Shown here one piece after another: positions 1-64,000 of a stretch of 64,000 nucleotides of DNA. Made by a program: the position numbers and the translations under genes. The notes under the pieces were generated by a model. The model saw only the letters and a program-made list of their open reading frames with translations. It made no database searches and was not told where the DNA came from. Source of the DNA: an uncultured Bacteriovoracaceae bacterium (GTDB taxonomy: Bacteria; Bdellovibrionota; Bacteriovoracia; Bacteriovoracales; Bacteriovoracaceae); the NCBI GenBank assembly GCA_938017795.1, contig CALIJZ010000021.1:1-64000 (forward strand). Direction: 5' to 3'. The stretch's first letter is position 1, and every line of letters begins with the position of its first letter.

Positions 1-31
1 GTGGGTACGCACCCGAAGAAAGACAAAAGAC

Positions 32-187
32 ATGCATGCTTGGCACGACATCTACGTAGACGAAACGCTTATCAACGAGACCTTCCCGGTTGTCATCGAA
101 GTCCCGAAGGGCTCAAAAAACAAGTATGAGCTAGACAAGGAGACGGGGTTCCTACGGCTCGATCGGGTCCTCTACAGTGCGGTATGA
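32..187 (+). pseudogene. ppa: Inorganic pyrophosphatase N-terminal fragment (foreign to the rest of the window)
   Basis: Reading from the ATG at 32 gives about 51 residues that match the N-terminus of a family I inorganic pyrophosphatase, which hydrolyses pyrophosphate to phosphate. Recognisable pieces are WHDIYVD, VIEVPKGSKNKYELDKETG and LRLDRVLYSAV. In full proteins LYSAV is followed by HYPxNYGFIP, but here the frame runs straight into a TGA (185-187) exactly where GlmM-coding sequence begins. Codon use is GC-rich (cgg, ctc, ccg, gtc), unlike everything downstream. I infer that this is a piece of another genome joined at a contig end, rather than a native decayed gene. Confidence 0.8.
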
Positions 188-374
188 TACTGTTCAAGAA
201 AGAGTTAAAGCAGCTCAGGTTAAGCTTGGAAATAATGGGCGAGTACTTTTGAGGTACTCTGGAACAGAAAAACTTGCAAGAGTTATGGTTGAAGGACCAA
301 GCGAATCTGCTATTAATGAAATATCTAGCGACATCGCAGAGGCCTTAGAAAAAGATATGGGTTCGATTGTATAA
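177..374 (+). CDS. glmM: Phosphoglucosamine mutase, C-terminal fragment (5' part missing)
   Basis: Phosphoglucosamine mutase converts glucosamine-6-phosphate to glucosamine-1-phosphate for peptidoglycan and LPS precursor synthesis. Only the last 65 or so residues are present. They carry the domain 4 phosphate-binding loop, seen as GRVLLRYSGTE followed by RVMVEG, which is diagnostic of the family. The GTG at 177 is not a real start: homology begins inside the protein at the junction with the pyrophosphatase fragment near 177-184. The stop TAA overlaps the pdxJ ATG by one base, so glmM and pdxJ form one transcription unit. Confidence 0.85.
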   Translation: MRYDTVQERVKAAQVKLGNNGRVLLRYSGTEKLARVMVEGPSESAINEISSDIAEALEKDMGSIV

Positions 375-1132
375 TGAGTTTATTATATCCCCCAAGATTA
401 GGGGTAAATATTGATCACGTTACGACTCTAAGACAAGCTCGTGGAGAAGATTATCCATGTATTAAAAGAGCTTTAAAGCAATGCCTTGAAAATGGTGCTG
501 ATCAAATTACTATTCATTTAAGAGAAGATAGGCGACATATTCAGGATGCTGATTGTCCAATTGTTAGGAATATTACAAGTGATTATAATAAATTATTTAA
601 CCTTGAACTTGCTACTGCTAAAGACGTAATTGATACTGCCATTCATTGTAGTCCTGATTGGGTATGTATTGTACCAGAAAAAAGAGAAGAAAAAACAACT
701 GAAGGTGGACTCAACCTCCAAGATGAATCAGTATTTAAAAAAATTGCTCAAACTGTTGAGACCTTAAGATCCAATATCTCAGGAGTGAAAGTTTCTTTAT
801 TCTTAGAAGCAAATTTAAAAACAATGGAAATTGCCAAGAAGCTATCTCCAGAAGCTGTAGAGATTCACACAGGAGAGTATGCTAAAAGCTTTTTAGCAAA
901 ATCAGATAAAGTTGAGAGTTATCTAAAAGACTTTATGATAGTTCAGCAATATTTAGTAGAAAATAAGATTCATTGTCATGCAGGTCATGGAATAACACGA
1001 GAGATGCTACCTCAATTACTTTCAATGAATATCTTTGAAGAATATAATATAGGACATTGGATCATTTCAGAAAGTATTTTTAACGGACTTGGACCAGTGG
1101 TTAAAGATTTAAGTGAGATTATAAAAAAATGA
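374..1132 (+). CDS. pdxJ: Pyridoxine 5'-phosphate synthase
   Basis: PdxJ condenses 1-deoxy-D-xylulose-5-phosphate with 3-amino-2-oxopropyl phosphate to give pyridoxine 5'-phosphate, the last ring-forming step of DXP-dependent vitamin B6 synthesis. At 252 residues it has normal length. Family signatures are visible in order: LGVNIDHVTTLRQARG at the N-terminus, the catalytic-region DQITIHLREDRRHI, the HAGHGIT loop and the terminal phosphate-binding stretch NIGHWIISESIFNGL. It starts one base inside the glmM stop and its own stop overlaps the next start by four bases (ATGA), so it is translationally coupled on both sides. Confidence 0.96.
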   Translation: MSLLYPPRLGVNIDHVTTLRQARGEDYPCIKRALKQCLENGADQITIHLREDRRHIQDADCPIVRNITSDYNKLFNLELATAKDVIDTAIHCSPDWVCIVPEKREEKTTEGGLNLQDESVFKKIAQTVETLRSNISGVKVSLFLEANLKTMEIAKKLSPEAVEIHTGEYAKSFLAKSDKVESYLKDFMIVQQYLVENKIHCHAGHGITREMLPQLLSMNIFEEYNIGHWIISESIFNGLGPVVKDLSEIIKK

Positions 1133-2703
1133 GAATTGTTAACCTACAAGAGATGAATGAAGTTGAAGAGAAAATGAAAAATGTCTTTCATTTGACTGAA
1201 GAATCTATTATTGAAAATGTCGGTAGGGGAGTTGCGGAGTTTCTAGATAAAAATTACAGCTCCAAAGAAATTACTTATTTATTTATTGTTGGTTATGGAA
1301 ATAATGGAGCAGATGGAATGTGTGCTGCCAGATATCTTTCCAATATGGGCTATAACGTTCGGGTTTTTATCTTTGGAGATGAAAATAAAATAACGACTTC
1401 ATTTAATAATCAAATGAACATTGCAGAATCTTTTGAAGTAAAAGGTAATAAGGTTGAATCAGCAGCTTCAGTTGAGAGCTTTATCCTCCAATCAAGTGGA
1501 GAGTGTATAATAGTGGATTGTTTATTTGGAACAGGTGTAAGACTACCACTGGCTGATGAGATCTATGAGTTGATACAAATTATAAATGATAGAAGTAATT
1601 TCACGATCTCGTTAGATATTCCTACGGGTGTTGATACAAATTCTGGAGCTGTTGAAGGAAGTGCTATCAGAGCTGATCTTACTTTATCAATTGGCTTTCC
1701 AAAGATTGGATGTTTTCAGGGCGATGGAGTTAATTACGTAGGAAAACTTGAAAATATTGATATTGGAATGCCCAGACAACTACAAGTTGGAAATAAGATT
1801 TTAGCTGGTATTTCAGATATTATTCATACGGCCAGATTAAGATCTAAGTTTGCTGATAAAAGATTTTTTGGACATACGCTTCTTTTGGGTGGATCGCACG
1901 GAAAAACAGGATCTTTAGTATTAAGTTCTGAAGCTGCTCTGAGAGTAGGAGCCGGATTGGCAACTGGAGCAACATGGGAGCCTCAATATTTAGAGTTTAC
2001 ATCCCGCTTGATCCCGGAGATTAAAACAGGCTTTATCCCTACAGAAGATACAAAGTGGGATAACTTAATTCATGGATTGGTTAATTATGACTCTATTGTT
2101 ATTGGCCCTGGTTTAGGAGTAAATGCAAGGTCCAGAAGAGTTGTCCATAAAGTTTTAGAGTCTTACCAAGGACCAATTGTTGTTGATGCTGACGCCATTA
2201 ATGTTTTAGACATAGAGCAAGACGCTCTCTTATTACAAAATCGGCAAAATCCAACTATTTTAACACCACATTGTGGAGAGATGGCGTCATTTTTTAATGT
2301 GAAAGAAAAAGAAGTTCAAGACAACCCAATAAAGTATCTAAAAAAGGCAATCGAGTTAACAAATGCCTTTGTCATTTTAAAAGGACCTTGTACTTATTTA
2401 GGGTTTCCTAGTGGTAAAATATATTTAAACTATTCACCTAATGCTGGTATGGCCACTGGTGGAGTTGGTGATGTTCTTGCTGGTATTTTGGGTGGTCTTA
2501 TTGCTCAAGATAATACAATTAAAAAAAATGTTTCAAAGTTTGATAAGCTCGTAAGCTTAGATAAAACAATCCTATTAAGTGTTGTTCTACACTCTAGAGC
2601 AGGTCACTTTGCTTCGATAAACTTAGGCGAGAGATATATGAGTGCTAATAGTATTATTGATTCTCTACCTAAAGCTTTTGAAGAGATTAAAAATTATGCT
2701 TAA
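1129..2703 (+). CDS. nnr: Bifunctional NAD(P)H-hydrate epimerase / ADP-dependent (S)-NAD(P)H-hydrate dehydratase
   Basis: This cytoplasmic metabolite-repair enzyme epimerises damaged NAD(P)HX and dehydrates it back to NAD(P)H with ADP. The N-terminal YjeF epimerase domain (about residues 1-215) shows GYGNNGADGMCAAR and SLDIPTGVD. The C-terminal ribokinase-like dehydratase domain (about 230-520) shows VVDADAINVL, LTPHCGEM and the nucleotide-binding NAGMATGGVGDVLAGILGGL. The length (524 residues) is normal for the fused bacterial form. It overlaps pdxJ by four bases and tsaE by eight, so it lies in the glmM-pdxJ-nnr-tsaE operon, where nnr-tsaE is a common bacterial pairing. Confidence 0.95.
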   Translation: MRIVNLQEMNEVEEKMKNVFHLTEESIIENVGRGVAEFLDKNYSSKEITYLFIVGYGNNGADGMCAARYLSNMGYNVRVFIFGDENKITTSFNNQMNIAESFEVKGNKVESAASVESFILQSSGECIIVDCLFGTGVRLPLADEIYELIQIINDRSNFTISLDIPTGVDTNSGAVEGSAIRADLTLSIGFPKIGCFQGDGVNYVGKLENIDIGMPRQLQVGNKILAGISDIIHTARLRSKFADKRFFGHTLLLGGSHGKTGSLVLSSEAALRVGAGLATGATWEPQYLEFTSRLIPEIKTGFIPTEDTKWDNLIHGLVNYDSIVIGPGLGVNARSRRVVHKVLESYQGPIVVDADAINVLDIEQDALLLQNRQNPTILTPHCGEMASFFNVKEKEVQDNPIKYLKKAIELTNAFVILKGPCTYLGFPSGKIYLNYSPNAGMATGGVGDVLAGILGGLIAQDNTIKKNVSKFDKLVSLDKTILLSVVLHSRAGHFASINLGERYMSANSIIDSLPKAFEEIKNYA

Positions 2704-3142
2704 GAGCGAAAAGAAATCTTGGAAAAAAGTAAAAATTGAAGATTATGATTATATTGCTAATGAAATAAAAGATATGGTTGATATGCCAGTTGTTATTTTT
2801 CTAGAAGGCGATCTTGGAGCAGGCAAGACAACTTTTTCTAATTCATTTACAAGCAACCAAACTTCAAGTCCTACATATTCTATTGTTAATGAGTATGATG
2901 ATATGGTTCATGCTGATTTTTATAGACTAAAAACTTCAGAAGAGCTCTATGATTTAGAGTTATCAATATATTTAGACAATAAGTTTTACTTCCTGGCTGA
3001 ATGGGGAATTCAATATATAGACGAGCTACATTCATCGCATATTCCTGATGGTTTCTACTATTATTTATTAGAGTTCAGTAATTCTTCAGCAGATTCTAAA
3101 CAAAGAAACCTAAAATTCTATGAAATTAATCCACTAATTTAA
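2696..3142 (+). CDS. tsaE: tRNA threonylcarbamoyladenosine biosynthesis ATPase TsaE
   Basis: TsaE is the small P-loop ATPase that works with TsaB and TsaD to make the t6A37 modification of ANN-decoding tRNAs. The Walker A motif is GDLGAGKTTF, followed by the family signatures SSPTYSIVNEY and HADFYRL. I chose the ATG at 2696, giving 148 residues beginning MLKSEKKSW. The frame is open upstream to 2642, but that extension encodes a Leu/Ile-rich stretch antisense in nature to the nnr C-terminus and matches no TsaE N-terminus. The segment between Walker A and SSPTY is a little shorter than usual. Confidence 0.9.
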   Translation: MLKSEKKSWKKVKIEDYDYIANEIKDMVDMPVVIFLEGDLGAGKTTFSNSFTSNQTSSPTYSIVNEYDDMVHADFYRLKTSEELYDLELSIYLDNKFYFLAEWGIQYIDELHSSHIPDGFYYYLLEFSNSSADSKQRNLKFYEINPLI

Positions 3143-3302
3143 ATAATAGTTGAAAGTGTCAATTTTCCAGTGTGGCATTGTTTTTTTATTTTAGTAGTAA
3201 AAATAAAAAATATAGAAACAGGAAATTTTTTCCTTGCATAGGGGCAATAATTGTCTTATTTTACAAGATTTTTAATTTTTTCTAACTTTTATTCTTCTAT
3301 TG

Positions 3303-3331
3303 TTGACGTAAGTGTTTCTCTAAGGTGATAC
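3303..3331 (+). promoter_or_regulatory. Candidate sigma-70 promoter of the Rrf2 regulator gene
   Basis: TTGACG (3303-3308) and TGATAC (3326-3331) are separated by exactly 17 bases, close to the -35/-10 consensus. They lie about 107 bases upstream of the regulator start, which leaves a leader long enough to contain the hairpin at 3380-3402. No transcription start is visible directly. The rest of 3143-3437 is very AT-rich and I see no other gene in it. Confidence 0.5.
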
Positions 3332-3379
3332 TTGTAAAGAGAAAACTTTAGTGCTTTGGTTTTAAGTATCTAGAGTCTC

Positions 3380-3402
3380 CGGATGGCAGGGAAAGCTATC
3401 CG
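3380..3402 (+). promoter_or_regulatory. Hairpin in the 5' leader of the Rrf2 regulator gene
   Basis: CGGATGGC (3380-3387) pairs with GCTATCCG (3395-3402) over eight base pairs, including one G-U wobble, around a seven-base purine loop AGGGAAA. The hairpin sits 24 bases upstream of the GGAGG ribosome-binding site. No run of T follows it, so it is not an intrinsic terminator. It could be an RNA regulatory element or, as DNA, an imperfect dyad for an autoregulator. It matches no riboswitch class I know. Confidence 0.4.
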
Positions 3403-3437
3403 ATAGTGTTAACTATTAATCTTTATGGAGGATGAAA

Positions 3438-4112
3438 ATGAGACTTACGTCAAAAGGCCGCTACGCGGTAAGAGCAATGCTAGATTTAACCATGCACAGT
3501 AACGGAAATCCCGTTCGGTTACAAGAGATTTCAAGAAGACAAGCAATCAGTCTTCACTACCTAGAGCAACTTTTCAGAAAACTTAGAACTGGTTCAGTTG
3601 TTAAGTCTGTAAGAGGTCCAGGTGGTGGATATGTACTTGCTAGTGCAATGGATGAAATTACGATTTCTGACGTTCTAAAAAGTGTTGGTGAAAACATCAA
3701 CCCAGCAAGAGACATCAAAGGAAATCCAAGCTCAGGAGTAAATTTCACTGAAGAAAGTGGTGCTTCAACTGTTAACACTCCAGAATTTCATATGTGTAAG
3801 AATTATTTCCAGAATCTTGGAACTATCATGAGTGAATATTTAACAACAACTACTTTAGGTGATCTTATGAGAAGATCTAGAGAAATTCCTAATACTAGTT
3901 ATGCAAATACTCAGGCTACTTCAAGTTCTTCTAATACAAGTAACTCGATGAGTTCAAATAATAACCCTTGGAGACCATCAACGATGTCATCTTCAAATAA
4001 TCCAAGCCGTCCTGCATCTACAAATCCGACAAGCTCAACGACTGGAAGCTCTTCAAGTACTGATTCAAGTTCTCCATTTTCAAATAATAGAAGAATTGAA
4101 TCTGAGTTCTAA
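3438..4112 (+). CDS. Rrf2/IscR-family transcriptional regulator with a long Ser/Asn/Thr/Pro-rich tail
   Basis: The first 85 or so residues are a clear Rrf2-family winged helix: RLTSKGRYAVRAMLDL, then YLEQLFRKLR and GPGGGYVLA. Rrf2 proteins sense iron-sulfur status, NO or redox, usually through three cysteines. Here only one cysteine remains in the sensor region, in HMCKNYF, so an IscR-type cluster site looks incomplete. From about residue 145 to the end the protein is low-complexity Ser/Asn/Thr/Pro, which is unusual for the family. I chose the ATG at 3438 because GGAGG (3427-3431) abuts the ATG at 3432 but is correctly spaced from 3438, and IscR proteins start MRLTSKGRYA. A cysteine desulfurase gene follows 18 bases downstream. 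Confidence 0.85.
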   Translation: MRLTSKGRYAVRAMLDLTMHSNGNPVRLQEISRRQAISLHYLEQLFRKLRTGSVVKSVRGPGGGYVLASAMDEITISDVLKSVGENINPARDIKGNPSSGVNFTEESGASTVNTPEFHMCKNYFQNLGTIMSEYLTTTTLGDLMRRSREIPNTSYANTQATSSSSNTSNSMSSNNNPWRPSTMSSSNNPSRPASTNPTSSTTGSSSSTDSSSPFSNNRRIESEF

Positions 4113-4130
4113 TTATACTATTGTTAATTC

Positions 4131-5240
4131 GTGATTTATTGCGACTTTAATTCATCAACCCCTCTGAGTGAAAACTTAAGAGGGTTTTTTTTTGAGCTTC
4201 CTTTTGCTAATCCTTCTTCTCAAAATAGGTTAGGTAAAGCAGCTCTTAAACATATACATCAGGTAGAGGATTACCTCGATACACACTTTAAGCTTAACAA
4301 GAGATATATTTCACTTTTTCACTCAGGAGCGACTGAAGGTTGTAATATCTTTGTAAAAGGATGTCTTAATAAAGGAGATATTTTCTATTACTTTGATTTA
4401 GATCATGCAGCGGTTTTAAAACAAATTCCAACTCTTGAACAAGCAGGAATTGAGTGTATTAAATTACCATTGGATAAAAGTTTAAGCTTTAAAAAAGATG
4501 AAATTTTTAAAGTTTTTGAAACCCACAAGGATAAAAAATCATTACTAAATTTTACTTGGCTTCATAATGAAACAGGTAGGTGTTGGAGTTTAGAAGTTAT
4601 TGGTGAAATCAAAAAAATATTTCCTAATATACTTGTTCATGTTGATGCGACTCAAACAGTAGGAAAGATTCAGAATTATAAAGAAATAGATCACGCAGAT
4701 ATTTTTACTTATTCCGGTCACAAGTTTGGAGCTTTAAAGGGAATTGGATGGAGCTTTTTTAAAAGTGACCTTTTGGCAAAGTCACTTACTCATGGTGGCG
4801 GTCAACAAAAGTCATTACGACCAGGAACCTTGAACACTCAGGGAATAGTAAGTTTAAAATATGCTTTAGAAGAACTAGATACCAAGAGTGCCAAGGATTT
4901 AAAAAGTATTTTTAAAGTATTTAGATCTCACCTTTTAGAACAAGACTTAATTATTGATTTTGGGGAGTTTCAAAATTGCTCTCAAAATACCTGCTTTCTT
5001 GTTTTCAAAAACTTGCAAACGCAATTGGTTCTGAGTGCCTTAGATATAGAAGGAATTTATGCTGGAGCTGGAGCTGCATGCTCATCAGGAGTGTTCCAGG
5101 AAAGCCACTTTATGAGCTCTATTGGGCTTGCTAAATATGCTAAGAACACACTTAGAATTTCAGTCGATCCTTATAGTGCGCCTCAGGATCTAGAGCTCAC
5201 TTTAGCTAAGATTACTGAAATTATAAAAAGAATATCTTAA
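4131..5240 (+). CDS. Cysteine desulfurase, NifS/IscS-like, class V aminotransferase fold
   Basis: This PLP enzyme takes sulfur from cysteine for iron-sulfur clusters or tRNA thiolation. Visible features are the N-terminal YCDFNSSTPL, the FANPSS element, the PLP region HVDATQTVGK with SGHKFGALKGIG (Schiff-base lysine), RPGTLNTQG, and the active-site cysteine loop AGAACSSG. At 369 residues it is near the usual length. The start is a GTG at 4131 with a weak ribosome-binding site. That start is supported by alignment of the first residues with NifS N-termini. It follows the Rrf2 regulator directly, so a regulator-desulfurase operon is likely. I cannot tell an IscS role from a NifS or tRNA-sulfur role. 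Confidence 0.88.
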   Translation: MIYCDFNSSTPLSENLRGFFFELPFANPSSQNRLGKAALKHIHQVEDYLDTHFKLNKRYISLFHSGATEGCNIFVKGCLNKGDIFYYFDLDHAAVLKQIPTLEQAGIECIKLPLDKSLSFKKDEIFKVFETHKDKKSLLNFTWLHNETGRCWSLEVIGEIKKIFPNILVHVDATQTVGKIQNYKEIDHADIFTYSGHKFGALKGIGWSFFKSDLLAKSLTHGGGQQKSLRPGTLNTQGIVSLKYALEELDTKSAKDLKSIFKVFRSHLLEQDLIIDFGEFQNCSQNTCFLVFKNLQTQLVLSALDIEGIYAGAGAACSSGVFQESHFMSSIGLAKYAKNTLRISVDPYSAPQDLELTLAKITEIIKRIS

Positions 5241-5274
5241 CTTCTATTACTTTTAGATCACTTTGTAGTCGCAC

Positions 5275-5296
5275 TTTGGCCCTATTAGGGGCCAAA
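5275..5296. terminator. Hairpin after the cysteine desulfurase gene, possible terminator
   Basis: TTTGGCCC (5275-5282) pairs with GGGCCAAA (5289-5296) over eight base pairs with a six-base loop, 35 bases after the desulfurase stop. The tail is A-rich rather than T-rich on the plus strand, so it is not a classical intrinsic terminator in the sense direction. It could still end or protect the upstream transcript. Confidence 0.4.
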
Positions 5297-5410
5297 AAAG
5301 TAAGAATAATCTGCCCCGACGAAATGCGTAAACAAGTTGCACTTGCGTCAAGTGATTGAATTTATAGTAAGCACAATATTGGCATCAGACTTGCTTTATA
5401 GATAAGCAGA

Positions 5411-5557
5411 AAAGAGGTTAGGTGGAGATAACCCTGATATCAATATACTATCAATATCCCATCTTCCGAGATTTCGAATGAAAGATCGGTCCCAACCCTG
5501 CCTCAACCAAAGTCTGAGATTTTAATCTCGCTTCAGGTTGATCGCCACCTACTCTTT
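5411..5557. ncRNA. Candidate structured RNA, about 147 nt, closed by a 13-bp stem; strand uncertain
   Basis: The 337-bp gap between convergent genes (5241-5577) holds no ORF but strong secondary structure. AAAGAG-GT-TAGGTGG (5411-5425) pairs with CCACCTACTCTTT (5545-5557) over 13 pairs with a two-base bulge. Inside are TCAACC/GGTTGA (5503-5541) enclosing GAGAT/ATCTC, and CCGA/TCGG (5466-5489) with a tandem G-A internal loop and a second four-pair helix. A TATAGT-like -10 lies upstream on the plus strand near 5375, while the minus strand has TTTT just after the closing stem. A 6S-like RNA is one possibility because of the long closing stem and internal hairpins, but I see no decisive sequence match. 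Confidence 0.4.
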
Positions 5558-5577
5558 ACTCTTTGAAAATCTAAACC

Positions 5578-7557
5578 TCATTTTTTATCTAAATCACAAT
5601 TTCCTAAACCTTCATCATCATTATGTCTTGATAACTTCCGACTTAAACCAGTAGGGTGATTGGTTTTTTCTAAAAGATTAATCCAAAATGAATCAGAGCA
5701 TTCAGAAATTTTATTATTAGTACTTAATAGGTCTGCTGAGTCAATTTTTCTTTCACTCTCATTTAAAAATTTATTATATAAATAAGGTGGGATATTATAT
5801 TTCTTAGCATTTTCTTCATTTATCTTAAGAGAAAAAGATAGTTGTTGATTTTCTTTGAATTCATTCATTCCAAAAATTTTTAAGACTGAGTTTATTCTAG
5901 AAATCATCTTATTATAAATAATTTTTTCCATAAAGTCTGGAAGAGCACTGTGTGAAATGGCCCATTTAATTTCATTTGTTTTCAATTTTGGGATCTTATC
6001 AAGCATCCACTTTATATCAGCGTAAGTTATATGGCTCCAAGCTTTCGGATGTTCAAAGATAAGATCTAGAAAGAGTATTTTCTTTCCTTTTTTTATTGTT
6101 TTTACAAAGTTATCTTTAGTTTTGTAATGGTTAATACTTCCAATTTTAGTCATAAACCCTAACGAAGCACCTAAATCATGATCAGCTTCTACGTATTGAT
6201 CTTTATTCATAAAGTCTTTTAAAAGATAAGACCTTGAATTACCATCACGAGCATCAGCATTAGAGATCCATGAATGAAATAAACCAAGGCCTCTTTGGAC
6301 TCTGTCTGTTGTAGCATCTAAATTGCTTAGAGCAGTAGGACCTGCACTTAGAATAGGATAATCTTTGTACTCCAGAGAAGATTCTTTTAAGATTAAAAAA
6401 TTTCGACCAATATATTTTCTCAACTTATCAAGTTCGAATTTTTTATTAGTTTTAAATAGACCCCTAAGATTTATTTCAGTAATGCTTCCATAAGAGTGGA
6501 CATACTCACTCATATCAAAATTAAAATGTCCTTCTAGAAAACACTTTTTTAATTTTTTTAAATTCGATACAGTTTCACAGGTTTGAGTTCCATCTTCCTC
6601 ATTTAAAATGACTATAGATGGGTTATTATCAGTAATTGATCTCGCATAAACTAAATCATTGAACTTACCACCTAAAAGAACATAAAGTCGATTAAGAATA
6701 GGTTCAGTATGAATTTCTTCTCCAAGTTTTAATTTCCACTTCATTCCGTAAAGATCTTTTGTTTTAAACTTGGGACTTGAAGCGTTTGTTTTCATACCAT
6801 CAAAAACAAGGATTTTATTTGCAGTTTTAACATTATAAATAAGACCCTTTTTTTTCTTTTTAAACTTTCTTGAAACTTTTTGCTCGACCCATTTTTCCAT
6901 ATATTCCCAATGTTTCTTTCCATCGACCTTGTCAGCATTTCGAAACCATTTAGGATGATTTTTAGAAATATCTAATTTTGATATTTCGAGAGGAGTAAGA
7001 TTTTTAAGATCTGCTAGTGAGTAATAATCAGAAGATGATTTATTTAAGTTAAGGGCCACTTTTTCAAGAGCATTTGCACTTATAATACTATCTGGAGAAA
7101 GGTTATCTTGAATATCAAATTTTGCCTGAGCTTTAAAAAGCTTTTCAATAAGTTTTAGTTTACCTAATTTAGCATAATTATCATTTTCTAAATAATCAGC
7201 ATCTAGTGAATATAAGATCCGTAAAGCAATATCATAACTTTCGATCTTGTTTGGGAGCTTTGAAAGTATTTCAATACCATATTCTAAAAATGGAACTTCA
7301 TTTTTAGCTCTTTTATATTCTGGATCCTCTATATTTGTTAAGACTTTTAAATGATTACTTAATCTATTCTTAAAATAATTTATCAAGATGTTGTGATCAG
7401 ATTTATTGGAGTGAGTAATTCCTCTTTCTTTGAGCAAGTCCTCGTAATTTCCTAAAGCAGTATTTTTATCTATAGGGTTATTCGCGGCTATTTCTCGTTG
7501 AGCGATTGTGGTTGAACATGAGTAGATGAGAAATATTAAAATATGATAAATTTTCAT
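5578..7557 (-). CDS. Secreted protein of unknown function with kinase-like motifs
   Basis: The 659-residue product starts with a short hydrophobic signal ending LIYSC, which may be a lipobox. I do not recognise a named family. Several short motifs occur in the order of a protein-kinase-like fold. GMKWKLKLGEE (around 271-281) resembles the ATP-binding lysine strand, and a downstream Glu lies near 285. NADARDGNSR (about 433-442) resembles a catalytic loop with Asp and Asn, and DHDLGASLG (about 459-467) resembles a metal-binding DxG. A basic patch KFKKKKKG lies near 231. It is the last gene of the minus-strand lipid-tailoring block, 89 bases after the desaturase. The kinase reading is inference. 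Confidence 0.6.
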   Translation of the reverse strand: MKIYHILIFLIYSCSTTIAQREIAANNPIDKNTALGNYEDLLKERGITHSNKSDHNILINYFKNRLSNHLKVLTNIEDPEYKRAKNEVPFLEYGIEILSKLPNKIESYDIALRILYSLDADYLENDNYAKLGKLKLIEKLFKAQAKFDIQDNLSPDSIISANALEKVALNLNKSSSDYYSLADLKNLTPLEISKLDISKNHPKWFRNADKVDGKKHWEYMEKWVEQKVSRKFKKKKKGLIYNVKTANKILVFDGMKTNASSPKFKTKDLYGMKWKLKLGEEIHTEPILNRLYVLLGGKFNDLVYARSITDNNPSIVILNEEDGTQTCETVSNLKKLKKCFLEGHFNFDMSEYVHSYGSITEINLRGLFKTNKKFELDKLRKYIGRNFLILKESSLEYKDYPILSAGPTALSNLDATTDRVQRGLGLFHSWISNADARDGNSRSYLLKDFMNKDQYVEADHDLGASLGFMTKIGSINHYKTKDNFVKTIKKGKKILFLDLIFEHPKAWSHITYADIKWMLDKIPKLKTNEIKWAISHSALPDFMEKIIYNKMISRINSVLKIFGMNEFKENQQLSFSLKINEENAKKYNIPPYLYNKFLNESERKIDSADLLSTNNKISECSDSFWINLLEKTNHPTGLSRKLSRHNDDEGLGNCDLDKK

Positions 7558-7646
7558 ATATATTTATTCGGCATTTCACTCAATAAATATTAGAAAATTA
7601 TATCAGATAATTATAAATTCAAGGTAGAATTTGAAGGTAATTAAAT

Positions 7647-8603
7647 TTACTTAACAAAGCTTAATATTTTCTCTTTTGACATGAAGTAGATCTCTTTTTG
7701 ATCTTCTCTCAATATTGATCGAAATTTCAAATGAAGTCTAATTTGTTGATACCAAGCTAAGTCAGGAGCGAAGTGATGAGAGAAGTGGCATGGTTGTCCC
7801 CACGGCCCTCCTCCTAGAAGTAAGCCTAAGGGATTGAGCCCCCATTCCGTGGCCCCGTATTTATTGTTACTAGGCATCAGACGATGTTCAGTTGTTTCTC
7901 GTATTCTATCTAGGGCCATGCCTATCCAGGGACCAACAAATACTAATATAGTTATTGATTCCCATATTCCTAAGAACTGAGATAGTAAATAAAACTCAAG
8001 AGATAAAAATAAAAAACCTATAATTTCAGTAATTACTCTAGATTTATTTCTAATAGGATTTTGGTGAATATTATAATCATTAGGAAATATTATTCCGGCT
8101 CCAGGTAAAATACTTTTAAAAAACCGAGGAAAAGCAATATAATTTGTAAATGCACAATCTTTCATTGTGCCGAGATGATTATGATGAGATGAGTGGCACG
8201 ATTTATAATACTCTGGATCCGCCATTTTTAGTCTAGATAGATTAAACATGATTTTTTTTAATAATGGATAAGTTCGAAATGATTGATGTCCAGCACATTC
8301 GTGGAGAGTGTAAACCACAAATGAATAACTAAGAGTTCCATATAAAATGCTGAAAATAAAAAGAAAAGTAGTTTTAGATATCTCTAAAATTGGAAGATAA
8401 AAAAATAGGAAAAACCATAAAGTTATACAAGTTATGATGGGAAGAATTTTTAAGAAGAAGTGAAAAATAGGATGTTCTAGCCCCCATTTTCGAAAGTCTT
8501 CAACATGTTTTTGTATTAATCTTGCTTGTTCCTTATCTAGAACAGGATATTGTTTTGACTCTTTTTCTTTAAAGGTTTTAAATTCATCTTCATAGAATTT
8601 CAT
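7647..8603 (-). CDS. Membrane fatty acid desaturase family protein
   Basis: Membrane fatty-acid desaturases and related hydroxylases use a di-iron centre held by three histidine boxes. All are present: HECAGH (101-106), HSSHHNH (137-143) and HFSHH (273-277), with four or so hydrophobic segments near 50-70, 80-100, 190-210 and 215-235. The length (318 residues) and layout fit Pfam FA_desaturase. It lies four bases downstream of the haem-oxygenase-like oxidase gene, so the two are almost certainly co-expressed. The substrate could be an acyl lipid, an acyl-ACP or an N-acyl product of the neighbouring acyltransferase. Desaturase, hydroxylase and acetylenase activities cannot be told apart by sequence alone. 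Confidence 0.85.
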   Translation of the reverse strand: MKFYEDEFKTFKEKESKQYPVLDKEQARLIQKHVEDFRKWGLEHPIFHFFLKILPIITCITLWFFLFFYLPILEISKTTFLFIFSILYGTLSYSFVVYTLHECAGHQSFRTYPLLKKIMFNLSRLKMADPEYYKSCHSSHHNHLGTMKDCAFTNYIAFPRFFKSILPGAGIIFPNDYNIHQNPIRNKSRVITEIIGFLFLSLEFYLLSQFLGIWESITILVFVGPWIGMALDRIRETTEHRLMPSNNKYGATEWGLNPLGLLLGGGPWGQPCHFSHHFAPDLAWYQQIRLHLKFRSILREDQKEIYFMSKEKILSFVK

Positions 8604-8607
8604 TTAC

Positions 8608-9321
8608 TTACTTTGTATGTTTTAGGAAAGAGTATCGTGATTCATTTTTTTCTTTAATATTCACAAATTCTTCAAAAACTTCATCCAGCATCTTAGTGGT
8701 CAAACTTAACGATGTTAACATCGTGGCTTCTACTTTTAAATAATCCTCTTCTGTTTTTACAAACTCAGTAATAATTGCATCTACTTCTTGAGCGTGAGAA
8801 ATATCTATTTCAGAATGCTGAACGAAAAAAGTCATAGCTTTTTCTGGAATACCAAGACCAGCTTTCATTAGATTCAAAAGTGGTTGAATATATTCATAAA
8901 CTCTTTCGGCCCAATACGAATAACCTAATCTTGCATAAATATTATCTTTACCAGAGGTATAATAAAGATATCCTATTAGAGCATTAGTAGAACTCAGAGG
9001 TTGGGGTAAGTCTTGAATAGTAATGTTTTCGTACCCTAATTTTTTAAAATCATGAAAAGCCATCATTTCATGGCCAACTTCTTCTTGAGCATGTTTGAGA
9101 CAATATTTCATATAACCAAATGGAAGGTCATCATTACGAGTGGCCACTAAAGCTTGATTACGAGCATTGTGTTTCGTGTAATGATAGGTTTCAATCATAT
9201 AAATGGCATAAAGATCTTTATTAACAAAACCAGGCTCCATTACTTTATTCAAATAAGGAGATTTACTTAATATTTCCATTTTAGACTCTAATTTACTTTT
9301 TAATCTTGCTACAACTTCCAC
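8608..9321 (-). CDS. Haem-oxygenase-like di-iron oxidase (HDO/TenA-fold iron-containing redox enzyme)
   Basis: The 237-residue all-helical protein has the spaced acidic and histidine residues of the HDO superfamily: E44 in MIETYHY, E81 and H84 in HAQEEVGHE, a candidate E139 in YWAER, and D173/H176 in EIDISHAQ. Known members cleave or oxidise fatty acids and amino acids (UndA, BesC, SznF), and TenA and PqqC share the fold. The retained metal ligands argue for an iron oxidase rather than a TenA thiaminase. The start is a GTG with AAGGAG six bases upstream. The gene overlaps the upstream acyltransferase by 13 bases and is followed after four bases by a desaturase. Confidence 0.75.
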   Translation of the reverse strand: MEVVARLKSKLESKMEILSKSPYLNKVMEPGFVNKDLYAIYMIETYHYTKHNARNQALVATRNDDLPFGYMKYCLKHAQEEVGHEMMAFHDFKKLGYENITIQDLPQPLSSTNALIGYLYYTSGKDNIYARLGYSYWAERVYEYIQPLLNLMKAGLGIPEKAMTFFVQHSEIDISHAQEVDAIITEFVKTEEDYLKVEATMLTSLSLTTKMLDEVFEEFVNIKEKNESRYSFLKHTK

Positions 9322-10007
9322 AGCTTACTCCTTGGGATGATTTTTATATATTTCATGACTTTGTTAATTTGATTTTTAAAGACGTATACAGTTGCAGACA
9401 GTAACATTTCTTGATGAGTTGCTACTAAGAAATAATATCGTCCTTTCCGAGATTTGATGAAACCTTCTGAAATAACCTTCATTCCAAAACCTGAAAAAAA
9501 TGAAACTCTCTCTTTTCTACAAACTCCACTTATTCCTTTCGCTCCAGAATGATGAAAGAGCCAAGTTCCAGTTTCAAAAAGTAGAAACTTTACGAAAACT
9601 CTTCTGTTTTTAATTGTTGAGTTAATTTGTAATCGAGAGATTTCAAAATAATCTTGATACTCTTTAGACTTATCCTTAAATTGAGAACAAAGAGATTCAA
9701 GTTCAAAAGGGTATGGAGTAAGTCTAACGCTTGCGATAATTTCTTGTTTGTTTGTCACGATGAAATAAATTGATCTTTTGTTTAGGTTAAGAGTTTCTTG
9801 GATCTCAAGGTGAGTATTATTAAGTAAATAAGGCGAGTGATCTTTTATTTGCTTTTTATAAAATTCATCGAAGCCTTCAATTTTCAGAGCTTCATCATAG
9901 CTTAAGCCAGAGTGTACTTTACCATTGGAAAACTTTGAAACAAAAGTGTTAACAACCTTATAGGAAAGTTTTTTCTTTAAACTTAAATTTTTACTATATG
10001 ATTTCAT
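9309..10007 (-). CDS. GNAT-fold acyltransferase related to FeeM/LuxI N-acyl synthases
   Basis: The 232-residue protein contains YFEISRLQI (about 120-128), the E-x-S-R pattern typical of autoinducer and N-acyl amino acid synthases, preceded by a strand IIASVRLTPYP and followed by GISGVCRKERVSFFSGFGM, matching the FeeM-like arrangement in which a long acyl chain is moved from acyl-ACP to an amine. The substrate is unknown. It sits between an FkbM methyltransferase gene (eight bases away) and the HDO gene (13-base overlap), in a run that also has a desaturase and an exporter. An acylated small molecule is therefore a reasonable product. The specific amine acceptor cannot be predicted. Confidence 0.65.
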   Translation of the reverse strand: MKSYSKNLSLKKKLSYKVVNTFVSKFSNGKVHSGLSYDEALKIEGFDEFYKKQIKDHSPYLLNNTHLEIQETLNLNKRSIYFIVTNKQEIIASVRLTPYPFELESLCSQFKDKSKEYQDYFEISRLQINSTIKNRRVFVKFLLFETGTWLFHHSGAKGISGVCRKERVSFFSGFGMKVISEGFIKSRKGRYYFLVATHQEMLLSATVYVFKNQINKVMKYIKIIPRSKLWKL

Positions 10008-10015
10008 AGATGATT

Positions 10016-10882
10016 TTAACTTGGAGATTTAAATCCAAGAACATTTATCAATACTCCATTATTTATATTCTTTTTTATCATTTCTGGTTTATTCATTTCA
10101 AGTTTTTTTCCGCAGAAGTACTGTAATTGATAATTACAATCTCTTAAAATATCTATCATCTTCTCAAATGGCTCATCTGGGTCAGTGAAGTGAATAGGAG
10201 ATAATTCAAGTAACAAAATTGGAGACAATCGATCTAGGGTTTTTCTTGCTCCTTTTAGAACTTTTATCTCATTTCCATCAACATCAATTTTAATGAGTTT
10301 AAGCTTGTCTATTTTTTGCTCTTCAACAAAAGAATCAAGACTTATATACTGACATCCATCAAGCTCTTTTTCATAGCCACAATCTATTTTACTTCTAGAA
10401 TAATCACTTAATGCAGTGTCCAGCCTATAACTTGATGAAGGATTTTTATCTAGCTCTTTTCCATCTAGCTCAACAAGTGCCATTTGATGTATGGAGGTCT
10501 GCAATTGAATATTAGGATTGAGGTCAACATTTCTTTTTAACTTATTATAGGCCCAATTAGTAGGTTCAATGGCAAATACCTTACCTGTTCTTCCAACTAA
10601 TTTTGAAAAAACTAGAGCGTGTCCTCCGACATTAGCACCAATATCTACGACATAATCTCCTAGCATTAATAGCTTTTTATATTCTCGAAAAACTTCAGGT
10701 TCATATTGACCTAAGACATAGATTGAGATGTCCACACCTTCTTTAAGATCTAGATCCCACTTAAGGTCGGATCTTTTAGTAATTTGGAAATCGCTTAATC
10801 CTAAAATCTTTCTAAAAAATGTGATGAAATGATAAAGAAGCTTAGCAAAAGCGATTTTATGAATTGTTTTTACTTGTATCAT
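10016..10882 (-). CDS. FkbM family SAM-dependent methyltransferase
   Basis: FkbM-type enzymes O-methylate hydroxyl groups in polyketides, glycolipids and polysaccharides. The SAM-binding motif I is VVDIGANVGGHALVF (about 77-91), followed by VFAIEPTNWAY and the family's characteristic second motif LIKIDVDGNEIKVLKGA (about 196-212). The length (288 residues) is normal. The gene abuts the upstream 560-residue secreted-protein gene with no gap and lies eight bases before the FeeM-like acyltransferase gene. That placement makes it a tailoring enzyme of the same pathway. It also carries an N-terminal extension of about 50 residues before the fold. Confidence 0.88.
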   Translation of the reverse strand: MIQVKTIHKIAFAKLLYHFITFFRKILGLSDFQITKRSDLKWDLDLKEGVDISIYVLGQYEPEVFREYKKLLMLGDYVVDIGANVGGHALVFSKLVGRTGKVFAIEPTNWAYNKLKRNVDLNPNIQLQTSIHQMALVELDGKELDKNPSSSYRLDTALSDYSRSKIDCGYEKELDGCQYISLDSFVEEQKIDKLKLIKIDVDGNEIKVLKGARKTLDRLSPILLLELSPIHFTDPDEPFEKMIDILRDCNYQLQYFCGKKLEMNKPEMIKKNINNGVLINVLGFKSPS

Positions 10883-12565
10883 TTACAATAATAAATTTCC
10901 TAAGATTGGTAGAAATAATGGTCCAGCTACTGATTCACTTAAAGCTCGAGATGCCTTAATGACATGCTCTCTTTTTGCATTTTGTGATTTTAACTTTTTA
11001 ATATCAGGGAATATTTCTCCATAAAATGAATAATCCCAATGAAGTGGTGCTTCAAATTGATAATTTCTTGATTTTATTTTTTTTACCTTTGTATACAATA
11101 ATTCATTTTCATTTTCTTTCCATTGGTTAGGTAAAAACTTTTTAAGATCGTTGGTTGGGTTAAGGTAAAAATTAGAAAAATTTACTTTTACTTGTAGACC
11201 CGAATTAATCGAGCTTGAAATAATTTGGCTTGAATTAGAGAAGATGAGTTCTCTAATTGTAGCCATTGCACTATTAATCGTTCTCGTATCTAAAAATTCG
11301 TATAATGCAGGATTTGCGATGAGTTGTTTATCACTTAAAGAAAAACTACTCTTTCCTTCATAAAAAAACTTAGCTAGTTCAATATTTTCATACCATCTTT
11401 TAAGGTCATTATAGGCCCCTAGCATTCTATCCTGATAAGTAAATCCATAAAGCTCTGTTTCGGCACTTAGGAAAGTTCCTCCAGCAGCTTTTTTTATAAT
11501 ATTAACTCTTTTTTTGTTTGTGAGACCTGGATCTTTATAAGCATTAGTTCTTTTAAGAGCTTTTCCAGGATTACCTAAGACGACCCCTAAATTATTAGTA
11601 GTTTGAATTAGACCTGCAAGATTATAAGCTAATAAAACTTGGGTAGCATTCCTTGTAGAGTATAAACTAGCTAAAAAAGAATAAAGATCTCCGATCGTGA
11701 TCTTTTTAAATCGCTGAACATCTGTTCCATCTTTTTGGGAATAAGAATTCTGATTATAAAATATTTTATTATCCCAAAGAATAACTGAAGCCATATCTGT
11801 TGCTTCTAGTTCATTAATTAATCTCTGAACTCTGTTAATACCTACTGAGACGGCTGGTAGAACTTCACATGCTAGATATGACTTAAAATTGTTTTCTCTT
11901 TTGAAAACTTGTCCCCACATTTTTTTACCATGATAACTATTGGGATTATCTAGTAAGCATTTTTTTAATTTTAATTCTTGTTTCTTCTCACCAGTAAGAG
12001 GGAAGTTAATAGGATTGAAAGTAAACTTTTCGTTAGGAATAGTTAGGTAATCAAATCGATGTTTTGCTAGTGAGCTTTGACCTGGGGTAAGTCCTGAGGA
12101 CCAAAAGTTATTATATTGAAATAAGGAAGATAAAATAGAGTTATAACCATTTTGTAGACTATTCATACTTGTTTTATAGCCATCACCAACATAAGAACCT
12201 AAAACATGGTCTGTTCTCCATAAAACTCCTTTCATAGGAAGCATGAGACCAGCATTGATTACTAATAGTTTTTCTTCGACACTACTTAAAGAATTATAAT
12301 TAGTATCAAGCTTACTAATAAGATTATAAAAACTGTGAGCAGACTTTATATTAATGAAATTGTTGACCGTGTCAATATAACTTGCTTTCTTTTTTGTTAA
12401 ATATGATTCAGTGATTTGAAAATCTGAAGCAATAGTTCTCTTGTTTTTTTTCTTGAATTTTTTAATTAATTTTTTTGATTTTAAATAATGACTACTAAAG
12501 TGATTACTCGCATAAATATTATGAGAGACAAATAGGGTGAAAAAAATAATAAGTAATTTATTCAT
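10883..12565 (-). CDS. Secreted or periplasmic protein of unknown function
   Basis: The 560-residue product begins with a signal peptide (MNKLLIIFFTLFVSHNIYA, cleavage probably after IYA). It is followed by a Lys-rich stretch (about 30-43). I recognise no domain. The mature part is predicted to be mostly helical, with several aromatic-rich segments and no membrane span. It is directly downstream of the RND exporter gene (37 bases) and directly upstream of the FkbM methyltransferase gene (no gap). An accessory role in export or outer-membrane delivery of the cluster product is inferred from position alone. Confidence 0.7.
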   Translation of the reverse strand: MNKLLIIFFTLFVSHNIYASNHFSSHYLKSKKLIKKFKKKNKRTIASDFQITESYLTKKKASYIDTVNNFINIKSAHSFYNLISKLDTNYNSLSSVEEKLLVINAGLMLPMKGVLWRTDHVLGSYVGDGYKTSMNSLQNGYNSILSSLFQYNNFWSSGLTPGQSSLAKHRFDYLTIPNEKFTFNPINFPLTGEKKQELKLKKCLLDNPNSYHGKKMWGQVFKRENNFKSYLACEVLPAVSVGINRVQRLINELEATDMASVILWDNKIFYNQNSYSQKDGTDVQRFKKITIGDLYSFLASLYSTRNATQVLLAYNLAGLIQTTNNLGVVLGNPGKALKRTNAYKDPGLTNKKRVNIIKKAAGGTFLSAETELYGFTYQDRMLGAYNDLKRWYENIELAKFFYEGKSSFSLSDKQLIANPALYEFLDTRTINSAMATIRELIFSNSSQIISSSINSGLQVKVNFSNFYLNPTNDLKKFLPNQWKENENELLYTKVKKIKSRNYQFEAPLHWDYSFYGEIFPDIKKLKSQNAKREHVIKASRALSESVAGPLFLPILGNLLL

Positions 12566-12602
12566 AAAATCCTTCCTTGAAAATTATTTACATTATAACC
12601 GA

Positions 12603-14765
12603 TCAGTTCTTCTTAGCAATTTGAACGAATCGATTTGTACTCAGACCACGTAGAATCCATATATCCCCAAAAGCCGACAGGAATACTCCAACAAAGAAAA
12701 TCATCCCAAGTTCTCTCATAGATTTAAATTCTCCAAAATAAAATGGGATGGTTAACAAGAAAGTAAAGATAACAACGTTTATTGATGCATAAAAACATCT
12801 TTTTATACTGATTTCTAGTGAGTTTGATTGAAATATAAATTGAATAGCATTATCTCCAGCTAGGCCTACAAGAACGCCTGCAAAGATACATGTAGATTGA
12901 TTTAAATCAATGTCGATAAGCCATAATAAGAAACAAGTCGTTACCGGCCCCCATAAACTTGATAAGACAATATAGATTGATTGTATAAAATCAAATCGTC
13001 TAAATGATAAATAAAAAATTAGACTCGCAACCAAAAATAAGCTCATTATCAATGAACTTACTAAAGTGGAAGAGACCTTATTGGAAAATTCTGAATAGCT
13101 GAGGATATCATCTGCTAGAAAACAATTTTCCTCACAAATAGTCTTAATTGTCTCACTAAATTTTTGAATATCTTGAGTTTCAATTATATCTAAATATAGA
13201 CTTGTTCTAAAATATTCCTTCCCAATTAATCTACTTGGGATCTCTGATAAGTTAAGTGCATTTTTTATATAACTGACTTCTCCATCGTTTTCGATATTAA
13301 TTTGTTTAAGATAATATTGCTCAATCAAATGATAATCTTCAATGTGCTTTACTTGAGAGAGTTTTTTTATTTTCTCAATGATAATGATTTTTTGATCTTT
13401 TGGCAGATCCTTTGGAAATAACATCGAAACTTCAACTTTCCAATCTCTATTATCTTGCATGTAATTGAGGTACTTTGTTAGGATGTGATCACTTTTAAAG
13501 AGATTCTCAATAGCATCATTGGGCTTAATTTTATCAATTGTAATAAAGCATAAAAAATATGATCCAAGTAAGGCCAAACTAGTAAATCTTCCAATATTCA
13601 TATTTAATAATTGGGGTGATTTTGTTTGGATGATTTTTTTCTTTTTAGTTACTAAGTTAGGAAAGATCGTAATCACAGCTGGGAGAAAACTAAACATCAT
13701 AATCCATTCAATGATTGCTGAAAGAGCAGTGAGTAAACCATAGCGAGAAATTGTATCAATCTCAGAAAAGGATAAACTTAAAAAACCAATAAATGTTGTG
13801 AGTGAAGTAAAGAAACTAGGTAATAAGATCTTTTTAAAATTTTCAAACTTAGTGTTTTTTTCATCCCATAGATGAATCAGATAGAAAAAATCCTCAGAAC
13901 AACTAATCATGAAAATAATGAATAATGAATTCGATAAAACATCAATAGGGTAGTTTTGAAGCGAAAATAGGCCTATAACAAATAAATATCCAGGTAATAG
14001 GGCCAACATAAATAAAAGGCTACTTCTAAATGTCCCATATAATATTCTAAAGAAAATAATAATAGCCAAGAGAACGAAAAAATTGAGTTGGTTCTGAAAA
14101 TCCATGGCTGCTTGCATGAAGTATTGATAAAATCCACTACCGCCTAACAAGAATGATCCCGGAAGTTTATTTTCCTTTTTTAAATCCTCCACTTGTTGTT
14201 TGAAATTTTCAACAAATTGAAAATCAAAAATTTCTTTTTGATTTTCAGAAATAATATTATCTATTTGAATTTCAAAACTAATATCTTTGCTGTTTTTTGA
14301 ATAAAGAATATCCATCCAAGGTGATTCAGGAAATGAGATGAATGCACTATCTTCCTGGTTACACTTATCAAGTGGGAAAACGAGCTTGAAACCAATTTTT
14401 CCATTGGTCTTAACAGCTCTTCTTAATCTAGTTGTACTTAAAATTTGTTGGATGCCATTAGAATTTAGGGATGTTTCTTGTAAAAAGAAATCGAGTTCAC
14501 AGAGCTCTTTAAGGGAAATTCCTGAAGGGTTATGGTATGTAACAAATAAAGAGTTTTTTATTTTAAATTCTTCTTCTAAGAGTTTTAAAGAATCATAAGT
14601 TTCATATTCCTCAGTGATCATATCTGAAATATTAAAGATGACTTGAGGAGGATTATAATTAGAAAATAAAATCACTAGGATAAAGCAGTAAGAAAAAATG
14701 ACAAGTTTCGAGTACTTGATGGATAATTTTAGAATGTATTCGAGAGCTTTTTTTAATAAATTCAA
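12603..14765 (-). CDS. RND superfamily (MMPL/Patched-like) exporter
   Basis: This 720-residue inner-membrane protein has the duplicated RND layout. There is one transmembrane segment near residues 19-35, a periplasmic domain (about 40-220), five or so spans (about 225-370), another single span, a second periplasmic domain (about 420-560), and a final five-span block (about 565-715). GGSGFYQYFMQA precedes the first bundle, and charged residues in SCSEDFFYLIHL and VGLAGDNAIQF lie where proton-relay residues sit in the family. MMPL/HpnN-type relatives move lipids and hydrophobic metabolites. The start is a TTG at 14765, since an in-frame stop lies just upstream. It is the first gene of the minus-strand run, suggesting export of the cluster product. 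Confidence 0.82.
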   Translation of the reverse strand: MNLLKKALEYILKLSIKYSKLVIFSYCFILVILFSNYNPPQVIFNISDMITEEYETYDSLKLLEEEFKIKNSLFVTYHNPSGISLKELCELDFFLQETSLNSNGIQQILSTTRLRRAVKTNGKIGFKLVFPLDKCNQEDSAFISFPESPWMDILYSKNSKDISFEIQIDNIISENQKEIFDFQFVENFKQQVEDLKKENKLPGSFLLGGSGFYQYFMQAAMDFQNQLNFFVLLAIIIFFRILYGTFRSSLLFMLALLPGYLFVIGLFSLQNYPIDVLSNSLFIIFMISCSEDFFYLIHLWDEKNTKFENFKKILLPSFFTSLTTFIGFLSLSFSEIDTISRYGLLTALSAIIEWIMMFSFLPAVITIFPNLVTKKKKIIQTKSPQLLNMNIGRFTSLALLGSYFLCFITIDKIKPNDAIENLFKSDHILTKYLNYMQDNRDWKVEVSMLFPKDLPKDQKIIIIEKIKKLSQVKHIEDYHLIEQYYLKQINIENDGEVSYIKNALNLSEIPSRLIGKEYFRTSLYLDIIETQDIQKFSETIKTICEENCFLADDILSYSEFSNKVSSTLVSSLIMSLFLVASLIFYLSFRRFDFIQSIYIVLSSLWGPVTTCFLLWLIDIDLNQSTCIFAGVLVGLAGDNAIQFIFQSNSLEISIKRCFYASINVVIFTFLLTIPFYFGEFKSMRELGMIFFVGVFLSAFGDIWILRGLSTNRFVQIAKKN

Positions 14766-14849
14766 CGCTATTTGTACCTAAGTGTTTGATCTATATTTAT
14801 TCTATGCTTTTTACTTTCTAAAAAAAATAAATTTGTGTAGATTTAAGAG

Positions 14850-15752
14850 GTGAGATCTGAACTTAAGCATTTAAGCCAAGTAAGTACTACTAGAGGTATT
14901 ATAAGTATCGCAATAGAGTGGATTCTAATATTTATCGCCATTTTTTTGATTGAATATTTTGATTCTATGTTAACTTCACTACTAGGACTTTTATTTATAG
15001 CAGGAAGACAACATGCTCTGGCTTTTTGTGTACATGAAGGAGTTCATTATAATATTTCAAGAAATCGAGTTTTAAATGATTTCTTGGTCAATAGTTTTGC
15101 CGCGTGGCCTATCTTTATGGAAGTTAAGACTTATAGAGATAATCATTTAGCTCATCATAGACATAATAATACTGAGAAAGATCCTGACTGGGCCCGAAAG
15201 CAATCGAGAGAATGGGTGTTTCCAAAAAGAAAACTTCCACTATTTATTGATTTCCTTCGATCTTTTCTATCAATGGAAACATTGAAATCATTTTATGCCG
15301 TCTCTGGTAAACAAGCTCAATCAAAAGGTCTTACAAAAAAGTCTTCTCTTCCAAAATCATATCATCTAGTTAAAGCAATATATTATTTGAGTTTTCTTAG
15401 TGTTTTTTATTATTTTAACTTTTTAAAGAGCTATTTATTTTATTGGTTCCTTCCAATGATTACTTGGCTCCAGGTATTAAATCGCTTAAGAAAAATTGCA
15501 GAACATTTTGGAATTTATGATAAGGAAGCTGAAATTAGAACACGAACAGTTATTCCTAATATTATTGAGAAAATATTTATTGCCCCCAAAAATATTCATT
15601 TTCATTGTGAACATCATTATTATCCTAATGTTCCATACTATAATTTATCGAAACTACATCATCATTTACAGCTAGATCCTAAGTATCAAAAAGAAATACA
15701 TTTGAGTTATGGGTATATAAATGTTCTAAGAGAAGCAACTCGATTGAATTAG
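14850..15752 (+). CDS. Membrane fatty acid desaturase family protein (second copy)
   Basis: The three di-iron histidine boxes are HEGVH (62-66), HLAHH (99-103) and HCEHH (252-256), the last followed by the conserved YPNVPYYNLSKLH. Hydrophobic segments occur near 17-35, 40-60, 170-190 and 192-207. At 300 residues it is a typical short FA_desaturase. It is transcribed divergently from the exporter operon and converges on the ferritin-like gene, so the three may share regulation. The GTG at 14850 is used because an in-frame stop (TAA, 14844-14846) precedes it. The AAGAGG ribosome-binding site then overlaps the start, which is unusually close. It is not closely similar to the 7647 desaturase. Confidence 0.85.
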   Translation: MRSELKHLSQVSTTRGIISIAIEWILIFIAIFLIEYFDSMLTSLLGLLFIAGRQHALAFCVHEGVHYNISRNRVLNDFLVNSFAAWPIFMEVKTYRDNHLAHHRHNNTEKDPDWARKQSREWVFPKRKLPLFIDFLRSFLSMETLKSFYAVSGKQAQSKGLTKKSSLPKSYHLVKAIYYLSFLSVFYYFNFLKSYLFYWFLPMITWLQVLNRLRKIAEHFGIYDKEAEIRTRTVIPNIIEKIFIAPKNIHFHCEHHYYPNVPYYNLSKLHHHLQLDPKYQKEIHLSYGYINVLREATRLN

Positions 15753-15754
15753 AC

Positions 15755-16657
15755 TCATAAAAATGTAAAAACTTTATCTTTTTCTAGACTAGCAACAAGA
15801 TCCCAATTATCAACTTTTTGGAGCATCGTCTTGAGTTTATGGAGTCTTTGATTCATTAATTTTTTAAAATCAATTTCTTCATAGAATTTTGATTTTTCAG
15901 AACTACTCATTTCTTTTTCTTTTTCAATATTTTTTCTAATTAAGTCGGCTGAGACAAGTGATCTTAAAAACAAACGTGTATATTCAAAAACTTGTTCCTT
16001 AACTAACTTATTAGGAGTCATGCCTTGAGTTTGAATAACTCCAGAGCCGTGATGTTTTGCTTCATCATTAATAATTTTTTGATAAACAGTTTTTAAATTA
16101 TCAGACAAACAAGTTTGTTTTAAGCCGTTATAAAAAGCAATTCCAAAGCCTTCTAATAAAACCTGAATTACATAAAGGCATGTCTGCTTTTCACCTTCTT
16201 GAATGGCAAATGCTAATGAATCTAATAAAGGGTGCCAGTAAAGATTTGGATCAGGTGTAAAGGTCATGAAATTTTCAAATTCTCTTTGGTGAATGGCCTC
16301 CTCGGCAACAAATAAAGAGTATAAAGATTTTTCTTCTTGGCTCTCACTAAGAAGAATCATCTTGGCTCCATAATTATGACCACTTCTTTCTATATACCAT
16401 GACATTGCGAGGTTCCCTCTAGTTAACTCTTTATAGACATTTTTTTTAGAATCGGAGGGGAGATTTCTAAAGAAGCTAGATCTTAATAACCCATAACGCT
16501 CTTCTCCCCAGAGAATGTCAGGAACACTTTCTTGTTTTTGAGAAATAGTATAATTGGCTAAAGCATTGTCTAAGAGTGAGTTAAATTTTTTATTTTCAAA
16601 GTGAGGAGCAAGTAAAGTTGATTCTTTTGTGAGAAGTTCTTTGAATTTTATATCCAC
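15755..16657 (-). CDS. Ferritin-like di-iron protein, probable oxygenase/desaturase
   Basis: The 300-residue protein shows the complete ferritin-like di-iron ligand set: E90, E120 and H123 in AEEAIHQ, E169 in LLEGFG, and E199 and H202 in NDEAKHH. The spacing is that of soluble carboxylate-bridged di-iron enzymes (acyl-ACP desaturase, AurF, aldehyde-deformylating oxygenase types). The start is a GTG with AAGGAG seven bases upstream. It converges with the second desaturase gene with two bases between stops. Its substrate is unknown, but its position next to lipid-modifying genes favours an acyl substrate. Confidence 0.78.
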   Translation of the reverse strand: MDIKFKELLTKESTLLAPHFENKKFNSLLDNALANYTISQKQESVPDILWGEERYGLLRSSFFRNLPSDSKKNVYKELTRGNLAMSWYIERSGHNYGAKMILLSESQEEKSLYSLFVAEEAIHQREFENFMTFTPDPNLYWHPLLDSLAFAIQEGEKQTCLYVIQVLLEGFGIAFYNGLKQTCLSDNLKTVYQKIINDEAKHHGSGVIQTQGMTPNKLVKEQVFEYTRLFLRSLVSADLIRKNIEKEKEMSSSEKSKFYEEIDFKKLMNQRLHKLKTMLQKVDNWDLVASLEKDKVFTFL

Positions 16658-16713
16658 TAGGTGACTCCTTTAAGACATAAGTCTCAATCTATATTAAAGG
16701 AGAATTTTAAAGA

Positions 16714-17349
16714 TTAATCAAACTTCAAATCATCAGAAATTTTAACCCCAGCGATAATATCTTTAGGCTCGGGAATAAAACCAAACCGAATTGGTTCTAG
16801 ACCTTCAAATTTTTGATCATAAGCAATAGTAAGAGTTTTAGGACAAGTCTCTTTAAGCATGTTTAAGTAATAATGCTCTCCAAGGTGCTCAAATGGATTA
16901 ATAACTTTTGCAACATCTGCAGTTGGATCTTCAACTGTAAACATCGCATCTTCACTCATTGGACCTTTAGCAGTATTTTGAACAACAATTGCTCCTTTAA
17001 GTTTGCTCGCTGGGATATCAGCTGTCATGTGCCAGCTTTGAAAGTTAAAATAATCTAAAAAGAATGTAGATTGTTCATATCGAAGCTTTCTAGTTCTTAA
17101 AAGACGATTCATAAACTTTCGGCTTGTATCATCTTTTGCTTTCTTAGCTATTTTTTCAGCCAAAACGGGGTTTTCGATTCTGATAATATAAGCTCCAGGT
17201 TCTTTACCTGATTTATATAAAAGGTATTGAAATGCGATGGAAAAGAGAGTGAATAATTTTTGTTGGTTTAAGTGGATATGCTTTGATGGACATTCTACAA
17301 GGGTTTTAACTGACTCGTAGAGGTTGCTTTTTTCTAAATCTCGTCTCAT
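16714..17349 (-). CDS. Conserved-looking cytoplasmic protein of unknown function
   Basis: The 211-residue product has no signal peptide or membrane segment and I do not recognise a domain. Basic residues cluster around 80-95 (RKFMNRLLRTRKLRYEQ). The remaining sequence mixes strands and helices, with notable segments SWHMTADIPASKLKGAIVVQ and FGFIPEPKDIIAGVK. It lies 56 bases upstream of the ferritin-like gene in the same direction and 175 bases from the divergent fusA. Coding-like composition and length support a real gene. Function cannot be assigned. Confidence 0.65.
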   Translation of the reverse strand: MRRDLEKSNLYESVKTLVECPSKHIHLNQQKLFTLFSIAFQYLLYKSGKEPGAYIIRIENPVLAEKIAKKAKDDTSRKFMNRLLRTRKLRYEQSTFFLDYFNFQSWHMTADIPASKLKGAIVVQNTAKGPMSEDAMFTVEDPTADVAKVINPFEHLGEHYYLNMLKETCPKTLTIAYDQKFEGLEPIRFGFIPEPKDIIAGVKISDDLKFD

Positions 17350-17524
17350 ATATCTCGCTTAATGAATTGATTTCTAGGATTTCATCCTTTCTAGCAATGT
17401 AAACTAAGATTATATTTGGGTCAACTAGCAATCTTCAAACTATGTAAAAAGGTTTGTACTTTCCAGGCCCTCTATTTTATATTTAGTGAGTTAAAAAATT
17501 AGAAATTATAATGATGGAGAAACT

Positions 17525-19687
17525 ATGAAACACCTTCCAAAGACCAGAAATATTGGTATTTCGGCACACATTGACTCAGGAAAGACAACTCTAACTGAGC
17601 GAATACTTTTTTACTGTGACAAGATTCACAAGATTGAAGACGTTCGTGGTGGTGGTGATGGTGCGAAAATGGATCACATGGAGCTTGAAAAAGAAAAGGG
17701 TATTACGATTACTTCTGCTGCGACTACGGTTCATTGGAGAGGGATTAATAACGATGGTACTGAATATGCTGAAGGTGCTGGTAAGGGAAAAGATATTAAG
17801 GTTAATATCATCGATACTCCAGGTCACGTTGACTTTACAGTTGAGGTTGAGAGATCGCTAAGAGTTTTAGATGGAGCGATTTTAGTTCTTTGCTCTGTTG
17901 CTGGTGTTCAGTCACAATCAATTACAGTTGATAGACAGATGAAAAGATACAACGTTCCAAGATTAGCGTTTTTAAATAAGATGGACAGAATGGGAGCAAG
18001 TGCTTTTAACGGTGCTGCTGCTTTAAGAGAAAAATTAAATCACAACGCAGTTTTAATGCAACTTCCAATTGGAGCTGAGGAAAACTTTGTAGGTGTTGTG
18101 GATCTAGTAGATATGAAAGCTTATTATTTTGATGGTGATAACGGAGAAAACGTTAGAATCGAAGATTGTCCTGATGATTTAAAAGATAAAGCACTCGAGA
18201 TGAGAGCAGAAATGCTTGAAGCCGTTTCTATGTTTGATGATCAAATGATGGAAGATCTTTTAGAAGAAAAGGACATTCCACTTGAGACGATTCACTCTGC
18301 AATTAGAAAAGGTGTTTTAAGCCTAGAGTTAACTCCAGTTTATTGTGGATCTGCCTTTAAGAATAAAGGTGTTCAGGTTCTACTAAATGCTGTTTCTAGA
18401 TATCTTCCAAGTCCACTAACTTGTGAGAAGCCTCAAGCAATAAATGCTGAAGATGATTCAAAGATCACTCTTGAGCCAGACTTTGCTAAGCCTCTTGTAT
18501 GTATGGCGTTTAAGATTACTGATGAGCAGTTTGGGCAGCTTACATATACGAGAATTTATCAAGGTGAGCTTAAAAAAGGTGAATTCATCTATAATACAAG
18601 AACAAAGAAAAAAGTTAGAGTTGGTCGAATTGTTCGAATGAACTCAAATGATAGAGATAATATTGATAGTGCTGGAGCAGGGGATATCATCGCAATGGTT
18701 GGTGTTGATTGTGCTTCCGGGGATACATTTGTAGGTGATGATAATAATCTTCACTTATCTTGTGAGGGAATGCATGTTCCTATTCCAGTTATTGAGTTAT
18801 CAATTGAAGCAAAAGATAAAGATAATCAAATTAAAATGAGTAAAGGTCTTACAAGATTTAGAAAAGAAGATCCGACTTTCCATGTTTTTACTGACGAAGA
18901 ATCAGGTGAGACGAGAATTGCTGGAATGGGGGAGCTTCACCTTGAGATCTATGTAGAAAGACTAAAAAGAGAGTATAAAGCAGAAGTTGTTGTCGGTGCT
19001 CCTCAGGTTAATTATAGAGAGACTATTAGAACTGAAGCTAAATATGATTATACTCATAAGAAGCAATCTGGTGGTGCTGGTCAATTTGGTCAGGTTGTTG
19101 GATATATCAGACCTCTTACAGCAGAGAATAAAGATACAGAAGATCAAAACTTTAAATTTCATAACACAATTAAAGGGGGATCTGTTCCAACTGAATTTAT
19201 TGGAGCATGTGAAAAAGGTTTCCAAGACGTTATGGATAAAGGTCCACTAGCTGCCTTCCCACTAATTGATGTTGAAGTATTTCTTCAAGATGGTAAAAGT
19301 CACGACGTCGATTCATCAGATATGGCCTTTAGAATTGCTTCTAGGCAAGCGATGAGACAAGCCATCAATGCTGGTAGTCCAGTGATTCTTGAGCCGCTTA
19401 TGAAGGTTGAAGTTGAAACTCCGGATGAATTCCAAGGATTTGTTATTGGAGATTTAAGTAAGAGACGTGGGATAATCCAAGGTTCTGAAACAAACGCTGG
19501 TGGAGATACGATTGTAAACGCATTTGTACCGCTTTCTGAGATGTTTGGATACTCAACTGATCTAAGATCAGGAACTGCAGGTAAAGCCGGTTATACGATG
19601 GAATTTGCTCGTTATGCTGAGTGTCCTTCTAATATTCAAGCAGATGTTATGAAAGCTAGAGCTGAGAAGTTAGCTAAAGACGATTAA
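17525..19687 (+). CDS. fusA: Translation elongation factor G, spdEFG1-like type
   Basis: EF-G is the GTPase that drives tRNA-mRNA translocation. The G motifs are [14 protein letters not shown], the switch region [22 protein letters not shown] and NKMDRMGA. Domains II to V follow with [12 protein letters not shown] and the C-terminal [12 protein letters not shown]. The IDSGKTT P-loop (instead of IDAGKTT), the phrase [19 protein letters not shown] and the LPIG insert resemble the EF-G1 subfamily of spirochaetes, planctomycetes and deltaproteobacteria, related to mitochondrial EF-G1. There is an insertion near residues 77-90 ([16 protein letters not shown]) in switch I's vicinity. It stands alone, not in a str operon, with a GGAGA ribosome-binding site and a strong terminator. 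Confidence 0.95.
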
Positions 19688-19713
19688 TATCAATATTAAA
19701 TTTATTTGATCTG

Positions 19714-19746
19714 AAGGGCGGTTATTAATTAACCGCCCTTTTTTTT
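19714..19746 (+). terminator. Rho-independent terminator of fusA
   Basis: AAGGGCGGTTA pairs with TAACCGCCCTT around a short AT loop, followed by a run of eight or so T residues (ending at 19746). It lies 27 bases after the fusA stop. This is the clearest intrinsic terminator in the window. Confidence 0.92.
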
Positions 19747-19873
19747 ATAAAATTCCGCAAAGAGTACATTAAGCTTTTAAACAAGTTATTTCTGAAAAAT
19801 TTACAAAGTATCCAAAACTAAAATTTCATAATGCTAAGAGTGAATTCATTAAATATTTACTAGGAGTATCAAA

Positions 19874-20413
19874 GTGAAAAAATCTATTTTAATAATAATA
19901 TTTGTAACTCATTTAGCTTCTGCTGATACTGGCAAGGAGCTATCTAGCAATAATTATAACCAAGCAATCACTTTGCTTGGTTCGGGGTTTGGTTATTCTA
20001 CTACTAATGGATTTATGTACTCTTTAGGTTTGAATTATGAAAGACGATTGTTTGAAAGGTTCTCACTAGGTGGTGGTGGTAGCTTTGATGGTGGAAGAGA
20101 TAATTTTATTTCATTTGGTCCCCAAGCTTTTATGACGTATCATTTTACAAACTATAATCAAAAAGGCTTCCACCTAGGAAGTATATTACTTTCTAAGTTT
20201 AGAAAGTATGATACAGACTATGAATCAGGCGCTAATGCTGCAGGAAGTGTACTGAAAAAAAGAAAAACCTTCATGGTGGTATATGGTGGTTATAAATGGA
20301 AATTTGGTTTAAGAAAGAATATTTTTTTTAGTTTGAACTTGGCTTATAACGTTTTAGAAAAATCATCTGATAATCCTCTAGGGATTTTTCTAGATCTAGG
20401 ATACCGATTTTAA
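19874..20413 (+). CDS. Secreted protein, probable small outer-membrane beta-barrel
   Basis: The 179-residue product has a signal peptide (cleavage probably after LASA, near residue 17). The mature part has alternating hydrophobic/polar strands rich in Gly and aromatic residues: AITLLGSGFGYS, GLNYERRLF, SLGGGGSFDGG, FMTYHF, YGGYKWKFGL and IFLDLGYRF. The C-terminal aromatic residue F is typical of proteins inserted by the BAM complex. The GTG start at 19874 is supported by TAGGAG seven bases upstream. Length and strand number suggest an eight-stranded barrel of the OmpA/OmpW-like size class, but no family is recognised. Confidence 0.65.
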   Translation: MKKSILIIIFVTHLASADTGKELSSNNYNQAITLLGSGFGYSTTNGFMYSLGLNYERRLFERFSLGGGGSFDGGRDNFISFGPQAFMTYHFTNYNQKGFHLGSILLSKFRKYDTDYESGANAAGSVLKKRKTFMVVYGGYKWKFGLRKNIFFSLNLAYNVLEKSSDNPLGIFLDLGYRF

Positions 20414-20449
20414 TAAATGAATTTCAAATGATATTTAGATTATTTATAA

Positions 20450-20481
20450 TGCAAGGTAGGTGTTAAAGAATCTACCTTGCA
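20450..20481. terminator. Hairpin between convergent genes, likely bidirectional terminator
   Basis: TGCAAGGTAG (20450-20459) pairs perfectly with CTACCTTGCA (20472-20481) over ten base pairs with a 12-base loop. It is followed on the plus strand by CTAAATTTTTTAG and on the minus strand by ATTATAAAT. It lies between the stops of the barrel protein gene and the protease gene, so it can serve both. Confidence 0.6.
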
Positions 20482-20503
20482 CTAAATTTTTTAGTATTTG
20501 TTA

Positions 20504-21490
20504 CTACTCATAACTTTCTACAAAATACTTTTTAGATCTGTAGTAAGGTCTTTTCTTCTTAGCTAATTTATATGTCTCGATAGCATATTTCTTAGCCTTT
20601 GGACGTCTTTTATAAAATCTTCTTTGATTTAAAACGATCTTATCAAAATCAGGAATGATATTTAATCTCGTAGAATCTTCTCCTCTGCATTCATCATCTA
20701 GACATACATTTGATATTCGACAATTCCTACCAGGAGCTCTAATGTAATCAGTTTCTCCTCTTACTAGTATTCCTTCTACTTCAGCTGTTTTATAATTAAA
20801 AACAGCTGATCCTGAATTTCCACCGTAGGTATCAAGATTTGCTATGAAGTAACCTAAGTCAGGAGATTGTCTTACTGCAGCTCCATCAGCAATCTTTGTT
20901 GGAAGACCAGCAGGGTGACCAATAACTAATAATCTAGTTCCTTTCTTTAAGACTTTATCTTTATTCATCTTCAGGGGAATTCTATTGGTTACTTTCCTCT
21001 TTAATTGAATAACTGCGTAATCAACATTAGAAGTATACTCACTTGAGATAACACGATCACAATGATAAACATTTTCACTTTTTGGATTGTTGTTTATCTC
21101 TCCATCTTTTGAAACTTTAAAGTCAAAAACAAAAGCTGTGTCCTCACATCTTTTTTGATTAGGTATACAATGACCTGCAGTCATAATTAGGTCATCTCCT
21201 ACTAGAAAGCCGGAGCAAAAAGCGGGATTAGCTTGCTTGGCAAATCTTTCTTCAGGACACATTCTCATCGACTCTTCAAAAGTTGTCATATTTAATTTAT
21301 ATTTATCTCCCTTCTGCTCGATTCCACGACCCAGCTGCATTAGGGCTACAGTTGATCTCGATAATTTTTTAAATAGAGGATCATTCGACTTAGTTACATC
21401 AACTCTTCCATCTTCTCCATATACAACCCTAGGGCGTTGAGCAAAAGTATTTAAAGATGTAATAGCAAATAGTAAGATCAGTAGTTTCAT
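20504..21490 (-). CDS. Secreted trypsin-like serine protease
   Basis: The product (328 residues from the chosen start) is a chymotrypsin-fold endopeptidase. The catalytic triad is visible as TAGHC (H107), NVDYAVIQL (D157) and GGNSGSAVF (S226). A signal peptide MKLLILLFAITSLNTFAQ precedes the mature enzyme, and the C-terminus is Lys/Arg/Tyr-rich. I chose the ATG at 21490 because AAGGAG lies eight bases upstream and the signal peptide begins there. Extending to 21547 would add 19 residues of non-signal sequence. A Fur-box-like site lies 42 bases upstream, over the predicted -35 region, so expression may be repressed by iron. Pairing of the six cysteines in the catalytic domain into disulfides is likely. 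Confidence 0.88.
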   Translation of the reverse strand: MKLLILLFAITSLNTFAQRPRVVYGEDGRVDVTKSNDPLFKKLSRSTVALMQLGRGIEQKGDKYKLNMTTFEESMRMCPEERFAKQANPAFCSGFLVGDDLIMTAGHCIPNQKRCEDTAFVFDFKVSKDGEINNNPKSENVYHCDRVISSEYTSNVDYAVIQLKRKVTNRIPLKMNKDKVLKKGTRLLVIGHPAGLPTKIADGAAVRQSPDLGYFIANLDTYGGNSGSAVFNYKTAEVEGILVRGETDYIRAPGRNCRISNVCLDDECRGEDSTRLNIIPDFDKIVLNQRRFYKRRPKAKKYAIETYKLAKKKRPYYRSKKYFVESYE

Positions 21491-21531
21491 AATTTTTCTC
21501 CTTAAAAAGTATCTTGCCATAATCCGAATTT

Positions 21532-21546
21532 TTATAATCATTATCA
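21532..21546 (-). promoter_or_regulatory. Fur-box-like operator overlapping the protease promoter
   Basis: On the minus strand TGATAATGATTATAA matches the 7-1-7 Fur consensus TGATAATNATTATCA at 14 of 15 positions. It overlaps a candidate promoter TTGATA, 17 bases, GATTAT that reads toward the protease gene. Binding here would block the -35 element, as expected for iron-dependent repression. Confidence 0.55.
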
Positions 21547-21613
21547 ATCAAATATTTAAAAACATTCCTTACAACTAGAACGATCATATGAAGGATTTTT
21601 GACAAGGAGTTGC

Positions 21614-21677
21614 ATATGTTAGGTTGTGATAGAAATATATAAATGAAAACGAGTGATATGTTAGGAAAAGATAGAGA
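21614..21677. repeat. Pair of 22-bp imperfect direct repeats, 42 bp apart
   Basis: ATATGTTAGG followed by four variable bases and GATAGA occurs at 21614-21635 and again at 21656-21677 (17 of 22 positions identical). The 42-bp period is four helical turns, so both copies face the same side of the DNA. They lie upstream of the protease promoter and downstream of the PAP2 stop. They may be a regulator binding pair or chance. Confidence 0.4.
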
Positions 21678-21695
21678 ATTGTACAAATTCGTAGT

Positions 21696-22487
21696 TTAGA
21701 AAGAATAACTTAGGTTTAGTCCTAGCTTGTTATGTTTTTTCGATTTCGTAATAATAGGCATAAAGAAAAATCTTTTATTATCTTTTAATTTTTTTAAAAA
21801 AATTGAAGTGACCAGTTTGCCCGAATAATAACCTACAGCTGATCCCAAGAAGACATCCGTTGGCCAGTGAGCATCAACGAAAACTCGATTAATTGAAACA
21901 AGAGCTGCTAAAGTATAAAGAGTGATACCAACGAAAGGCTTATCGTTATATAGAGTAGATAAAACAGTTGCAACTGCCCAAGCATTACTTGAGTCTCCTG
22001 AGACCATAGATTTTTGATCATTATCATTTTTGTGTTGAAAAAATGGTTTAAATTCGTAGGTACCCATATTTCTTCTCGGACGAGATCTTCCTATTAGGCC
22101 TTTAAATAAAGTCACCTTGGCTCCAGAGACTAAAAGTGCTGCAATAGATAATATTCCCGCATCAAATAGTTTTTGATCTTTTAATAAATACCCGCCCAAG
22201 CTAATAGCACCTGAGGCAAAATATGTTTTACCAGTGCCAAAATGAATTACAACATCTGATATATCTTTTAAAAGTTTATTATCTTGCTCACTTGTAATGA
22301 ATTCGTGAATTTTTTTATCGTTTGTATAAAGAAGTAAGCTAGTTGTAATAATAGCAGCACTTTGCCATTTCAATGCAGAGTGATTTTCTAAAGAGTCTTT
22401 GACATCTTTATATTCAAAAAAATAGTTTTCTGAATTTGAATAGGCAAGCAGGCCATAACTTAAAAAAAATAAAAGTAAACATTTCAA
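21696..22487 (-). CDS. PAP2-superfamily phosphatase, exported
   Basis: The 263-residue protein has a signal-like N-terminus and hydrophobic segments. The PAP2 motifs are KGLIGRSRPRR (KX6RP type), VSGDSSNAWAVAT in the place of PSGH, and NRVFVDAHWPTDVFLGSAVGY (SRX5HX3D type). Family members dephosphorylate lipid phosphates such as undecaprenyl diphosphate or phosphatidate on the periplasmic side. The second motif carries Asp where the usual His stands, so activity needs checking. The best in-frame start is a TTG at 22487 without an obvious ribosome-binding site, so the exact start is uncertain. Confidence 0.78.
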   Translation of the reverse strand: MKCLLLFFLSYGLLAYSNSENYFFEYKDVKDSLENHSALKWQSAAIITTSLLLYTNDKKIHEFITSEQDNKLLKDISDVVIHFGTGKTYFASGAISLGGYLLKDQKLFDAGILSIAALLVSGAKVTLFKGLIGRSRPRRNMGTYEFKPFFQHKNDNDQKSMVSGDSSNAWAVATVLSTLYNDKPFVGITLYTLAALVSINRVFVDAHWPTDVFLGSAVGYYSGKLVTSIFLKKLKDNKRFFFMPIITKSKKHNKLGLNLSYSF

Positions 22488-22519
22488 TACATTAATTTTA
22501 AGCGATTTTGGCGTGAGAG

Positions 22520-23302
22520 TTAATGAAAAAAGTTTTTAAATATTGAATTAAAGGTTGAGTTAAATAGGTTTTCCGGCAAAATTCTCTTTAGCAGATATAC
22601 CATATAATTATCTACTCCAACTATATAATGCCGTTTTTTTGCAAACATTGCTTTAATAGAGAGGCTTGCAACATCTCTAGCAGATTTAGAATGTTTATTA
22701 GCAAATTCAGTTGGTTTTTGATTTGCATTTTCTGCAAATTCTGTAATAACTCCACCGGGTGAAACGGTAGTGAGAAAAATATTTGTATCTTTAAATTCAA
22801 AGTATAAAGAATCCATCATATGTTTGAGATAAGCTTTACTTCCGCTATAAACAGATAAATTTTTGATAGGGAATATTGCAGCTAAAGAAGCAACATTTAA
22901 AATATGTGAACTTTGCTTATGCTCTAGCATATGTGCACTAAAGAGATAACTTAATTGAGTTGGAACTGTTGAGTTTAATTTTATAATATTTTCATGCATC
23001 TCCCATGAAGTATCTAGAAATTTATCTTGATATCCAATACCAGCATTATTTATTAAAATATTTATTCGACCGGACTTTATTGCTTGCTCGTAAACTTCAT
23101 TGGCTGCATTAGGAGCTAAGAGGTCTTTTACAATATATTCACACTCAACGTTGAAATCTTGTTTGATCTGAGTAGTTAGTTCAATCAATCTATTTTCTCT
23201 TCTTGCTACTAAAATTAAATTGTGAGATTGAGCGGCTAAATCTAAGGCCATCTCTTTTCCTATTCCACTTGAAGCACCTGTAATGATTGCAAAACTTTTC
23301 AT
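22520..23302 (-). CDS. Short-chain dehydrogenase/reductase (SDR)
   Basis: Classical SDR of 260 residues, an NAD(P)-dependent oxidoreductase. The cofactor-binding TGASSGIGKEMA is at the N-terminus, with NNAGIGY (about 87-93) and the catalytic YSGSKAYLKH (Tyr and Lys, about 152-161) preceded by LNVASLAAIFP with the catalytic Ser. The C-terminal region (FNSTFNSIFKNFFH) is hydrophobic. The YqjQ/DltE-like members of this class act on acyl or lipid substrates. It is divergent from the P450 gene, 114 bases away, which suggests shared control but no proven pathway. Confidence 0.9.
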   Translation of the reverse strand: MKSFAIITGASSGIGKEMALDLAAQSHNLILVARRENRLIELTTQIKQDFNVECEYIVKDLLAPNAANEVYEQAIKSGRINILINNAGIGYQDKFLDTSWEMHENIIKLNSTVPTQLSYLFSAHMLEHKQSSHILNVASLAAIFPIKNLSVYSGSKAYLKHMMDSLYFEFKDTNIFLTTVSPGGVITEFAENANQKPTEFANKHSKSARDVASLSIKAMFAKKRHYIVGVDNYMVYLLKRILPENLFNSTFNSIFKNFFH

Positions 23303-23416
23303 GAACTTATTCTACTTGTTCTAGATTTAGGATTCTACTTCTTTTTGTATTGCTCTTGGTCATAAATACAAGTGGTAGAGAATTGAATTCATTTTATAAT
23401 AACCTAGGAGAAAATC

Positions 23417-24694
23417 ATGAAAAAAATTCCTAAAGTAAATCATTTAGAAATGCTCGCTCTGGGTATTTTATTAAAAAAAAGCGATCTTCCTATTTATCAA
23501 CTCATTCATGAGGTTTGGGGGGATATAGTGAAAGTTAATTGGCCGGGGCAACATGTTACTTTTATGTTTGATCAAGCTGATATTCAACAAGTTCTAGTGA
23601 CTAAAGCATCAAGCTTTCATAAAGAAGATGGTTATAAATACTTAAAGAAATTACTCGGTAATGGTCTTTTATTAAGTGAAGATGAAACTTGGAAGAAAAA
23701 TAGAAAGTTGATGAATAAATCGTTTTCTAAATCTATGTTGATAAATTTTTATGAGGATGAAATCACTCAACTCACTCACGAGACACTTGCTGGTTTAAGA
23801 GAAGGTGAAGTACTGATTGATGATATTTTTTCTGATTTAACTTTAAAGATCATTATAAAGATATTCTTAGGAAGTGAAATTCCAGATCTTGAAATTGTGA
23901 AGAATGCAATGAACCTTGAGCTAAAGCGATCAGATAAAAAGATGAAAAGCTTACTAGGGATTCCGGACTTCATTCCAACAAAGCATAATAGAGAAGCTAA
24001 CAGTGCTTTAATTAAGTTCAATAAATTAGTCATTGAGATTTTAGAAAATAAAAAATCTGAAAATTTATTAAGCCAGCTTAAAAATGAGCTACTAAATAAT
24101 GATATTACCAAACAAGAAATTATAGATGAGATAAAAACCTTACTTCTTGCTGGTCATGAGACAACTTCAAATTTATTAACATGGAGTTTGTATCATCTTA
24201 GGATGAACCCAGAGGTTCTTAGGAAGTATCGATCTAGTTATGATGATAAGTACCTAGAAGCAATATTGAAGGAATCTATGAGATTGAGTCCACCTATACC
24301 TGTCATCGCCAGACAATGTGTAAAAGATGTTAAAGTTGGAGATCATTATATAAAAGCCGGAGATAAAATAGCATTAACTCAATTTGTAACTCACAAAGAT
24401 AAAAGATATTGGAAGAAAGCAGAACATTTTTTACCAGAGAGGTTTTTAGATATAAAAAAGATAAATACAGATGGAATTAAGTATTTCCCATTTGGAGCAG
24501 GGATGCGAATGTGCATCGGAGATAAATTTGCTATGATGGAAGCAAAGATAATTTTAAAAACATTTCTTCAAAAGTTTGATTATGAAATCTTAAATGATGT
24601 AAATGAAAGTCATCATTTTGTTCTGAAGCCATATAAAGGTTTAAGAGTGAAATTAGAAGACTTAACTAAACCTTTAGTTAAGCTGAGGACCTAA
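23417..24694 (+). CDS. Cytochrome P450
   Basis: A 425-residue haem-thiolate monooxygenase. The I-helix oxygen-activation motif is AGHETTS (245-251), the K-helix ExxR is ESMR (286-289), PERF lies near 340, and the haem loop FGAGMRMCIG contains the proximal C366. The sequence is closer to class II/CYP4-102-like fatty-acid hydroxylases in style (LSPPIPVIAR after ExxR, short N-terminus without membrane anchor), but the substrate is not deducible. Its 3' end overlaps the convergent tetR gene by 21 bases. A good AGGAG ribosome-binding site precedes the ATG. A redox partner is not encoded nearby. Confidence 0.92.
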   Translation: MKKIPKVNHLEMLALGILLKKSDLPIYQLIHEVWGDIVKVNWPGQHVTFMFDQADIQQVLVTKASSFHKEDGYKYLKKLLGNGLLLSEDETWKKNRKLMNKSFSKSMLINFYEDEITQLTHETLAGLREGEVLIDDIFSDLTLKIIIKIFLGSEIPDLEIVKNAMNLELKRSDKKMKSLLGIPDFIPTKHNREANSALIKFNKLVIEILENKKSENLLSQLKNELLNNDITKQEIIDEIKTLLLAGHETTSNLLTWSLYHLRMNPEVLRKYRSSYDDKYLEAILKESMRLSPPIPVIARQCVKDVKVGDHYIKAGDKIALTQFVTHKDKRYWKKAEHFLPERFLDIKKINTDGIKYFPFGAGMRMCIGDKFAMMEAKIILKTFLQKFDYEILNDVNESHHFVLKPYKGLRVKLEDLTKPLVKLRT

Positions 24695-25291
24695 ATATGC
24701 TAAAATAGCTTGTTTAAGTTCGTCTTGAATAATTTGTTTATCAAATTTAATTTCTTGATAAAAAATTGAAGAGACAATCGTATATCTGACTAATTGAATA
24801 ACAAGTAACAGTTTTACATCTAAGTTTGGGTGAGTTGTGGTAGGAAAAACTTTGCTTTTTAATATATCTATAAAAATTAAATCAAACTTCTCAATCAAAC
24901 TCGTATTTTCAAAATCAAAAATGGTTGAGGCAAAAAGCTTGACTATTTTTTTTCGTTTTAGATTATGCTCATATGTAAACTCTATAAATGTATCTATTTT
25001 TTCTTCAGGAGTACAATGAGCGACAGAGTCTAAAACATTTTTGAAAAATTTTGCTTCTTGGTTAATGAAAACCTTTAAAACCATTTGAAGAACAGAGTTT
25101 TTATTTGGAAAGTATTGATAAAGTGAAGAGATATTAACTCCCGCTCGATCAGCAATCTTATTTGTTGTAAGGGAATCTAGTTTATCTTTTTCTATAAACT
25201 CTTGAGTTGCCTGTAAAATTGCATCTACTGTTTCAATAGATCTTCGTTGAGTGGCTATCTTTTTAGGGCCTATATCTTCTTTTTTTGCCAT
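24674..25291 (-). CDS. TetR/AcrR family transcriptional regulator
   Basis: The 205-residue protein has the TetR helix-turn-helix at about residues 20-66: ILQATQEFIEK, LTTNKIADRAGVNISSLYQYFPNK. The C-terminal ligand-binding half is variable as usual. It is convergent with the P450 gene and divergent from the hydrolase gene at 25378. An 18-bp near-perfect dyad (25301-25318) lies ten bases upstream of its start codon. Autorepression and control of the divergent hydrolase are therefore likely. P450 control is possible but is not shown by the sequence. Confidence 0.92.
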   Translation of the reverse strand: MAKKEDIGPKKIATQRRSIETVDAILQATQEFIEKDKLDSLTTNKIADRAGVNISSLYQYFPNKNSVLQMVLKVFINQEAKFFKNVLDSVAHCTPEEKIDTFIEFTYEHNLKRKKIVKLFASTIFDFENTSLIEKFDLIFIDILKSKVFPTTTHPNLDVKLLLVIQLVRYTIVSSIFYQEIKFDKQIIQDELKQAILAYLGPQLN

Positions 25292-25300
25292 GAGTTAAAA

Positions 25301-25318
25301 ACCTGAGTATTCTCAAGT
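25301..25318. promoter_or_regulatory. Operator-like dyad between the tetR and hydrolase genes
   Basis: ACCTGAGTATTCTCAAGT is symmetric at 14 of 18 positions (core TGAG-N4-CTCA). Its size fits a TetR dimer site. It lies in the 86-bp divergent intergenic region, immediately upstream of the tetR start, where bound protein would block transcription of tetR and probably of the hydrolase gene. Confidence 0.55.
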
Positions 25319-25377
25319 ATCCCTTTTAATTAGTGTAGCATTGAGATCAAATTAAACACAATGAGGAAAGAGTCATT

Positions 25378-26484
25378 ATGAAAAAATTTCTACTTATTTT
25401 ATGCATTATTTTTAATTCTACGATATCCTATTCAAAGGAGAACAGTTCTATGCGTTCAGACTGGAAAAGTCACATTATTAAATCAAAGAGTGGATTAACA
25501 AATAAGACCTATAATCTTGAACTTATTGAGCTTGAAGGTAATGATGATGCTGAATCAATTCTCTTATTAATCCCAGGATATTTTCAAAATGCTTATAGTT
25601 TTGATTTGATGCCAGAGAAAAATATTTCTGTTATGAGATACCTTGCTGAAAAACTAAAAGTTAAAATCTTTGTTTTACACCCAAATGGCATAGGTAAGTC
25701 TGAGTATGTTAAAAAAAGCTTAATTGATGATATTGCAATTGATGATATTGATACAGCTGTTAAGTTTTTAAAAAAATTAAGGAAGAAACTTTATACCATG
25801 GCCCATTCTAATGGAGCCATTGCATTACAAGCTTACTTAGGCGGCTTAGATCGAAGTGGACGAGGTAATATTTTTGATGAAGAGGTTGCTGATCTAAGAC
25901 AAAAGCAATTTCAGGCAGTAGCGATCTCAGCTGGCAATGTTTGCATGACTGATACAAGAAATTTAAAAGTCTATGATTTTGCAAAAAACACTGGTCGTAA
26001 ATTACAAGGTTTGATTAAGCATCTCGGTTGGATTAATGGTGAGATTTTGACAAAAATTCTTTCACCTACAAAGATTTTCGGTAAACGCTCTATTGCTTAT
26101 AGCAAACTTTGGCAGTTTTTATATAATAGAGAAAATGTTTCTAAAGATGCTATGAAGGCCTTATTTGACCTAACTATTGAAGGAACAAGTGCTAGGTCTC
26201 TAGTACAATATATTGAAGCTATAAATTCAGAATGCATTCACTCAAGTGGAGGAGATCCATATTTTAGAGGTCTTTTTAATATTGAACTTCCGATTATACA
26301 ATTAACTTATGAGGTTGATTCTCTAGCCGATCCAACAGCGACGAAAAGAGATAACTTCGCGAGATATAGTTCTAAGAATAAAAAGTTTTTTATGTTTCCT
26401 AATCAAGGTCATGAAGATTTTATGATGAGCGCTATTGAGCAAGAAAACTTAAAAGAAGTTGTTAAGTTTTTTCAGTCAATTTAG
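25378..26484 (+). CDS. Secreted alpha/beta-hydrolase-like protein
   Basis: The 368-residue product has a signal peptide (cleavage probably after ISYS, about residue 19). The fold signs are ILLLIPGYFQNAY (oxyanion region), FVLHPNGIGKSEY, MAHSNGAIALQAYLGG with a Ser nucleophile elbow (H-S-N-G-A), and a late FPNQGHEDFMM with the catalytic His. The nucleophile elbow departs slightly from G-x-S-x-G. The acid residue is probably in YEVDSLADPTA. The substrate could be a lipid or ester. It starts 62 bases from the dyad and is probably controlled by the divergent TetR protein. Confidence 0.72.
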   Translation: MKKFLLILCIIFNSTISYSKENSSMRSDWKSHIIKSKSGLTNKTYNLELIELEGNDDAESILLLIPGYFQNAYSFDLMPEKNISVMRYLAEKLKVKIFVLHPNGIGKSEYVKKSLIDDIAIDDIDTAVKFLKKLRKKLYTMAHSNGAIALQAYLGGLDRSGRGNIFDEEVADLRQKQFQAVAISAGNVCMTDTRNLKVYDFAKNTGRKLQGLIKHLGWINGEILTKILSPTKIFGKRSIAYSKLWQFLYNRENVSKDAMKALFDLTIEGTSARSLVQYIEAINSECIHSSGGDPYFRGLFNIELPIIQLTYEVDSLADPTATKRDNFARYSSKNKKFFMFPNQGHEDFMMSAIEQENLKEVVKFFQSI

Positions 26485-26501
26485 ATTAAATTTTTTAATG
26501 A

Positions 26502-28025
26502 TTATAGAGAAGTAAAATACTTATTTATCAATACTCCTAGTCTTGATCTTGCCTCTAAATCATTAAGAATTTTTTTTCCTTGATAAAATCTTTCTTCAAG
26601 AAACTCTATTGGTTTTAATCCTGGTTGAATGTGAGCATAGTCTTTAGCTAGCCATCTATCCCGAGGATGGTCCCAAGGTTGAGATGAAAAAGGACTTAAT
26701 AGGTTTGTTTGAAAAACATGATAGATCGATAGTTTTTCAGATTCTAAAATATTAAATTCATACTCAATTAGTTCAGTCAAAACTGATTCTACCTTTTCAT
26801 CATCTAAATAAGATATTAGTTTGAAAGTGTTAGTCATTAGATCTCTTAAACGAAGATCTCTGCTAGGTGTAGAATGATCATAATATAATTTTCTAGCCTC
26901 ATCATTTTTGACTGGAAAGATTGTTAAATAATCTAATGTTTTGTTTTTAAAGTCTTCTAGATTTACAATATTTACTTTCCCTTCTCTTCCATAGACCATT
27001 TTTCCTTTGGATTCAAAATAATCAGTAGCACTAGTACCCTTATACTCTTGATAACCTGAATCAATTGCACTGACTCTTTCTTTGATCTTAAGCTTTAATG
27101 TCGAGATTAAGCTTTTTACTTCATTATAGGCCATGAGAGTTTCATCTTCTTTTGAAATTCCAGGATTAAATTGATTTCTTAATTGACCTTGAATTTTTTC
27201 TAAAATATCTTTATCTCCAAAACCTTCATCAAAGTTTGTAGAATAATTTTTCATCTTCTTGGAAGAAACTGTTTTAAATTTTCCATTACAATTTGCTATC
27301 GCCTTCCATGAGTTGAAGCTATATCCTTCCAGAAGTCCTCTTACTACTAGTGGGACAACCCTAATTTCAGCCGGGATTTTAGAAGTAGTTAATTTATAAG
27401 GTAAAAAAGCACCTTTTTGAATATTTACGATTGAAGCATGTCCTGGTGAAATTAGAACTTGACCACTTTTTAATTGATTATTTAAAGATTTATTTTCTAT
27501 GATTTTTATAGGATAGATATCTTTTTGAAGATGGTATTGGCCAGCTCGGTCTGACCATTCATGTAATGCTGCTTGGAAGCGTTTATCTTTATTATAACTA
27601 CTCTTCCAGTCTTTTATATTCCAGTTAAGAGTAGAGTCTAGGTCCTTCCATTTAGTCTGAAAATTTGAAGCTTTGATTCCCTGAATTGAAAACGGAAGGT
27701 TATTCATCCGTGCAAAGACAGCTCTTGCAAAAAACACAATATCAGCACAATCGGCTTTTATACCTAAGTCAATTAAAAATGAATCGTTAAGTTGTGTTTC
27801 TACCCATTGAGAATAGAGATACTCATAATCTTGAGTCCATCTTCGATTACCAATTCTCCAAACTTGACCATTATCAGCTAAATCATATGGACTAATATTT
27901 GCGTTTTTGATTTTTTGATTAGAAGAGCAATATTTTTGATCATATTCTGTGACAATTTCATAGTCGCTCATTGCAAATAACGTTGTATTGAAAACTAGAA
28001 CCATTAGAAGTAAATATTTATTCAT
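26502..28025 (-). CDS. Secreted protein, possible papain-fold cysteine hydrolase
   Basis: The 507-residue product has a signal peptide (cleavage probably after TLFA, about residue 18). ADCADIVFFARAVFARM places C93 at the start of a helix, and ISPGHASIVN places H196 at the start of a strand. That is the order of a transglutaminase/NlpC-P60-like catalytic pair. YDQKYC upstream may form a disulfide. The C-terminal half (about 250-507) is helical and of unknown fold. It is convergent with the alpha/beta-hydrolase gene (17 bases between stops). The enzymatic reading is inference from spacing alone, and a structural role cannot be excluded. Confidence 0.55.
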   Translation of the reverse strand: MNKYLLLMVLVFNTTLFAMSDYEIVTEYDQKYCSSNQKIKNANISPYDLADNGQVWRIGNRRWTQDYEYLYSQWVETQLNDSFLIDLGIKADCADIVFFARAVFARMNNLPFSIQGIKASNFQTKWKDLDSTLNWNIKDWKSSYNKDKRFQAALHEWSDRAGQYHLQKDIYPIKIIENKSLNNQLKSGQVLISPGHASIVNIQKGAFLPYKLTTSKIPAEIRVVPLVVRGLLEGYSFNSWKAIANCNGKFKTVSSKKMKNYSTNFDEGFGDKDILEKIQGQLRNQFNPGISKEDETLMAYNEVKSLISTLKLKIKERVSAIDSGYQEYKGTSATDYFESKGKMVYGREGKVNIVNLEDFKNKTLDYLTIFPVKNDEARKLYYDHSTPSRDLRLRDLMTNTFKLISYLDDEKVESVLTELIEYEFNILESEKLSIYHVFQTNLLSPFSSQPWDHPRDRWLAKDYAHIQPGLKPIEFLEERFYQGKKILNDLEARSRLGVLINKYFTSL

Positions 28026-28160
28026 TTCTTAAGTATAGAGGGATTAGAAGTGCTTACTTTATACTTATGTAATGAATACATAGACTGATAAATATATAGT
28101 CATCAAGAAAGAGGGGTTCCCAGCTAGCTTAAAAATCAAGCCAAAACCAATAGTTAGGTC

Positions 28161-29585
28161 TTATTTTCGTTTAGCTTTCTTTTTTTTCTTCTTTTTAGCA
28201 AAGGTTTTTGCTCTTGAAGTTTCTTTATCTGACATGATTTTTGTTAATTTTTCACTAACATCATTTAACTCTTCAATAAGTTTCTTTTTAACTTTTGCAG
28301 GGCTTTTAACGATTGCTTCGTAATCTTTTAACTTCTTTTTATCTTCTTTAACATATAGCTCTCTCTTACCAACTTCTTCCTTGGTCATTCTATAGATGGC
28401 CATGTCGGCAAGGTATTCAGCATACTTAAATTTCTTTTTTGAAAGATACTCAATATAAGCAGCTCTGTTTGCTTTCTTTTCAGCTTGAGCATATTGCTTT
28501 TCTTTAATGAATCTAATAATTTCATTATTTTTTATGATATTAGTCTTGCAATCAATAATTAATAACTCATATCTTCTTTTTACAACTTTTAATCTCTGAG
28601 CAGTAAATAATTGAATGATCTCTTCTGCTTTTTTAAAGATCCTAACTCCACGCTCACTAATTAAAGTGTAATTAGGAGTAACAGAACCTTTGGCCCCTAG
28701 TTTAACTTGAGCATCCTCTAAAGATAGAGATTTACCTCTTTTAAACAAAAGCTCTATCTCAATATTATTATCAACCGTTGAGTCGATATAATCCTTGATT
28801 AGATCTTTATCAATCATTTTATTTAAGTGACGATAAATTCTTTTTGCATCCCATCCTTTTGGAAGTTCTGTGATAAAAAGAGATCCACCACGCTCTTCTA
28901 TACCGAGATGAAAAATAATTTTTCCAGTCTTTTCAACTTCAACAGGAAGGGTATAATTTCTAACCCATGGTTTTAGCTTTGATGGTTTGCCCTTTTCAAT
29001 ACAAGAGATCATAGATTTAACGATGTCTTTATGATTAAAGCTTGGAATAACTGAAGAGAACCCTGTTCCAATACCTTCAGCTCCATTAAGTAACATAATT
29101 GGAAGCTTTGGTAATAACCCAAGAGGTTCAAGCTCTCTTTCATCATAATTGGGAACCATGTCAACTTGGTTCATATCATCAAATAATAAAAGCTCAGCAG
29201 TTTTACCCATTCGACATTCAATATATCTTCCGGCTGCAGCTTGAGTCTCCATTCTCTCACCGAAATAACCTTTCTTATCAATCAAAGGATAGTTATTTGA
29301 AAAGGTATAGTCTTGGGCCATATTTACAATTGAAGTTTCAATTGATGCAGGACCGTGTGGATGAAGTGTTAAGACTAACCCTGTAAGACCAGTAACCTTT
29401 ACTAATCCTTTGTTTTTGTTTTTAAAAAGCGTGTATAAAATTCTTCTTTGAGATGGCTTTAGACCATCTTGGAGGTAGGGGATTGCCCGATCCATGAGGG
29501 TATATATTTGATAAGTTCTGTATTCACTCTTGACTACTTTTTCAAGAGAGATAGTTTTTAGTTCGTTTAAATTTATTTCATCCAT
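28161..29585 (-). CDS. Type IIA DNA topoisomerase subunit A (short ParC/T4 gp52-like)
   Basis: The protein breaks and rejoins DNA for strand passage. The catalytic tyrosine is Y121 in AAAGRYIECR, preceded by HPHGPAS (76-82) and LIDKKGYFG. Downstream are MVPNYDERELEP and LLNGAEGIGTGFSSVIPS. At 474 residues it lacks the beta-propeller C-terminal domain of GyrA/ParC (normally over 700 residues) and ends in a Lys-rich tail KKKKKKKAKRK. The sequence style recalls T4 gp52 and eukaryotic topoisomerase II more than bacterial GyrA. Its partner lies 19 bases upstream in the same operon. It probably decatenates or relaxes DNA rather than supercoiling it. Confidence 0.82.
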   Translation of the reverse strand: MDEINLNELKTISLEKVVKSEYRTYQIYTLMDRAIPYLQDGLKPSQRRILYTLFKNKNKGLVKVTGLTGLVLTLHPHGPASIETSIVNMAQDYTFSNNYPLIDKKGYFGERMETQAAAGRYIECRMGKTAELLLFDDMNQVDMVPNYDERELEPLGLLPKLPIMLLNGAEGIGTGFSSVIPSFNHKDIVKSMISCIEKGKPSKLKPWVRNYTLPVEVEKTGKIIFHLGIEERGGSLFITELPKGWDAKRIYRHLNKMIDKDLIKDYIDSTVDNNIEIELLFKRGKSLSLEDAQVKLGAKGSVTPNYTLISERGVRIFKKAEEIIQLFTAQRLKVVKRRYELLIIDCKTNIIKNNEIIRFIKEKQYAQAEKKANRAAYIEYLSKKKFKYAEYLADMAIYRMTKEEVGKRELYVKEDKKKLKDYEAIVKSPAKVKKKLIEELNDVSEKLTKIMSDKETSRAKTFAKKKKKKKAKRK

Positions 29586-29604
29586 AATCTATTTTTCCGT
29601 TTTA

Positions 29605-31545
29605 TTAATCGTCTAGTAAGAGATCTTTTCTCAGTTGAGTGTCTTTTCCAAAACAAACATGGAGAATATTTTTACATTTCTTAGCATCTTTTGCCGTAAT
29701 AATTGTAAAATCATCTTTTTGTAAAACATGCTTGAAGGCCCTTTGACTCATTTCCCCGAGACCCTTATTTCTTTGAATTTCTTTTATCTTAATACCTTTT
29801 TTCTTTTTTATCTTCTCTAGTGCCTCTGGTGATTCTATATATTCCGTGCCTTTATCAGTTACGACTTCAAAAAGAGGAGCTTTAGTAATTTGAATCATTT
29901 TCATCTCAAACATTTCTGGCCAAAATGAATAGAAAAAGTTTGTTAAAAGTGTGTTGATATGTCCTCCATCAACATCGGAATCGGATAGGAAAACAATTTT
30001 TGAAAACCTTAAGATACTTGGATCAGCTGGAACTCCTATCGTAAGTCCAATAGATGCCATAATATTTGAAAATTCATCATTTGCTAGAACATCCTTAAGA
30101 GTTGCTTGAGAAACATTCATAGGCTTACCTCTAAGAGCAATACCACCTTGGTTTAGTTTATCTCTAGCTGATCTTAAACCACCAATTGCTGAATCTCCCT
30201 CACAGATAAATAAAGTACATTCTGATCTGTCTTTTCTCGCATTAGCATCTAATAGTTTTTCAATTCTTTGCTTTTTAGCTTTTTTTCCTTGTTTTGAGGC
30301 ATCTTTTAGATCTTGAAAATGAGTTCTTGTTTTTGCTCTTTGTATAATAAGTTCTAAATATTCAGGATGCTTTTTATAAAATTTCTTAATATTCTTTGTT
30401 ACAAACGCATCAATTGCTTTTTCAAGTTGATTATCTCTAACTAGTTTTCTTTTTGTTTGAGACTCAAACCTTGGATTAGGCATGACAATCCCAATAATAA
30501 AAGTAAGTCCTTGCAAAATATCATTGTCATTAACGGTGACTTTCTCTTTTTTAGCTGCTCGAGCAAGCTTTTCTTTTATATGATTAATAAAATGTCTTTT
30601 AATTCTATCGTTGTGAAATCCACCATCAAAGGTTGGAGTAGAATTTACAAATGAAATAAACTTTTCTCTATCGTCTGATTTTTTATCTACAACTAAAGCA
30701 ACGGTCATATCAATTAGACCTTTTACTTTTTTCTTTTTTGCATTAAGAGTTTCATATTTATGAGCAACCACCCCAAATTCATAAGAAGACTTAGCATTAA
30801 TTCGATGTGCTAACTCTAGAAGACCTTTTTTATAAAAATGAACTTCCTTATTAAAGATAAACTTTAAACCTGGATTATTATAAGCTAGATCGATAATTCT
30901 TTTTCTTAATAGTTCCTTATCAATCTTAGGGTTCTTATAAACTTCTTTTGCAAGCTTTACTTTTATTTTTACACCAGAAGCTCCACGAAAAGCTTTAGTT
31001 TTTGTTTTTTTAGTTTTAAGTGCACCATCAGTAAAAGTATAAGTTTGCTCTTTTTTAGAGTTGTGATGTTTTACAGTTGCTTCAAATAAATCAGAAGTTA
31101 GACAAGTTGCAGCTGCACCTAATCCATTTTGACCAAGAGTTCTAAAAAGAAAGCCTTTAGAGTCGGTCTCTTCATCTTTAAATTTTGAACCTGTTCTAAA
31201 CTCCGTATAAACTTGGGAAACTTTAGTTAATGGAAAACCGATTCCATTATCTGATATAGTTACAGTTTGGCAGTCATCAGATAAATCTACTTTTATTTCA
31301 GTAACATGATTTCTATAAAATTCATCAATACAATTATCCAAGATTTCTTCGATTGCCTTAGATTTTGCTTGGTGAAATTGAACCGTTTGAAACTTTACAC
31401 CTTTGCTGGTGTAGAGATAGGTTTCAAGTTCTTCTATATCATTACTACCAAATACAAGTGTAACCCTGTTTCGACAATGCCAGCGTTGATCTTTGCTTTC
31501 AATCTCGGCTTCTTTTATTTTTTTGCTTCTTTTAGTTGTTGCCAT
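29605..31545 (-). CDS. Type IIA DNA topoisomerase subunit B (ParE-like ATPase)
   Basis: A 646-residue ATPase subunit. The GHKL motifs are EEILDN (66-71), DNGIGFP (99-105) and GQNGLGAAA (138-146), followed by the transducer region with FVNSTPTFDGGFHND and MPNPRFESQTKRKL. The Toprim motifs are CEGDSA (448-453) and SDSDVDGGH (521-529). The RGKPMNVSQATLKDVLAN segment resembles the T4/eukaryotic arrangement. DSDVDGGH replaces the usual bacterial DADVDGSH. It is the first gene of a two-gene operon with the A subunit. Whether the organism also has gyrase cannot be seen here. Confidence 0.85.
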   Translation of the reverse strand: MATTKRSKKIKEAEIESKDQRWHCRNRVTLVFGSNDIEELETYLYTSKGVKFQTVQFHQAKSKAIEEILDNCIDEFYRNHVTEIKVDLSDDCQTVTISDNGIGFPLTKVSQVYTEFRTGSKFKDEETDSKGFLFRTLGQNGLGAAATCLTSDLFEATVKHHNSKKEQTYTFTDGALKTKKTKTKAFRGASGVKIKVKLAKEVYKNPKIDKELLRKRIIDLAYNNPGLKFIFNKEVHFYKKGLLELAHRINAKSSYEFGVVAHKYETLNAKKKKVKGLIDMTVALVVDKKSDDREKFISFVNSTPTFDGGFHNDRIKRHFINHIKEKLARAAKKEKVTVNDNDILQGLTFIIGIVMPNPRFESQTKRKLVRDNQLEKAIDAFVTKNIKKFYKKHPEYLELIIQRAKTRTHFQDLKDASKQGKKAKKQRIEKLLDANARKDRSECTLFICEGDSAIGGLRSARDKLNQGGIALRGKPMNVSQATLKDVLANDEFSNIMASIGLTIGVPADPSILRFSKIVFLSDSDVDGGHINTLLTNFFYSFWPEMFEMKMIQITKAPLFEVVTDKGTEYIESPEALEKIKKKKGIKIKEIQRNKGLGEMSQRAFKHVLQKDDFTIITAKDAKKCKNILHVCFGKDTQLRKDLLLDD

Positions 31546-31661
31546 AATCTCTTCCTAAGACTTGTTCACGATTTAAATTTTAATTTCTTATAGTTAAATT
31601 AAAACGTATAGAAAATTAAAAGTCCACTTGCGTTAGTTTAATAAGCTTAGGATAATTAAGT

Positions 31662-32279
31662 GTGAAGTATTTAATTTTATCAATTTTATTGATTTTGCCC
31701 TTAGTTGATCTTTTTGCTCTGGATATTGACACTTTTTTGACCAAAGAGTTAGAAATTGCCAAAGTTTTTTCTAAAACTAATCTTAAGTATTTAAAAGATG
31801 GAAAAAATATAATTAAAACAGATGTAAATACGCCAAAAAAATCTTTTCAAAAAATTTCAGAGAGAATTCTATTACTTCATAAAAAGCAGTGCTCATCGGT
31901 GATTTCGACGATTGGTCAATATGAAAACTATACTAACTTCTTTGATTTTGTTAACAAGAGTGAATATCAGAATAATCATATTTATTTAAAGATTAAGTTC
32001 TTTCTTATACCGCGAGAGTTCCCAATTAATGTCAAAATTGATCGATTAACTAGTGCCAAAGAATATCCGTTTATTTTTAACACTGGATTTCTTGATGGTT
32101 TGCAAGGTACTCTTAATATAAAAGAATTTAATAATAGATGTTTAATTCATTTTTCAATGGACTGGGAAGGGAGATATACGGGGATGTCTAATTTTATTTT
32201 AGAAAATTTCCTTTATACAATCGCTAAGTACGGTATGAGAAAGATGTTATTAATCACTGGACATGGACGGACATATTAA
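31662..32279 (+). CDS. Exported protein with an SRPBCC/START-like fold
   Basis: The 205-residue product has a hydrophobic signal at residues 1-19 (ends DLFA). The mature part follows the helix-grip pattern of polyketide-cyclase/START-like proteins: long strands IYLKIKFFLIPREFPINVKI, then FIFNTGFLDGLQGTLNIKEF and CLIHFSMDWEGRY, and a long C-terminal helix FILENFLYTIAKYGMRKML. Such proteins bind lipids or hydrophobic ligands. The start is a GTG. The next gene, an FHA-RDD membrane protein, begins at the base after the stop, so they are co-translated. The fold call is inference from the pattern. Confidence 0.6.
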   Translation: MKYLILSILLILPLVDLFALDIDTFLTKELEIAKVFSKTNLKYLKDGKNIIKTDVNTPKKSFQKISERILLLHKKQCSSVISTIGQYENYTNFFDFVNKSEYQNNHIYLKIKFFLIPREFPINVKIDRLTSAKEYPFIFNTGFLDGLQGTLNIKEFNNRCLIHFSMDWEGRYTGMSNFILENFLYTIAKYGMRKMLLITGHGRTY

Positions 32280-34871
32280 ATGCAAGAGTTATTAGGTTAT
32301 TTACTTTCTTTTGAAGGTTATGAAGAAAAGTTTAAGTTATCAGACGTAGCTTCCATCGGTCGAATGGATCAAAATATTAATCTTGATGTAGATGGGATTG
32401 ATTTTCGTCATTGTACATTTTATTTTCAAGATAATGTTTTATCTGTCAAAGATCACGATAGTTCAACTGGGACATTTGTGAATGATACAAAAATCTCTAG
32501 TGAGGAGATGGTCATTCTTTTTGAACATGATGTTTTACGAGTAGGGAATTTAAAAGTTGAGTTTGAACCAATTGAAAGGCCAGTTTCTGTAGGACTTCCT
32601 TCTGTTCCTCTAATGGAAGAAATACCTGAAATTCATCCCAAGCAAGAAACAATTTCGGATTTAAATAACTCAACTATGCCTCAGATTTTAGGTGCTCAAG
32701 ATATACAAGAAGACAGTTTTATCAAAAATCCTGAACTAGATGAAGCTTTTAAATCCTTTCCTGAGCCCGATATTGAAGCCAATCAAAGTATTACTAACCC
32801 TTCAGTTACAATTCCTCCAAATCTTCCAGCAGCAGATAAGATTGAACCAGATATAGCTCCGTTAACGCCTCCAAATCTTATACCTTTAAATGAGGTTGAT
32901 GAATTAAGAGCTAATCCGAGTGTTGATAAAATTCCCGAAGATTTGCCTCCAATGCCGGCTAATAAAGTGATGGGTACAAGCACAAGTGTAGATGTCACAG
33001 ACTTAAGTAACACTGAGATTCGAGATGGGTTTGAGTTTTCTGAATTAAATACCACAGAATTTGAGAATACATCTGCAAATAAATCATTTGTTACAAATAC
33101 TGTTCAATTTACAACTGGTAAGGCTAAAGAGAAGTTATCAGGATTAAAGAGTTTCTTTGGAAAATTTAAGAAAAATAAAGAACCAGTTCTAGAACCAGAG
33201 CCAACTCAAGTAAGTGTTTCTGTTGATTTAGATAGTACAGGTTTAATAGATAATTCTAAGTTTAGAAAAATTAATCGTGAGAGGTTTAAGGAAGAAGTCT
33301 TAAAGGGAGGGATTATTTTCCCTGTAAGATTACTTGCATTTATAATTGATATTAATTTAAGTATTATTCTTGGTTATATTTTAATTGAATCTGATGTGGG
33401 ACTTGATTTTATTACTTCTCCAATAAAGGGAATTTTTAGTTTCTTATTTGGTGAGAAATTTGCAGGCTTTGGGTATTATGTTGGAATTTTTTGTTTGCTT
33501 AAAATCGTATCAAACATAATCTTTAGAAGATCTTTAGGGCAGCTTGTCTCTTTGATATTTGTAGAAAAAAATAAAAAAGGTCATTTGAGAGCGCTAGGCA
33601 GAAGTTTTTTAGGATTTATTCTTGGCCCATTAATGATATTTGATTTACCAGGTTTTTTATCTAAATCAACAGCTAAAGAAGTCCTGTTATTATCGAGGTT
33701 TTATAGTACCTCTCATATCTTTTCATTTCTAAGTGCTTTGGCTTTTTCTCTGATCACTGGTTTTTTTGCTTATTATTTGCCAGTAATGAATGGAAATGAA
33801 TCAAAGCTAACTAATTTTCAATTCAAAACTGTAAACTTTACGGAATCTTCAGACCTCGAAGATATAAGTGTGTCGAACTATTTTAATATGATTCAACCAA
33901 ATCATAGGAAAACTTTTTTGAAATATCCTTATTTCAAAACTAAGAAAACTAAAAATGTAAGAAAGTATTATCCATTGTTAAGAATCTACTATCCTAAAAA
34001 GAAACTTTATATCGATTTTGAAAAAGTGGAATCATTTAACTTTAATAAACTTCTAGCTCCTACAAGGTTAACTAATCCTTTATTTGCATCTCAATATCCA
34101 ACAATTAACTTACAATTAGATAAGAAAGATTATGAAAAAGTAAAATTTATCGAAGAATTAAAGAAGCTATTAAAAGCATCTTTGGAGTTAGATAGCTCAA
34201 AGACTTTAAATCATATTTTAACTTACGGGCCCTTTGTTAAAGGTTATGTTGGACTTCGTGAGGGTTTATCTAAAACTCTTGGTAGAGATATTGAAGAAAT
34301 TAGTTTCTTTAATATTGGTGGTAAAGATTTTTTAAGAGTAAAAGCTGAAAATGGAAAGTTTGCAGCTGATAAAACTCGAGAAGAATTTTTAATGAATATA
34401 AGTGAAGAAAAAGGACTTATTTATAGATTCTTTTTTGAAAACCTTGGTTCAAGAGCTGGGGGAGATATAAATAATTTCTACCATGCATTCCTTGATAATT
34501 TAATTTGGCAGGAAGGAACCTTTAGTGAGCTGAAAGATAAAGCTGAAGCTTTTGATGTTATTGATTATTTTTTAAAACCATCTGATAGAAATCATACAGA
34601 GGAAGATCATAATAAGATTTTCAACTATTATTTTAAAATGGCTAAAAGGTTAGTCAGAGCTAAGAACGAAAAATTGAAAAAAGATTTTATTACTAAACAT
34701 GAGAGTTTTCTAAAGATGATTACTGGTTTAAATAATATGGAAAAGAAAGACTCTGATACCCTTGAAGGGAAGTTTAAACCACTACTATCAAAAAACCTTG
34801 AACTACTAGATGCTTTCAAAAATAAAAAATTAGATTTTTTTCAAATCCCAGTAAAGCAAACACAAGAGTAA
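32280..34871 (+). CDS. FHA-RDD membrane protein with a large C-terminal domain
   Basis: The 863-residue protein has three parts. An N-terminal FHA domain (about 20-95) shows ASIGRMDQN, RHCTFYF and STGTFVND, motifs that bind phosphothreonine peptides. A Pro/Glu/Asp-rich linker (about 100-300) follows. Then comes an RDD membrane region (about 345-490) starting FPVRLLAFIIDINLSIILGY, with four or so spans including RSLGQLVSLIFVEK. The last part (about 505-863) is predicted to be outside the cytoplasm, is Lys-rich and is unrecognised. I see no enzyme motif. It probably links kinase signalling to an envelope process. It is coupled to the preceding START-like gene and followed by uppP after seven bases. 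Confidence 0.78.
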   Translation: MQELLGYLLSFEGYEEKFKLSDVASIGRMDQNINLDVDGIDFRHCTFYFQDNVLSVKDHDSSTGTFVNDTKISSEEMVILFEHDVLRVGNLKVEFEPIERPVSVGLPSVPLMEEIPEIHPKQETISDLNNSTMPQILGAQDIQEDSFIKNPELDEAFKSFPEPDIEANQSITNPSVTIPPNLPAADKIEPDIAPLTPPNLIPLNEVDELRANPSVDKIPEDLPPMPANKVMGTSTSVDVTDLSNTEIRDGFEFSELNTTEFENTSANKSFVTNTVQFTTGKAKEKLSGLKSFFGKFKKNKEPVLEPEPTQVSVSVDLDSTGLIDNSKFRKINRERFKEEVLKGGIIFPVRLLAFIIDINLSIILGYILIESDVGLDFITSPIKGIFSFLFGEKFAGFGYYVGIFCLLKIVSNIIFRRSLGQLVSLIFVEKNKKGHLRALGRSFLGFILGPLMIFDLPGFLSKSTAKEVLLLSRFYSTSHIFSFLSALAFSLITGFFAYYLPVMNGNESKLTNFQFKTVNFTESSDLEDISVSNYFNMIQPNHRKTFLKYPYFKTKKTKNVRKYYPLLRIYYPKKKLYIDFEKVESFNFNKLLAPTRLTNPLFASQYPTINLQLDKKDYEKVKFIEELKKLLKASLELDSSKTLNHILTYGPFVKGYVGLREGLSKTLGRDIEEISFFNIGGKDFLRVKAENGKFAADKTREEFLMNISEEKGLIYRFFFENLGSRAGGDINNFYHAFLDNLIWQEGTFSELKDKAEAFDVIDYFLKPSDRNHTEEDHNKIFNYYFKMAKRLVRAKNEKLKKDFITKHESFLKMITGLNNMEKKDSDTLEGKFKPLLSKNLELLDAFKNKKLDFFQIPVKQTQE

Positions 34872-34878
34872 CTAGAAA

Positions 34879-35682
34879 TTGAGTTTGTTGGAAATCATTA
34901 TTTATTCCTTGGTGCAAGCTGTCTGTGAATTTTTGCCGATTAGTAGTTCTGCTCACTTAGCAATAATTCCAAAAGTACTTGAGATTAAAGACCCCGGCAT
35001 TGTATTTGATCTTTTTTTACACTTTGGTTCTGTGTTGGCAGTCATTATATATTTTAGAAAGAAAATTTTAAAAATGTTTTATGATTTTAAGATTCTAAAA
35101 GATAAAACAAGCTTCAAAAGCTTGTTTCAACTGGATCTAATAAAAGTCTTAATTGTTTCAATTGTTTCTATCTTTTTTATTCTTATCTTTAAAGGTTATG
35201 TGGAGAAGCTGAGAGGACAGTTAATACCAATAGCATCGAGTTTAATTTTATTTGCTATTATTCTTTCGCTTTGTGATATTATCGGTCAGCGAAGACGAAA
35301 CTATTTCAATGGGCTAAAATTAAAAAATTTTATATTTATTGGATTTGCTCAAGCCTTAGCAGTCTTTCCTGGTGTTAGTCGATCGGGAATTACGATTTCA
35401 GTTTTTAGAGCATTGGGCATTTCCAGGGAACAAGCAGGAGAATTCTCTTTTCTTATCTCGATTCCTATTATTTTAGCTGGAACAGCTTATAAACTATTGA
35501 AAATTGCTCAAGGAGAGGTTGTGTCCTTTGAATGGCCTGCAATGTTGATGGGGATAGGGTTTACATTCATCTTTAGTTATTTTGTGATTCATTTTTTCTT
35601 GAAAGTTTTGAAAAACTTTAGTTTACATCCATTTAGTGTATATAGAATTATCTTAGGTGTAATTTTATTAATTTTGGCTTAA
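34879..35682 (+). CDS. uppP: Undecaprenyl-diphosphatase
   Basis: UppP (BacA) dephosphorylates undecaprenyl diphosphate to recycle the lipid carrier for peptidoglycan synthesis. The 267-residue integral membrane protein shows the family signatures QAVCEFLPISSSAHLA at the N-terminus and FPGVSRSGITIS in the middle, with about seven membrane segments. The start is TTG at 34879, seven bases after the upstream stop, with weak ribosome-binding sequence. Its 3' end overlaps the convergent YaiI-like gene by four bases. Confidence 0.95.
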   Translation: MSLLEIIIYSLVQAVCEFLPISSSAHLAIIPKVLEIKDPGIVFDLFLHFGSVLAVIIYFRKKILKMFYDFKILKDKTSFKSLFQLDLIKVLIVSIVSIFFILIFKGYVEKLRGQLIPIASSLILFAIILSLCDIIGQRRRNYFNGLKLKNFIFIGFAQALAVFPGVSRSGITISVFRALGISREQAGEFSFLISIPIILAGTAYKLLKIAQGEVVSFEWPAMLMGIGFTFIFSYFVIHFFLKVLKNFSLHPFSVYRIILGVILLILA

Positions 35683-36149
35683 TTTTTTATACATCTATTG
35701 GCTTTCAACATTTTCGTTAGAATTTTATTCAAAGAATTAGCAAACTTCTCTTTATCTTTAGGACCTAAAGGAGCTGGGCCACCAGTGTCTATTCCACTAT
35801 CTCTTAGTTCCTGCATGAAATTTCTCATAGATAATCTTTCACGAATATTTTCTTCCGTATAAACTTCTCCACGGGGATTTATAGCAATTGCACCTTTTTC
35901 AACTATTAGTGCCGCTAGAGGGATATCAGCTGTTATGATGAGGTCATCCTTTTCACAATGCTCTACTATATAAAAGTCAGCAACATCGGCTCCTTGCTCT
36001 ACTTGAATAAAGCTAATATTAGGGGCCTGGGGAATAGAGATATAGCTATTAGCGACCAAGCAAACAGGTATTTTAGGTTTTAGTGATGCTTTAAAAATAT
36101 GTTCTTTTACCATCTTGGGACAGGCATCTGCATCTATCCAGATTTTCAT
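35679..36149 (-). CDS. YaiI/YqxD family protein (DUF188)
   Basis: The 156-residue cytoplasmic protein has the family's N-terminal MKIWIDADACP motif, DLIITADIPLAA in the middle and GPAPLGPKDKEKFANSLNKIL at the C-terminus. These conserved Asp residues form a PIN-like nuclease-type site, though the biochemical role of the family is not established. Its ATG overlaps the stop of the upstream lipoprotein gene by one base, so the two are co-translated. The 3' end overlaps uppP by four bases. Confidence 0.92.
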   Translation of the reverse strand: MKIWIDADACPKMVKEHIFKASLKPKIPVCLVANSYISIPQAPNISFIQVEQGADVADFYIVEHCEKDDLIITADIPLAALIVEKGAIAINPRGEVYTEENIRERLSMRNFMQELRDSGIDTGGPAPLGPKDKEKFANSLNKILTKMLKANRCIKN

Positions 36150-36574
36150 TAATAATTAGATGCCCAACACTTCATAGTAAAAGCTAAGTCAGTAGGTCCA
36201 GAATATTGCTCAATTGAAATTTTACTTTTTTCTTTATTTATTTTTAGATTAGTTTCAAAATTAGTCCAGCCATTATCATCTTTTCTGATCATAACGTTTA
36301 GAGGGATTTTTCTCCTGATTTTTTGTTCTATAGTATAAAAATATATATCAAACCCTCTGTAAGAAACCTTACTAGATAAAGATCCAGTATCAGGCAGAAG
36401 TTCTATTTTCGATGGGAGCAATTGATCTTCTCTTAAGTTACCTAAATGAGCTGCCGGGTCGTGGTTTTCACAGTTTAGAAATATTTTACTAGAGGAAGCA
36501 ATCTCTCTATTGGAAATGTTTTCAACCGAAGAACAAGATATTACTAAAAAAATAAATAACAATACAGACTTCAT
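36149..36574 (-). CDS. Small putative lipoprotein
   Basis: The 141-residue product begins MKSVLLFIFLVISC, with a lipobox whose Cys14 would be lipidated after signal peptidase II cleavage. The mature protein has a beta-rich pattern (SSKVSYRGFDIYFYTI, WTNFETNLKINK) and two further Cys residues (about 34 and 137) that could pair. No family is recognised. GGAGA lies five bases upstream of the ATG. It is co-translated with the YaiI-like gene. The 139-bp gap upstream (36575-36713) contains AT-rich sequence without a clear gene. Confidence 0.7.
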   Translation of the reverse strand: MKSVLLFIFLVISCSSVENISNREIASSSKIFLNCENHDPAAHLGNLREDQLLPSKIELLPDTGSLSSKVSYRGFDIYFYTIEQKIRRKIPLNVMIRKDDNGWTNFETNLKINKEKSKISIEQYSGPTDLAFTMKCWASNY

Positions 36575-36713
36575 ATTTTCTCCATAAATTTAAAGATAAA
36601 TGTAATATCTAATATTAAAGGAAATTGGATAACTTTTCTTGTTAAGGTAGTTGTGAAGCTTTTAAAAGAGATCTTTTGAGACAGGTATTGAGCTTTTTAT
36701 GAAGGAGAGTTTT

Positions 36714-37370
36714 CTAAAGATCAAATAGCCCTTTAATTCCTCTAGATATATGCTCGACTGAAATAGCCATAAGGATTAAACCTATAATTCTAGTTAGGAC
36801 GTTTAAAGATACTCTTCCTACCAAGTCTCTGATTTTTCGACTAAAAGTAAAGATAACCTTAATCATAATGGATAAAATAATTAAGCATATAAGAGCACTA
36901 ATCCAATCTTTTGAAGTTTTAAAATTATAAGAATGAATAATGGCAGTTGTGATGGCCCCAGGGCCAGCCAACATAGGAATGGCCAAAGGAACAATTCCAA
37001 TTTCTCTGATCTTTGATTGTCTATCAATCTCATCTTGAGTAATTTTTGTAGGTGCATTTTCAGCTCTTATCATACTAAAAGCAGTTAAAGCTATAATTAT
37101 TCCTCCAGCAACTTGAAAGGATGGAAGTTGAATACCAAAAAAGCTTAGAATATTATCACCTAAAATACTTGCTACCAATAAAGTAATAAGAACTGAAAAG
37201 GCACAATTATTGGCAATCTTAGAGAGTTCTTTTGATGAATAGGGCATAGTGAAGCTGATAAATACAGGTAGAGCTGCGATAGGATTTAGTATCGATAGCA
37301 TGGAGATAAAATATTTAAAAACCTCAGTAGGTGTTTCCAAGTTCCTTTCCCTTTTGTTTGAAAAGAACAT
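36714..37370 (-). CDS. MarC family integral membrane protein
   Basis: MarC (UPF0056) proteins are six-span inner-membrane proteins whose transport role is unproven. Typical motifs are ILNPIAALPVFISFT, VAGGIIIALTAFSMI and VPLAIPMLAGPGAITT. The ATG at 37370 adds an N-terminal MFFSNKRERNL. A TTG at 37340 (METPTEVF...) would match MarC N-termini better and reduces overlap with cinA to 17 bases. I therefore regard 37340 as an equally likely start. The overlap indicates co-expression with cinA. Confidence 0.88.
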   Translation of the reverse strand: MFFSNKRERNLETPTEVFKYFISMLSILNPIAALPVFISFTMPYSSKELSKIANNCAFSVLITLLVASILGDNILSFFGIQLPSFQVAGGIIIALTAFSMIRAENAPTKITQDEIDRQSKIREIGIVPLAIPMLAGPGAITTAIIHSYNFKTSKDWISALICLIILSIMIKVIFTFSRKIRDLVGRVSLNVLTRIIGLILMAISVEHISRGIKGLFDL

Positions 37371-38559
37371 TTCTTAACAGATGAAGGCTTGCTTTAGCAA
37401 ACAATTTTTTTACAGTAATTCTATCTTTGTAAAAATGAAATGGTTTGGAAATAACACCATTTTTTGAAGCAATACTTATCCAAACATGAGGTGCATTTTC
37501 TTCTATATATTCTAGGTGACCAGTTGTAGCTATAGAATAATCAGTGTGGAATTTTTCTCTGCATTTTATTGCCATTTGTTCCGAAACCTCTCGGCTAACG
37601 ACTCCATGCTTTTCTATAAGATCTGAGGATATATTAAGCTCACTTGTTTTTATGTGATTTTGATAGGTTACAGCAGTACCCATGAAGTATTGTGAACTCC
37701 CGGCTTGATTAGTAAGTAAATTAGCAATTAGACCACCAGTGCAAGATTCAGCAGTAGATACAGTCTGATTAAGACTTACCAGGTATTCATGGATTTTTTG
37801 CTCTATTGTCTCTCCGGTACTCCAAACATATTCAGAAAGCTTTGAGGCTTCAATGGTTTTCTGGGCTTCAGAGATTAATATTTCTAATTCTTCTATATTA
37901 TTAGCCGAAATTCTCACCCCAATATCGACTCCATAGTTTTGAGGTAAAGAAGAAACTTCTCCAAATGTAGAGAGATTATTCCATAGATCTGGATCCAGAG
38001 TGTTAAAGATATTAACTTCGATTATTCCTCTTGTTCTAAATACTATTTTTTTGGAAAACTGCTCTGATGATAAAATCTTTGGAAAGTGAGTTGTAATCAT
38101 TTTTTGAAACTCTCGGGGAACTCCGGGTAGAGCTAAGATACTATATTTTGAAGATTTAAGCCCAGGTGCATAACCAACCTCATTATAGAGAGCATCAAAG
38201 TTATGAGGGATATGATGATAGTCATACTTATTTGGGTCATAAGTCTTATTTTTTTCACTAAATTGTTTACTGGCAATTTCTAAAGCTTGCTCACTAATCT
38301 CTAGTGATTGATTAAAGTGAGAACTTAGTACGTTCTTTGTAATATCATCTTGAGTAGGTCCTAAACCACCTGATATGATTAATAAACCATCAAAATCTAA
38401 GTGAGGGGAAATTTCATCTAATGAATCTGAACAAAAGATAGCTTTTTTTAGCTTGAGGTTATTCTCGTCTAGATACTTGCCTAGAAATTTCAAGTTTAGA
38501 TCTCGAGTTGATCCGTCTAATAATTCTGTACCTATACATAGGAGGGCGACATCATTCAT
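37324..38559 (-). CDS. cinA: CinA family protein: nicotinamide-nucleotide amidohydrolase with molybdopterin-binding-like domain
   Basis: The N-terminal domain (about 1-170) shows CIGTELLDGSTRDLN and GGLGPTQDDITKNV, typical of CinA (COG1058), which hydrolyses ADP-ribose in related enzymes. The C-terminal amidase domain (about 255-411) shows VSTAESCTGGLIANLLT and a YFMGTAVTYQN segment, the PncC NMN deamidase fold with catalytic Ser. It therefore acts in pyridine-nucleotide recycling. I chose the ATG at 38559 (MNDVALLCIG). The frame is open upstream to 38643 but would overlap the divergent start of the next gene, and the extra residues are not conserved-looking. Confidence 0.92.
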   Translation of the reverse strand: MNDVALLCIGTELLDGSTRDLNLKFLGKYLDENNLKLKKAIFCSDSLDEISPHLDFDGLLIISGGLGPTQDDITKNVLSSHFNQSLEISEQALEIASKQFSEKNKTYDPNKYDYHHIPHNFDALYNEVGYAPGLKSSKYSILALPGVPREFQKMITTHFPKILSSEQFSKKIVFRTRGIIEVNIFNTLDPDLWNNLSTFGEVSSLPQNYGVDIGVRISANNIEELEILISEAQKTIEASKLSEYVWSTGETIEQKIHEYLVSLNQTVSTAESCTGGLIANLLTNQAGSSQYFMGTAVTYQNHIKTSELNISSDLIEKHGVVSREVSEQMAIKCREKFHTDYSIATTGHLEYIEENAPHVWISIASKNGVISKPFHFYKDRITVKKLFAKASLHLLRNVLFKQKGKELGNTY

Positions 38560-38582
38560 GAGATCAAGTATATTAAGAATCA

Positions 38583-40091
38583 ATGGAAAAACAAATCGAA
38601 GTTTCGCTAAATTTTGATCAGGATATTGTTGAGCATATGGCAAAGAATTATCCTAAGAGGCAATTTCAATTGCTAGCTAAGAGCTTAGATGCAAGGAAAG
38701 CTCCACTTGGTCGCAAGCCTCGTTATTTGTATAAAATCTTACTTGATTCTACTCTTAAGCTAGACTTCTCTGTGAAACCTCAGTCTTTAGACTCAAATCC
38801 TATTATTATTGGTTTTGGACCAGCAGGAATGTTTGCTGCTCTTAGGTTTATGGACTACGGCGTGAAGGCCAGAGTTTTTGAGCGTGGAGAGGATGTTCAA
38901 AATCGCATGAAGAGTATTGCCAAATATTGGCGATATGGAGAGCTCGATAGTGAGAGTAATGTGTGTTACGGAGAAGGCGGAGCTGGTTTATTTAGTGATG
39001 GTAAAATTTATACTCGAATAAAGTCTGATTTTATTCATTATGTTTTAGAGAGATTTGTTGAAGCTGGAGCTGATAAAAAAATCTTATATGAATCAAACCC
39101 TCACCTTGGATCTCATAAGATTAGAAAAATTATAAAAAAATTAACTGGTAAGCTACAGGATTTTGGCACAGAGATTAAGTTTAATACTTCAGTAAAATCT
39201 TTATTGATTGAAAATAATAATGTTATTGGAGTTAAGTTAGAAAACGGTGAGGAAGTACTTAGTGATCATATTATTCTGGCAGCTGGGCATAGTGCAAAGA
39301 ATTTATATAAAACCTTACATACTCAGGGTGTTCAGATGAGTAAAAAAGATTTTGCTCTCGGTGTGCGAATAGAGCACCCCAGGAAGTATATGGATAAAAT
39401 CCAATTTGGTGAATTTGCGGGGAAACTAGGAGCTGCTACTTATCGAGTAACTCATCATGATCACTCAATAGATGTTGGAACTTATAGTTTCTGTATGTGC
39501 CCTGGTGGTTATGTTTTATCTAGTACTACTGATCAAAATACTTTAGTGACTAATGGCATGAGTAATGACTCTCATAATTCTCCTTGGTCAAACGCTGCGG
39601 TCGTCGTTGCTGTTAAGTCGAAACAACTTCCTGAAGAGGTTTTTTCAGGTTTTGATTATATTGAGGATATTGAAGTGAAGGCCTATAAGGCATCGAAGCA
39701 ATATGCTAGTGGACGAGAAATGCCAGCAATTACTCTTAAAGAGTTCTTGGATGATAAGATGAATGATAAGAGTTTACCTAAGTCATCTGTACCGTCAAAG
39801 CTTGTTAAAGTAGATTTTAATAAGATTTTTCCTGAAAATATCATCAAGCAATTAAAGATCGCTTTTTTAGAATTTGATAAAAAGATTAAAGGTTTTAACC
39901 TCGATGAAGCTATCTTAATTGCTCCAGAGACTAGGACTTCTTCTCCTATCAAGATCGATAGAGACAAATTCAAGCTCTCTAGTCTTTCTATTTCTGGTTT
40001 ATACCCATGTGGTGAAGGTGCAGGATATGCTGGAGGTATTACTTCCGCTGCTGTTGATGGTATTAAAGTAGTGGATTCGATTTTATCTTAG
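38583..40091 (+). CDS. FAD-dependent oxidoreductase, COG2509-like
   Basis: The 502-residue protein has the dinucleotide-binding motif IIGFGPAGMFAALRF (about 75-89) with FERG after it. Specific to this group are NVCYGEGGAGLFSDGKIYTRIKS and GGYVLSSTT, with a C-terminal YPCGEGAGYAGGITSAAVDG. An N-terminal domain of 70 residues precedes the FAD fold, as in the COG2509 uncharacterised dehydrogenases. The electron donor and substrate are unknown. It starts 23 bases from the divergent cinA start, and its last nine bases overlap the kinase gene. Confidence 0.88.
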   Translation: MEKQIEVSLNFDQDIVEHMAKNYPKRQFQLLAKSLDARKAPLGRKPRYLYKILLDSTLKLDFSVKPQSLDSNPIIIGFGPAGMFAALRFMDYGVKARVFERGEDVQNRMKSIAKYWRYGELDSESNVCYGEGGAGLFSDGKIYTRIKSDFIHYVLERFVEAGADKKILYESNPHLGSHKIRKIIKKLTGKLQDFGTEIKFNTSVKSLLIENNNVIGVKLENGEEVLSDHIILAAGHSAKNLYKTLHTQGVQMSKKDFALGVRIEHPRKYMDKIQFGEFAGKLGAATYRVTHHDHSIDVGTYSFCMCPGGYVLSSTTDQNTLVTNGMSNDSHNSPWSNAAVVVAVKSKQLPEEVFSGFDYIEDIEVKAYKASKQYASGREMPAITLKEFLDDKMNDKSLPKSSVPSKLVKVDFNKIFPENIIKQLKIAFLEFDKKIKGFNLDEAILIAPETRTSSPIKIDRDKFKLSSLSISGLYPCGEGAGYAGGITSAAVDGIKVVDSILS

Positions 40092-42008
40092 ATTATGAAT
40101 TTTATCTTTTTTGATATTTAACATTATTCTTTTTTCAATTTTATGCTTCTTATTAATGATGATTGCTTGGTGAGAACCAGCAGGCATTATATAATTACTA
40201 AAAGGCATCTTCTTATTAAATGTTTCGTTTTGGTATCTATATTTAAGAATTGTTCCAGGAGGGAAGACTTTCCCTGAGTTTAGTATTCCTTCTTCGCGAT
40301 ATTTCAAATCCTTAATAGTTATTTTTTCAGTCTTGTTTGCTGATGTTAATAATACACTATAATAAAATGGAGAGTGATTCTTTTTAGAAACCTTAATTCT
40401 ATGCTTTTCATTAAGGTTTAATTTAATACCTAGGTTTGAAAAAGGAACTTGCTCACCGTTGATTACAATATTTGATGAAGGATCATAGTTTTCAAAAAAG
40501 ATAATTCCTTTTGTATCATTTGCCTTAATGATATCAACAATATTATTATCATTATTTGATTTTTTCGTTGCGATTTTTCTATCTTGCTTAGTAGGACTAG
40601 TTTTACTCTTAATATAAGGAAGTGATAAATACCCCCCGCCAGCAAGCATTGTTAACATCATAGCAACTCTTATCACGCCAGTGGATTTCTTTTCAGGTCT
40701 TTTATAACTTGGGTGAGAGATAGCAATAGGTTCTGCTCTGCGAACTCTGGTTCTAGTTCGAGTTTTTGCCCTTTGCAGTGCCGGAACATCACTTAAAGCA
40801 GATTGTATTCTTTCGTTTTCTTTTGAGATGATTTCGTTGAAATTATTTCTCTTTGTTGTTCTAGTTAGATCGACACTTAAGGTCCCTGTCTGTTGATCAT
40901 TTAGATCAAGGTCAATTTCTCTGTTTTCTTTTTTTGTAACAATTAATGCTTCAACAGTTGATGCATCGATTCCTTCATATAAATTCTTTTGAGCATGAGA
41001 ACTATCAAAGTCGCTAAGATAGGGCTTAATATCAATTTTCCCATATTCTTTTAATCTCTCTCTATCTTTAAAGATATCTTCTTTAAATAACTCTTTAGCA
41101 AAATATGCGAGATCTGTTGCATTAAATTCAGGATATGTAGAATATAAAAATCTAACTAAAGCTCTGTTGAGAGCGTCCATATTTTTAAATCTATTTGATC
41201 TTTCTTTACTCAGAGCTTTTAAGACAATCTTATCAAGTTCAGGAGGAACATTGGGATTTATCGAAGAAGGCACAGGAATATCACAAGCTTGAATTTTTTT
41301 TAAGACTGCAAGATCGTTAGCGGCACTGAATAGTTTTTTACTACAAAGCATTTCCCATAAAGTTATCCCTACAGCAAATTGATCGTATCGATGATCAAGC
41401 TCGAGACCGTCGAGGTATTCTGGAGCAAGATAAGATAATTTACCTTTAATCGTTCCAGCTTGAGTTGCTTCAGAGTTTGTTTCAGCTTTGGCGATACCAA
41501 AGTCAATAACTTTTACCGCTCCATCATAAGTCATCATGATATTGTGAGGGGAGACGTCTCTGTGAACAATATTAAAAGTTTTTCCAGTTAACTTATCTGT
41601 AAAGGTATGAGCATAATGAAGTGCTTGGCTAACTTGAGAGATAATATATGTAGAAATTTCAACAGGGAAGACAAACTTTCTTTTCTTTAATCTATCTAAA
41701 TATTGTTTTAAGTTTTTACCATCAACATATTCCATGGCGGTGTATAGAACATTTTCAACTTCACCATAGTCATAAGTTTGAGCAATATTGGGATGAATTA
41801 AACCAAAAGTAACTTTTAGTTCATCTTTGAACATTTGAACAAAGGCAGGATCGTTTGAGTATTGTTGCTGGATCATTTTTATAGCAACGATTTTATTTGC
41901 TTGTTCACCTAAGAATCTGGCACGACAAATTTTCGCCATACCACCATCTACAAGATGATCTAAGATCAAATAACGACCGAATCTTTTAAGTTTTAAGTCT
42001 TGCGACAT
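40083..42008 (-). CDS. Ser/Thr protein kinase with transmembrane segment and PEGA-like extracytoplasmic domain
   Basis: The Hanks-type kinase domain (about 10-300) has HLVDGGMAKICRA as glycine loop, AIKMI with the ATP lysine, VHRDVSPHNIMM as catalytic loop, VIDFGIAKA as DFG and YLAPEYLDG. A linker rich in Arg/Lys (RAKTRTRTRVRRAE) precedes a single span (about 440-456) and an external part with the PEGA-like strand pattern SNIVINGEQVPF and RIKVSKKNHSPF. Such kinases phosphorylate FHA partners, and two FHA proteins are encoded in this window. I chose the ATG at 42008, since GAGGT lies seven bases upstream. Confidence 0.9.
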   Translation of the reverse strand: MSQDLKLKRFGRYLILDHLVDGGMAKICRARFLGEQANKIVAIKMIQQQYSNDPAFVQMFKDELKVTFGLIHPNIAQTYDYGEVENVLYTAMEYVDGKNLKQYLDRLKKRKFVFPVEISTYIISQVSQALHYAHTFTDKLTGKTFNIVHRDVSPHNIMMTYDGAVKVIDFGIAKAETNSEATQAGTIKGKLSYLAPEYLDGLELDHRYDQFAVGITLWEMLCSKKLFSAANDLAVLKKIQACDIPVPSSINPNVPPELDKIVLKALSKERSNRFKNMDALNRALVRFLYSTYPEFNATDLAYFAKELFKEDIFKDRERLKEYGKIDIKPYLSDFDSSHAQKNLYEGIDASTVEALIVTKKENREIDLDLNDQQTGTLSVDLTRTTKRNNFNEIISKENERIQSALSDVPALQRAKTRTRTRVRRAEPIAISHPSYKRPEKKSTGVIRVAMMLTMLAGGGYLSLPYIKSKTSPTKQDRKIATKKSNNDNNIVDIIKANDTKGIIFFENYDPSSNIVINGEQVPFSNLGIKLNLNEKHRIKVSKKNHSPFYYSVLLTSANKTEKITIKDLKYREEGILNSGKVFPPGTILKYRYQNETFNKKMPFSNYIMPAGSHQAIIINKKHKIEKRIMLNIKKDKIHNLR

Positions 42009-42122
42009 TTTTTTACCTCTAACTATCATTTCGGACTAGTAGAAGAAAACTTGAAACATATTTGAGCTAATAGGTAAAATTTGTATGATTTTAGTTTTTT
42101 TAGTTATCGGGAATAAAACTGA

Positions 42123-42962
42123 TTATGAAAACCGACTATCCTGCTTGGTCTTTGTGAGTTTTCTCTGATTTAGGACATTACTCATTTCTATAACTATATG
42201 ATCAAGAGACTTCTCGGTTACGTTAAATACTGGCCATAGTGGATTACTTTTAAATAACTTATCCGATGCATCTAATTGAGATTGAACAAAGCTTAGATCT
42301 GAATAATTCTGGGAATAGACTTCTTTAGCTTTCATTCTATTTTTTCTAATCTCCGCCAATTTCGGGGCATCAATTGTAAGACATAAGATTTTTTTCTGAT
42401 CAATTCCGCCAAAGAGTTCCTTTAAGTCTAAATTATCGTTAATAGTAATATTGATAACTTTATAGCCTTCAGTTGATAAGAATAAGGATAATGGAGTTTT
42501 AGAAGTACCAGAAATACCTAATAAGATTATATCAGCTTCACCAAAGTCTTGTGCTGAAATATTCTCATCATTTCTTAGAGTGAACTCGATAGCCTCTATT
42601 TTTTTAAAGTAAGCATCATCAAGTCGATTATTCAATAAACCAGGAATATAATTAGGTTCTTGTTTTAAAACAGTAGAAAATTGTTGAATCAATGGTCCTA
42701 AAAGATCGACAACATTAAGAGATTGAGAGTTATCTACAACATGTTTTCTTAGTTTTAAATCTACAAAAGTAAAAGGAATAATATCGTGATGAATAGAAGC
42801 TTCAAGTAAAATTCGATCTAGCTCTTCTATGGTTCTAATATTATTTCTAACTTCAAGTTCATAATCTAGGTCTTGATATTGAGGAATAATAGAGTGGAGT
42901 AAGTTCTTGCCAGTCTTACCTGTTCCATCAGATAGTAGGAGGATTTTAATTTTTTTATTCAT
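42123..42962 (-). CDS. ppsR: Pyruvate, water dikinase regulatory protein (PpsR/DUF299)
   Basis: PpsR is a bifunctional kinase/pyrophosphorylase that switches PEP synthase or pyruvate-phosphate dikinase off with ADP and on with phosphate. The 279-residue protein shows the N-terminal LLLSDGTGKTG, the P-loop-like ILLGISGTSKTPLSLFL (about 146-162) and the C-terminal family residues FKSNPLWPVFNVTEKSLD. It overlaps miaA by eight bases, giving the operon mutL-miaA-ppsR. Whether the target is PpsA or PpdK cannot be judged from this window. Confidence 0.9.
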   Translation of the reverse strand: MNKKIKILLLSDGTGKTGKNLLHSIIPQYQDLDYELEVRNNIRTIEELDRILLEASIHHDIIPFTFVDLKLRKHVVDNSQSLNVVDLLGPLIQQFSTVLKQEPNYIPGLLNNRLDDAYFKKIEAIEFTLRNDENISAQDFGEADIILLGISGTSKTPLSLFLSTEGYKVINITINDNLDLKELFGGIDQKKILCLTIDAPKLAEIRKNRMKAKEVYSQNYSDLSFVQSQLDASDKLFKSNPLWPVFNVTEKSLDHIVIEMSNVLNQRKLTKTKQDSRFS

Positions 42963-43896
42963 AAATAAACTCTTTAATTGTTGAGAGAATTTTGTCTTTG
43001 TCTGTTAATGGATTAAATTCTAGTTTGTCTTTTTTATTAAACCAAGTCCTTTGTGATTTTGCTAATTGTCTTGTGCTAATTTTAATTCTCTCGATACAAT
43101 CTTCAATAGTGTATTCTTTGTTTAAATAAGCAATTACCTCTTTGTAACCTATGGATTTTAAAGGTTTTGGTAGAGTCGGATATTTCTCAATCAGAGACTG
43201 GACTTCTTGGATGAGTCCACCATTTATCATTTGCTCGGTTCGCTGTGAAATAATTTCTAAATGTTCAGACTTGGGAGGATTTAGATAGATATTTAAGACA
43301 TCCCAATTATGAATGACTGAATTCCATTTATCTTGTAAATCGTTTTGTTTATCTTTATTGATTCTTTCAGCACTTAACTTTTTTCCAGTTAACCAAAAAT
43401 ATTCTAAGGCCCGGCGAATACGATAATGATCATTTTGATGATAACGATCCAGACTTTCTGGGTCATGTATTTCTAATTGAGATCTGAAGGCTTCAATTCC
43501 ATTTTCTTCATAAAGCTTATCTGATCGTTTTCGTATATGGGGATTATTAGGTTCTGATTGATACATCCCTTGGATAAGAGCTTGAATATAGAATCCACTT
43601 CCGCCAACTATGAAAACTGTTTTATTTCTAGATAAAATATCATTCACTTTTAAAACTGCTTCAGACATATACTCATGAGCATTTAATGGACTATCAACTT
43701 CATTTGTTGAAATAAAGTGATGAGGAATATTATCCATTTCTATTAAGGTCGGTTTAGCCGTCCCTATATTCATGTCTTTATAAAAAAGTAGAGAGTCACA
43801 ATTTACAACTTCTCCATTGAAGTTTTTAGCAGCTTCTATTGAGATTGATGTCTTTCCACTCGCTGTAGGTCCAGAAATGATAATAACAGGTCTCAT
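42955..43896 (-). CDS. miaA: tRNA dimethylallyltransferase
   Basis: MiaA adds a dimethylallyl group to A37 of UNN-reading tRNAs. The 313-residue protein has the Walker A motif SGPTASGKTSI, the substrate motif EVVNCDSLLFYKDMNIGTAKP, the IVGGSGFYIQALIQG segment and IKISTRQLAKSQRTWF in the C-terminal half. I chose the ATG at 43896 (MRPVIIISG), which overlaps the mutL stop by one base. An in-frame TTG six bases upstream is unlikely. It is translationally coupled to mutL and to ppsR. Confidence 0.95.
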   Translation of the reverse strand: MRPVIIISGPTASGKTSISIEAAKNFNGEVVNCDSLLFYKDMNIGTAKPTLIEMDNIPHHFISTNEVDSPLNAHEYMSEAVLKVNDILSRNKTVFIVGGSGFYIQALIQGMYQSEPNNPHIRKRSDKLYEENGIEAFRSQLEIHDPESLDRYHQNDHYRIRRALEYFWLTGKKLSAERINKDKQNDLQDKWNSVIHNWDVLNIYLNPPKSEHLEIISQRTEQMINGGLIQEVQSLIEKYPTLPKPLKSIGYKEVIAYLNKEYTIEDCIERIKISTRQLAKSQRTWFNKKDKLEFNPLTDKDKILSTIKEFIYE

Positions 43897-45449
43897 TAGC
43901 AAAAATGATTTTGAAGTTGCTCTGATGATATAGGGTGTAGAGTTAAGTGTGAAATATCAGTTTGATTTAAGAAATATTGTAATTCGTTTTGAGTGATCAA
44001 AGTATTTAAGAAAGCTTCTTTGAAGCTGTTTTTTTCAAGTTCAGATAAGATAGATTGAAAATTAAAATAACTCAATACATCTGGTAAAGACTTTATAATA
44101 GTTTCCTCATTGATGTTTTGAACTTCAAAACCCCATGTTTTCCCAAGCTCTTCATTAATCTTTCCTTCTACTGGTTCACTGACTAATAAAGGAATAATCT
44201 GATAAGAATTCTTTTCTAATTTACTTTGAATGAACTTCTGAAGAGAGTCTTTGGTTATAAGATAAACTTCATTTTCTCTTGCTACTAGAAAAAGCTTGTT
44301 ATCGCCGAAAGCGAATATAACTTTATAGTACTCTTGTTTATCAAAAACTTCTAAATGCGATTTAGATGTTTGATTTTCCTCATTGAATTGGAAGTTGTTA
44401 TGACTATTTTGAATCCCTGGATCACTAATTTGAGTTGAAGATTGAAGTGAATTCATAGCAGGTTGCTTGTATTGAGTTTTTTCAAGGATTTGTTTCAATG
44501 TATTAGATACAAGTGATGTGATAACAGATTGTTGGAAAAACAAAACACTAGTTTTTTTAGGATGGACATTGACATCAATTTTATGACTAGGGACATTCAA
44601 AAATACTAGCCAATCAACATTTTTATCATATCCACTATTTAAAAGAGTATAGATCATCGTGTTTTTAATTTTATCATCTAAAACTAAACGACCATTAACG
44701 AATATAAACTGCTTAGGTCTAGATTTTGCAAGCCTGGAAATAAAAATTTCAGTTGTTACGTCTTCATATTGAGATGATTTGGTTTTTAAATCATCACTAC
44801 TTAGTTTTAAAACTTTTTCAATACGATTTTGTAAAGTCGTAGATTTATAACTGCTCTTATCTTTGTCATCAAATTTAATATGAAAAGTGATTTCAGGGTA
44901 AGTTAATAAAAAACCATTGAAAATCTTCAGCAGATCATTTTTTTGTTTGGATTTTGAATGTAAGAACTTATGCCTTACAGGTGTATTAAAAAATAGATCT
45001 TTAATTATAAGTTGAGTTCCAGATTTTTTTGGTACCTTTTCAGATTTTTCATGGATGAGAACAGACTCTGCTTTAATTTGAAATTGCGTAGCTTCTGAGT
45101 TTGTACTTGTCATACATTTCACATCTGCAACACTTGATAAACTAGCCAGGGCCTCTCCACGAAATCCCAAAGTTCTTAGATGATAGAGATCTTTAAAGGT
45201 CTCTAATTTGCTCGTAGCATGTCTTGAAAAAGCTAAAGGGAGATCAGCAAAGTGGATGCCAGTTCCATTATCCTTGATATTGATTTGATCAATACCATTA
45301 TTGATAAGTTCAAGAGTAATTTCACTTGCTCCAGCATCAATCGAGTTTTCAATTAATTCTTTTACAATTCCAGCAGGTGAGTCAATGACTTCTCCGGCCT
45401 TAATTTGATTAATGACTGATTCTTCTAATAATTGAATGTTTCTTTGCAC
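43896..45449 (-). CDS. mutL: DNA mismatch repair protein MutL
   Basis: MutL couples mismatch recognition by MutS to downstream endonuclease and helicase steps. The GHKL ATPase motifs are VINQIKAGEVI, KELIENSIDAGASEI, DNGTGI and RHATSKLETF with LGFRGEALASLSSV, followed by NTPVRHKFL and VNVHPKKT. The product is 517 residues, shorter than usual (about 600). The endonuclease metal motif DQHAxxE is not present in the C-terminal region, suggesting a non-nicking MutL. The start is GTG at 45449, placed by the conserved N-terminus, with no obvious ribosome-binding site. Confidence 0.93.
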   Translation of the reverse strand: MQRNIQLLEESVINQIKAGEVIDSPAGIVKELIENSIDAGASEITLELINNGIDQINIKDNGTGIHFADLPLAFSRHATSKLETFKDLYHLRTLGFRGEALASLSSVADVKCMTSTNSEATQFQIKAESVLIHEKSEKVPKKSGTQLIIKDLFFNTPVRHKFLHSKSKQKNDLLKIFNGFLLTYPEITFHIKFDDKDKSSYKSTTLQNRIEKVLKLSSDDLKTKSSQYEDVTTEIFISRLAKSRPKQFIFVNGRLVLDDKIKNTMIYTLLNSGYDKNVDWLVFLNVPSHKIDVNVHPKKTSVLFFQQSVITSLVSNTLKQILEKTQYKQPAMNSLQSSTQISDPGIQNSHNNFQFNEENQTSKSHLEVFDKQEYYKVIFAFGDNKLFLVARENEVYLITKDSLQKFIQSKLEKNSYQIIPLLVSEPVEGKINEELGKTWGFEVQNINEETIIKSLPDVLSYFNFQSILSELEKNSFKEAFLNTLITQNELQYFLNQTDISHLTLHPISSEQLQNHFC

Positions 45450-45477
45450 AGGCAGATTATAGCGAATTTGATTCTAT

Positions 45478-46410
45478 TTAAGAAGGATCTTTATAGAAAC
45501 TTACCTGATTTCGACCATTTTTCTTAGAGATATAGACTGCACTGTCAGCTCGTTTAAAGAGGTCTGTTCCATCTTCAACGCCTTGTCTATAATCAGCTAC
45601 ACCTATAGAAGCAAATACTGGAAGTTTTTTATTATCATATCTAAATTCGTGGTTTTCTATCATTTTTCTTATTCTCTCAGCAATTTCAAAACCTTGCTTT
45701 AAGTTTGTCTTAGGTAGTAAAATTACGAATTCTTCACCGCCATATCTAGCAAAAGTATCAATATCCCTAATCCCATGAAGCCTAATGACTTGAGCAACTT
45801 CTCGTAAGACATAGTCACCAGCGTCATGACCAAAGTTATCATTAAGAGATTTAAAGTGATCAAGGTCAAAAACTAATAATGTTAAAGGATCACCAGTCAC
45901 TTTAGATTTTTTAACTTCAAGTCCACAGACATTGTTAAAATACATTTTATTAAAACATTTTGTAAGACCATCTGTGTTGGCTTCACGGTGAAGTTTATCA
46001 TAGGCCAATCTTTCTGAATCACCTTTAGCGATAAACTTAAAGGCCATTGTCCCAACTTTTACCATATCACCTTTTTTCAAGATTCTAGGGTCAATGACTT
46101 GTTCGTTATTTACAAATGTTCCATTACTAGATCCAAGGTCTTGAATAGTACAATTGGCTTGAAGTTTATTAATATCTTTTGTTGTAATTTGAAAATGTTT
46201 TCTAGAGATACCTTGGAAGTCTAAAGTGACTCCATTTCCTGGACTTCTTCCAAAAGTTAATCCACCTGAATTTAAATCAAAGATAGTTCCGTTTAGATCT
46301 CCACCTACAACTACGAGACAAGCAACGCTTTTTTTAGCTTCATTATCAGTTGTGCTAAGAGCTTCGTGAATATCCGTAATCAAGACGGTTGAATTTTTAT
46401 CTTCAGACAT
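45478..46410 (-). CDS. FHA domain diguanylate cyclase
   Basis: The 310-residue cytoplasmic protein joins an N-terminal FHA domain (about 30-125: TFGRSPGN, ISRKHFQI and GSSNGTFVNN, for phosphothreonine recognition) to a C-terminal GGDEF domain (about 140-305). The active site GGEEF (224-228) is intact, and the inhibitory I-site RxxD (215-218) is in place, so it should make c-di-GMP with product feedback. The FHA link suggests control by a Ser/Thr kinase such as the PEGA kinase in this window. c-di-GMP could then be read by the PilZ-acyltransferase protein at 50424. It lies in the minus-strand run downstream of pgi. Confidence 0.92.
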   Translation of the reverse strand: MSEDKNSTVLITDIHEALSTTDNEAKKSVACLVVVGGDLNGTIFDLNSGGLTFGRSPGNGVTLDFQGISRKHFQITTKDINKLQANCTIQDLGSSNGTFVNNEQVIDPRILKKGDMVKVGTMAFKFIAKGDSERLAYDKLHREANTDGLTKCFNKMYFNNVCGLEVKKSKVTGDPLTLLVFDLDHFKSLNDNFGHDAGDYVLREVAQVIRLHGIRDIDTFARYGGEEFVILLPKTNLKQGFEIAERIRKMIENHEFRYDNKKLPVFASIGVADYRQGVEDGTDLFKRADSAVYISKKNGRNQVSFYKDPS

Positions 46411-46460
46411 AGAACTATTTTATAAAGCTATTGAATCTTTAACAAGACGGCAGACAATGT

Positions 46461-47696
46461 TTAACGATGAATTTTTTTTAATTCCTCAAGACAAAGTCGT
46501 TTACTCAGCTCGACACCTGGTTGATTAAACGGGTCAAGCTCAGCTAGAGGGCCCATCATGACAGTGAGAGTCTCCATAAAAAGCATTAGATAAGCCAGAG
46601 AAAACTCATCGAGCACGGGGATTTTCAGTGTTAAATGAGGGAGGTTTTGCTCGTCTAGTGCTGACTTAACTCCTTGGAGGTGAGCGTTCATAATTTTTTG
46701 AAACTCGAGCTTAGTTGAGTGCTTTAGTTTTTCACTGTTTAAGTCATTTTCGATTTGTAGTGAATGTTTTGAATTTTCTATTTCAATGAAAAGATAAAAC
46801 TTGTTTTTTGGGCCTTCGATAAATAATTGGAGTTGAGAGTGCTGGCCAGTTGTTCCATATGACAGTACTGGAGTAAATCCAAACGACTTGTCTTGTGATC
46901 TCTTTCCTAAGCTCTCTGCCCAGAGTTGAACAAACCAATCTCCAAAAGATCTAAGTTTACTTGAATAAGGCATAAGAACAGTTTCATGACATCCATTTTT
47001 ATAATATTCAAATAGTATTAAACTAATTTTCGAAATTTGATCCCCAAGCTCATATTGCAGATCAGACTTAAAGTTTTTCTGAGCTTGTATAAAAGAATCT
47101 ATTGAAATATTTGTAAAGCTAGCTGGAAAATATCCTACATTACTTAATACGCAATACCTTCCACCAAGCGTTTCTGGAAATTCTAAAACAGGTAGATCCC
47201 ATTTTTTTGAAAGATCCCAGAGGAAACTATTTTCTTGAGTGCAAGTTGCTATAAAGTTTTTCTTATTATAATCCTCGCTAACTTTCTCTTTAAGAAATTG
47301 ATCAATGAGTGAAAGAAGTAACATCGTTTCATGAGTTCCACCAGATTTAGAAACTACATAAAAAAGTGTTTGCTTTGGATTAATTTTTTTTAAAGCAGTA
47401 CTTAATTCATCAGGGTCAATATTATTAAAGTAAATAAACTCAACGCCATGAAAATCATGAAGAGCATTTAGTATTGCTTCAGTTCCAAGTGAACTTCCAC
47501 CTAATCCAATATGAACAAAATGTTTAATATGGTTAAATTTATCTTTAAGAAGATTTGTAACTTTTTGATTATGTGTAAGGTTTAAAAAATCAGACTTTGA
47601 ATTATTATTTAAAAATTCTTGCAATCCCTGTTTTTGCTTAGAGATATCTCGTGGATCTGGTGAAAATAGATTGTTTGAGAGTTCGATAGTAATCAT
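46461..47696 (-). CDS. pgi: Glucose-6-phosphate isomerase
   Basis: Pgi interconverts glucose-6-phosphate and fructose-6-phosphate in glycolysis. The 411-residue protein shows VHIGLGGSSLGTEAIL, FYVVSKSGGTHETMLLL (SIS fold phosphate-binding), GGRYCVLSNVG and TGQHSQLQLFIEGP. It is shorter than E. coli Pgi (about 550) but near the Bacillus size. Its ATG overlaps the acyl-CoA dehydrogenase stop by four bases (ATGA), so the two genes are co-translated, although they serve different pathways. Confidence 0.93.
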   Translation of the reverse strand: MITIELSNNLFSPDPRDISKQKQGLQEFLNNNSKSDFLNLTHNQKVTNLLKDKFNHIKHFVHIGLGGSSLGTEAILNALHDFHGVEFIYFNNIDPDELSTALKKINPKQTLFYVVSKSGGTHETMLLLSLIDQFLKEKVSEDYNKKNFIATCTQENSFLWDLSKKWDLPVLEFPETLGGRYCVLSNVGYFPASFTNISIDSFIQAQKNFKSDLQYELGDQISKISLILFEYYKNGCHETVLMPYSSKLRSFGDWFVQLWAESLGKRSQDKSFGFTPVLSYGTTGQHSQLQLFIEGPKNKFYLFIEIENSKHSLQIENDLNSEKLKHSTKLEFQKIMNAHLQGVKSALDEQNLPHLTLKIPVLDEFSLAYLMLFMETLTVMMGPLAELDPFNQPGVELSKRLCLEELKKIHR

Positions 47697-48823
47697 GAGT
47701 ATTGCTTTTTTATTTCTCTACCAATTATAACTTTTTGAATTTGGTTAGTGCCCTCAACGATTTGGAGAACTTTAGCATCTCTCATGAATCTCTCAGTAGG
47801 GTATTCGCTTGTATAACCTACGCCACCAAGGATTTGGACTGCATCGGTTGTTACCTTCATTGCAGTATCGGTAGCTTTAAGTTTTGCCATTGCTGCTAAT
47901 TTTCGATCAATTTTTCCAGCATCAAAATTAATGGCAGCTTGATTAACAAGATATCGACTGGCTTCAATTTCTGTAGCACAATCAGCAATCATAAATTGAA
48001 GACCTTGAAAATCATAAATTGGTTGTTCAAATTGCTTTCTATCAAGAGCGTATTTCACCGCAACTTCTAAAGCTCTATCGCTAAGACCTAAGGCTACGGC
48101 TCCTATTGTTACTCTTCCTCTATTGAGGGCATCAAGAGCAATTTTAAATCCTTTTCCTTCCTCAGCTAAAATATTCTCTTTAGGGATAAGACAATTTTCA
48201 AATATTAACTCACGAGTAGGGCTAACTTTCCAACCCATTTTCTTTTCTTTTTTTCCATAACTAAAACCAGGCGTACCATCTTGGACAATAAATGCTGAGA
48301 TACCTTTGGCACCATCTTCACCTGTTCTGGCCATGACAATATATGTTTTTGCAACTCCACCAGAGGTGATCCACATTTTTGATCCGTTTAAAATATAACC
48401 TTTATCTGTCTTCTTCGCAGTTGTTTTTAAAGCTGCTGCATCTGAACCAGAGTGAGATTCTGATAGAGCAAAAGCAGCGATTTCTTTTCCACTAGTTAGT
48501 TCTGGGAGATATGTCTTTTTTTGTTCGTCATTTCCAAATGATTCAATAATTGATTGTGCCATAACAGAGACACTTAGAGTGACGGCGTATGAGACGGAAT
48601 ATTGGGCGATAGTTGCTAGAACTGGGCAAAAGCTTTGGTAGTCTAGGTTTGCTCCTCCATAAGCTTCATCGATAGTTAAACCGGCTAATCCAAGTTCACC
48701 AAGACCCTGGTAAATCTCTTTTTTGAAGATGGATTGTTCATCGTCTGTTTCGATGTGGGGCTCTATGGTGTTTTGACAGTATTTTTTTATTTGGGTGGTG
48801 ATTTCTTGGTGGAAGTTGTTCAT
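47693..48823 (-). CDS. Acyl-CoA dehydrogenase
   Basis: The FAD enzyme introduces an alpha-beta double bond into acyl-CoA in fatty-acid or branched-chain catabolism. Motifs are AAFALSESHSGSDAAALKT, YILNGSKMWITSGG, ALDRKQFEQPIYDFQ and QILGGVGYTSEYPTERFMRDAKVLQIVEGTNQ split over the C-terminal half; the catalytic base is the E in VEGTN. From the ATG at 48823, which has an AAGGATCGG element nine bases upstream, the protein has 376 residues, the usual length. An in-frame start at 48856 would add residues not seen in the family. Chain-length specificity is not evident. Confidence 0.92.
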   Translation of the reverse strand: MNNFHQEITTQIKKYCQNTIEPHIETDDEQSIFKKEIYQGLGELGLAGLTIDEAYGGANLDYQSFCPVLATIAQYSVSYAVTLSVSVMAQSIIESFGNDEQKKTYLPELTSGKEIAAFALSESHSGSDAAALKTTAKKTDKGYILNGSKMWITSGGVAKTYIVMARTGEDGAKGISAFIVQDGTPGFSYGKKEKKMGWKVSPTRELIFENCLIPKENILAEEGKGFKIALDALNRGRVTIGAVALGLSDRALEVAVKYALDRKQFEQPIYDFQGLQFMIADCATEIEASRYLVNQAAINFDAGKIDRKLAAMAKLKATDTAMKVTTDAVQILGGVGYTSEYPTERFMRDAKVLQIVEGTNQIQKVIIGREIKKQYS

Positions 48824-49026
48824 TAATAAACCGATCCTTATGAGCATATTTTTCAATAAAGTAACATTTTTTGTAAGATACGTCGAAAGTCTAAAAGGTG
48901 AGAATCCTTAAAATTTCAATAGATTAGGGATAAATTATTATGTAAAACTTCGTGCCTTAGACCATGAAAGCTTTAAGTTTGAATGTGATCAATTTAAGGT
49001 TTTATTTTAATATCCGACTAGATTAA

Positions 49027-50427
49027 GTGAGTTTTTTTTACAATTTATATATTTATCTTCTTCCAGAAGCTTTGCTAGAGAGCACAAAATGGCTACAAGA
49101 GTGGAAAACAAAGGTTAGAAATGATTTTAGTTCAACAGTATCTATTTTCTATTTCCTAGCTGGATTGGCATATATATTTCATTATTTTTTTGTTGATTTA
49201 CCCCAGGGCCTACAACCTCATAAGACTTGGCTGATATATCGTATGAGTATGGCTTCTTTATGTTTCTTATGTTTTCTGGGCTACAAGACTGAATTTTTTA
49301 TGAAGTTAAAGTTTTACAGACTTCCGTTTTTTATTTCCTGTATGATTATGTGTTACTTACAAACAAAAACAATTCACTGGTTTAGTGAAGTTCCATATCT
49401 ATACTCTTTTGTTCTGATTTTTGTTGTAGCTGGGGTTTCAAAATTAAATATACTATATAGCATTATCTTAACTACTAGTCTTTTTGTTCTTCAAATTAAC
49501 CTGTTTTTAGCATTGTCGGTAAATTTCTTAATGATAATTTCAGCATTCTCGGTAACTTTAATTTGCACAATATTCAATAAATATCAATTTAATCTAGATT
49601 TGAAATTATTTTTAAAAAACAAAGAGTTCTTAGAATCTGAACGTGAGAATGTTGAAGTTATACTCTCTTATTCTGATGAAATCAAAAAGTTTTTACCGAA
49701 AGAGATTTGTAAGCGAATTGAATATAATATGAATCATAATTCAATGAGTATCCTAAATGCTACCGAGGATGTTCTGAAACCAATAGAGAAGGAAATAGTA
49801 TGTTTGCATACTGATATTAGAGGGTTTACTGAAGCTTCAAAAGATACATTAGGATATTTAATGAATGGAGCCATTCCTGAAATTCAAGGATGTGTTCAAA
49901 GTATTGAGAATCATTCTGGGATTCCTAGGATCATAGGTGATTTAGTTCTTGCGTATTTTGATCATAATAGCCAGAAAGAAAATATTTTAAGAGCAATGAA
50001 ATCTAGCTTTGAAATTATAAGCCATAATAAAAACTTAAATACTGACAATGCATTTAAAGTAAAAAGATATTTAATTTTATCGATCGGACAAGCAATTGTT
50101 GGAAATATCGGAGGACAAACATCACGAGAGATAACTTCATTAGGAACTCCAGTAAACCTTGTGAGTAGAATTGATGAGGTAACTAAAATGCCTAGTTTTC
50201 AAGAAAAGGTTAATGCCGACTCATTGATATTGAGTAATGATTTTAAATTTTTTCTCAGAGATCAAGGGTTTGAATTTACAGAATTCAGTTTGAAAAAAAT
50301 AAATTTAGAAATTAGGAATTTTCCTCATGAAAGCAATATTTTAGTCCTTGATAAAACTAAACAGAACCAAAAGATTTTAGAAGATAATATTAAATCATTA
50401 AACTTTGACGGAGATTTAGCAGCATGA
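49027..50427 (+). CDS. Membrane-bound class III nucleotide cyclase, divergent active site
   Basis: The 466-residue protein has about six membrane segments (about 38-178) and a class III cyclase domain (about 250-440). Metal aspartates are present: D263 in HTDIRGFTEAS and D305 in RIIGDLVLAYF. The transition-state residues N377 and R381 stand in LGTPVNLVSRI. The adenine-selecting positions differ from typical adenylate cyclases: the K before the GD motif is R301, and the D after LG is T374. It may use another nucleotide or be weak. It starts at a GTG and is coupled by ATGA to the PilZ-acyltransferase gene. Confidence 0.82.
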   Translation: MSFFYNLYIYLLPEALLESTKWLQEWKTKVRNDFSSTVSIFYFLAGLAYIFHYFFVDLPQGLQPHKTWLIYRMSMASLCFLCFLGYKTEFFMKLKFYRLPFFISCMIMCYLQTKTIHWFSEVPYLYSFVLIFVVAGVSKLNILYSIILTTSLFVLQINLFLALSVNFLMIISAFSVTLICTIFNKYQFNLDLKLFLKNKEFLESERENVEVILSYSDEIKKFLPKEICKRIEYNMNHNSMSILNATEDVLKPIEKEIVCLHTDIRGFTEASKDTLGYLMNGAIPEIQGCVQSIENHSGIPRIIGDLVLAYFDHNSQKENILRAMKSSFEIISHNKNLNTDNAFKVKRYLILSIGQAIVGNIGGQTSREITSLGTPVNLVSRIDEVTKMPSFQEKVNADSLILSNDFKFFLRDQGFEFTEFSLKKINLEIRNFPHESNILVLDKTKQNQKILEDNIKSLNFDGDLAA

Positions 50428-51890
50428 AACCACTTCAAAAAGATAAGATATATTCATTAAAAGAATATAAAAAACAGAACTTAATTAAACCCCAAGAAGT
50501 TAGAGATGGTGAACACATTTCATCTCAAATTAAGTTTGAGAATTCATTTCTTGAATTTCGCGTTTGGCGAATTAGTCCCTTAGGTGTCGATGTTTTAGTT
50601 GATAAACAACTAGTCAAAAAAATTCAGAAACTAAATGTTTATGAAATGAAAATTTCTCTAGGACTTGAAAACGCTTCACTTAAAGGTTTAGTTACTTCGA
50701 TGGAGCCTAGGAATAATAATCAATATTTAGTTTGTTTAAGATACTTGCAATCTAAGGTCGATGAGTTAGATAAAGAAGAAAAAAGAAAGGATAAAAGAAT
50801 TCGTTTTCTAGATCAATTTCAACCAAGTGCCATTTTTTCAAACCCTTGCAGATTTAATGATTTTATTTATATGAAAGCAATTGATGTGAGTGCAAATGGG
50901 ATGCAGTTTAGAACTAGTCTTAGAAATAAATATATTGTCCCTGGCATAAAATTCTCAGTGACTGTAAATTTTCCATCTACAGGAGAGATAAATGTAAGTT
51001 GTAAAGTTATAAGTACAAGAGTAGAGAAAACGTTAAATGGTCAATACTATCTATTCATTGGAACAAAGTTTGAACGAATAGATAATCAAAGTCGATCAAT
51101 TATTGGACAATATTTAATACAATTTGGAGAGAATGTTGATTTGAAACTACTAATCCAAGAGGGTTTTAAAGTTGAAGAGGTCTCAAAAAGTATAACATAT
51201 ACTTATGCTAAGTCTGAAGATGATATGTATGATGTATTGAAGTTAAGAAAAAAGTGTTATGTCAGTGCAGGTAAAGCCTCTGAAGACAAAGAGTTAGAAA
51301 AATTTTCGGATAAATTTGATTCAAGGTCGAGAATCTTTTTAGTTAAACATCATGCAAAAGCTATTGGAACTGTAAGATTAATATTTAATAGTAATGAAAC
51401 GGACTCCGAACAAGAGAAACACTTGGGAGAATGGCCAGCAGACTTTCCTAACAAAAATGATGTTGTTGAAATAACAAGGGCCTGTACTGATCCGAATTAT
51501 AGGGGTAATGACCTTTTGTTGGACTTGTTTAAACAAATTGCTTTGGTAGTAACTCAATCGAAAAGAGAATGGGCAGTTATATGTGCAACTCCTAAAATGG
51601 CATCTTTATATAGAAAAATGGGTTTTAAGGATACTGGCTATAAGTATTTACATCCTGAACTTAACAATACTGAACATTTAGTATTAATGGGAAATGTTCC
51701 TAGGGCCATGGCAGGAGTTAATATCTCTCCATTTTACTGGAATGTTGTGTGGAAGGATGTTTCCCAACATATGAATAATTATAATTCTCTAAATATCTCC
51801 ACGCAAGATAGAATTAGAATGAATCTATATAGAAAGTTTAGTCCCATTTCCAATATTGCTAGAAAATTATATTTAAGGAAAAAGAAATGA
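50424..51890 (+). CDS. PilZ-domain acyltransferase fusion (FeeM-like)
   Basis: The 488-residue protein has a YcgR-N-like region (about 25-115), a PilZ domain (about 118-230) and an acyltransferase domain (about 255-430). The PilZ c-di-GMP residues are intact: RxxxR (121-125) and DVSANG (154-159). The acyltransferase shows IGTVRLIF, then VEITRACTDPNYRG (E349, R352), the arrangement of FeeM/LuxI-type N-acyl synthases. I infer that c-di-GMP binding gates transfer of an acyl chain from acyl-ACP to an amine acceptor. It is coupled by four-base overlaps to the cyclase before it and the methyltransferase after it. Confidence 0.82.
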   Translation: MKPLQKDKIYSLKEYKKQNLIKPQEVRDGEHISSQIKFENSFLEFRVWRISPLGVDVLVDKQLVKKIQKLNVYEMKISLGLENASLKGLVTSMEPRNNNQYLVCLRYLQSKVDELDKEEKRKDKRIRFLDQFQPSAIFSNPCRFNDFIYMKAIDVSANGMQFRTSLRNKYIVPGIKFSVTVNFPSTGEINVSCKVISTRVEKTLNGQYYLFIGTKFERIDNQSRSIIGQYLIQFGENVDLKLLIQEGFKVEEVSKSITYTYAKSEDDMYDVLKLRKKCYVSAGKASEDKELEKFSDKFDSRSRIFLVKHHAKAIGTVRLIFNSNETDSEQEKHLGEWPADFPNKNDVVEITRACTDPNYRGNDLLLDLFKQIALVVTQSKREWAVICATPKMASLYRKMGFKDTGYKYLHPELNNTEHLVLMGNVPRAMAGVNISPFYWNVVWKDVSQHMNNYNSLNISTQDRIRMNLYRKFSPISNIARKLYLRKKK

Positions 51891-52432
51891 AAATAATTAC
51901 TATCTTTAGCTGCATCTTAAATTTCATTTTGTTTGGGATGTCTATTTTTTATGTATTTAGAAAGTTTAACGATGACGGTTTTGATATAAAATTTTACCTT
52001 ATAAAATTCATATCACCTGCTTTTTGGTTATATGGGAGCTATGTACTTGTTAGCGGTAGTTATAGTTTTTACAAATTATTATTTCTTCTCTTGACGAATT
52101 TGTTAGCATCTATAATCTTTTATTTGGCATCGCAAGCAACAAAGAAAAATAAATTTGATATAATATTTAGTAAGTCGGCACCTGATAAACTAAATATGGA
52201 AGGGCCGTACCATTGGGTAAGACATCCTTTTTATACTAGTTACATTTTGAGTTATTTTAGCCTTTGTATTGTCACCTTGAATATTTTTCTTACTTTTATG
52301 GGGGTTGTTTTAATTAGTACTTATTTTATTGCAGCAAAAGAAGAAGAAAGTAAATTCTTAAATAGTGAATTTCAAGATAAATATTTTAAATACAAAAAAG
52401 GCACGGGGATGTTTTTTCCATTACTTTTTTAA
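51887..52432 (+). CDS. ICMT/PEMT-type membrane methyltransferase
   Basis: The 181-residue integral membrane protein has four or so spans and the C-terminal signature of the isoprenylcysteine/phospholipid methyltransferase family: GPYHWVRHPFYTSYIL (about 107-122), then AKEEESKFLNSEFQDKYFKYKKGTGMFFP. The HP and EE residues are part of the SAM-binding pocket. Members methylate carboxyl or amine groups of lipids at the membrane. It is translated with an ATGA overlap after the PilZ-acyltransferase gene, so the acyl product, perhaps through its free carboxylate, is an attractive substrate. That is inference. Confidence 0.82.
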   Translation: MKIITIFSCILNFILFGMSIFYVFRKFNDDGFDIKFYLIKFISPAFWLYGSYVLVSGSYSFYKLLFLLLTNLLASIIFYLASQATKKNKFDIIFSKSAPDKLNMEGPYHWVRHPFYTSYILSYFSLCIVTLNIFLTFMGVVLISTYFIAAKEEESKFLNSEFQDKYFKYKKGTGMFFPLLF

Positions 52433-52439
52433 TATTTCT

Positions 52440-52856
52440 TTAAGCGGCTTTTTTAGTAGTATTCTTATTGTCATTTTCGGTAATTTCTTTATTCATTTTT
52501 TTCATCTTCTGAATTAATTTACTAATTACAAATTTTGCATTTGGAGTAAATTTTTCAAAAAGCTCTTCATCTAACACTTTTAAAGTGACACTTTCTAAAG
52601 CCATAACAGAAGCAGTTCTTTCAAGATCATCAAAAAAGGCAAACTCACCAACAAAATTACCCGCTTCTATAGTCGTAACAGGTACACTATGGTCTGAATC
52701 ATCCTTGCAAAGAATAGCAACTTTACCTTTCTCAATATAATAGAGTTCAGTACTTATGTGTCCTTCACGAAATAAGAAATCACCAGTTTTTAGTTTTTTA
52801 ATCTTCATGCTTATATAATCGACATTCTCAGATAAAACTTTAATTTTTTTTCTCAC
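52440..52856 (-). CDS. Cyclic-nucleotide-binding domain protein
   Basis: The 138-residue protein is a single Crp-type cNMP-binding domain without a DNA-binding domain. The beta-barrel has GDFLFREGHISTELYYIEKGKVAI, and the phosphate-binding cassette is FVGEFAFFDDLERTASVMAL, with the conserved Glu and Arg that bind the ribose and phosphate. The start codon is GTG at 52856. No clear ribosome-binding site was found, and ATG starts within the frame are possible. It converges on the cyclase operon with seven bases between stops, so it may read the nucleotide made by the cyclase. Its output partner is not visible. Confidence 0.82.
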   Translation of the reverse strand: MRKKIKVLSENVDYISMKIKKLKTGDFLFREGHISTELYYIEKGKVAILCKDDSDHSVPVTTIEAGNFVGEFAFFDDLERTASVMALESVTLKVLDEELFEKFTPNAKFVISKLIQKMKKMNKEITENDNKNTTKKAA

Positions 52857-52877
52857 ATTGGAGATAATCTAAAGAAG

Positions 52878-53306
52878 TTAGTGACCACGTCGGTGCCGAC
52901 GTTTTTTAATTAACATATTTAAAGATGAGTTTACTTTAATTGCGGAGTCTCCAGAGACTTTATTCATTGAAAGTGATTTCTTTTGAGCCTTAAATTTTCC
53001 ATTTGTTGTGGACATCTGTGAGAGAGCTTGAATCTTTGTTATCTTCGGAGCTGTTAAGTACTTGCTAGGTAAACACTTATTAGTAGTCACAAAACCTTTA
53101 AGCTTAGATTTCCCACAATCAACCTTAAAAAACTCAATCTCACTGATTCTTTTTGCCCGATTCACTGAAATAGCTTGATACTTACAACCTTTTTTCTTAA
53201 AAGATTCAATCTTATTTTCACACGCTAAAAATGCCTGTAAATGATTCAAGTCTTTTGAAAAAACATTAATACTAGCAAGTATTAGAAATATCATGGTCCC
53301 ATACAT
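52878..53306 (-). CDS. Small exported basic protein of unknown function
   Basis: The 142-residue product has a hydrophobic signal (MYGTMIFLILASINVFS, probably cut near residue 17). Four Cys residues (about 29, 41, 64, 78) could form two disulfides, and the C-terminus is strongly basic (IKKRRHRRGH). No family is recognised. It overlaps the upstream haem-lipoprotein gene by 16 bases, and the ATG at 53306 has GGAG seven bases upstream within that gene. An alternative ATG at 53294 exists. Co-translation with the haem lipoprotein suggests a related envelope function. Confidence 0.6.
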   Translation of the reverse strand: MYGTMIFLILASINVFSKDLNHLQAFLACENKIESFKKKGCKYQAISVNRAKRISEIEFFKVDCGKSKLKGFVTTNKCLPSKYLTAPKITKIQALSQMSTTNGKFKAQKKSLSMNKVSGDSAIKVNSSLNMLIKKRRHRRGH

Positions 53307-54958
53307 TGCGTGACTCCTAGGAAAAATTCAAGATCATCTTTACGTAATAATAAATCTTCTTTGATAAATGGAGATAAAGATCCATCTCCTCCAACATGTA
53401 CAAATTCAATTGATTCAGTAATTGTATGAAAGTCTAATGGTCCAAAGCCAAGGTTTGGTCCAGTCTCAGCCAGAGTAGGGAAGTATCCTCCATCGCTTGG
53501 ATTTTGATGAGAATTAAATGCTCCTGAATGACATGAATTACATGTATTAAGTGATGTTCTATACATAGCATAACTTGCTTCATGTGGATCTAATACAACA
53601 CCACTAAATGGTGGATTATTCTCTTCTTTTTTAGTGAAGAAATTTTTCCCCCAATTGGTTCCATTCTCAGTAGGGAGGCCACTAATAACTTGATACTCAA
53701 GATGCCAAGCAAGATGTTTTTGTTCAAATTCATAATCTTTATCTGGATCCCTGAGCGTTAAGAAGTTTGTTGTGAAGAAATTCATGATATCAAGTGATCC
53801 GTTAGCTGATGGTTGTGAAACATCTGAATTAATAATCAATGCTTCAGCAACATCTGCGTAATTATCTTTAGGGGTTTTAGGCATTCTATGTCTGTGTAGC
53901 CTTCCATCACTAGGGTCTAGGCGATATTCAAAAATTCCCCAAGCAACATCATTTGCATTTGTATTTTGATCTGATCGCAGTTGTAAGAAATCAGCTATTC
54001 TCAATTGACCAAGCGCACTTCCATTTACCCATTTATTTGTTGGGTAATCTGCATAAGCAACTCTTTTAGCTAGATTAGAAAGATGAGTATTATATTCTTC
54101 ACCTGATAGGCAGTTTAATTTCCCGAACTCAATGGCCCAGTCTTCTCTTGTGAATGAACCTTTATTTGCTCCGCTTATAGAAGCAGCTTCTAATGGTAGT
54201 TTAAATTCAAAAATAACATGATTTTCAAGTTCTATAGGAAAACCTTGATGCATTTGAGTACCAGCAATTTCGTCACGAATTTTGTATAGAAACCTAAATT
54301 CACCAGCATTAATTTCATTTCCATCGCTATCGACTTCAAAAAGATCTGGTCTATAAACAATTGCTTTTAATGTATAAGGACTTGAGCTTGGTAATAATAC
54401 TTTATTGGCATCAGGACCTAATGGTGGCCAATTATCTCGAATTGTATTTGCACTAATCTCTCTTGATCTTATATCATTTAATTCACCTGGTAATAGTTTT
54501 CCAGCTTCAATTTGTGTGGCACGATAGCCATCAATATAATCTCTTAAAAAAAGATTATAAGATCTAGCTCCTCGTAATGTATCGATAAGCTTATGAAAAC
54601 CAAATGGAGTATTAAATTCAGCAAGTAGAGCGGGGTCTTTAAAAATTAATGCTTTATTTATATCAATAGGCTTAATTTCTGAATTTGAATCACATAAACA
54701 TGCCTTAATATCCATAGTACTTGATGTCGTAGAAGATGAACTTGTAGATGATGATGAACTAGAAGTCGAAGACGATGACGAACTTGAACTAGAAGACGAA
54801 CTTGAACTAGAAGATGAACTTGAAGACGATGAACTCGACGATGATGAAGACGAACTTGAACTGGAAGTTGTAGTAGTAGATGAAGAATCTAAAGAGCTCT
54901 CCATTGTAGGCTTACAGCTTAAAAAACTAATCAATAAAACAAATAACGACTTATTCAA
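53291..54958 (-). CDS. Lipoprotein with poly-serine linker and c-type haem motif
   Basis: The 555-residue product has a lipobox (LLISFLSC, Cys15), then a Ser/Thr tract (about 21-81) and a large globular part with one CNSCH haem-binding motif (473-477). It is a predicted outer- or inner-membrane lipoprotein with a c-type haem. The remaining sequence resembles no family I can name. The tract begins six residues after the lipidated Cys and probably serves as a flexible spacer from membrane to body. Start is TTG at 54958 with GGAGG eight bases upstream. Electron-transfer or oxidase activity is possible; the distal ligand is not clear. Confidence 0.72.
   Translation of the reverse strand: MNKSLFVLLISFLSCKPTMESSLDSSSTTTTSSSSSSSSSSSSSSSSSSSSSSSSSSSSSSSSSTSSSSSSTSSSSTTSSTMDIKACLCDSNSEIKPIDINKALIFKDPALLAEFNTPFGFHKLIDTLRGARSYNLFLRDYIDGYRATQIEAGKLLPGELNDIRSREISANTIRDNWPPLGPDANKVLLPSSSPYTLKAIVYRPDLFEVDSDGNEINAGEFRFLYKIRDEIAGTQMHQGFPIELENHVIFEFKLPLEAASISGANKGSFTREDWAIEFGKLNCLSGEEYNTHLSNLAKRVAYADYPTNKWVNGSALGQLRIADFLQLRSDQNTNANDVAWGIFEYRLDPSDGRLHRHRMPKTPKDNYADVAEALIINSDVSQPSANGSLDIMNFFTTNFLTLRDPDKDYEFEQKHLAWHLEYQVISGLPTENGTNWGKNFFTKKEENNPPFSGVVLDPHEASYAMYRTSLNTCNSCHSGAFNSHQNPSDGGYFPTLAETGPNLGFGPLDFHTITESIEFVHVGGDGSLSPFIKEDLLLRKDDLEFFLGVTQCMGP
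54716..54898 (-). repeat. Low-complexity Ser/Thr-coding tract
   Basis: About 61 codons encode almost only Ser with some Thr. The Ser codons are mixed (TCT, TCA, TCG, TCC and AGT) rather than a single repeated triplet, so the protein sequence rather than a DNA repeat unit seems to be maintained. It spans residues 21-81 of the haem lipoprotein. Copy number could still vary between strains. Confidence 0.9.
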
Positions 54959-55069
54959 TATACGTGCCTCCGTAAGTCTATTCGTTAATTATAAGTGAAA
55001 TCTTGAAATCCTAAGAGTTAGGCGGCAAATTTTGTTTTATTGGATATAAGTGGGTTAAAAAGTGGTCGT

Positions 55070-56215
55070 TTATTTAACGAGACAATCTTTTAAGAGATTT
55101 TTAGCAATAATCATGATCATGACTTCGTTGGTACCTGCTCCAATTTCCATCAGTTTATTATCTCTAAGATATCTCTCAACAGGAAACTCTCTAGAGTATC
55201 CATAACCACCGTGAAGTTGAATGGCATCAAGTGCAATCTTGGTAACCATTCTAGGAATTACAAGTTTAACTTGAGCAGCTAGTGCATTTCCACCTTGACC
55301 TTCGTCATATTCTTTACAAGCACTATAGAGAAATCTTCTCATCATCTCAGTCTCTGCACTCATATCAGCGATCATTTTTTGTATTAATTGAAAATTACCA
55401 ATTGGTTTACCAAATTGAGAGCGCTCTTTTGCATATTGAATACATTGATCAACACAGGCCTGAGCGATACCTAAAGAAATTCCAGAAATAGTAATACGCT
55501 CTAGATCTAAGTTTTTCATCATATGATAAACCGAGTCACCTTCTTTACCAACACGATTACTTAATGGAACTTTAACGTTTTCTAAAGTAAGTTCACCAGT
55601 TGGAGAAGCTCGCATTCCCATTTTATGAATCTCTTTACTTACACTAAAGCCGGGAGAGTCATTTTCAATTATGAAAGTTGAAATATTTTTTTTATCTTTA
55701 CCAGTTCTTGCATAGATATATGAAATATCTGCAAATTGAGCATTAGTGATCCACATCTTATTACCAGTAATAGAATATTCATCACCACTTAATGTTGCTT
55801 TAGTTTGAAGACCAACAGCATCTGATCCATATCCAGGTTCACTCATTCCCATACAACCAATATGTTCACCACTTATAAGCTTTGGAAGATATTTTTGCTT
55901 TTGTTCTTTGCTAGCGTTTTTATCCATATTGTTCACACACAACATAGAATGAGCTAAATAACTAAGAGTAGAAGAAGCACATACCTTACCAAATTCCTCC
56001 ATTACGATAGTAGCTTCAAGTGAACCAAGACCAGCTCCACCAAATTCTGTCCCAGCAGTAATACCTAAAACACCAAGTTCACCCATTTTCTTAAAAGCAT
56101 CAATATTGAAGGTTTCATGATTATCATGATGCTCAGCTTTAGGCTTCAGCTCTTTATGGGCAAAGTCTCTACAAACTTCTTTTAGTTGATTTTGTTCTTC
56201 AGTGAAAAACCACAT
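55070..56215 (-). CDS. Acyl-CoA dehydrogenase, isovaleryl-CoA dehydrogenase-like
   Basis: The 381-residue FAD flavoprotein has the family motifs MGMSEPGYGSDAVGLQT, YSITGNKMWITNAQFAD, ERSQFGKPIGNFQ and LHGGYGYSREFPVERYLRDNKLMEIGAGTNE. The wording LEATIVMEEFGKVCASSTLSYLAHSMLC near the N-terminus is typical of isovaleryl-CoA dehydrogenases in leucine breakdown. It is distinct from the enzyme at 47693. It stands alone, and the partner liu genes are not in this window. An ACCGGT-centred dyad sits 25 bases upstream of the ATG, a plausible regulator site. Confidence 0.9.
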   Translation of the reverse strand: MWFFTEEQNQLKEVCRDFAHKELKPKAEHHDNHETFNIDAFKKMGELGVLGITAGTEFGGAGLGSLEATIVMEEFGKVCASSTLSYLAHSMLCVNNMDKNASKEQKQKYLPKLISGEHIGCMGMSEPGYGSDAVGLQTKATLSGDEYSITGNKMWITNAQFADISYIYARTGKDKKNISTFIIENDSPGFSVSKEIHKMGMRASPTGELTLENVKVPLSNRVGKEGDSVYHMMKNLDLERITISGISLGIAQACVDQCIQYAKERSQFGKPIGNFQLIQKMIADMSAETEMMRRFLYSACKEYDEGQGGNALAAQVKLVIPRMVTKIALDAIQLHGGYGYSREFPVERYLRDNKLMEIGAGTNEVMIMIIAKNLLKDCLVK

Positions 56216-56239
56216 AGTTTAAATCCTCAGGTATAGTAA

Positions 56240-56251
56240 TTGACCGGTAAA
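56240..56251. promoter_or_regulatory. ACCGGT-centred dyad upstream of the isovaleryl-CoA-type dehydrogenase gene
   Basis: TTGACCGGTAAA is symmetric at 10 of 12 positions and lies 25 bases from the dehydrogenase start, in its presumed promoter. Regulators of acyl-CoA metabolism in the TetR family often bind short GC-centred dyads in AT-rich promoters. This is the only such GC island in the gap (56216-56359). Confidence 0.35.
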
Positions 56252-56359
56252 CTCACCTTATCTCATGAATAAACAATTGTAAAAATCGATAGCTTGTCAT
56301 GAGGCCCCCAATTAGGAATAATTTAATTATAACGTATAATTCTTCAAGGATTGAGGTAT

Positions 56360-58099
56360 ATGCAAACTCCGAATTCACTTAATCAAAAAATATTTAAATC
56401 AAAAGAATATTTTAAAAACATTTCTCAAGACCTAGAAAACATAAAATGGTTTAGATATTGGGAAATCCCTTCTAAAAATTGGCCAGACTTCTTCGAAGAA
56501 ACTGAAAAAAAACAATTTATTTTTGTTCCAATTCATTGGGGATATCACTTTAGGCAAGAGCATAATATTTATGACTTTGATTCTAATCAAGATTTTAATC
56601 TAGGCTATATTGAAAGATTAGCAACAGAATATGAAAGAGAAATTCTATTTTTTGTTCCAATAGGCCCATACCCATTTGATTCTAGAGGAGGTGTACCTCA
56701 ACATCTTTTCAACCAATCTGTAGATTTAAATTCTATCCCAAGAATTGTAACAAACTCCAAAGGTGATCTTTGTAGAATTCCTTCTTTTTATAACCCACAA
56801 ATGTATAAAGAGTATGCAAGGTTTTTAGTAGCTCTGCATGAGAGTTGTAAAAATCGAAAATCAAAAGTTCGAATTAAAGGTTTGAGTGCAGGATACTTCG
56901 AAGATAAAAACTTTCAAACTTTTTTTAATGATTCTTCAAAAACTTTCCTCGAAAGTTTTGAGCGCTATATCAGTGCCAATGATATTGATGAAGTAAGCTT
57001 GAATGACGTTTATGATTTCAGAGAAATGGTTTCAAATTTATTTTTAGAAACGAGTGAGAAATATTTAGGTGCTTATTGGGATGGCGATTTAAAGATGGTA
57101 TTCCATGGAGCTAAGTCTGATGATATTTTATTCTCTACTATATTTGATAGCATCGATGAGCATTATTTTTACGATCTTCAGTTAGCTGTTAAAGATGGAT
57201 ATCTAACATCTACTGAAATGATTAATGGGTCAGAACAAGCAGAGGTTTTTACAAGGGCCTATTCAGAAATGATGAATTATTCTTATGTTGAATCAAAGGT
57301 GTTTGATGATTTTCATCTTCAAAAGAATCTTAGATTTTCCCCATTAATATTTGCGAAAATCTTTTCTCGCGATAAGTTTGATCTTATTTCAACGGGGATA
57401 TTAGATTATTTTGAGAAAAATTGCTCTCATCATTACCAAATTATTGATGGAGTCTATAGTGAAGACCTAGAGGAAGAAGATGAATCAATTTCAATTTGTT
57501 TTTCTCGATATTTAGGTAATAATGAGTTTAAAAATATTTTAAATAATTTTGCTCAAGGTTCTAATATTATCTTAGATCTATCTTGCATGACATTAGATCA
57601 TAGAAAACAACTTGAGCTTTTCTTATCTAGTCATGAAACTGACTCTCAACATATTAATTTAATTGGACCAGTTTCTTATTATCAATTAGGAAATGGAAAC
57701 CTAGTGACTTTTGAGAGTGAACACTTTCAAGGATCAAACACAACTAAAAGAAATCACTTTTGGGCAAGATTATTAAGTGTTTTTTCATTAAGAACATTAA
57801 AGATAGATCTTCCTTTTGGAGTTAGTTGTTTTGTTTTAAAACGAGAAGTAACTCCTTATGAGTTAAACTATAAAGAAGTGAGAAGAATATTTTTATATAA
57901 TATGACTAATTCTCAAAAGTCTGTATTTATACACTCTTCAAAAGAATCAGCTTTCTTGAAATATAAAAACCAACTTCAAACTGAAGTAATCTCTAAGCCC
58001 CAAGGAGTTGAAATAGATTTAGGGAAAAACGGAAGTGTTATATTAGACTTTGGAATCATTAAGGATAATCATGAAAAAAGAACTCATCGTACTATATAG
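56360..58099 (+). CDS. Large protein of unknown function
   Basis: The product has 579 residues from the ATG at 56360, preceded by AAGGA nine bases upstream. A TTG at 56351 would add three residues. There is no signal peptide or membrane segment. FIFVPIHWGYHFRQ and ILFFVPIGPYPFDSRGG look like barrel strands followed by loops with His and Asp, and VRIKGLSAGYF is another strand. A TIM-barrel glycoside hydrolase fold is one possibility, but I see no diagnostic catalytic pair. The C-terminal half has strand-rich sequence (SISICFSRYL, NIILDLSCMTLDH). A smaller gene overlaps its 3' end. Function unknown. Confidence 0.65.
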   Translation: MQTPNSLNQKIFKSKEYFKNISQDLENIKWFRYWEIPSKNWPDFFEETEKKQFIFVPIHWGYHFRQEHNIYDFDSNQDFNLGYIERLATEYEREILFFVPIGPYPFDSRGGVPQHLFNQSVDLNSIPRIVTNSKGDLCRIPSFYNPQMYKEYARFLVALHESCKNRKSKVRIKGLSAGYFEDKNFQTFFNDSSKTFLESFERYISANDIDEVSLNDVYDFREMVSNLFLETSEKYLGAYWDGDLKMVFHGAKSDDILFSTIFDSIDEHYFYDLQLAVKDGYLTSTEMINGSEQAEVFTRAYSEMMNYSYVESKVFDDFHLQKNLRFSPLIFAKIFSRDKFDLISTGILDYFEKNCSHHYQIIDGVYSEDLEEEDESISICFSRYLGNNEFKNILNNFAQGSNIILDLSCMTLDHRKQLELFLSSHETDSQHINLIGPVSYYQLGNGNLVTFESEHFQGSNTTKRNHFWARLLSVFSLRTLKIDLPFGVSCFVLKREVTPYELNYKEVRRIFLYNMTNSQKSVFIHSSKESAFLKYKNQLQTEVISKPQGVEIDLGKNGSVILDFGIIKDNHEKRTHRTI

Positions 58100-58457
58100 A
58101 AAATTAAGTTCGAATTCTAAGAATCGATCTTTTCAACTCTTATCATTGTTTTCTTATAAAGGACGGATTGATTCTAGTAGGATAGCTACTTTATATAGAG
58201 ATTTCTTTAAATCAGATAGCCGATTTAGTGAAAAGTTTATTTTCGATTCCACTGATGAATTTAAAAACTTTATCAACCTTGTGGCACATGAATATAGATT
58301 AACACATGTTAAGTTTATAGATTTAAAAAGTTATTATAAAATTATTTCTGAGTGTGATAAGCAAGAAGATTTATCAAATGTCATTGAATCCATTGATCTT
58401 CATAAAGTTCAAGGAGTTGAAGGGACTAGTTTAATTGATCGAATTTTTTCTTTCTAA
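58071..58457 (+). CDS. Small protein of unknown function, coupled to the preceding gene
   Basis: The product has 128 residues from the ATG at 58071 (MKKELIVLYRK), which has AAGGA about five bases upstream; earlier in-frame codons lack such a site. The gene overlaps the large upstream gene by 29 bases, so the two are co-translated. It is mainly helical by appearance, with no cysteine motif or membrane segment (segments SRIATLYRDFFKSD and DEFKNFINLVAHEYR). No domain is recognised. Its 3' end overlaps the convergent gene by 27 bases. Confidence 0.6.
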   Translation: MKKELIVLYRKLSSNSKNRSFQLLSLFSYKGRIDSSRIATLYRDFFKSDSRFSEKFIFDSTDEFKNFINLVAHEYRLTHVKFIDLKSYYKIISECDKQEDLSNVIESIDLHKVQGVEGTSLIDRIFSF

Positions 58458-59378
58458 CCAAAATGGGTCTTTAGGGGTTGCTAGTTCTACTCTGTTATAT
58501 AGAATTTCATGACTGCGACCAATTTTTCTATATGTAAAATTCTTATCATCTAGTTTTAGATCCTTGATATCTTTAAAAATTTTATCTATGTCCCAAAAAA
58601 CAATTTTAACATAATTTTCACTCGAGTTGGCCCATGATTGAGCATGGCCTGAAGATATAAACTTAAAGAGAGAAACTTTATTTTTACTATGGGGTGGTCC
58701 AATTAATACCATAGGAATTAAAATCTCTTTATCCCATGATGATTGAGACTTATCAATGTCTAAGCCGGCAATCTCACTGACAGCATGTGAAAATGCCATA
58801 CAACCAGCGCCTTCTAAATATCTTGGATGCTTATCTAGTCCCGAATATATTCGATCTTGTTTTTTTTCTTTATATTCAATTAAGTATTGCTCGAGTCGAT
58901 CAATAGTTTCTTGAGATAATAAATAACTTACAGTTTGAATTCTTCCTGATTTTTTCTTGGCACTTGATTCTGCTTGCAGACGATGTGGTGTTTCAAGTGC
59001 ACCTGGATATTCAGCAAGTAAAAGCCCTAAGCCTACTTGGTCCTGGATTAATCGCTTAAAAAGATCTTTGTTTGTATCAGTCATACTTGTGAAGCGATAA
59101 AACTTCCCATCGTGACTTTGAACCTCTATGGCAACATGAGAAATAATTCGATTAAAAGGAGATAGGGCATTCTTTAAACTTGAAGTTAATAATGTTTGAG
59201 GTGTGGACCAATCAATTCCAAAAGGACTTGAGTAGAAATGAAAGCTTAGATGTCCATGGTTTTGATAAAAAGGATCAATTTCATTATATAAAACTTCCCT
59301 TGGTGTATATCGATCAGTTAGTTTGTAAGCTGCTATTATTACAAAAAATACAACTAATAAAGTTAACCATTTAATCAT
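58431..59378 (-). CDS. Membrane-anchored protein, possible permuted papain-fold hydrolase
   Basis: The 315-residue product has an N-terminal anchor (about 3-20, IKWLTLLVVFFVIIAAY) and an external domain. FNRIISHVAIEVQS places a His at the head of a strand, and GAGCMAFSHAVSEIAGL places a Cys at the head of a helix later in sequence. His-before-Cys is the order seen in circularly permuted NlpC/P60 proteins (YiiX/YaeF type). That would suggest a peptidase, amidase or acyltransferase in the periplasm. No family is recognised with confidence. Confidence 0.6.
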   Translation of the reverse strand: MIKWLTLLVVFFVIIAAYKLTDRYTPREVLYNEIDPFYQNHGHLSFHFYSSPFGIDWSTPQTLLTSSLKNALSPFNRIISHVAIEVQSHDGKFYRFTSMTDTNKDLFKRLIQDQVGLGLLLAEYPGALETPHRLQAESSAKKKSGRIQTVSYLLSQETIDRLEQYLIEYKEKKQDRIYSGLDKHPRYLEGAGCMAFSHAVSEIAGLDIDKSQSSWDKEILIPMVLIGPPHSKNKVSLFKFISSGHAQSWANSSENYVKIVFWDIDKIFKDIKDLKLDDKNFTYRKIGRSHEILYNRVELATPKDPFWLERKNSIN

Positions 59379-59405
59379 CGATCAAATTTTAATACATTTC
59401 TAACT

Positions 59406-61121
59406 TTATTTAAAGTCTCTCAATGAAATATCATTTAACTCATGCTCAAGCGTATAGGCCTTGCATATAGTATGAGCATCTTGTAATCTTGAAATATTTA
59501 ATGTCTTAGCATCAAGTTTCAAAAAGTATGGATTTGAACATATTTCAAGAAATTCAGTAAAGCTTGGAGTGAATCTAGCTAAAGTAGACTTATATTCATC
59601 TTTTGCCACCTTATTGCTTGAATCAAATAAGATCTCATTTTTTAAATTCTCTAAAATTGGTCTTAAAACTTTTAGTTCAGCTTCTTTCTTAAATAGTTTT
59701 ATATTTATTTGTTGAACACTATTATCTAAAGTCTTTTTTGAATAATCAGAGTATGCTTGAACTTTACAATATTGTTCATACTTTTTAGAGTCCGCTATTT
59801 TCTGATCAAAGCATCTTTTGTTCTTATTCTTTAAGTCAGCACAGCTAGATGAATATTGAGAAAGGTTTTTATTCATGCTGTTTTTATATGTTTGTAGAAT
59901 GTATAACATGAATGTGATTTTTTTCTTAGGAGCATAATTTTGCTTGTAAGTTTCTACTAAGGTAATGTCATTATTTAAGATTGAAAAATTATTAGATACA
60001 GTTACATACCCATGATCAATTCTTGCTCGGCATTGTTCTTTTTCAAGTTGTTCAGGAGTCTTTTTAGGAGGTGTTGGTCTAGGGGTAGGGCCAGGAGTAG
60101 GTCCTTGCTTGCCTGGTTCATGCTTTGTAATTACTTTTTTATACTTATTATATGTAGGGAGTAAATTATTTCTAGTTGATTCAATTTGAGAAAAATTACA
60201 ATTTTTCTTAGAAGCTACAGCATTTGTTTTTAAGTTTGAAGAGTTTTGACATTTATCATAATCAAAAAACTTATAAGAATCTAGCATTGTACAGTTATTT
60301 TTAAGACTTGAGTATAAATCTGTATGCTCTTTCCCAGGACTGCTATAGAGGTAGAAATATTTATTTTCAAACTCTTGAGCAAGGGTTTCGATATTTTCGT
60401 CCTTGGAGTTATCTAATTCATTTCTAAGTTTAGTTAATCTATCATTAACAGTGTTAACTCTAGTTCTCTGAAGATTTATTCCTTCAACTAACTCAGAGTA
60501 CTGCTGGCATACTTGTTCTTGTCTTACGATTTTAGCTGGATCAAGTTCGATACTATTTATATCTTCTATGTTTTTAACCTTAAACTTTGATCTAACTTGT
60601 TCATTAATATTATTAACAGTTCCTACGAATTGATTGAATACACAATATTGAGCAATACCTAAATTATCTTTAGTATTGGGTGAGCTTTGATAGATCTGTC
60701 TTGTCTTGCCGTCATGGAAATATGAACAAACAAGATTATCTTTAAGTCTATCAGTTTTAAAATATGTTTTCTTCTCTTCTAGGATCTGTATTGTCCCTAA
60801 TAATTGATTACAGTTTTTTTCTAAGTTTTGTAAGGATTGAGTCGTTGCCTTTAGTCTCTCTTTATATTGAGCGATCTCAGTAGTTGAGTTAACAGACTTA
60901 GAGCTCTGAGCTTGATCAGAAATATCTTTTTGAAGTATATTGAAGTTCTTTATCAAATCTAGATGTTGAGTCTTTAATCCAGGGGTACAAGTCAAAACTT
61001 CAGTTTTGCTTGGCTCATCTTTTGGCCTGTCTTTAAGAGTTGTAGAGTCTCTTCTGATTGGCTTACCACAGGCCACTAAAAGTATTAGCAAAAAAGGTAA
61101 AGATTTCAATAGTTTAGCCAT
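59406..61121 (-). CDS. Lipoprotein with coiled-coil and proline-rich linker
   Basis: The 571-residue product has a signal peptide with lipobox LLVACGK (Cys18), so it is predicted to be lipidated. Two long helical, Lys/Gln-rich regions with regularly placed Cys residues flank a proline-rich linker (PTPGPTPRPTPPKK, near 345-360). The halves show similar Cys spacing (CxxYFHDGK-like and CFDQKIADSKKYEQYC), hinting at an internal duplication with disulfides. No enzyme motif is visible. A structural or envelope role is likely. It is divergent from rlmN, with 122 bases between starts. Confidence 0.7.
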   Translation of the reverse strand: MAKLLKSLPFLLILLVACGKPIRRDSTTLKDRPKDEPSKTEVLTCTPGLKTQHLDLIKNFNILQKDISDQAQSSKSVNSTTEIAQYKERLKATTQSLQNLEKNCNQLLGTIQILEEKKTYFKTDRLKDNLVCSYFHDGKTRQIYQSSPNTKDNLGIAQYCVFNQFVGTVNNINEQVRSKFKVKNIEDINSIELDPAKIVRQEQVCQQYSELVEGINLQRTRVNTVNDRLTKLRNELDNSKDENIETLAQEFENKYFYLYSSPGKEHTDLYSSLKNNCTMLDSYKFFDYDKCQNSSNLKTNAVASKKNCNFSQIESTRNNLLPTYNKYKKVITKHEPGKQGPTPGPTPRPTPPKKTPEQLEKEQCRARIDHGYVTVSNNFSILNNDITLVETYKQNYAPKKKITFMLYILQTYKNSMNKNLSQYSSSCADLKNKNKRCFDQKIADSKKYEQYCKVQAYSDYSKKTLDNSVQQINIKLFKKEAELKVLRPILENLKNEILFDSSNKVAKDEYKSTLARFTPSFTEFLEICSNPYFLKLDAKTLNISRLQDAHTICKAYTLEHELNDISLRDFK

Positions 61122-61243
61122 TTGGGCACTCCAGTTTTAATATAATCTCTGTTATTTTCTCCTATTTTAGTGCTCAAAAGAGCAAAGACTGTAATGATTT
61201 CAGTGATGTTTAAGTTTTCGACACTTTTAGGTTAAGGTGCCTC

Positions 61244-62344
61244 ATGGATTCGATCTTCGATTATAATTTTGAACAGATGCAAGACTATTGCGTCCAAAAG
61301 CTTGAATCAAAGCCCTTTCTCGCTACTCAAATTTTTGATTGGGTCTATAAGAAACAAAATTTCAATGTTGAGCAATGGGTAAATGTTTCTAAGATTAATA
61401 AAGCTAAAATTCTAGAGAACTTCTCTTTTGAATTACCCAAAATCATTTGGGTAGGTGAGTCTAAAGATGGAACTAGAAAATTCTTAGTTCGCTTACATGA
61501 TAAACAAACAATTGAATGCGTGGTTATTCCTGCTAAGGATAGAAGAACCCTATGTGTTTCATCACAAGTTGGATGTGCGATTGGGTGTACTTTTTGTCAC
61601 ACTGGAACTCAAGGGTTAACTAGGCACCTTAAAACCTCTGAAATAGTAGGACAATATCTAGAAATTTCTAGATGGTTAAGACAAAAGGGTGCTAATCACA
61701 TCTCAAATATTGTGTATATGGGGCAAGGTGAGCCTTTGCATAATTATGAAAATGTAAAAAGATCAGCAGAGCTTTTAATTGATCCTAAAGGGCTTGGTCT
61801 TGGTCAAAGAAGAATTACTCTTTCTACCTCAGGACTTGTTCCTAAAATTGAACAACTCTTTAATTTTCCATCAGTAAATATCGCAATTTCACTTCATAGT
61901 GCTAGAAATGATGTGAGAACTGAACTTATGCCTATTAATAAGGTCTATGATTTAGATAGACTATTTAAAGCAATTAAATCAATTCCACTTAAAGCTAGTC
62001 GTAGAATTACTTATGAGTATATTCTTATTAAAGATCTTAACGATTCACCAGAGGATCTTGACGCTCTCGTTGAGCTCCTTGATAGAAAAGAATCAAAAAT
62101 AAATATTATCCCATTTAATGAGTATCCTGAGTCTAAGTTTAAACGTCCAAGTGATGATAAGATTAAGTGGTTTAATGATACGCTAAATAAAAGAGGCTTT
62201 ACTTCTACTGTACGAGTTTCAAAAGGCGATGATATCTTGGCTGCTTGTGGACAATTAAAATCTGAATTTGAGAAAAAAAATCTTTGGAGTGCTGGTAAGC
62301 AAAAAGAAATGGAAGAAAATAAAAGTCAGCAGATATTTAGATAA
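61244..62344 (+). CDS. rlmN: 23S rRNA (adenine2503-C2)/tRNA methyltransferase RlmN
   Basis: RlmN is a radical SAM enzyme that methylates C2 of A2503 in 23S rRNA and A37 of some tRNAs. The cluster-binding CxxxCxxC is in VGCAIGCTFCHTGTQ, following DRRTLCVSSQ; the second methyl-carrier Cys is in DDILAACGQL near the C-terminus. Further family residues are MGQGEPLHNYENV, TLSTSGLVP and SLHSARNDVR. The protein is 366 residues, normal length. The ATG at 61244 has an AAGG ribosome-binding site. Cfr-type resistance enzymes differ in several of these segments. Confidence 0.95.
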   Translation: MDSIFDYNFEQMQDYCVQKLESKPFLATQIFDWVYKKQNFNVEQWVNVSKINKAKILENFSFELPKIIWVGESKDGTRKFLVRLHDKQTIECVVIPAKDRRTLCVSSQVGCAIGCTFCHTGTQGLTRHLKTSEIVGQYLEISRWLRQKGANHISNIVYMGQGEPLHNYENVKRSAELLIDPKGLGLGQRRITLSTSGLVPKIEQLFNFPSVNIAISLHSARNDVRTELMPINKVYDLDRLFKAIKSIPLKASRRITYEYILIKDLNDSPEDLDALVELLDRKESKINIIPFNEYPESKFKRPSDDKIKWFNDTLNKRGFTSTVRVSKGDDILAACGQLKSEFEKKNLWSAGKQKEMEENKSQQIFR

Positions 62345-62366
62345 AACTTATTTCTATTCTTGCTTT

Positions 62367-63653
62367 TTATTTTTGTGCATTTCTTCTTCCCTCAACATCA
62401 ACATATATGAATTCAGCACCTTTAGAATATACTAAATTCATAGCTTTCTTAGCGTCTTTAAGCATTTTTTGACCTTTCTTACCTGGAACAAAGATATAAT
62501 GCTTCATTTTATTATTATAAAGTTTACCAACCTCATTGATGCATTTTTGAGCTTCAGCTGTACATTGGCCTATAGCTAATAGGTATTTTGACATGTCAGG
62601 AGATTGATAGAATTCTTGTATAGCAATATCTGATAAGATATAAACTCTATCAATAGAATCTTTTTTACTATCATTAACTGCGAGTAAAATACTATCATTG
62701 CCTGGTGTAATGTTTGACTCGGTTGAGTTCCACTTTCCATCCAGCTTTTTAATTTCTACATTCTTTGACCCAGATATTTTCTTAATCGCTTCAGCACTGG
62801 CCTTGATGTTCTTTTTTATAAAGGCTTTGTTTACCGAATTTGAGCCGTCATAATAAATGACAACGGAAGAGTCCGGCTTTTCTTGTATCACTGTCATTGG
62901 ATTGAACAAAAGTTGTAAACCGCTAATTTTATCTATCCACATTGATCCTTTCTTTACAATATTCTTAGATTTTAAAAAATTTATTTTTTCAGTCTCTTCA
63001 ACTTCTTCTAAGTCTAAAGAATGACTTTCAATTTTTTCTTTCAGGTCGATTATGAATTCTAATTCAGGTTCTTTTATTGGAGATGGCAGGAAACATATTT
63101 TTTTTGTTTCTAATAGTGCAACAGGTTGGATTATTCTCTCTGATTTGAGATGATTTAATATTTCTTCTTCTTTGTCTTTAAGCATATTAGGAATTTTATT
63201 ACTAAAATATCCATTGCTGTAATAAACTGAGGCACCATCAATAGCATTTTTAGTCTTTAGTTTTTGTGTTTCTAGATCTGTTTTATTTTGAGCTGCTAAA
63301 TCAGCTAGTAATAATAGATTATATAAAGCTGCTTTTTTATATGGTCTGAAGCCTATTTCTATTTGATCTATTTTTCCTACTGTGGGAGAGGTTCTTAATT
63401 GATATATATCTTGAATTGCACTAAAAATGTTTTCTCTTTTCTGTCGAGAGAGCGTAGAGACATATTTTGCTAACTGATCTACATGTATATCAGTTTTTCT
63501 AGAGTTGTATTTTTTAAAGAATAAATATAAATCAGAATATCCAGCAATCTTAGAAGTTGAATCTTGAGAAAATGAACTGAGATTTAGAAAAATATTAATT
63601 AATATTATAGAAAGTATATTTCTATATCTAGTCAGTTCATGAGCTTCAATCAT
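62367..63653 (-). CDS. Secreted protein with vWA-like segment
   Basis: The 428-residue product has an N-terminal hydrophobic signal (about 12-28, ending SFSQ). The C-terminal half contains VVIYYDGSNSVNKAF, which resembles the MIDAS DxSxS of vWA domains with Gly in place of the first loop residue, then DRVYILSDIAI and HYIFVPGKKG as following strands. This suggests a metal-dependent adhesion-like fold, though the motif is imperfect (DGSNS). The N-terminal half is helical with no recognised domain. The ATG overlaps the stop of the small upstream gene by four bases, so both are co-translated. Confidence 0.62.
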   Translation of the reverse strand: MIEAHELTRYRNILSIILINIFLNLSSFSQDSTSKIAGYSDLYLFFKKYNSRKTDIHVDQLAKYVSTLSRQKRENIFSAIQDIYQLRTSPTVGKIDQIEIGFRPYKKAALYNLLLLADLAAQNKTDLETQKLKTKNAIDGASVYYSNGYFSNKIPNMLKDKEEEILNHLKSERIIQPVALLETKKICFLPSPIKEPELEFIIDLKEKIESHSLDLEEVEETEKINFLKSKNIVKKGSMWIDKISGLQLLFNPMTVIQEKPDSSVVIYYDGSNSVNKAFIKKNIKASAEAIKKISGSKNVEIKKLDGKWNSTESNITPGNDSILLAVNDSKKDSIDRVYILSDIAIQEFYQSPDMSKYLLAIGQCTAEAQKCINEVGKLYNNKMKHYIFVPGKKGQKMLKDAKKAMNLVYSKGAEFIYVDVEGRRNAQK

Positions 63654-63874
63654 TCATCCAATATCCAGAATTGAACTTTACCATCAGTTTCTTGATCATC
63701 TTGAGCAGCAATAGATCTAATCGGATTATGATTTAGCTCAATCGTGTCAGGTGTAATCTCAACAGTATCTGGGTAAATCTCTTCAGAAGTATAGTCAAAG
63801 TCCTGGTATTCACCAGCAAAACAAGCTCCTGCAAAGCTCCAAATTACTGATCCAATAAATAGAAATTTCTTCAT
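63650..63874 (-). CDS. Small secreted protein
   Basis: The 74-residue product has a signal peptide ending CFAGEY or FAG (about residue 20). The rest is acidic, with repeated Asp/Glu/Thr (EEIYPDTVEITPDTIELN), and ends in a hydrophobic WILDE. GGAG lies five bases upstream of the ATG. It is co-translated with the vWA-like gene. No family is recognised. The small size and coupling suggest that it is a partner of the vWA-like protein. Confidence 0.6.
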   Translation of the reverse strand: MKKFLFIGSVIWSFAGACFAGEYQDFDYTSEEIYPDTVEITPDTIELNHNPIRSIAAQDDQETDGKVQFWILDE

Positions 63875-63917
63875 AATTACTCCTTACTAAACTACTCGGC
63901 TACTTGTCTGGAAAACT

Positions 63918-64000
63918 TTAATCTTCTTGAACTTGGGCCACTGTCATAATAATTGAGATATTGTCATTACCACCATGGTGGTTTGCTCTATCAATTAATG
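63918..64000 (-). CDS. PP2C-family Ser/Thr phosphatase, C-terminal fragment (runs off the right edge)
   Basis: Reading the minus strand from the right edge gives 26 residues ending in TAA (63918-63920). The motif ANHHGGNDNISIIMT matches the last conserved block of PP2C phosphatases (AxxxGGxDNIxxxV), in which the Asp binds metal. PP2C enzymes reverse Ser/Thr kinase phosphorylation, and a PEGA-type kinase gene is elsewhere in this window. The start and catalytic N-terminus lie outside the sequence. It is upstream of, and in the same direction as, the small secreted-protein gene. Confidence 0.7.
   Translation of the reverse strand, partial: LIDRANHHGGNDNISIIMTVAQVQED

Follow-up and report, generated by a model that had tools for sequence, protein, structure and literature searches.

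The window analysed here, a stretch of 64,000 nucleotides, belongs to a contig of 71 kb in the genome (2.86 Mb) of an uncultured Bacteriovoracaceae bacterium. The host is a relative of predatory bacteria and its phylum is known for predators. When the open reading frames of the window were checked, all four were present where the initial annotation had placed them. On the forward strand, a predicted membrane class III nucleotide cyclase of 466 amino acids (49027..50427) is followed by a PilZN-PilZ-FeeM fusion of 488 amino acids (50424..51890) and by an integral membrane methyltransferase of the ICMT/PEMT family with 181 amino acids (51887..52432). A single-domain cNMP-binding protein of 138 amino acids is encoded convergently on the reverse strand (52440..52856). 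Both junctions between the first three genes are ATGA overlaps of 4 nt, at 50424-50427 and 51887-51890, which supports the proposal of a single mRNA. Judged from this arrangement, the three genes form an apparent transcription unit.

The middle protein was analysed with Pfam, AlphaFold and Foldseek. Pfam assigned it to FeeM (4.5e-15) and to PilZ (1.4e-7), with 56.2 bits vs 27 for membership in the FeeM-type acyltransferases. In the AlphaFold model (pLDDT 86), a YcgR-like PilZN-PilZ pair precedes a FeeM-like acyltransferase. The Foldseek matches were MrkH, PlzA, YcgR, FeeM 2g0b and LasI 1ro5, and the N-acyl synthase (NAS) domain reached a TM score of 0.70-0.75 to the FeeM 2g0b fold. Motif alignment confirmed that the c-di-GMP residues are intact, with R121xxxR125 at 50784..50798 and D154xSxxG159 at 50883..50900, both on the forward strand. 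The acyltransferase motif E349-I-T-R352 was found by alignment at 51468..51479 on the same strand and corresponds to the E-x-[ST]-R motif of FeeM and LuxI-type synthases. Since FeeM 2g0b was absent from the matches of the sequence search, E349 is a candidate catalytic glutamate without an exact pairing to Glu95 of FeeM. The residue is kept in 34 of 36 relatives, so the homologues have largely kept this candidate site. From its sequence, the middle protein, here called PilZ-NAS, likely makes a fatty-acid–amino-acid signal and carries a predicted built-in c-di-GMP switch.

The first protein alone scored 19.1 bits with the Pfam family Guanylate_cyc, below the cut-off of 21.9, whereas a profile built from 10 cyclase relatives matched CyaB at 1.3e-16. 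Its AlphaFold model (pLDDT 85) shows a six-helix membrane domain (about residues 23-187), a signalling helix and a catalytic domain (about 253-395). With Foldseek, the model matched the membrane adenylyl cyclase 9 along its whole length with a TM score of up to 0.61 on the query, the membrane domain agreeing only at the level of topology and the sequence profiles matching the catalytic domain. Further structural matches were CyaB, CyaC and Rv1625c. The metal-binding residues Asp263 and Asp305 as well as Asn377 and Arg381 are invariant across the 10 relatives. At the purine-specifying sites R301 replaces the lysine and Thr370 occupies the Asp/Thr position, and the term nucleotide cyclase used here implies neither ATP nor GTP as the substrate. 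The family profile and the predicted fold support a class III nucleotide cyclase despite the low Pfam score, in agreement with the membrane cyclase of the initial annotation. The same six-helix (6TM) domain was also found fused to a histidine kinase (L090 in genome G289), where its conserved residues Y49, H52, D57, W68, R72 and Q112 are present as well. Such a reuse on a histidine kinase fits the expectation for an input domain.

The third protein was matched by Pfam to PEMT (1.9e-8) and to ICMT (3.9e-6). It carries the motifs RHPFY and EE...Y..Y and follows the family pattern RHPxY...EE..Y..Y...P, and its profile matched the solved ICMT structure 4a2n at 3.1e-13. Its score for the NCBIfam equivalog NF040696, 45.7 bits, lies below the cut-off of 160. 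By sequence, the protein is a member of the ICMT superfamily, as had been claimed, and we do not file it as a true isoprenylcysteine methyltransferase.

The initial annotation had counted the convergent gene as the cNMP receptor of the module. Pfam identified its product clearly (cNMP_binding, 7.2e-18), and orthologues were found in all four members of the genus, including G001 and G003 that have no PilZ-NAS. Genome G108 has the gene without an adjoining cyclase. Outside the genus, any gene with a cNMP domain was found within about 2 kb at only three of the mapped modules. The gene persists without PilZ-NAS and is missing beside nearly all other copies; it was therefore ruled out as a core part and is a genus-level neighbour outside the recurrent module. 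Within the genus it may still serve as a readout, because a cyclase adjoins it in the three genomes of three that can be read at this place.

The distribution of the module was surveyed in 369 genomes of the phylum and in plasmids. A profile search found PilZ-NAS relatives in 35 of the 369 genomes, belonging to 27 genera, so the fusion is not confined to this genome; the named relatives that carry it are Bacteriovoracaceae and Oligoflexia MAGs. Neighbourhoods were mapped for 37 PilZ-NAS loci. Of 36 mapped copies, 28 have a class III cyclase as neighbour or fusion partner, several of the others being cut by contig ends, and the proposed link to cyclic-nucleotide synthesis hence recurs throughout the phylum. 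Conversely, relatives of the 6TM cyclase at E<1e-20 in the 369 genomes adjoin a PilZ-NAS gene in ten of ten cases.

The mapped loci fall mainly into two types. In type I (11 loci), the 6TM cyclase lies upstream of PilZ-NAS, usually together with the ICMT gene, and in 7 loci the junction of cyclase and PilZ-NAS is exactly -4 nt. One type I locus (L053) is cut by a contig end, therefore its cyclase is seen as the catalytic part only; its ICMT gene is convergent. In type II (16 loci), PilZ-NAS occurs with a GAF-cyclase and a haem-oxygenase-like oxidase (PF14518). At least six type II copies (L064, L065, L066, L069, L070 and L074) are single PilZ-NAS-GAF-cyclase polypeptides of about 1160-1180 residues, and a shorter version of this chain is found in L063. 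L071 represents a third form, made up of a 7TMR-DISM-cyclase, a short-chain dehydrogenase and PilZ-NAS. The ICMT gene was found in 7 of 11 type I and in 0 of 16 type II loci (Fisher p 4e-4, with kinship ignored). The haem-oxygenase-like gene was found in 0 of 11 type I and in 14 of 16 type II loci (Fisher p 6e-6, again ignoring kinship), the assignment to PF14518 resting on Pfam for two loci, of which L013 falls just below the cut-off, and on a profile of two sequences for the others. The two genes never occurred together in one mapped module. Since 4 of the 11 type I loci have no adjacent ICMT gene, methylation would not be essential. The c-di-GMP motifs also differ between the types. In type I, RxxxR is present in 11 of 11 and [DN]xSxxG in 10 of 11 proteins, whereas many of the type II proteins lack one motif or even both, which argues that gating by c-di-GMP is not general.

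The distances between NAS proteins correlate with those between their cyclases (Mantel r 0.75 in type I and 0.90 in type II), which shared ancestry by itself could partly explain. In the NAS tree, types I and II cluster, yet each is split over more than one clade, which suggests a few exchanges of partners. The window copy falls among copies from other families, whereas the copy of its congener G002 joins, on a long branch, the type II copies that are fused. Both modules lie in one and the same slot, with an acyl-CoA dehydrogenase gene on one side and the cNMP gene on the other. In G001 this slot is cut by contig ends. In G003 it holds a different membrane class III cyclase and a SAM methyltransferase protein that is PilZ-like at its N-terminus by eye only. 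A PhcB-like identity was considered for this methyltransferase; NCBIfam and the plasmid annotation give only a generic SAM methyltransferase, and no close relatives were found among the 120 family genomes searched. We conclude that PilZ-NAS and a class III cyclase are a conserved, co-encoded pair with alternative tailoring enzymes.

What this pair does can be read in several ways. We tentatively favour a lipid-signal circuit in which synthase, tailoring enzyme and receptor are co-encoded in the three genes, and hold it with a little less than even confidence. Binding of c-di-GMP to the PilZN-PilZ part would switch the C-terminal FeeM-type domain, which would join an amino acid to a fatty acyl group taken from acyl-ACP or acyl-CoA. 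The ICMT-type enzyme might then methylate the free alpha-carboxylate of the lipid-amino acid, as ICMT does with prenylcysteine, and the resulting N-acyl amino acid methyl ester would be neutral and would remain in membranes or cross them. Modification of the product in type II modules would fall to the haem-oxygenase-like enzyme instead of ICMT. The 6TM domain of the cyclase could sense the same or a related lipid and set the cyclic-nucleotide output; such sensing is suggested because of the precedents of CqsS, Rv1625c and the mammalian cyclases and because of the reuse of the domain on a histidine kinase. The pairing may thus be a self-contained circuit from a lipid signal to a cyclic nucleotide. 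The most complete version is rather doubtful: a c-di-GMP-gated circuit where the synthase of the cyclase ligand adjoins the receptor cyclase, or is fused to it in some relatives, and where an N-acyl amino acid (methyl ester) acts in a quorum-sensing-like manner and is read as cyclic nucleotide and not by a LuxR-type regulator.

The main rival is a NasP-like control of the NAS by cyclic nucleotide. Here the wiring would be reversed: the cyclase senses some other cue, its cyclic nucleotide activates the NAS, c-di-GMP comes in as an additional input, and the output is the lipid, be it a signal, a surfactant or an antibiotic. NasP, a NAS on which cAMP acts directly as an activator (Clardy and Brady 2007, as cited in PMC4897644 and PMC8762209), provides a precedent, and the type II copies with cyclase and NAS in one chain would also suit this wiring. 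However, Pfam found no cNMP-binding domain in the window NAS, where the regulatory part is PilZN-PilZ, and the nearby cNMP protein lies outside the conserved module. We regard the reversed wiring as not very probable.

Remodelling of the membrane lipids would give the locus another purpose, with a structural aminolipid made at high c-di-GMP and the cyclase merely a co-operonic regulator of this lifestyle change. The first step of ornithine- and glycine-lipid synthesis is likewise catalysed by GNAT-type enzymes, and NCBIfam gave a weak match of the middle protein to ornithine N-acyltransferase. Yet its best family is FeeM and not the ornithine-lipid enzyme, no recognised second acyltransferase adjoins the module within the window, and the NAS is tightly paired with cyclases and also fused to them. 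This makes remodelling distinctly unlikely. Every component family is common by itself, and unrelated genes could in principle have come together here. Against this speak the recurrence in many families, the fusions, the overlaps and the correlated divergence of NAS and cyclase. Because many genera have both the fusion and the neighbouring cyclase, the association exceeds chance. We rejected chance clustering as extremely improbable, given the cyclase pairing across the mapped loci and beside every close relative of the 6TM cyclase. The module is real and recurrent, and its reading as a lipid-signal circuit is plausible.

What class III cyclases perceive with their large membrane domains is a long-standing question, for which lipids have been proposed in the case of Rv1625c and the mammalian enzymes. 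A bacterial operon in which the gene of such a cyclase stands next to that of a lipid-amide synthase points to a specific candidate ligand, and therefore makes the sensing question testable. If the circuit reading is true, c-di-GMP, lipid signals and cyclic nucleotides would be tied together in one operon.

The initial annotation had regarded the architecture as undescribed. This holds for the operon or fusion of NAS and cyclase, for which no description was found in the literature on PilZ with FeeM, N-acyl synthase or GNAT, searched with partial coverage; the same partial search found none for the alternation of ICMT and haem-oxygenase-like genes. It does not hold for the PilZ fusion itself. 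NAS-PilZ proteins that make N-acyltyrosine, with one enzyme shown to need its glutamate, were described by Thies et al. 2016, where control by c-di-GMP was also proposed (PMC4897644), and the cAMP-activated NasP had been cited as well. Apparently, the module is an undescribed one assembled from known parts.

The closest known proteins, the metagenomic Nas343 and Nas354, likewise carry a FeeM-type NAS and a c-di-GMP-type PilZ domain on the same chain (PMC4897644). In these the NAS comes first, one PilZ domain was modelled, they were reported outside a biosynthetic operon and no cyclase partner was described. The middle protein of the window does not have the Nas354-type order with a single C-terminal PilZ, its order being PilZN-PilZ-NAS. 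NasP shares the control of a NAS by a cyclic-nucleotide second messenger but is activated directly by cAMP, whereas the window NAS has PilZ domains and a co-encoded cyclase gene. FeeM 2g0b and LuxI-type AHL synthases such as LasI 1ro5 have the acyltransferase fold without PilZ domains and without a cyclase, and YcgR, MrkH and PlzA have the two-domain PilZN-PilZ receptor layout with RxxxR at the junction, without an acyltransferase domain. The ICMT 4a2n resembles the third protein in its membrane methyltransferase motifs, and in its known reaction a lipidated amino acid is methylated at the carboxylate; in our case no prenylated protein is in sight, and the putative substrate is deduced from the neighbouring gene. 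Tailoring of NAS products by other enzymes is known from the stieleriacine and oxazolone pathways (PMC12479983, PMC12856293), and N-acyltyrosine is oxidatively decarboxylated by FeeG (PMC8762209). In Roseovarius, the compounds at issue are known, yet candidate synthase genes were not found (PMC11580390).

The first protein resembles Rv1625c/Cya and the mammalian AC9 in its succession of 6TM domain, signalling helix and class III catalytic domain. Neither Rv1625c/Cya nor mammalian AC9 is known to be co-encoded with a synthase for its own ligand. The 6TM cyclases and the quorum sensor CqsS have in common a membrane domain reported as a receptor for a lipid or an autoinducer. CqsS can substitute for the membrane domain of Rv1625c (PMC4821796), Rv1625c is inhibited by fatty acids via this domain (PMC12505454), and the membrane domains of mammalian cyclases respond to fatty acids and to the fatty amide anandamide (PMC11606603).

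About 2.6 kb from the module, the window carries the gene for an FHA-GGDEF diguanylate cyclase (45478-46410), which is kept across the genus and is a possible source of c-di-GMP. The product of the ORF at 53291-54958 of the window is lipoprotein-like; it contains a CxxCH motif (CNSCH) and a long Ser/Thr tract of low complexity, and no Pfam family was found for it.

At locus L078 (136-3362), an NAS-like protein without PilZ was observed, still flanked by a haem-oxygenase-like gene and a GAF-cyclase. A FeeM-domain protein encoded on a plasmid of Rhizobium sp. T136 (L091, 5665-7032) is 21% identical to the PilZ-FeeM region, and PilZ was not detected in it by Pfam. Its gene lies at one end of a cluster that also encodes a CmlS-like halogenase and an adenylate-forming enzyme. 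Strain T1470 has this FeeM protein and an alpha/beta hydrolase joined in a single ORF.

The 6TM domain of the window cyclase was also found fused to a histidine kinase (L090, 3377-4657). Upstream are encoded a 704-residue multi-helix membrane protein, to which Pfam assigns no family, and an unassigned protein with PilZ-like sequence; the genes of this locus overlap.

In G003, a genome of the window's genus without PilZ-NAS, the slot of the module between the acyl-CoA dehydrogenase and cNMP genes is filled by a SAM methyltransferase and an adjoining, different membrane class III cyclase (L087, 6615-9533). The N-terminus of this methyltransferase is possibly PilZ-like, and the enzyme may resemble the PhcB-type synthases of fatty-acid methyl ester signals.
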